This document shows positions 1 through 20,255 of a stretch of 20,255 nt of DNA, piece by piece. This stretch comes from a virus. Location: IMG/VR virus record IMGVR_UViG_3300037114_000181, positions 1 to 20,255 of that record. One strand, given 5' to 3'. The notes under the pieces were generated by a model, which ran no database searches, was not told where the DNA came from, and saw only the letters and a program-made list of their open reading frames with translations. The translations under genes and the position numbers were made by a program. Positions within the stretch are counted from its first letter, which is position 1. Every line of letters begins with the position of its first letter.

Positions 1-1
1 A

Positions 2-3000
2 AACGCCCTGGGAGAAGCTCTCGCCGGCGCAGATAGCGTCCGTGGAGCAGTGGGCGGAGAAGACGAAGGGCGACCTGCGGCCGGCGAGACTGGATCAGCC
101 GACGCAAGCACCGCCTCCGATGTCCTAACTCTCTACCAGTCTGCGAAGCGCAAGGCTTTACAGGAGGAGCCCGGGCCGCTTCTGCCGGGTATGGAAGACT
201 CGCCCGCCGGCCGCGAACAAGCCAACGCCGACATGCAGCGCGAGGCGATGGAAGCCCGGCTGCGCTCTCCCAAGGGCGACATCGGCCGAGCTGCCGGCGC
301 GCGCGGCTGGTTTCGAGTACTCCCCGATGGATCCTACGAAATCGGCACAGGCGAGAATCCCACTCTCTTTCAATCGGGCGATGGCACGCGCGGCTGGTTT
401 CGAGTACTCCCCGATGGATCCTACGAAATCGGCAAGACCAAGTTTGGCGACCTGAGCACTTTTGTACACGAGCCGGCGCACGCCTATCTGAAGATACTCG
501 GCTACCTGGTGCGGCGCGGCGGGGCCAGCGACGCCCTGCGCAGCGACTACGAAAAGGTGCTGGAATTCCTGGGCGTTCCAGCCGGGCGCGGCAACCTCGA
601 TATCGAGTTCACCCGCGAGCAGCAGGAGACTTGGGCGCGCGCCAATGAGCAGTACCTGCGCGAAGGCAAAGCGCCGAGCCCTGGCCTGGAAGACGCATTC
701 CAGCGCTTCGCGATATGGATGGGATCCGTCTACAAGAAAGCGTCCGACCTGGGCGTCACCCTCTCCGACGACATCCGCGGTGTGTTCGATCGGCTGTATG
801 CGGCCGAGGATGGCGTCAACAAGGCGGAGCGCGACGCCGGGCCGAAGCTCTTTACCTCGCCCGAGGAGGCAGGTTGGACTCAAGACCAGTTCAAGAAATA
901 CGCCGACGACAACAATATGACCGCGGAGCAGGCGAAGTCCGACCTGCTGGGCCGGCTAAACGAAGCCGCGGTGCAGGCGAGATCTGAAGCCTGGCGCAAC
1001 GAAGAGCAGAATGTGCGCACGGCGGTCACCGCCGAGGTCGACCAGCGGCCGGAGTACTCCGCGATCAGGTCCCTCCGGAAAGGCCAGTTGGACGACGGCA
1101 CCGAGATCGCCATGAGTAAGGACGAGCTGGTAAAGCAGTTCGGCGAGGACCGCGTCGCGAGCCTGCAGAAACAGCATCCCGGGCTCTATCGGAACGACGG
1201 CGGCGAGGAGCCGGAGATTGTGGCCGAAGTGTTTGGCTACAAATCGGCCGCGGACATGATGAACGCGCTCGAGCTGGCGCCGCGGCGCTCGGCAGCGATC
1301 GACACCGCGACCCGCGATTACATGACCGCCAAGCATGGCGACATCCGCTACGATGGCACACTCGACGACCAGGCGCGGATCGCGCTCGAGAATGACAAGC
1401 GGGCCGACTCACTCTACACCGAGCTGAAGGCGCTGAAGCAAAAGGTCGCGGACGCCCAAGGCAACCAGCAGGCGATGCGCTCGATTGAGGTCGCGCCCAT
1501 CGACAGCTACCGGGAAGCCGCGCAGCAGATGGTCGAAAAGAAAGCTGTGGCCGACCTGCAGCCGACGCGCTATCTCGACGCCAGCCGGAAGTACTCGCGC
1601 GAGGCCTTCGACGCGCTGCGCTCGGGTGATGCGCAGGCCGCAGCCAACGCGAAGCACAAAGAGCTGATGAATCACTTCCTATTCCGCGAGGGCACCAAGG
1701 CCAAGGAATACGTTGGCAAGTTCGAAGCGTACGCGAAGCGGGTGCAGAAGCCGGCCGCGCAAGGGCAGCTCGGTCTCGCCGGCAGCGACTACCAGGACCA
1801 GTTCAACCGGATCCTCGGGCGCTACGGCCTCGCGCCGATGCCGGGCCCGGCGGATAGAACACTGGCCGAGTGGGCCGCGGACCAGTACGACCAGGGCAAA
1901 GAGCCGGCAATCGATCCGGCCATCCTGAACGAGTCGCGCACCGTCAACTACCGCAACGCGCCGGTGTCGGAGATCCGCCAGGTGCACGACGCGCTGGTCA
2001 ACGTCCGCAAGCTGGCCTCGCTCGAGTTGGGCATGACGGTGAACGGCCAGCGTATCGAGTTCCGTTCCGCGATCGCGAACATGGACGCCCAGGCGCACGC
2101 GTCTTTACCCACAAAGCCGACCAGGGTGATTGAAAGGAACGCCTCGCTGGGGGAGAAGATCTCCGACTACACCCAGCGCGGCGACGCGCTGCTGATGCGC
2201 ACCGAGCGCCTGATCGAGTGGATGGACGGCGGCAAAACCGGCCCCTGGCATGACAACCTCTGGAACCTGGCCGCGGATTCCCAGGGCAACGAGTATGCGC
2301 TGCAGGAGAAAGTAACGAAACAGCTGGGCGACGCGCTCGAGAATATGCCGAAGGACCAGCGCGCCAAGATGAATGAGAAAGTCACGGTGGCCGGAGTTCC
2401 CAACGGACCGGGCGGAATAGAAACCCGGCATGACCTGGTCTCGATTGCGATGAACATGGGCAACGATGGCAACCTGGACCGCCTGCAGAAGACGTTCGCC
2501 GCGCACGGCTGGGAACCGTATGCGATCGAGAATATCAAGGGAATGCTCACGGCGAGCGAGTGGAAGTTTGTGCAGGATAGCTGGGACTCGCTGAAGCCGC
2601 TGGGGCTGGCGCAGTCGGAGCTCGAGCGCCGGCTGACCGGGCTGCCTCCGGTGATGGTGAAGCCCACGCCGCTCGAGTTCAAATCGATCGACGGCGTGGA
2701 GATGCACCTGGCCGGCGGCTACTACCCGGTGATGATGGACCCCAAATTCTCAGCCCGCGGAGCGCAGCAGGACGTGGGAACGACGGCGCAGAACCTGATG
2801 GAAGCCGGCTACGGCCGCGCCGCCACCTCGCGCGGCAACATGAAGCAGCGCACCGGCTACGGCGGACCCATGCAGCTCGACTACGAGCAGGTGCTGACCC
2901 AGCACACGGCCAAGGTCATCAAAGACATCACCCACCGCGAATTCATGCTGGCAGCGAACAAGCTGCTGCTGGATCCGCAGATCCGGCAGACCATGCGCGA

Positions 3001-4141
3001 GACGCTGGGGCAGGGCTACGAAGAGAAGATGATGCCATGGCTGCGCACCATCATCAACGATCGCAACGGCAGCGCAGTGCAGGGCCTCGGCGACTTTTCA
3101 AAGATGGTCCGATCGCTGCGCACCAACCTGACCCTCGCGACGCTGTCCTATAAAGTCTCGACGTCGCTGCTGCAGTGGACGCACGCGCCGCGGATGCTGC
3201 TGTCGACCAACCCAGGATCCTACGCGCAGGCGATGGTCGACTTCCTGGCACACCCGTCCGACATGAGCCAACAGATCAAAGACCTGTCGCCGAATGAGAT
3301 GGCGTTCCGCGGCGAGAATCTCGTCCGCGACATCCGCGCAACTCTGCGGGGCCAGCCGGGGATCCAGCGCAGCGTGGCGCGGGTGGGCAACGTCTCGATC
3401 AAATACACCGACCAGCTGCTGAGCTTCCCGCTGTGGCTCTCGGTCTACCGCGACGGCCTGAAGGAACACGCGGCCCTGACCGAGGATCGCGCACAGAACC
3501 TGGCTATGCATGCGGCCGACTCTGCGGTGCGCCTGGGGCTGGGATCCGCGGCGCCGAAGGACCTGCCTCCGATCATGCGCAATAGCGATCTCTCGAAGCT
3601 GCTGACGATGTTCTACAGCTTCCACAACGGGATCTACGGCCAGGTGCGCGACATCGGCCACCAGTTCAACCAGAACGGCGGCGCCGGCAGCATCAGTGCA
3701 GTCGGCAAACTGAGCTACGGCCTGGCGCTCTCGGTGCTGGTGCCGTCGCTGATGGGTGGAATGGTCTCGGGCAACGGGCCGAAGGATGGCGAGAACAAAG
3801 GCCTGTGGGCGGCCAAGCGGGCGCTGCTGTTCGGCGCCGACACGGTGCCAGTGGTGCGCGATGCGGCCTCGGCGCTCGACAGCGATGGCGAAGTGAAGAA
3901 TCCGCTGATGAACGTGCTGATCAAGGGCACCAAGGCGACCCAGGAAGCGATGAGCGACTCGGGCGACAAGGATTGGAACGGGATCGGGCTCAACTATCTC
4001 GAGGTGGGCGGAGATGTCGCAGGCGTGCCGGGAACGACCCAGGCGATAAAGCCGTTGCGCTACATGAACCAGGTGCAGCGGGGCAACGTCGAAAACCCGA
4101 ACGTGTGGGATGCGGTGGCGGGATCAGGCGCGCACCGCTAG
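2..4141 (+). CDS. Large phage virion / polyvalent-type protein with HExxH metallopeptidase site (5' partial)
   Basis: The reading frame is open from base 2, so the true start lies left of the window; the GTG at 50 is only the first possible start inside it. Counting from that GTG, a WFRVLPDGSYEIG motif occurs twice and leads into DLSTFVHEPAHAYLKIL, with H140, E141 and H144 forming an HExxH zinc-metallopeptidase site. This arrangement is typical of the MPTase-type domain in phage polyvalent and internal virion proteins. The middle is mainly helical and charged. A GGYYPVMMDP motif lies near residue 890, and the C-terminal third resembles the LPD38-type region of large podovirus proteins, with a hydrophobic stretch around residues 1221-1242. 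In related phages such proteins travel in the capsid and enter the cell with the DNA; that role is inferred here. The stop codon overlaps that of the convergent gene 4138-4476. Confidence 0.85.
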   Translation, partial: NALGEALAGADSVRGAVGGEDEGRPAAGETGSADASTASDVLTLYQSAKRKALQEEPGPLLPGMEDSPAGREQANADMQREAMEARLRSPKGDIGRAAGARGWFRVLPDGSYEIGTGENPTLFQSGDGTRGWFRVLPDGSYEIGKTKFGDLSTFVHEPAHAYLKILGYLVRRGGASDALRSDYEKVLEFLGVPAGRGNLDIEFTREQQETWARANEQYLREGKAPSPGLEDAFQRFAIWMGSVYKKASDLGVTLSDDIRGVFDRLYAAEDGVNKAERDAGPKLFTSPEEAGWTQDQFKKYADDNNMTAEQAKSDLLGRLNEAAVQARSEAWRNEEQNVRTAVTAEVDQRPEYSAIRSLRKGQLDDGTEIAMSKDELVKQFGEDRVASLQKQHPGLYRNDGGEEPEIVAEVFGYKSAADMMNALELAPRRSAAIDTATRDYMTAKHGDIRYDGTLDDQARIALENDKRADSLYTELKALKQKVADAQGNQQAMRSIEVAPIDSYREAAQQMVEKKAVADLQPTRYLDASRKYSREAFDALRSGDAQAAANAKHKELMNHFLFREGTKAKEYVGKFEAYAKRVQKPAAQGQLGLAGSDYQDQFNRILGRYGLAPMPGPADRTLAEWAADQYDQGKEPAIDPAILNESRTVNYRNAPVSEIRQVHDALVNVRKLASLELGMTVNGQRIEFRSAIANMDAQAHASLPTKPTRVIERNASLGEKISDYTQRGDALLMRTERLIEWMDGGKTGPWHDNLWNLAADSQGNEYALQEKVTKQLGDALENMPKDQRAKMNEKVTVAGVPNGPGGIETRHDLVSIAMNMGNDGNLDRLQKTFAAHGWEPYAIENIKGMLTASEWKFVQDSWDSLKPLGLAQSELERRLTGLPPVMVKPTPLEFKSIDGVEMHLAGGYYPVMMDPKFSARGAQQDVGTTAQNLMEAGYGRAATSRGNMKQRTGYGGPMQLDYEQVLTQHTAKVIKDITHREFMLAANKLLLDPQIRQTMRETLGQGYEEKMMPWLRTIINDRNGSAVQGLGDFSKMVRSLRTNLTLATLSYKVSTSLLQWTHAPRMLLSTNPGSYAQAMVDFLAHPSDMSQQIKDLSPNEMAFRGENLVRDIRATLRGQPGIQRSVARVGNVSIKYTDQLLSFPLWLSVYRDGLKEHAALTEDRAQNLAMHAADSAVRLGLGSAAPKDLPPIMRNSDLSKLLTMFYSFHNGIYGQVRDIGHQFNQNGGAGSISAVGKLSYGLALSVLVPSLMGGMVSGNGPKDGENKGLWAAKRALLFGADTVPVVRDAASALDSDGEVKNPLMNVLIKGTKATQEAMSDSGDKDWNGIGLNYLEVGGDVAGVPGTTQAIKPLRYMNQVQRGNVENPNVWDAVAGSGAHR
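300..434 (+). repeat. Exact 48-bp direct repeat inside the large virion gene
   Basis: Bases 300-347 are repeated without mismatch at 387-434. The offset is 87 bp, which keeps the reading frame. Each copy encodes RGWFRVLPDGSYEIG just upstream of the HExxH site. Perfect identity including synonymous positions points to a recent tandem duplication of a 29-codon unit. Confidence 0.95.
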
Positions 4142-4476
4142 AACTTGTTCCACAAGGGCGCTAAGACGAGGCCCAACCCATAGGCTGCTGCGGTGATGAC
4201 AACGGCAGCGGCGAGGGCTCCAGGTCCATTGAGGAAGAACTGCTTGAGTTTCTCGAGGTTTCCCAGATACTCTGCTCCGGCTCCGCATCGCATCACGTGT
4301 TCTGCGCAGGGGCGGCACATCGCATAGGTGCTCCCGTCGCGAGGGTGGAAGACCTGCTTGGTTGCTCGCGCTCCACAACGAACATAGTGCCCGGGGTACC
4401 CGGAGATGGGCTGCTCACAGGTCGGCGAGGGCGACGGAACGCGCCCCAGAGCCCCAATTTGTTTTTCATCTGGCAT
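4138..4476 (-). CDS. Small zinc-ribbon membrane protein, antisense to the late genes
   Basis: The ATG at 4476 gives 112 residues and has a GGAAGAGGG Shine-Dalgarno-like run upstream; an in-frame TTG at 4503 would add nine residues. Cysteines at 20, 34, 54 and 57 (CxxC in the second pair, with a further Cys64) suggest a zinc ribbon. Residues about 86-108 form one hydrophobic segment, so the protein is probably membrane-anchored at its C-terminus. No homologue is recognised. It runs against every neighbour, converges on the large virion gene with overlapping stops (CTAG), and diverges from the tail-fibre gene. This is the arrangement of a moron-type accessory gene. The function is unknown. Confidence 0.6.
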   Translation of the reverse strand: MPDEKQIGALGRVPSPSPTCEQPISGYPGHYVRCGARATKQVFHPRDGSTYAMCRPCAEHVMRCGAGAEYLGNLEKLKQFFLNGPGALAAAVVITAAAYGLGLVLAPLWNKF

Positions 4477-4520
4477 CGCGGCACCCTCTTCCCGGTGGGC
4501 CAATCCTACGCCCGCGCTCG

Positions 4521-4553
4521 ATACCCGTAACAGGTTTATTTCGCTCTAGCCTC
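4521..4553 (+). promoter_or_regulatory. Bipartite 33-bp element, copy 1 (before tail fibre)
   Basis: The left half is ATACCCGTAAC followed by AGG, and the right half is TCGCTCTAGCCTC. The halves are separated by a variable block. The same layout recurs at 8324 and 11104 with identical spacing. GTAAC and TAGCCTC are 15 bp apart, which would suit a bipartite promoter. This copy lies in the divergent gap between 4476 and 4572, 18 bp before the tail-fibre ATG, with a GAGG ribosome-binding site in between. Confidence 0.6.
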
Positions 4554-4571
4554 AAATCGAGGTCCTCCCGC

Positions 4572-5219
4572 ATGACGATCAGCTCGACCACACGGATTGC
4601 GGGACCGTTCACCGGCAACGGGGTGGCGTACCTCTTCCCCTTCGCATTCAAGGTATTCGCGGCCGGGGACCTGTTTGTTGCCTCTGCGCTGATCTCAACC
4701 GGAGTACAGACCGATCTGGTGCTGGGCACCGACTACACGGTCGCGCTGAACGCCAACCAGGACGCAAACCCCGGCGGCACGGTGATCCTGACCGCGGGGC
4801 CGCTGGCTGTGGGGTATCGCCTGACCGTCACCTCCGACCTCCAGAACCTGCAGCCGACCGAGTTCATCAACCAGGGCGGCTTCTACCCGGAAGTTCTGAC
4901 TGCCTCGCTCGACCGCGCCACAATCCAGATCCAGCAGCTGCAGGACAGCGTGGACCTGTCGCTGCAGTTCCCCATCACCGATCCGGCCACAAACAACATC
5001 CTGCCCTCGGCTGAAGAGCGCGCTGGGCTGATCTTGGGCTTCGATGTGGACGGAGCGCCGATCGCAGTTGCCCCGCTCCCGGGACCGGCGGGGCCCCCGG
5101 GAACGATCGCGGCGGCCATGTCGATCACCATCATCGATTCCGCCGTCACTGGCCCGAATGTTGGCCAGCAGTACACCCTGACCATCCTCGACGGCACCCC
5201 GACCTGGACCCCAATTTAG
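4572..5219 (+). CDS. Tail fibre protein with T7-type N-terminal domain
   Basis: The ATG at 4572 is preceded by GAGG nine bases upstream; the frame is open further upstream but that part is not coding-like. The 215-residue product opens with MTISSTTRIAGPFTGNGVAY, then LFPFAFKVFAAGDLFV, LGTDYTVALNANQDANPGG and a helical SLDRATIQIQQLQDSVD segment. This is the order seen in the virion-attachment domain of T7 gp17-like tail fibres. After about residue 150 it has only a short collagen-like GPAGPPG stretch and a small C-terminal region, so it may be an adaptor carrying a separate receptor-binding protein. The spike-like gene begins 12 bp downstream and fits that role. Expression is probably driven from the element at 4521. 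Confidence 0.85.
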   Translation: MTISSTTRIAGPFTGNGVAYLFPFAFKVFAAGDLFVASALISTGVQTDLVLGTDYTVALNANQDANPGGTVILTAGPLAVGYRLTVTSDLQNLQPTEFINQGGFYPEVLTASLDRATIQIQQLQDSVDLSLQFPITDPATNNILPSAEERAGLILGFDVDGAPIAVAPLPGPAGPPGTIAAAMSITIIDSAVTGPNVGQQYTLTILDGTPTWTPI

Positions 5220-5231
5220 GAGACAAGCACT

Positions 5232-7487
5232 GTGAAGTTCTCTCGCGTATTGATGTTTGCGCTGCTGCTGCCGCTTGCGCTGAGCTGCGCGGCGCGCGCC
5301 CAGATCGTGCGCCCCACTACTCAGACGCTTGCGAGCGCCGGCGCCTACTCGGCAGGAACCACCTATGCAATCGGCAACGTAGTCTCGTCCAGCGGCAGCT
5401 CCTACGTGTCGCTGATCGTGAACAATCACGGCAACACGCCCGCGTCCAGCCCGTCCGATTGGGCGTCGTTCGGGGGCGGCGGAGCCAGCGCGCTTGCGCT
5501 GATTCCGGCGGAGATTTATGGAGCCAACGGCAACTCGACGGGAGTCACCGGCAACGGGTTCGACAACACGACGGCGCTGACGAGCTGCATCAGCGCGCTG
5601 TCGGGCACCTACATCGGCTGCCTGCTGCAGGCCGAAACCTACCGCACCACAGGCACGCTGACACTGAGTGGAAACAGCACAGGCATCGTCGGCACGTCTG
5701 CCGGGCAGGCCTCACCCGTCGCGCCCAGCGGCTATGCCGGGCCCACGTCGACCATCATGATCGACAGCCCGACGGCGACGGGCCTCCAGGTCAACGGCGT
5801 CTGGAATGTACTGCAGAGTTTCAATGTCATCCGGCCGGTCCTGCCGACGGGGAGCGCTGCGGGCATCGCCTTTGGTCCTTTGGCCGGCGGCGAAATTGCA
5901 AACCGCCTGAATGTCTCGGACAACATCTACGGCTTCTACTTCCCGCAGGGTGGATCGAGCGCCGACGGCATTGGGATGTTTGCGAACCTGCAGGCCATCA
6001 ACGGGCAGAACCCGCATGTGACCGGCTATGGGAGCACCCGAACCTACGGCTTCTACCTTGGATCCGACCTCACCCACTCGTTCGCAAGCATCCTGTTTTC
6101 CAACATAGGGGTCTCCGATGTGACTGCCGACGGCAACGAGATCGGCTTTGAGCTAATCGGGGCGCAGAGCAACGACGTGGACGTGATCGGATACGGGATC
6201 GCCTCGAATGGGCTCTATGGCATCGATGTGAACTGCACCAGCCTGACAGGGTGCTATGACGATCACTTTTCGCAACTGACCATCCAGGGAACGGGTACGA
6301 GCTCCGGCTGCATTCACGTCTCGGAGCAGGCAACGGCTTTCAGCACGTCCCAGCTTGAGTTTGATCATGGCTGGTGCGGCGTGACCGGCGCGACCTTCGA
6401 CGTAGAGAATAGCCAGGCGGTCACCTTCGATGATTTCCAGGTGTACGGCGCAGGCCTGGGCGTCCCGGGGCCTCCTTCGACTGTCGTCAATTCCAACAGG
6501 ATCGCTTTTCGGCACATCAACTTCACCGGATCACCGCAGGTGAATATCACAGGCACGACGGCGTCAATTTTCAGCGAGAACATGGGCCAAGGTTCTAATC
6601 CCATGTCCCCGTGTCTGTTCTGCTTTATCGGCTCTTCAAACAACGCGGTGAATGGCAACGTAGGCTACGCGCCGACGGGCCATGGCCTTGCTTCAGTCGC
6701 CAGCTTCGACAGCGCAAGTAACAGCAACGCCGCATGCGGCAACAATATCGCGGGGCCAGGTACCATCGGCTCAATTCTTTCTGACGCCGGAAGCGGCAAC
6801 GGCTGCCAGAGCGTTGCGCCACCGACCAGCCCGCTAGAGGCGTGGCTATCGCAGGATGGCACATTGCCGTTGCAGAACACTGGAACGGATTCCACCAACA
6901 CCGCGACCGGCAGCGGGGTGACCTTCGCATCCTCAAGCGGATTCACCAACCCGGTCGCAACCTATAGCGGCAGCGGCGGCGCTACGGCTGCGAGCGACGC
7001 CCTAACTAATTTCGACGGGACCCACGGCTTCACAGTCTCTGCGTGGATCAATCCAACCGCGGTCACCGGGGTGCAGGAAGTCGTCGCAGACACAGACGCA
7101 ACGACCTTCACCGGCTGGCAGCTGCAGCTGAACGGCTACCAGGTCCAATTCGGCGTGATCGCAAACGCGGGAACCAGCAATGGCGCCTACGCGCAGACGA
7201 TCGGAGCTACCCGAATCACTGCAGGCGCTTTGAATCACGTCTGCGGGCAGTATGACGGCTCAGGCACTGTTGCCGGCGTGAAGATATACATCAATGGCGT
7301 GCTCCAAACTAGCGGCGTACTGATGAGCACACTCAGCGGTTCTGCAGCCAGCGGCAACCCGGTTTCGCTGGGGTTTCAAGGATCGGGCGGCAGCAACTTT
7401 ACCGGAGCGATGGGGAACGTCGAAGTTTTCACTTCGCTCGTATCCTGCCCAGCGCTCTACGGAAAGGGACCAAATGTCGTTTACTAA
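5232..7487 (+). CDS. Tail-spike-like protein with signal peptide, beta-helix region and C-terminal LamG-type domain
   Basis: The GTG start has AGGAGA upstream. The first 23 residues form a convincing Sec signal peptide: a basic N-terminus (MKFSR), a hydrophobic core and an ARA|Q cleavage site. Residues about 37-80 resemble a small carbohydrate-binding module (YSAGTTYAIGNVVSS ... DWASFG). From about residue 95 a Gly/Ser/Asn-rich repetitive region starting IYGANGNSTG has the character of a right-handed parallel beta-helix, as in tail spikes with pectate-lyase-like folds. Residues about 534-745 look like a concanavalin A/LamG-type jelly roll (FTVSAWINP, VKIYINGVLQ). The total length is 751 residues. 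Its position after the tail-fibre gene supports host-surface binding or glycan processing. A signal peptide is unusual for a phage spike, so a secreted prophage-encoded surface protein is the alternative. Confidence 0.75.
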   Translation: MKFSRVLMFALLLPLALSCAARAQIVRPTTQTLASAGAYSAGTTYAIGNVVSSSGSSYVSLIVNNHGNTPASSPSDWASFGGGGASALALIPAEIYGANGNSTGVTGNGFDNTTALTSCISALSGTYIGCLLQAETYRTTGTLTLSGNSTGIVGTSAGQASPVAPSGYAGPTSTIMIDSPTATGLQVNGVWNVLQSFNVIRPVLPTGSAAGIAFGPLAGGEIANRLNVSDNIYGFYFPQGGSSADGIGMFANLQAINGQNPHVTGYGSTRTYGFYLGSDLTHSFASILFSNIGVSDVTADGNEIGFELIGAQSNDVDVIGYGIASNGLYGIDVNCTSLTGCYDDHFSQLTIQGTGTSSGCIHVSEQATAFSTSQLEFDHGWCGVTGATFDVENSQAVTFDDFQVYGAGLGVPGPPSTVVNSNRIAFRHINFTGSPQVNITGTTASIFSENMGQGSNPMSPCLFCFIGSSNNAVNGNVGYAPTGHGLASVASFDSASNSNAACGNNIAGPGTIGSILSDAGSGNGCQSVAPPTSPLEAWLSQDGTLPLQNTGTDSTNTATGSGVTFASSSGFTNPVATYSGSGGATAASDALTNFDGTHGFTVSAWINPTAVTGVQEVVADTDATTFTGWQLQLNGYQVQFGVIANAGTSNGAYAQTIGATRITAGALNHVCGQYDGSGTVAGVKIYINGVLQTSGVLMSTLSGSAASGNPVSLGFQGSGGSNFTGAMGNVEVFTSLVSCPALYGKGPNVVY

Positions 7488-7884
7488 GATCGCCGCGCTA
7501 TGCCTGGTCACTCTGACTATGGCAGTCACCGGCTGCACCAGCTTCGAGCGCAGCACCTTTGAGAAGCTGGCGGCGTCGCAGGCAGTCGTGAACGCGGCGC
7601 AGCTTGACTACGAAGGCGGCGCCATCCCGAAGACCCAGGCGGCCTATGTTGCGATCACCAGGGCGAAGGCGATGGCGCAGATCCCAGAGCAGGCGATGGT
7701 GACCTACGAGGGCACGAAGGACGCCGCCACACGAGAGAAGCAGCAAAGGATTGTGGCGAGCGCGCTGCCGCAGCTTCCGGCCATGATTGCGGCTGTCGAG
7801 GCGCTGGACCCGAATGCGGCGAAGGCTACGCCGCTGACTATCGTGCCTGTCCCAGCGCCCGCGCTGAGTCCACCTACGAACTAA
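7474..7884 (+). CDS. Small lipoprotein of unknown function
   Basis: The ATG overlaps the end of the spike gene by 14 bp and has AAGGGA upstream, so the two are probably co-translated. The 136-residue product has a lipoprotein signal peptide ending in the lipobox VTGC (Cys21). The mature part is helical, rich in Ala, Gln and Lys, and ends in a Pro-rich tail (PVPAPALSPPTN). No family is recognised. A proline-rich lipoprotein shortly before a lysis cassette could act as an outer-membrane spanin, but it is longer than most such proteins and lies 480 bp upstream of the inner-spanin candidate. That assignment is a guess. Confidence 0.75.
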   Translation: MSFTKIAALCLVTLTMAVTGCTSFERSTFEKLAASQAVVNAAQLDYEGGAIPKTQAAYVAITRAKAMAQIPEQAMVTYEGTKDAATREKQQRIVASALPQLPAMIAAVEALDPNAAKATPLTIVPVPAPALSPPTN

Positions 7885-7893
7885 AGGAGCACT

Positions 7894-8319
7894 GTGCGCA
7901 GAATCGTACTCGCCTGTTTCGTTCTTCTCGCTGCTGCCGCGATCCCGATCCGCGCTCAGACCGCGACAAGCTGCCCGGCGTTTGTGCCGGCGTCACAGTG
8001 GGACGGCATCGCCGGCGAGCCGATCGGCGGCCAGTTCAACGAGATCGCGACCGTCCCAGCCGGCACCGTTTACTCCCCTGACGGCGTGAATTGTTTCACC
8101 GCGACCGCCGCTACCGTGGTGAACACCATGAGCCAGCCGACGCTCTTTGTGTTGCGCACGACATTGCTGCAGGTGATCCCAATCACCTACGAACTGGCTC
8201 CCGCTTATGAGGTGTTCGGATACTCGTTTTATTTCAGCTACACCGACTATGTGCCGGTGCCGCCGGCGCCGGACGGAACCCCTTACACCGACTGGCTGGG
8301 TAACAGCTGGATCTCCTAG
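7894..8319 (+). CDS. Secreted protein of unknown function
   Basis: The GTG start is supported by AAAGGAG seven bases upstream, and the gene begins nine bases after the lipoprotein gene. The 141-residue product has a Sec signal peptide with a predicted IRA|Q cleavage after residue 21. The mature part is rich in aromatic residues and proline, with two cysteines (mature SCPAF and VNCF) that could form a disulfide. It looks like a compact beta protein. It is the third consecutive gene encoding an exported product. No family is recognised. Confidence 0.7.
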   Translation: MRRIVLACFVLLAAAAIPIRAQTATSCPAFVPASQWDGIAGEPIGGQFNEIATVPAGTVYSPDGVNCFTATAATVVNTMSQPTLFVLRTTLLQVIPITYELAPAYEVFGYSFYFSYTDYVPVPPAPDGTPYTDWLGNSWIS

Positions 8320-8323
8320 CCCA

Positions 8324-8356
8324 GTACCCGTAACGGGGCGATCTCGCCCTAGCCTC
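8324..8356 (+). promoter_or_regulatory. Bipartite 33-bp element, copy 2 (before lysis cassette)
   Basis: The left half is GTACCCGTAAC followed by GGG, and the right half is TCGCCCTAGCCTC. Length and internal spacing match the copies at 4521 and 11104. It starts five bases after the preceding stop codon and ends nine bases before the ATG at 8366, so it occupies almost the whole intergenic gap ahead of the lysis genes. Confidence 0.6.
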
Positions 8357-8365
8357 AAAAGTGAG

Positions 8366-8647
8366 ATGAATCACGTCCTCGAGGCGCCTAGCGACGCGAC
8401 CCACCCGCAACCAGGCTTCCGCATGCCCTACGCCATCGCCGCGCCCTTCGCCGCGCTGGCGATCGCCATCGGCACCTGGTGCTTTGGGCAGAGCGAGCGG
8501 TTGACCGCGGCCGAGACCGAGATCCGACACCTGGCCACATCCGACCAGGTCGCCGCGCAGACGCAGAAGCTGGACGATTTCCAACGCGAGTACGAGCGCG
8601 ACCGGATCAACGACCAGGTACGCGAGCAGAGGGTCGCTAAGCCATGA
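8366..8647 (+). CDS. Small membrane protein with coiled coil, inner-spanin-like
   Basis: The ATG at 8366 lies just after the conserved element; earlier in-frame starts would read through the previous gene and the element. The 93-residue product has one membrane segment (about residues 24-44, PYAIAAPFAALAIAIGTW) followed by a charged, heptad-like helix (ETEIRHLATSDQVAAQ, KLDDFQREYERDRIND). This topology, directly upstream of and overlapping (ATGA) the endolysin gene, fits an i-spanin or another lysis accessory protein. It carries no diagnostic motif, so the role rests on topology and position. Confidence 0.65.
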   Translation: MNHVLEAPSDATHPQPGFRMPYAIAAPFAALAIAIGTWCFGQSERLTAAETEIRHLATSDQVAAQTQKLDDFQREYERDRINDQVREQRVAKP

Positions 8648-9126
8648 ACGACACCCTGAACCAGAGCTTGATCGGCTGCCACGAAGGCCTGCGCCTGAAG
8701 GTCTACAGGGACACGCGCGGCTTCTGGACCATCGGCCGCGGATTCAACCTCGACGCGCCAGGCGCGCGAGCGGTGTGCGCCGCGGCCGGCGTCGACTACG
8801 ACGCGGTGATGACAGGAGCGGCAATCACACTCGACCAGGCGGCGGCGATTTTCGGCAGCCAGTACGCGACCGTGGCGGCCGAGGCGCGTAAGGCGATTCC
8901 TGGCATCGACGGAGATCCGGACAACGCCGGCGCCGTGGTCTGCGACATGATCTTTGAACTTGGGCTGGCCGGCTTGCTGGCCTTCCATAACGCGATCGCG
9001 GGAATCAAGGCGAGGAACTGGCCGGCGGCGATCGCCGGCATGCAGGCCTCGGCGTGGGCGAAGCAGGTGCCGAGCCGGGAGATAAACGACGTCGCGCTGC
9101 TCGAAGCGCTCGTGAGCCCTGCATGA
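8644..9126 (+). CDS. Endolysin, T4-lysozyme-like muramidase (GH24 type)
   Basis: The N-terminus HEGLRLKVYRDTRGFWTIGRG matches the catalytic segment of T4-type lysozymes. E14, D23 and T29 have the same spacing as T4 lysozyme E11, D20 and T26. The 160-residue length is normal for the family. It would cleave the MurNAc-GlcNAc bond of peptidoglycan at lysis. There is no signal peptide or anchor sequence, so release to the periplasm should need a holin; the small membrane protein at 9334 is the nearest candidate. The start overlaps the preceding gene (ATGA) and the stop overlaps the next one in the same way, so translation is probably coupled. Confidence 0.92.
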   Translation: MNDTLNQSLIGCHEGLRLKVYRDTRGFWTIGRGFNLDAPGARAVCAAAGVDYDAVMTGAAITLDQAAAIFGSQYATVAAEARKAIPGIDGDPDNAGAVVCDMIFELGLAGLLAFHNAIAGIKARNWPAAIAGMQASAWAKQVPSREINDVALLEALVSPA

Positions 9127-9314
9127 CCGCGGCGCCGGCGCTGCTGGAAGACTTGAGCGCGATGCCCGCCGAGCAGCTGGTGAGCCTGGTGGTGCATCTG
9201 CGACAGATTGTCGCGGAAAAGATCGAGGACCTGAGCCAGGCGCGCAACGTGGTGAACGACCTGATCGACGAACGCGACGCGGCGCGGCTGCTGAACGAGC
9301 TTTGCCACTACTGA
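9123..9314 (+). CDS. Small helical protein in the lysis cassette, unknown function
   Basis: The ATG overlaps the endolysin stop (ATGA). The 63-residue product is almost wholly predicted helix with a possible coiled coil (SLVVHLRQIVAEKIEDLSQARNVVNDLIDERDAARL) and no membrane segment or cysteine motif. No family is recognised. The tight coupling on its upstream side is the main evidence that it is real. Confidence 0.6.
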   Translation: MTAAPALLEDLSAMPAEQLVSLVVHLRQIVAEKIEDLSQARNVVNDLIDERDAARLLNELCHY

Positions 9315-9333
9315 CGAATATCGAGGAAAAGCG

Positions 9334-9522
9334 ATGAACGACCTGAAGAACAACTCGCTGGGCTTTGTGCTGCTGGGCCTCGGGATTGGGGTGGTGTTGC
9401 TCGGCCACTACACGCGGATCGACAAGCTGGCCGACTCCGGCTTCGCCCTGATCGGCATGGCCGGGTTCGCGCTGAAGGCGAGCATGCAAAGCCCAAAAGC
9501 GCCGGAGTCCCCAACGCCGTGA
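9334..9522 (+). CDS. Small two-segment membrane protein, holin candidate
   Basis: GAGGAAAAGCG precedes the ATG. The 62 residues contain two hydrophobic segments (about 10-25, FVLLGLGIGVVLLGHY, and 35-50, SGFALIGMAGFALKA) separated by a short polar loop, and a polar proline-containing tail. Size, topology and position downstream of an endolysin fit a class II-like holin. Sequence alone cannot separate a holin from other small phage membrane proteins. Confidence 0.65.
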   Translation: MNDLKNNSLGFVLLGLGIGVVLLGHYTRIDKLADSGFALIGMAGFALKASMQSPKAPESPTP

Positions 9523-10007
9523 CCGCCATGCTGTCTTTTTTCAAACACGCACCACCAACCGAAGTACGGCGAGAGCCGGAGGTCCCCATCATCATGAGCA
9601 TCGAAAGCGGCATCAAGGCAGACGCAGAGAAGGCACTCACCGTTTTAGAGGCAGTCGGAAAGGACTTCGCGAAGGGGCTGACCGTCGTTGTGAAGTACGC
9701 CCCTGAAGGCGCTGCGCTCGCCAACGCGATCTTCCCGGCGTCCATCGCAGTCACCCCGGAAGCGGTTGCAGCAGTCAACCTGCTCCAGAACACGATTCTC
9801 GCGACCGAGGCAAAGTATGCCGCGTCGGGCGCTGCAACCGGAACCGGCGCACAGAAGGCCGCAGAAGTCCTCGCCGTGTCTGGGCCCGCTGCAGCCTCGC
9901 TCCTGACCAGCGCGGGCGCTCCTGCTTCCACCACGACCAGAATAGGAAACATCGTCACCGCCATCGTTGGGGTGATGAACGTGCAGACCGCAGTCGCGGC
10001 TGCGTAG
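9519..10007 (+). CDS. Alanine-rich protein of unknown function
   Basis: The GTG at 9519 overlaps the preceding stop (GTGA) and gives 162 residues. The ATG at 9594, with GGAGGT ten bases upstream, is a good alternative and would begin MSIESGIKADAEKAL, where the sequence becomes clearly protein-like. The product is rich in Ala, Thr and Val, helical, and has weakly hydrophobic segments, including the C-terminal IGNIVTAIVGVMNVQTAVAAA, but no clear membrane helix. No family is recognised. Confidence 0.6.
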   Translation: MTAMLSFFKHAPPTEVRREPEVPIIMSIESGIKADAEKALTVLEAVGKDFAKGLTVVVKYAPEGAALANAIFPASIAVTPEAVAAVNLLQNTILATEAKYAASGAATGTGAQKAAEVLAVSGPAAASLLTSAGAPASTTTRIGNIVTAIVGVMNVQTAVAAA

Positions 10008-10076
10008 CTGCATATTGCTGCATAATTTGCAGCGTTTTGCTGCACTTACCGCACCGGATTACTGCATAACTGCATG
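10008..10076 (+). promoter_or_regulatory. Cluster of phased TGCA-core repeats
   Basis: TGCA occurs at 10009, 10019, 10029, 10041, 10063 and 10071, mostly as CTGCATA or CTGCAC, with one inverted copy (TTGCAG near 10028) and a degenerate CGCA near 10050. Spacings of about 8-13 bp are close to one helical turn. It fills the gap before the gene at 10074 and extends over its start. It could be an operator array or another protein-binding cluster. Confidence 0.4.
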
Positions 10077-10748
10077 ACCAAGCTGCTCAACACACTGAAG
10101 GCCGTCGCCCTGGTCGCCCTGACCGCGGCGGCGGTCCTCGTGTGTGTGTTGCTCTATAGCCTCAACTCCGCAGTGAAGCGCGGAGAAGTTGCACTAAGCG
10201 GGACCGCGGTGCGGGTGAACGGCCTGCTCGACCAGAGCCAGAAGACCGGCCTGGAAGTGAGTAAGCTGGTCAACGATTCCCGGGTGACGCTCTCCGAGGT
10301 CAACCGCGGCGCACTCGATGAACGCAAGTACTTCGAGGTCCAGCTTCCGCAGATCCTCGCGCAGACCTCGGGCGTGCTGACCAATGTGCAGACGGCCACC
10401 GCCGACCTGGATCCACTTCTAAAGGAGACCACCGCGCGCGTCGCGGATCTCAAACCTATCGAGACCAACGCGGCCCAGGCGGCCGCCGACGCTGACACCG
10501 CCATCACCGACCCGCACATCAAGGCCTCGCTGGCGAACGTTGACGCGGCTAGCTCACAGTTTGTGCTCGCCGCGACCCAGGGCGTCGCCATTGCCGGCGA
10601 CGTGAAGGCCACCACCGGCAGCGTGAAGGCGATCGCAGCCGACGGCCAGGCCGAGGTTCACTCGCTCACCCACCCCACCGCCATGGTCACGATCGCCAAC
10701 TGGACCCTGAAGGCGGTCCACGCGCTCGGCGGCTGGTGGTCACCGTAG
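10074..10748 (+). CDS. Membrane-anchored helical protein, unknown function
   Basis: The ATG at 10074 lies inside the TGCA repeat cluster and has no strong Shine-Dalgarno sequence. The 224-residue product has an N-terminal membrane segment (about residues 9-30, AVALVALTAAAVLVCVLLYSL) followed by a long helical region (VNGLLDQSQKTGLEVSKLV ... SGVLTNVQTATADLDPLL) and an aromatic C-terminus (ALGGWWSP). The layout resembles periplasmic coiled-coil proteins anchored in the inner membrane. Its place after the lysis genes would allow a spanin-like or cell-envelope role. No family was recognised. Confidence 0.65.
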   Translation: MTKLLNTLKAVALVALTAAAVLVCVLLYSLNSAVKRGEVALSGTAVRVNGLLDQSQKTGLEVSKLVNDSRVTLSEVNRGALDERKYFEVQLPQILAQTSGVLTNVQTATADLDPLLKETTARVADLKPIETNAAQAAADADTAITDPHIKASLANVDAASSQFVLAATQGVAIAGDVKATTGSVKAIAADGQAEVHSLTHPTAMVTIANWTLKAVHALGGWWSP

Positions 10749-10779
10749 CACGGACATCCGTCTTCAGGGTACGAAGTGC

Positions 10780-11049
10780 CTAGCGGCCGGCGCCGGCGTG
10801 CTGTTTTTCAGCCTCTTCGACGCCTTCGCGCTGGCCAGCGTTGGCCACGTTCCAGTCGGTGGCGAGGATGTCGGCCGCGTCCGGATTGTAGGCCGTGCAT
10901 TCGCCATTGGCGATGCGGCGGAAGAGGAAGGGCTCGGTGATCTTGCCGGTGGGCGGCTGAAGCCCGAGCGCCATGCCCTGGCGGTTCCAGCCGGTGCGGG
11001 TGATGAAGCTGCCATTCAGGAGTGCTCTGAGTGCGTCGCCAAAGTTCAT
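10780..11049 (-). CDS. tad2: DUF2829 / Tad2-like Thoeris anti-defence protein
   Basis: The ATG at 11049 has GGAGG seven bases upstream, which sets the start and rejects the much longer upstream extension of the frame. The 89-residue product opens MNFGDALRALLNGSFITRTG, then W21-N-R-Q-G-M, and has DAADILATDWNV near residues 58-68. These match the family signature MNFGEAL...R.GWNGKGM...DILA.DW of DUF2829, the Tad2 family. Characterised Tad2 proteins bind the cyclic ADP-ribose signals made by ThsB and so stop Thoeris NADase activation; that activity is inferred here from family membership. The last ~15 residues (EGVEEAEKQHAGAGR) are a charged tail. The gene is opposed to the late genes on both sides and probably has its own promoter. 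Confidence 0.8.
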   Translation of the reverse strand: MNFGDALRALLNGSFITRTGWNRQGMALGLQPPTGKITEPFLFRRIANGECTAYNPDAADILATDWNVANAGQREGVEEAEKQHAGAGR

Positions 11050-11103
11050 GGAGTGCCTCCGTTTTGGTGCAAGACAACTGTAACCCCAACGCGCACGGCA
11101 GCG

Positions 11104-11136
11104 ATACCCGTAACGGGTTTTCGCCGCTCTAGCCTC
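11104..11136 (+). promoter_or_regulatory. Bipartite 33-bp element, copy 3 (before last late operon)
   Basis: The left half is ATACCCGTAAC followed by GGG, and the right half is CCGCTCTAGCCTC. It lies in the divergent gap between the Tad2-like gene and 11143. Only six bases separate it from the ATG and no Shine-Dalgarno sequence fits between. If the element is a promoter, this transcript would be nearly leaderless. Confidence 0.6.
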
Positions 11137-11142
11137 GAATCC

Positions 11143-11598
11143 ATGGCAGAGAAGATCGTTGCACCAAGCCCCAAAGAGGTCGACGCGCTGATCGTGAAGT
11201 ACGCGGAAGCCCAGAAGACAGCGGCCGAGACGAAAGTGAAGTTGACCGACCTGGTCGAACAGTGGGGAAGGCAGCACACCGACAAGTCGAAGCGGCTCGA
11301 TGGGCTGAACGGCAGCACCGCGACCACCACCACGGCGACGCCCAGCGTCGAGGTCCCAGCAGCGATCGAGCGGTTGCTTGGGCACCTGAAAAAGACTCCG
11401 AAGCTGATGCGGCAGTTCTTCCGGCGCCAAGTGACCTATTCGCTAGTGCCGGCGCCGGCGAGAGTCTTGCTCGACCTGAAGGCCGACGACGAGACGCGCG
11501 AAACCCTGACCCCAATGGTGGCGCTGTGTTTCACACAAAAGAAGAACGCGCCGAGCCTGAAGGTGGAGTGCGCGGCCGTGGAAACTAAGGCGGCGTGA
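11143..11598 (+). CDS. Conserved-looking phage protein of unknown function
   Basis: The ATG at 11143 directly follows the third conserved element; the longer upstream frame is antisense to the Tad2-like gene and was rejected. The 151-residue product begins with a helical, probably coiled-coil segment (KEVDALIVKYAEAQKTAAET), then a Thr-rich strand-like stretch (GLNGSTATTTTATPSVEVP) and a basic helix-strand region (RQFFRRQVTYSLVPAPARVLL). The order coil, strand and mixed core is faintly like Mu Gam-type DNA-end-binding proteins, but no Gam motif is clear, so I leave it unnamed. It is the first gene of a four-gene run of overlapping or closely spaced reading frames. Confidence 0.65.
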   Translation: MAEKIVAPSPKEVDALIVKYAEAQKTAAETKVKLTDLVEQWGRQHTDKSKRLDGLNGSTATTTTATPSVEVPAAIERLLGHLKKTPKLMRQFFRRQVTYSLVPAPARVLLDLKADDETRETLTPMVALCFTQKKNAPSLKVECAAVETKAA

Positions 11599-11897
11599 TT
11601 TTCAGCTTTATCAAGAGCGGAGTAGTACCCCCGCCGGTGCTTCTGAGCGTTCCGGCCAGGGTGCCGATCGCCGAGGCCTGCGCCAGCATGTCGCTGGCCG
11701 GGCGTGTGAGCGCGAGCCGCGGGCCATCCAACAGAGCATGGCCCAAGAGGGGGCATGCGCCTCCGCCCACCGTGCTCGAACTACGCAGGGCGCAGGCCAA
11801 GCTGTGCGGCGCGGTTGCGCAGGTCGCGGCGTCGCCGGACGAGCTCGTGGAAGCTGCACGGAAGGCGCTGGTACGCAGGGCGATGCGGGTGTTGTAG
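11595..11897 (+). CDS. Small hypothetical protein
   Basis: The GTG overlaps the previous stop (GTGA) and gives 100 residues. The N-terminal half is Pro/Ser-rich with low complexity. The C-terminal half (VLELRRAQAKLCGAVAQVAASPDELVEAARKALVRRAMRVL) is a plausible pair of helices. No family or motif is recognised. Stop-start coupling is the main support, and other frames here are also open, so it may not be genuine. Confidence 0.45.
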   Translation: MIFSFIKSGVVPPPVLLSVPARVPIAEACASMSLAGRVSASRGPSNRAWPKRGHAPPPTVLELRRAQAKLCGAVAQVAASPDELVEAARKALVRRAMRVL

Positions 11898-11917
11898 TGG
11901 TCAAGCCGGAGGGTTTT

Positions 11918-12073
11918 GTGGGTTTGCCGTTGGGACGCAGGGAAATGGAGATATATCTTCGCCTGCTGGACGAGACTATGAACGTAGCCCAAATGCTGAC
12001 CGCGCAGCTCCGCGCCATCGAAATCATCGCCGCGCACGATCGCGTGGGCGAGACTGTCCGGAGAACGCAGTGA
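11918..12073 (+). CDS. Very short helical protein
   Basis: The coding-like part of this frame is VGLPLGRREMEIYLRLLDETMNVAQML and onward, 51 residues from the GTG at 11918. GGAGGG lies four bases before that GTG; a TTG at 11924 has better spacing, and the GTG at 11897 overlaps the previous stop. It is predicted helical, with no motif. It ends in a GTGA overlap with the metalloprotease gene, so it is probably translated as part of the same operon. Confidence 0.45.
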   Translation: MGLPLGRREMEIYLRLLDETMNVAQMLTAQLRAIEIIAAHDRVGETVRRTQ

Positions 12074-12387
12074 CAACTCCGATTGTCTTATCCGACCGGC
12101 GGCTGCAGCGCTGGTTCAATCTCTACAACGAGCGCTACTTCGGCGACCGCCTCCTGGCGCGCGTGCGCTTCCGGCCGCTGGAGAGCTGCTGGGCGCAGGC
12201 CTTCGGCGGAGAGCCGCCGGAGATCCACGTCGGGCTGACCTGCGCGGTGTCGCGAGGCTGGACCAAGCTGACGCTGCTGCATGAGATGGTGCACCTGGAG
12301 CTATGGCCGGAGATCAGCCACGGCGCCCGCTTCCAGGCGCGCATGCTGGAGCTGGCCCAGGCAGGAGCATTCAAAGACATGTGGTAG
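12070..12387 (+). CDS. SprT-like zinc metalloprotease
   Basis: The GTG start overlaps the previous stop. The 105-residue product opens with RLQRWFNLYNERYFGDRLL, the typical start of the SprT-like domain. It has the zinc site LLHEMVHLELW (H71, E72, H75) and a third likely ligand at H84 in SHGARF. Eukaryotic SPRTN/Spartan and bacterial SprT relatives use this fold to cut proteins bound or crosslinked to DNA, but phage copies have no settled role. The protein is close to a minimal catalytic domain with no DNA-binding extension. It is the last plus-strand gene before the terminator at 12430. Confidence 0.8.
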   Translation: MTTPIVLSDRRLQRWFNLYNERYFGDRLLARVRFRPLESCWAQAFGGEPPEIHVGLTCAVSRGWTKLTLLHEMVHLELWPEISHGARFQARMLELAQAGAFKDMW

Positions 12388-12429
12388 AAACGTAGCCATA
12401 CCAAGGACGCCAAAGCAGGGCAGATTTCC

Positions 12430-12462
12430 GCTCCATCCCTTCGGGGATGGGGCGGGTTTTTT
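12430..12462 (+). terminator. Rho-independent terminator closing the late region
   Basis: A 10-bp stem (GCTCCATCCC paired with GGGATGGGGC, two G-T-type or end pairs included) encloses a TTCG tetraloop at 12440-12443. It is followed by GGG and six T residues ending at 12462. There is no T-run in the opposite direction, so it should stop plus-strand transcripts only, just before the convergent recombinase gene. Confidence 0.85.
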
Positions 12463-12471
12463 GCGTCTGGG

Positions 12472-13377
12472 CTAAAGCCCCATGTTGTCGTTGACGGCGC
12501 CGCGCAGATTCTGTGCCGTGCCCAGGTAGCGCTGGGTGGTGCGGAGGTCGGCGTGTCCAAGCATGAATTGGATCTGCTCGATATCGCCGCCGGCTTCGCG
12601 GCAAAGGCGCGCGCAGGTGCGGCGCAGGTCATGCGGGCTGAATTGCTTGACTCCGATCTTCTCCGCGGCTTTCTGGACGATGCCGCGGATGCCATCGGTG
12701 CTCAGCCCCTCGGGCTTGAGGGTGAGCTGGCGGATCAGCCGGCCTTCGGTGATCTTCGCCGCCTTAGTCCACCCGTCGATCGCCTGTTTGACCCAGGTGG
12801 GCACGGCGACTGTCCGGACGCGGCCGCCCTTGCCCATCATGTCGGCCAGCACCCAACGGCCATCGCGCTGCTGGATCGTCACCACCTCCAACCTCGCCAG
12901 CTCGTCCAGGCGGATCGCGGTGCCTCCGAGGATCGACAGGATGCATCGATTGCGGAGCGAGCGGAGATGCTTTCCGCTGGGCACGGCGAGCAGCCGGCGG
13001 AGCTGTGGAACGGTGAGCCAGTTGCCCATGCGCGATCCGCGGAAGGGCAGGCCATCGATCTGCAGCAGCTCGGTGGCCTCCTCGAGCGAGATCATCTTGG
13101 TCCGCTGCGCCTCCCGGATCAGCTTGCGCGCGGCGGTGAGCCGGGCGTTGACCGTCCCGGTCGACAGCGTGGCGGCCATGGCCAGGCGCCACTCCTGTAG
13201 GAGCGCCAGGGTCACCGGACGCCCAGCCGCGAAGGCGTACATGTCTCGAATCCCCTTGGCGTAGCTCTCCCGGGTGTGGACGCTGGGCAAGGACGAAATA
13301 ACCAAATCGACGAGGGAGGTTGGAATGGTCCCGCGGGATAGCAGACCAGTGGCGGGTTTGATGCGTGGGGCGGGCAT
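12472..13377 (-). CDS. Tyrosine recombinase, Xer/integrase type
   Basis: The 301-residue length is typical of XerC/XerD-like and small phage integrases. The N-terminal part (about 20-95) has the SAM-like core-binding form (HTRESYAKGIRDMYAFA, TVNARLTAARKLIREA). The catalytic domain is complete: R156 in TAIRLDELARL, K183 in MGKGGRVRTV, H249 and R252 in SPHDLRRTCA, H275 in LGHADLRTTQRYLG and nucleophile Y284. It converges on the late operon and starts beside the palindrome-rich gap at 13378-13463, which may hold its target or operator. It is probably the integrase or resolvase of the left-hand phage. No good ribosome-binding site is seen before the ATG at 13377. Confidence 0.92.
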   Translation of the reverse strand: MPAPRIKPATGLLSRGTIPTSLVDLVISSLPSVHTRESYAKGIRDMYAFAAGRPVTLALLQEWRLAMAATLSTGTVNARLTAARKLIREAQRTKMISLEEATELLQIDGLPFRGSRMGNWLTVPQLRRLLAVPSGKHLRSLRNRCILSILGGTAIRLDELARLEVVTIQQRDGRWVLADMMGKGGRVRTVAVPTWVKQAIDGWTKAAKITEGRLIRQLTLKPEGLSTDGIRGIVQKAAEKIGVKQFSPHDLRRTCARLCREAGGDIEQIQFMLGHADLRTTQRYLGTAQNLRGAVNDNMGL

Positions 13378-13463
13378 GGGCTAGAATTCTACCCCGGATA
13401 GCATTTTAGGCAAAATGCCGGAATTTTTGAGTTAGTGCTAGATCTAGTCATAACCCCCCTCGT
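13378..13463. other. Palindrome-rich intergenic gap (possible recombination site or operator)
   Basis: Three inverted repeats fall within 66 bp: TAGAATTCTA (13382-13391), GCATTTT-aggc-AAAATGC (13401-13418) and CTAGATCTAG (13438-13447). The middle one can also be read as GCATTT / AAATGC arms around a 6-bp centre, the layout of Xer dif-type sites. The gap separates the recombinase gene from a divergent gene, so operators are equally possible. Confidence 0.45.
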
Positions 13464-13505
13464 TTGCGCGAGGACCTAAGCGCCCGGTTTTTGTGGAGGA
13501 TCAGC

Positions 13506-14129
13506 ATGGCAAGACCCGTCTCCTGGCTCCCGCGGCTCCCTGAAATCCGTCGCTCGGTTTTGGGCTCCGTGCGCACCCATTACGACCGTCGCGCACTTCA
13601 ATCGCTCTTCGAGCTGATGCCGCGCGCCGGCGGCAGGCTGATGGCGATGCTCCGCCGCGGAGTTCCGCTGGGTACCTCGCACCTGGTGGAGAGGGAGGCC
13701 CTGCTGCGCTTCCTGGACGCCGTGGCCGAGGCGGAGGACACTGCGGGCGCCCTGGCCCAGCAGAAGGCCGAGAACGGCGCGCTCACGCGCAGGAAGCCCC
13801 GCACCCTGGTGCGCCGGGAGTTTGAAGAGATCGATCCGGCTTCGCTCGCAACGTGGCTCGAGCGTGGCGTCCTGAAGGAGACGCGCTTTGCCTCGGCACA
13901 GCAGCTCGCGGACATTCTGTGGCGGATCGCCTGCGCGGTCCAGGGCGAGGGTCTGGAGGAGTTCTGCAAGCTCTACGAGCCCGAGCAGCCTGAATCGGCC
14001 GAGCGGCAGCAGGGGCGCGAAGAGTTCCGCACCATCCAGGCCAAGATCGAGGCCATGCGCGCGCGCCGGCAGCGAAAACCGCCCGAATCCGAGGTTTCCT
14101 GCCCTGCAGCTGCCCAGGTCACCTCGTAA
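13506..14129 (+). CDS. Hypothetical protein of an acidobacterial-type family
   Basis: The ATG at 13506 has GGAGGA five bases upstream; the frame is open from 13464 but that part lacks a ribosome-binding site. The 207-residue product begins MARPVSWLPRLPEIRRSVLG and continues with DRRALQSLFELMPRAGGRLM and PLGTSHLVEREALLRFLD. It is helical and Arg/Glu-rich, with a low-complexity basic tail. I associate this pattern with hypothetical proteins of Acidobacteriaceae, from memory and not from a search. The LGTSHLVEREALLRFL segment could be a degenerate winged-helix or HTH type. It may be chromosomal DNA between two mobile elements. Confidence 0.75.
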   Translation: MARPVSWLPRLPEIRRSVLGSVRTHYDRRALQSLFELMPRAGGRLMAMLRRGVPLGTSHLVEREALLRFLDAVAEAEDTAGALAQQKAENGALTRRKPRTLVRREFEEIDPASLATWLERGVLKETRFASAQQLADILWRIACAVQGEGLEEFCKLYEPEQPESAERQQGREEFRTIQAKIEAMRARRQRKPPESEVSCPAAAQVTS

Positions 14130-14142
14130 CCTACTGAAAATA

Positions 14143-14227
14143 TGGTGCGAAAGGGGGGACTCGAACCCCCACGGATTTCTCCGCCAGATCCTAAGTCTGG
14201 TGCGTCTGCCAATTCCGCCACTTTCGC
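14143..14227 (-). tRNA. tRNA-Leu (anticodon UAG)
   Basis: The 5' acceptor strand GCGAAAG (14227-14221) pairs with CTTTCGC (14153-14147), followed by discriminator A and an encoded CCA (14145-14143). The anticodon arm is CCAGA-CTTAGGA-TCTGG, giving anticodon TAG, which reads CUA leucine codons. The long variable arm (CGGAGAAATCCG) is the class II form expected of Leu. The T arm is GGGGG-TTCGAGT-CCCCC. It is complete, with no sign of disruption. Confidence 0.95.
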
Positions 14228-14232
14228 ACTGA

Positions 14233-15393
14233 TTACAAATGATTTATACCTGACTTGCGAGACCTCGTCGAACCCCTGTGGGGATTTTGTGGGGACCTTG
14301 GAGCCACTCCCCCCATATTCGCCACAAAGGCCTGCCGGACTTGCTCCCGCTGCGGGTGCACATACTTCTCGGTGGTCTTGATCGAGGAGTGCCCAGCGAT
14401 CTTCTTCAACGTGAACACGTCAACCGTCTCTCCCAACTGGGTCAGGAAGGTGTGGCGCAGAGTGTGGAGTCCAGCATCGGCGTGGAACTGTCCGTTACGC
14501 TTCATGTCTCGGGCCTGCCCTCCCAATGTCTCAACGCTAAGCGGCTGGCGAACATCAGTCAAGGCGGTGAACACGAACTTGCACCGGGAAGAGACCAGCA
14601 GTGAGACCAGCGCCTTCCGCATCGGCTCGTTGATGATTAGCGTCCGGCGACGGGCCTGACGCTTCAGCCCGCGTCTGACTTCGATCTCTCCCCACATCCC
14701 ATCCGCGTCTGATTTGGCCAGAAGGTGCAGACAGTCGGTCTGGAGCGCGAGGAGCTCGCCTCGGCATATTCCGCAATTCCGGGCCAGGATGGAGGCGGAA
14801 CGCAAGGGCTCCGGGCAGGCAGTAAGCCAGGCCTCGTACGCGTCGTCGGTGAAGACGTACTCCCGTTCCCGCTCGCAGCCGTCGTCCGACTTCGGGAAGA
14901 GGGGAACAGTGGGAACGGAAGGGATCAATTTTAGGGGATCGTGTGCGTGGTACAGAGCTTTGCGGAGGGTGGCAAGATAACGGTTGATGGTGGTTCGACC
15001 CACCACTTTGCCCTTTTCCGGACGAAAGGTCACCCTCCAGTCCTTGAATCGTTCGACCATTGCGGCATCGATGGCCGTGAGCTTGGCATTCGCCAGCTCG
15101 GGGTAATCGAGGAGACGGGAAAAGCTGATGGTGTAGAACTCTTGTGTGTCGGGACGATCCCGGTGGACCTTGCCCAACCATTTTACGAATATCGGCTCGA
15201 ACTCGCTGAGCGTCGGAACGACAAGCCCAGGATCCGGTGCTAGACCTGCGTGGAACTTCACGTACTGTATACGGCGTGCGTCGGCGACGGTCTCGGCGTT
15301 ACGTCGGTTAGTCAGGCCCGTGCTGCCACGGTGGCGCTTTCCGGCGAACTGGAACTCATAGTGGTAGACGTCGCCGCGCTTGTAGACGTTCAT
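14233..15393 (-). CDS. int: Phage tyrosine integrase
   Basis: The ATG at 15393 has GAGG seven bases upstream. The 386-residue product begins with a short basic beta-rich arm-type region (MNVYKRGDVYHYEFQFAGKR), followed by a core-binding domain (about 60-165) and a catalytic domain. Catalytic residues are visible: R211 in GICRGELLALQ, a basic strand around K244, H310 and R313 in LHTLRHTFLT, H335 in AGHSSIKTTEKYV and Y344. It should catalyse site-specific integration and excision. It overlaps the excisionase-like gene by 38 bp and stops 5 bp from the 5' end of the tRNA-Leu gene. That position is unusual, because most tRNA-targeting integrases lie at the tRNA 3' end. Confidence 0.93.
   Translation of the reverse strand: MNVYKRGDVYHYEFQFAGKRHRGSTGLTNRRNAETVADARRIQYVKFHAGLAPDPGLVVPTLSEFEPIFVKWLGKVHRDRPDTQEFYTISFSRLLDYPELANAKLTAIDAAMVERFKDWRVTFRPEKGKVVGRTTINRYLATLRKALYHAHDPLKLIPSVPTVPLFPKSDDGCEREREYVFTDDAYEAWLTACPEPLRSASILARNCGICRGELLALQTDCLHLLAKSDADGMWGEIEVRRGLKRQARRRTLIINEPMRKALVSLLVSSRCKFVFTALTDVRQPLSVETLGGQARDMKRNGQFHADAGLHTLRHTFLTQLGETVDVFTLKKIAGHSSIKTTEKYVHPQREQVRQAFVANMGGVAPRSPQNPHRGSTRSRKSGINHL
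14273..14295 (-). repeat. TGTGGGGA direct repeat and CCCC-TGT-GGGG palindrome near the tRNA
   Basis: TGTGGGGA occurs at 14277-14284 and 14288-14295, 11 bp apart, and CCCCTGTGGGG spans 14273-14283. Both lie within the 3' end of the integrase reading frame, about 50 bp from the tRNA. They could be arm-type or core sites for the integrase, or chance in a coding region. Confidence 0.3.
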
Positions 15394-15637
15394 GTTTTGC
15401 CTCTTGGACTGAAGAGTTTATCAGTACGCGAATGGATTCTGGGCGAAACATGACCCGGGAACCGAGCTTGACGAATTCGATGCGTCTCTTTGATACCCAG
15501 AGGCGGATCGTGTCGATGGAGAGGCCCAGGATCTTGGCGGCTGCCGGGACGTCGAGGAGGGGTTCCAAGCTACTAGCGACCTCCTCGCAAGGGCAGGGAA
15601 GGGGAAGGGAGGCCGGATATGATATTTGCGCTCTCAC
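15356..15637 (-). CDS. Excisionase-like helix-turn-helix protein
   Basis: The 93-residue product contains LLDVPAAAKILGLSIDTIRLWVSKRRIEFVKLGSRVMF. This is the MerR-like helix-turn-helix of the HTH_17/excisionase family: a first helix with AAxxLG, then a turn, a recognition helix and the wing LGSRVMFRPESI. The GTG at 15637 has only a weak ribosome-binding site. A TTG near 15560, ten bases after GGAGGT, would remove the unconserved N-terminus. Its 3' end overlaps the integrase start, a common xis-int arrangement, so it probably sets the direction of recombination or represses int. Confidence 0.7.
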   Translation of the reverse strand: MRAQISYPASLPLPCPCEEVASSLEPLLDVPAAAKILGLSIDTIRLWVSKRRIEFVKLGSRVMFRPESIRVLINSSVQEAKHERLQARRRLPL

Positions 15638-15974
15638 CTTTGTAAATACCGGTTCTCGTCACCGGACGTCCCTTATCGCCGTCATTTTGTCCGAACTATT
15701 TTTGTGAGACGGACCCCTCTCAATGGCGAGGTATCCCACAGCATCTCTCCCGCAACCCCACGCCCGCCCCACGTCAACGCCGCGCACCGTATCGACATCT
15801 CCCCGGGGTGAAGGTGAAGGCCAGCATCTGGGCGGCGAACCCGACCGTGTTGGGCGCCGCCTTCGATTCTCAGGTCAAGCTCGCCGGGTCCCTAGTGGGC
15901 GTGCCCAACCTGTCCCAAGAGGTGGTCGGGGTAGTTGCCGCCTACTTCGCCCCAACCCCCTCTGTAGATCGCTG
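15638..15974. other. Stretch without a supported gene
   Basis: Frames on both strands are open here, but their products are low-complexity Pro/Ser/Arg sequences without domains or good ribosome-binding sites. A less GC-rich part around 15640-15705 lies directly upstream of the excisionase-like gene and could hold its promoter; no clear -35/-10 pair is assigned. Confidence 0.4.
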
Positions 15975-16424
15975 TTACGAACGGAAGCCGCGTTCGATTG
16001 CCGCGACCAACTCTCGCCGCTCCAGTCGGTCCCCGGATTTCTCCAATTCTTGGCATACCGACTCGACTGCTGCCCACACTCCGCGTTGACTCATCAATTC
16101 GATTGCCCGCGCTTCGAGGAGACGCAGTTGGCGAGCCCGTATCTTTGGGCTAAACTCCAACGCGCCGCACATCGACAAATCCAAAAGCTGGTTCACCTTC
16201 CCATAATCCAGCCCTCCGCTCGTCCGACGTACCGTGGCAAATGGGATTCCCTCGAACCTGCTCTGAGCCGCGATCCCAGCAATTATGCAGACGGCACAAT
16301 CTTGAGCGCGGTGTCGGACAGAGGGGGACGACGATGATCCCTCCGGTGTCTGAAGAAACGCTGCAGCACGACTCCCAGGCCAGGTGGTCGGCCCGATAAT
16401 GCGTAGTGGCTGGAATCGGTACAA
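15975..16424 (-). CDS. Possible small helical protein, start uncertain
   Basis: The frame gives up to 149 residues from a TTG at 16424, but only the C-terminal two-thirds looks like protein: FEGIPFATVRRTSGGLDYGK, then a helical LEFSPKIRARQLRLLEARAI and QRGVWAAVESVCQELEKSGDRL. No ribosome-binding site supports a particular start; a GTG around residue 72 follows GGAGGG at too long a distance. It has the same orientation as the polymerase and integrase genes on either side, which fits a leftward early operon. No family is recognised, and the gene may not be real. Confidence 0.35.
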   Translation of the reverse strand: MYRFQPLRIIGPTTWPGSRAAAFLQTPEGSSSSPSVRHRAQDCAVCIIAGIAAQSRFEGIPFATVRRTSGGLDYGKVNQLLDLSMCGALEFSPKIRARQLRLLEARAIELMSQRGVWAAVESVCQELEKSGDRLERRELVAAIERGFRS

Positions 16425-16649
16425 ATGAAAGGCGACGGCGTAGCCAGCTTCGTGGTGTGTCGAGTTATATCCCTGGTGTTGTGGGCAGCCATATCGTTCA
16501 TAGCTGGTGAAGGCCCCCCGCCGCCCTCGATGGCGTGGTCATGTTGGCGGGGCCGCTGGTCGTACGCCCGGGTCTCGGGCTCGTAGCCCTGCACTTTTCC
16601 GAAGCTTCGCGCACCCTTTGAATGACGCCACCGTCTAACTGGCCTTGCA

Positions 16650-18449
16650 TCAGGCAGCCGCCAACGGAGATCGGGCGAGACGGTCCACCCAGCCTCTCTC
16701 CTTCAAGAACTCCAGCGCCGCATCGAAAAACTCGGTTTGGCGGCCATCCTGATACCGCTTCGGGAACTCGTAGGTCACCTTGTCCCTGTCGGTCTCGCAC
16801 CGTAGTTCGAACCCACCCAGCAATGCGGCGCTTGCCCGGCTCCAGCATGACCGCACGTGAGCGATGGTCTGGTCAACCTTGTCAAGTGGCGCATGCACCA
16901 GGAGCGCGTCGTGAAGAGGCGCGACCACTTCAAGACCTTCCTCGGTGGCCAAACAACAGGCAAGCCGGAGGATTTCAGCCGCCGTCGCCTGCGCCGGGAA
17001 GTTCACCAGGGAGTTCCGCTTCTGCATGTGAGCGTCGTTCAGACGCCAGTCGAGCACGGTCCAAAGTCTCCGCTCGAAGGCTGCCGTCTCCAAATTCGCC
17101 GCGACGAACTCCCAATATTTCGGGTAAGCCTGACGGTGCAGTCCGATGAGTCGATCAGCTTCTGCTCGGTTGACGGAGAGATACCCGGCTAGTGTTTCCG
17201 GACCCATCCCGTACTGGATACCCAGGCACGCCCTTTTCAACCTGTTACGTTCGACCGGGTATGTCTCCCGGGTGGCATCGGGTGGCAGATACTTCATCCG
17301 CATGCCGAACGCAATATACGGGTCAGGAGCGCGGTAGTCCGCCATCATCGCGGGATCCTGGCTCAGCGCCGCGACGATCCCGAACTCCGCGCTCGAAAGA
17401 TCAATGTAGATCAACGCGTGGCCTGGTTCGGCCAGCATCAAGGACCGGAGCCACGCGGGGAAGCCCATGACGAACTCGCGCGTTTTCGACTGGCAGCGGG
17501 ATGTCTTGGCCCTAAAAGGCATGAGCGATGTCCGGTTCCTGCCGTCTTCACCTACCGGAGGATCGAGCGAGGGTAGAGAGGCTAACGTTTTCCGCAAATC
17601 GCGAAAAGGCTGAAATCGTGGGTATGTCTCCGCCATCTGCTTGAGGTATTCATCTTCGAGACGAGGGCGGGGGCTGTGGAGACTATCTGTTTTCTCCCAG
17701 ACTTCTAGTAGCCCCTCTCGGGCCAGCAGCAGGTCGAACTTCGCGTAGTTGAAACTGTACCCGTGACTCAGTTTCAGGTAGACGCCGTAGCCATGCTCAT
17801 GTTCGACCTTCTCGATCAGATGTTCTCGGAAGTCGTGCCAGCAGGCCTGGAGCCCTCGCAGGAGGGGTAGATCGACGGGTATCCCGTTGTCTTCAATCCG
17901 TGCTGCCGCGCAAGAGAAGCGCCCCCGTTCAATCGCCGATGGAAGTCGGAGGTGGGGCCACATGACCTCGAACAGACGGGTAGTTTGCTCTACATCCCCG
18001 GAGCAGTAGTCCAGGACGGCTACCCGTTCCTGGTCGCTGTAGGGTGGGCCAGCAAGGATGCGCTCCCGCATGTCCTGTTTGTAAGCTGCTGTGCATGCAG
18101 GCGCACCGTAGTAGGTCAGCGCGTCGATCAGACTGTCCCCGACCGCCTTCCGGATGCCGTTTGTCAGGCAGCGGAATTCGAAGAAGAGGTCTACAACATA
18201 ACGGGGCAGTTTCCACCCGAGTACAAGGAAGCAAGCCCATTCGGCGGACGCACTGTAGGCGACGTAGAGTGCATCCGGCGGCAAAGGGTTCTCGATAGGC
18301 GTCGTACCGTCGAGCCAGATGCGATGCACCTTGCCGGACCGGAGTTCTCTCGCGCATAGGCAGACGGGAACACACCGGTTGCCGGGGTGCTGGCAATCGT
18401 GGAACTTCAGATCGAGTACGACGATCTCGGGGAAGTCGGAGAGCGTCAC
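16650..18449 (-). CDS. Family A DNA polymerase with 3'-5' exonuclease-like domain
   Basis: The GTG start overlaps the stop of the upstream gene (GTGA). The 599-residue product has the polymerase motifs of the DNA polymerase I / T7 class. Motif A is YIDLSSAEFG (D350), motif B is RNRLKRACLGIQYGMG (R401, K405, Y413), a conserved NFPAQATAAEILR lies at 483-495, and motif C is PLHDALLV (H513, D514). The N-terminal 170 residues match a DnaQ/RNase D-type exonuclease region: VVLDLKFHD at exo I and YCSGDVEQT at exo III. Exo I reads DLK, not the usual DxE, and exo II reads VAYSASAEWACF, so proofreading may be lost or altered. Motif C has Ala in place of the usual Glu. It would be the phage replicative polymerase. 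Confidence 0.9.
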   Translation of the reverse strand: MTLSDFPEIVVLDLKFHDCQHPGNRCVPVCLCARELRSGKVHRIWLDGTTPIENPLPPDALYVAYSASAEWACFLVLGWKLPRYVVDLFFEFRCLTNGIRKAVGDSLIDALTYYGAPACTAAYKQDMRERILAGPPYSDQERVAVLDYCSGDVEQTTRLFEVMWPHLRLPSAIERGRFSCAAARIEDNGIPVDLPLLRGLQACWHDFREHLIEKVEHEHGYGVYLKLSHGYSFNYAKFDLLLAREGLLEVWEKTDSLHSPRPRLEDEYLKQMAETYPRFQPFRDLRKTLASLPSLDPPVGEDGRNRTSLMPFRAKTSRCQSKTREFVMGFPAWLRSLMLAEPGHALIYIDLSSAEFGIVAALSQDPAMMADYRAPDPYIAFGMRMKYLPPDATRETYPVERNRLKRACLGIQYGMGPETLAGYLSVNRAEADRLIGLHRQAYPKYWEFVAANLETAAFERRLWTVLDWRLNDAHMQKRNSLVNFPAQATAAEILRLACCLATEEGLEVVAPLHDALLVHAPLDKVDQTIAHVRSCWSRASAALLGGFELRCETDRDKVTYEFPKRYQDGRQTEFFDAALEFLKERGWVDRLARSPLAAA

Positions 18450-19183
18450 TTCCGGCCTCGGATCCGCTCCAACTGCTCGTGCTCGGGAGAATCAATAACC
18501 TTCCCCTTGAAAATACGGGTGAACAGTTCTTGCGGTGTTGCGTCGCCGAGTATGCTGGACCAATCCGGCTCAGGGTAGATGATGCTCGGGTGGCTGGTCT
18601 CGTAGCACTTCTTGGCCTGGTCTGACTGGACCTGAATCCACCCCGCCATTGCTGCTTCCACAGCCTCCAGCATCGTCTCGAAGTAGTCAGTCTTGGAGTG
18701 TTTTACGAGCCATAGAAACGGGTCCGCGTTGAGAGTCGCTGTGACGAAGAACTGGCACACACCGAAGACTCGCTGGACGCGATTCTCAAGCTGCTCATAC
18801 AATCCTGGGGCAAGGATGTAGAAGTTGTGGTTCCTGTCCTCGCGGGCGTCGATGTAGCGCCAATGGAAGCTCGTATCAGGGTGTATGCGTACCCAGTCTG
18901 CTGGGCCGGGTTTCCCGATCTTGAGGTCGGCAGTGTACTTGTGCTTCTGGCCCGAAGTCCGGGCGTGCGGCGGAATGCAGAAGGCGGCGGGGTCGAGCAA
19001 CGCCGAGGCTGGCGTCGCATTGGGGGTCGTGTTGTCTTGCATGGGAGACTCCTTACTCTGGGGTTGAGGGTTGAGGGTTGCACCGGGGTCAGCGTCTCCT
19101 TCGGGATGGGACGGGTGGGCTGGGTTCGATCGGGTTGACGGTGCGGGGTCTTCGGGTGTGTCTTGGGGCGTGTTGTCGTCCAT
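18446..19183 (-). CDS. Conserved phage protein coupled to the DNA polymerase, unknown function
   Basis: There are two credible starts. The ATG at 19183 has AGAGGA and gives 245 residues. The ATG at 19042 has AAGGAG seven bases upstream and gives 198. The extra 47 residues are a low-complexity Pro/Asn/Thr/Asp-rich tail, so the shorter form may be the conserved protein. The core begins KIGKPGPADWVRIHPDTSFHW and includes PFLWLVKHSK and EAVEAAMAGWIQV. It ends in TRIFKGKVIDSPEHEQLERIRG. This pattern resembles a phage hypothetical family I recall next to family A polymerases. The stop overlaps the polymerase start, which suggests stoichiometric co-translation and a replication role, but no enzymatic motif is visible. 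Confidence 0.75.
   Translation of the reverse strand: MDDNTPQDTPEDPAPSTRSNPAHPSHPEGDADPGATLNPQPQSKESPMQDNTTPNATPASALLDPAAFCIPPHARTSGQKHKYTADLKIGKPGPADWVRIHPDTSFHWRYIDAREDRNHNFYILAPGLYEQLENRVQRVFGVCQFFVTATLNADPFLWLVKHSKTDYFETMLEAVEAAMAGWIQVQSDQAKKCYETSHPSIIYPEPDWSSILGDATPQELFTRIFKGKVIDSPEHEQLERIRGRK
19061..19080 (-). repeat. GGGTTGA heptanucleotide repeat between two start codons
   Basis: GGGTTGA occurs twice plus a partial third copy (GGGTTG), as written on the plus strand. It lies between the long-form ATG (19183) and the short-form ATG (19042) of the minus-strand gene. Because the unit is seven bases, gain or loss of one copy would shift the frame of the long form and leave the short form intact. 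Confidence 0.6.
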
Positions 19184-19210
19184 GTGGTTCCTCTTTCTCG
19201 CTGAGTAGAA

Positions 19211-19354
19211 GTACCGGAAGTCGAGCCTCGGCGGCTAATATCTCGTGATTTTCTTTTCTGGCTGCGTACCGGAAGAGCTGTTTTTCGTGTACACGCGCTC
19301 CCCCAGAAGGAGATACCGGAAACCAGGCCTCGGCGGTCAAAAACTGACGATTTA
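19211..19354 (-). repeat. Imperfect direct repeats upstream of the polymerase operon
   Basis: Two 42-bp blocks (19211-19252 and 19313-19354) share TACCGGAA, GCCTCGGCGG and GATTT at identical internal spacing, 102 bp apart. A third TACCGGAAG lies at about 19267. The blocks sit directly upstream of the first gene of the leftward operon, as operators or leader elements would. They are also in frame with each other in a minus-strand frame (TAEAWFPV, AAEARLPV), so a diverged coding repeat is possible. Confidence 0.45.
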
Positions 19355-19386
19355 TTTCGGAAGGTTGCTGTGGTGGCGGCAATGGT

Positions 19387-19617
19387 TTAGGTCGTCATTA
19401 CCGTCTTTCTCGACGTATTTCTAACTGGAGCGGGTTCAACCCCCCCTGCAACTCCCTGCGAGCTGCCGTACCGCCCTGGCGGTCTTCCCCTCCTAACAAC
19501 GCCCTGTGGGCGGATGACGTCTCTAGGCGTGTGGACGGAGAACCGGCTCCACTTCCCGTGTGAGTGTCCAGCCTGACTAGCGATAAAGACGGTGGTCTGG
19601 TTCGACGTGTTCGCCAC
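19387..19617 (-). CDS. Doubtful small ORF
   Basis: A GTG at 19617 is preceded by GGGGGAGG, but the spacing to the start is only two bases. The 76-residue product (MANTSNQTTVFIASQAGHSHG...) has no recognised domain. It has the same direction as the polymerase operon. Basic, low-complexity composition in its C-terminal half makes it uncertain. Confidence 0.25.
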   Translation of the reverse strand: MANTSNQTTVFIASQAGHSHGKWSRFSVHTPRDVIRPQGVVRRGRPPGRYGSSQGVAGGVEPAPVRNTSRKTVMTT

Positions 19618-19643
19618 AGCCTCCCCCGGTTCGGAGACAAGTA

Positions 19644-19720
19644 GGGGGGGTCACAGGTGGGTCAGGAGAAGGAGGGTAGGGAGGTGAAAAGGGGTGGGTG
19701 TGTGCAGGGTGCAGGGCGGG
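19644..19720 (+). other. G-rich tract with potential G-quadruplex runs
   Basis: The plus strand carries a seven-G run at 19644-19650, then at least seven runs of three or four Gs up to 19720, with few Cs. Short spacers between runs would allow a G-quadruplex. It borders the AT-rich island at 19730. Confidence 0.5.
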
Positions 19721-19729
19721 TCTTACCCC

Positions 19730-19764
19730 CTTAAAATACATTAAGTACTAAGTAAGAGATAAGG
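19730..19764. promoter_or_regulatory. AT-rich island, candidate early promoter or unwinding element
   Basis: About 35 bp of strongly AT-rich sequence stands out from its GC-rich surroundings. It includes the inverted repeat CTTAA-aataca-TTAAG (19730-19745) and two TAAGTA repeats (about 19742-19754). It lies upstream of the leftward replication genes. No -35/-10 pair is clear enough to assign a direction. Confidence 0.35.
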
Positions 19765-20255
19765 GATGTGTAGTTCAGCAACCTGACGAAGTACACCGAG
19801 GGACTTACCAAGGGGACGGTTAGCGTATCCCACCTCTGGTTCCATTAGGTTCTGCAGGCCTTGCGGACCAACCTGGATCCCGAGTTCTGGGCTTGGACGG
19901 ATCTACCCTTATACGTCGATCCGCAATCACCACCACATGGCCTATCAACCTGAGCGTCGCGAACAAGGAGATTATGCCCCCGACAAACAGCGTCGATGGA
20001 CCACCCACCCGAAAGCTACCGCGGAAGCTGCATGGATCTGGGAGTAACCCCCGTGCGGTCTGTATCGACGACCACGGCTCGGGTGGTATCGCCCGCGTAC
20101 ACGGTGGAGGCGTTTGTGTGGGAGTGAGGCGTGGTGACGGGCGACAATAACAACTCCTGACCGACGACAAACAAAATTCCCGATTCAACGACAATTAGGC
20201 CAAGCGTATTCCGGTTGATCGGAGCGGAGGCGGATTGGTCACAGACAGGCAGGTT
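19765..20255. other. Right-end stretch without a supported gene
   Basis: No frame has a recognisable product. A 36-codon plus-strand frame at 19937-20047 (MAYQPERREQGDYAPDKQRR...) has protein-like composition but no ribosome-binding site. The longer open frames (minus 19820-20194, plus 19893-20150) look like chance frames. Confidence 0.4.

Follow-up and report, generated by a model that had tools for sequence, protein, structure and literature searches.

Three spaced elements in the window

The stretch of DNA analyzed here (the window) comprises 20,255 bases and is an IMG/VR virus record. The record breaks off on the left within a large virion gene, so it lacks the terminase-capsid part of the phage. 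On the + strand, the window carries a tail-fibre gene, a lysis cassette, and a conserved late gene, each preceded by an intergenic copy of a bipartite element (Table 1). Three ungapped copies had been predicted, starting at 4521, 8324, and 11104 and ending 18, 9, and 6 nt before a start codon. Both the copies and the distances were borne out (ATGs at 4572, 8366, and 11143), and the recurrence is far beyond chance. A scan of the window with the pattern TACCCGTAACRGGN7CGCYCTAGCCTC returned matches at 4522, 8325, and 11105 (+) without mismatches and no further site when up to three mismatches were allowed; 100 dinucleotide shuffles of the window gave no match. GTAAC-N15-TAGCCTC occurs three times on the forward strand and never on the reverse, with no match for the reversed control, and the three-copy element ranks top among the window's direct-repeat families.

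Table 1. Positions of the elements and adjoining genes in the window, and of the element copies in the related contig G002 (G001 and G004 are further relatives).
Source	Feature	Position	Strand	Remarks
Window	Box 1 (GATACCCGTAAC)	4520..4531	+	Putative tail-fibre late promoter, about -39..-28
Window	-10 hexamer TAGCCT, tail-fibre promoter	4547..4552	+	Placed by TANNNT register; predicted transcription start near 4559
Window	Tail-fibre protein, 215 aa	4572..5219	+	PHROG tail families, E down to 1.5e-28
Window	Box 2 (AGTACCCGTAAC)	8323..8334	+	Abuts stop codon of preceding gene
Window	-10 hexamer TAGCCT, lysis promoter	8350..8355	+	Predicted start near 8362
Window	Small spanin-like ORF	8366..8647	+	First in lysis cassette; no family match of its own
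Window	Lysozyme	8644-9126		Next gene of lysis cassette; Phage_lysozyme PF00959, E 9e-8
Window	Box 3 (GATACCCGTAAC)	11103..11114	+	Orthologous copies before homologous gene in G001, G002, G004
Window	-10 hexamer TAGCCT, 11143-gene promoter	11130..11135	+	ATG 7 nt on; predicted leaderless transcript
Window	Conserved late gene, hypothetical, 151 aa	11143..11598	+	Homologues in G002 and G004 40-42% identical
G002	Element copy	28231	+	Before terminase operon
G002	Element copy	31592		Before acetyltransferase-portal operon
G002	Element copy	35281		Before capsid operon
G002	Element copy	9591		Before tail fibre
G002	Element copy	16220		Before homologue of window 11143 gene

The tail fibre is supported by PHROG, and the first lysis gene does precede a lysozyme gene and is spanin-like; the 11143 gene is conserved but hypothetical, and its product matched nothing in Pfam or PHROG searches. 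The predicted tail-fibre leader carries GAGG ahead of the ATG. Copies 2 and 3 could form a CCCG-TAA-CGGG hairpin, but this reading was set aside since copy 1 has CAGG, which disrupts the pairing. Two further observations concern the region upstream. The 1379-aa ORF contains a 52-nt direct repeat (296-347 and 383-434; 98% identical, 87 nt apart), which is a recent duplication or an assembly effect. A small opposite-strand ORF region (4138-4503, -) separates the large virion gene from the tail-fibre promoter, and G001, G002, G003, and G004 have opposite-strand ORFs in a similar place.

Anatomy and distribution of the probable promoters

Five related contigs (G001 to G005; 38.7-45.1 kb) were found with the 1379-aa ORF as query. 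They are 56-82% identical to the window in this ORF, and their portal proteins are 58-62% identical to that of Bordetella phage BPP-1; the head-tail module and gene order are held in common, which places the phage among BPP-1-like podoviruses. Scanning relatives had been suggested as a check, and the element does recur in them. The left half, gaTACCCGTAA, occurs up to six times per relative genome, nearly always ahead of late-strand operons, and the right half drifts (TAGCCT, TAAGCT, TACCCT, CATGAT, and TACAAA). Because the right half is clade-specific, the exact window consensus has no match in viral_contigs or genome_contigs. Relaxing the viral_contigs scan brought in mostly isolated matches, probably due to chance, which were left out of the results. 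The tail-fibre box has orthologous copies in all five relatives and in BPP-1, DC33, and zth2-2. G003, which seemed element-less at first, carries GATACACATAAC (GGTACACATAAC once) at three orthologous sites, with a spacer one nucleotide longer at all three.

Two other features were seen beside these copies. A near-perfect inverted repeat (e.g., TTGCTGCCCTCTAG CCTGCG CTAGAGGGCAGCAA) overlaps the -10 before the 11143-gene homologue in G001 (about 2013, -), G002 (16222, +), and G004 (6875, -). The window copy lacks this repeat, which could serve as an operator or as a recombination site. G002 (28231, +), G001 (33405, -), and G004 (40172, -) share a conserved 7-codon ORF past the terminase-operon element. 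It encodes MRSRNAF, MRSRYAL, and MRFRYAF and lies within GTAAC..ATATGCGG..CGTWACG.

We assembled a family set of 62 copies from 19 phage genomes or loci, including the window, its five close IMG/VR relatives, Bordetella BPP-1, Limnohabitans DC33, Caulobacter Jess A, zth2-2, and Massilia and Gallionella prophages (the last from a MAG). Two parts are conserved: an 11-12 nt box (GATACCCGTAA(C) in the window) at about -39 to -28, and TANNNT exactly 27 (rarely 28) nt from the box start. At a single fixed offset, with no choice of spacing, T-12 is present in 50 of 62 copies, A-11 in 57, and T-7 in 53. With one extra nucleotide allowed, the counts are 55, 61, and 57 of 61, which partly condition on A-11. 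Conservation hardly rises above background in the 15-nt middle or at the three inner positions of the hexamer. The proposed consensus thus describes the window copies, but its CGC-Y-C and the final C of its right half are confined to the window, the wider family keeping just TANNNT. With T-12, A-11, and T-7 kept and the rest free, this half bears the signature of a sigma70-type -10, and by its position the box occupies the place of a -35 element. Poor -10s are found among Jess A copies and terminase copies.

Copies head the terminase, portal, capsid, tail-fibre, and lysis operons, and none lies on the opposite strand in any genome of the set. The bipartite late promoter of the original prediction is therefore strongly supported by box and TANNNT at fixed spacing before late operons in 62 copies. 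An ATG or GTG follows the hexamer by 6-7 nt in 31 of the 62, a distance in keeping with the start about 7 nt past the hexamer expected of a sigma70-type promoter, and leaderless transcripts are accordingly predicted for about half of the copies. Leaders are longer at tail-fibre copies. One freshwater clade has its acetyltransferase start codon 1-2 nt past TANNNT, where a start at +1 would exclude that codon.

BPP-1, the model phage of diversity-generating retroelements, has four copies of GGTGCCCGTGCC-N15-hexamer, ahead of bbp26, bbp24, bbp19, and bbp9. The first falls inside the annotated 5' end of bbp26 (L222, NC_005357.1, 25734-26318), which probably begins at the in-frame start at 26255, 21 codons downstream of the annotated one. 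DC33, zth2-2, MW202640, Jess A, the Massilia prophage, and the Gallionella MAG each have their own box spelling. Related phages and prophages of known host come from Bordetella, Limnohabitans, Caulobacter, Massilia, and Gallionella, so the acidobacterial origin initially assumed is not established.

An unbiased search (a shared 12-mer, TANNNT 27/28 nt on, and an ORF start within 40 nt) recovered promoters in the window and 11 of 12 other lineage genomes, with reversed controls almost empty. Four copies in the twelfth, Jess A, were found by reading and by pattern. The same search gave no coherent box in six relatives that lack the small helix-turn-helix (HTH) gene described below: epsilon15, Carin1, AF, and BcepC6B yielded none, and MZH0603 (AT-rich) and PfDIW6 yielded only scattered pairs with no box in common. 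Across 80 loci bearing the HTH gene, a scan for box plus TANNNT gave 88 matches versus 2 in reversed sequence. In the L158/Massilia clade and in L150, boxes came to light only on inspection of the syntenic upstream regions. L183 is an exception: it bears the HTH gene, but its 13.8 kb yielded no box; there, a GNAT gene comes directly after the terminase gene.

A candidate reader and the alternatives

The likely reader of the box is a ~75-aa HTH protein of the Bbp27 family, whose gene lies just upstream of the terminase genes. A small HTH gene is kept directly 5' of the terminase genes in all five relatives; it is absent from the window itself, as the record lacks that part. The family occurs at no fewer than 111 IMG/VR loci (a lower bound: at least 111) and in cultured phages including Bordetella BPP-1, Caulobacter Jess A and its relatives, and Limnohabitans DC33. 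Direct tblastn detected Bbp27 in eight of nine box-bearing genomes, the ninth (G005) being recovered with a query from a closer relative, and in none of six box-less relatives. Because the phages with the HTH gene are more closely related among themselves than to the six without it, this co-presence may reflect common descent. Box and HTH distances correlate beyond portal distance (partial r 0.34, permutation p 0.019), and portal distance explains more of box distance (partial r 0.51). G003 has a close portal (74%) but the most divergent HTH (40%), and its box spelling is changed. Because box spelling also follows portal phylogeny, this co-variation is modest proof of reading. An AlphaFold model of the protein has three helices in an HTH arrangement, at low to modest confidence (pLDDT 63), and a structure search with it returned only generic HTH folds, including sigma region 4, none significant.

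Computation shows the element itself with its fixed geometry, where it is placed, that it is conserved, and that it occurs together with the Bbp27 family. Building on these, we propose that a BPP-1-like podovirus uses the elements as late promoters dependent on an activator. Host RNA polymerase carrying the primary sigma factor would recognize the TANNNT -10 and initiate there, the phage-specific box would stand in for the usual -35 contact, and the Bbp27-family protein would bind and read the box. As this protein accumulated late in infection, all late operons (terminase, portal, capsid, tail fibre, and lysis) would be turned on at once, with many transcripts beginning at or beside the start codon and being translated as leaderless mRNAs. 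That the elements are late promoters we consider very likely; that they are activated by a Bbp27-family protein with host sigma70 polymerase is, taken whole, probable.

Some other protein of the phage, or a factor of the host, might instead read the same promoters, with the Bbp27-family protein acting otherwise, for example with terminase. The tracking of portal phylogeny by box spelling is compatible with another reader, and another role would suit the protein's weak likeness to HNH-endonuclease and resolvase DNA-binding domains and the annotation of BPP-1 Bbp27 as 'endonuclease'. However, Bbp27 is the only non-structural BPP-1 gene common to box-bearing genomes, and box spelling is phage-specific while hosts vary, which speaks against a host factor. 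We regard this alternative as unlikely.

The two halves were originally attributed to a phage-modified or ECF-like sigma factor, as its -35 and -10. Fixed spacing and a conserved -35 region would be expected of such a factor, and sigma region-4 profiles match the HTH gene weakly, below cut-off (PF08281, E 0.019). Nevertheless, sigma region 2 (PF04542) was found in none of the five close relatives (control matches in 11 of 14 genomes), TANNNT with A-11 and T-7 is the sigma70 pattern, and an 11-nt box exceeds the usual -35 length; we consider an alternative sigma factor very unlikely. An activator reading a -35-region box beside ordinary host RNA polymerase fits better, because the right half resembles a sigma70-type -10 and the five relatives lack region 2. 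More speculatively, and with low probability, the Bbp27-family protein might be a stand-alone region-4-like HTH that takes over the sigma70 -35 contact, in which case a ~75-aa protein would redirect the host's polymerase to every late operon, most of the mRNAs being leaderless.

It is highly improbable that the boxes are repressor operators that silence the late genes in the lysogen. Such operators would suit temperate phages, as these are (they have integrase genes), and epsilon15 has annotated repressor sites near late genes; but ordinary promoters beneath them would have no -35 element other than the box, the box-to-(-10) spacing is exact, and BPP-1 cI is not common to the other box-bearing phages. 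Promoters of a phage single-subunit RNA polymerase, or translational or RNA elements, are hardly credible despite the nearby start codons: a T7-type promoter does not fit the unconserved 15-nt middle, BPP-1 has no annotated RNA polymerase gene, profile PF00940 matched none of the five relatives (though its control matched nowhere either), two of the three window copies are too near the ATG for a leader, and an Rfam search gave no match.

Relation to known systems

Activation of the late operons by a Bbp27-family protein would resemble T4 middle transcription combined with the Ltr/RinA arrangement, without sequence membership in either. In T4 middle promoters, a phage-specific MotA box replaces the -35 before a sigma70 -10, together with AsiA (PMC7403470). 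The elements likewise have a box in place of the -35 ahead of a sigma70-type -10, but they head late structural operons, their box is different and longer, and the candidate reader is a small HTH protein. Scans for other families turned up no MotA or AsiA homologue. In Gram-positive phages, the gene for a small RinA/Ltr late regulator lies directly 5' of terminase and the late promoter (PMC13123087), as does the Bbp27-family gene. However, the Bbp27-family HTH has no Pfam or PHROG match to those families, and several promoters are dispersed over each genome here versus the one late promoter described for phi13. Mu C/Mor offers a precedent for one phage activator serving several late promoters (PMC4461284), as the Bbp27-family protein would. 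Its matches to Mor (PF08765, E 0.054) and PHROG late-activator families (E 0.003-0.01) are, like those to sigma region 4, weak and below cut-off, and cover the HTH only. Promoters of leaderless genes, which are reported in Acidobacteria too (PMC3160421), have TANNNT about 12 bp 5' of the start codon (PMC3160421, PMC12340547). The TANNNT-to-start spacing is alike, but the elements have a conserved upstream box and leaderless spacing in only about half of the copies.

We found no published account of this promoter class or of Bbp27 function, and nothing relevant in the Rauchvirus literature on bbp27 or promoters; an earlier mention in the BPP-1 genome paper (J Bacteriol 2004) is possible. Our findings propose a concrete late-gene regulon for BPP-1 and many environmental relatives, and suggest what a family currently labelled hypothetical or endonuclease probably does. 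Furthermore, they would correct at least one gene start (bbp26) and add a phage system whose structural genes may be expressed from leaderless mRNAs.

Beyond the late genes, the window carries two tyrosine recombinase genes (12472-13377, - and 14233-15393, -). The second adjoins a tRNA-Leu gene (14143-14227) and an excisionase-like HTH gene, and the first is kept in G001 and G002, where it adjoins the last late operon.
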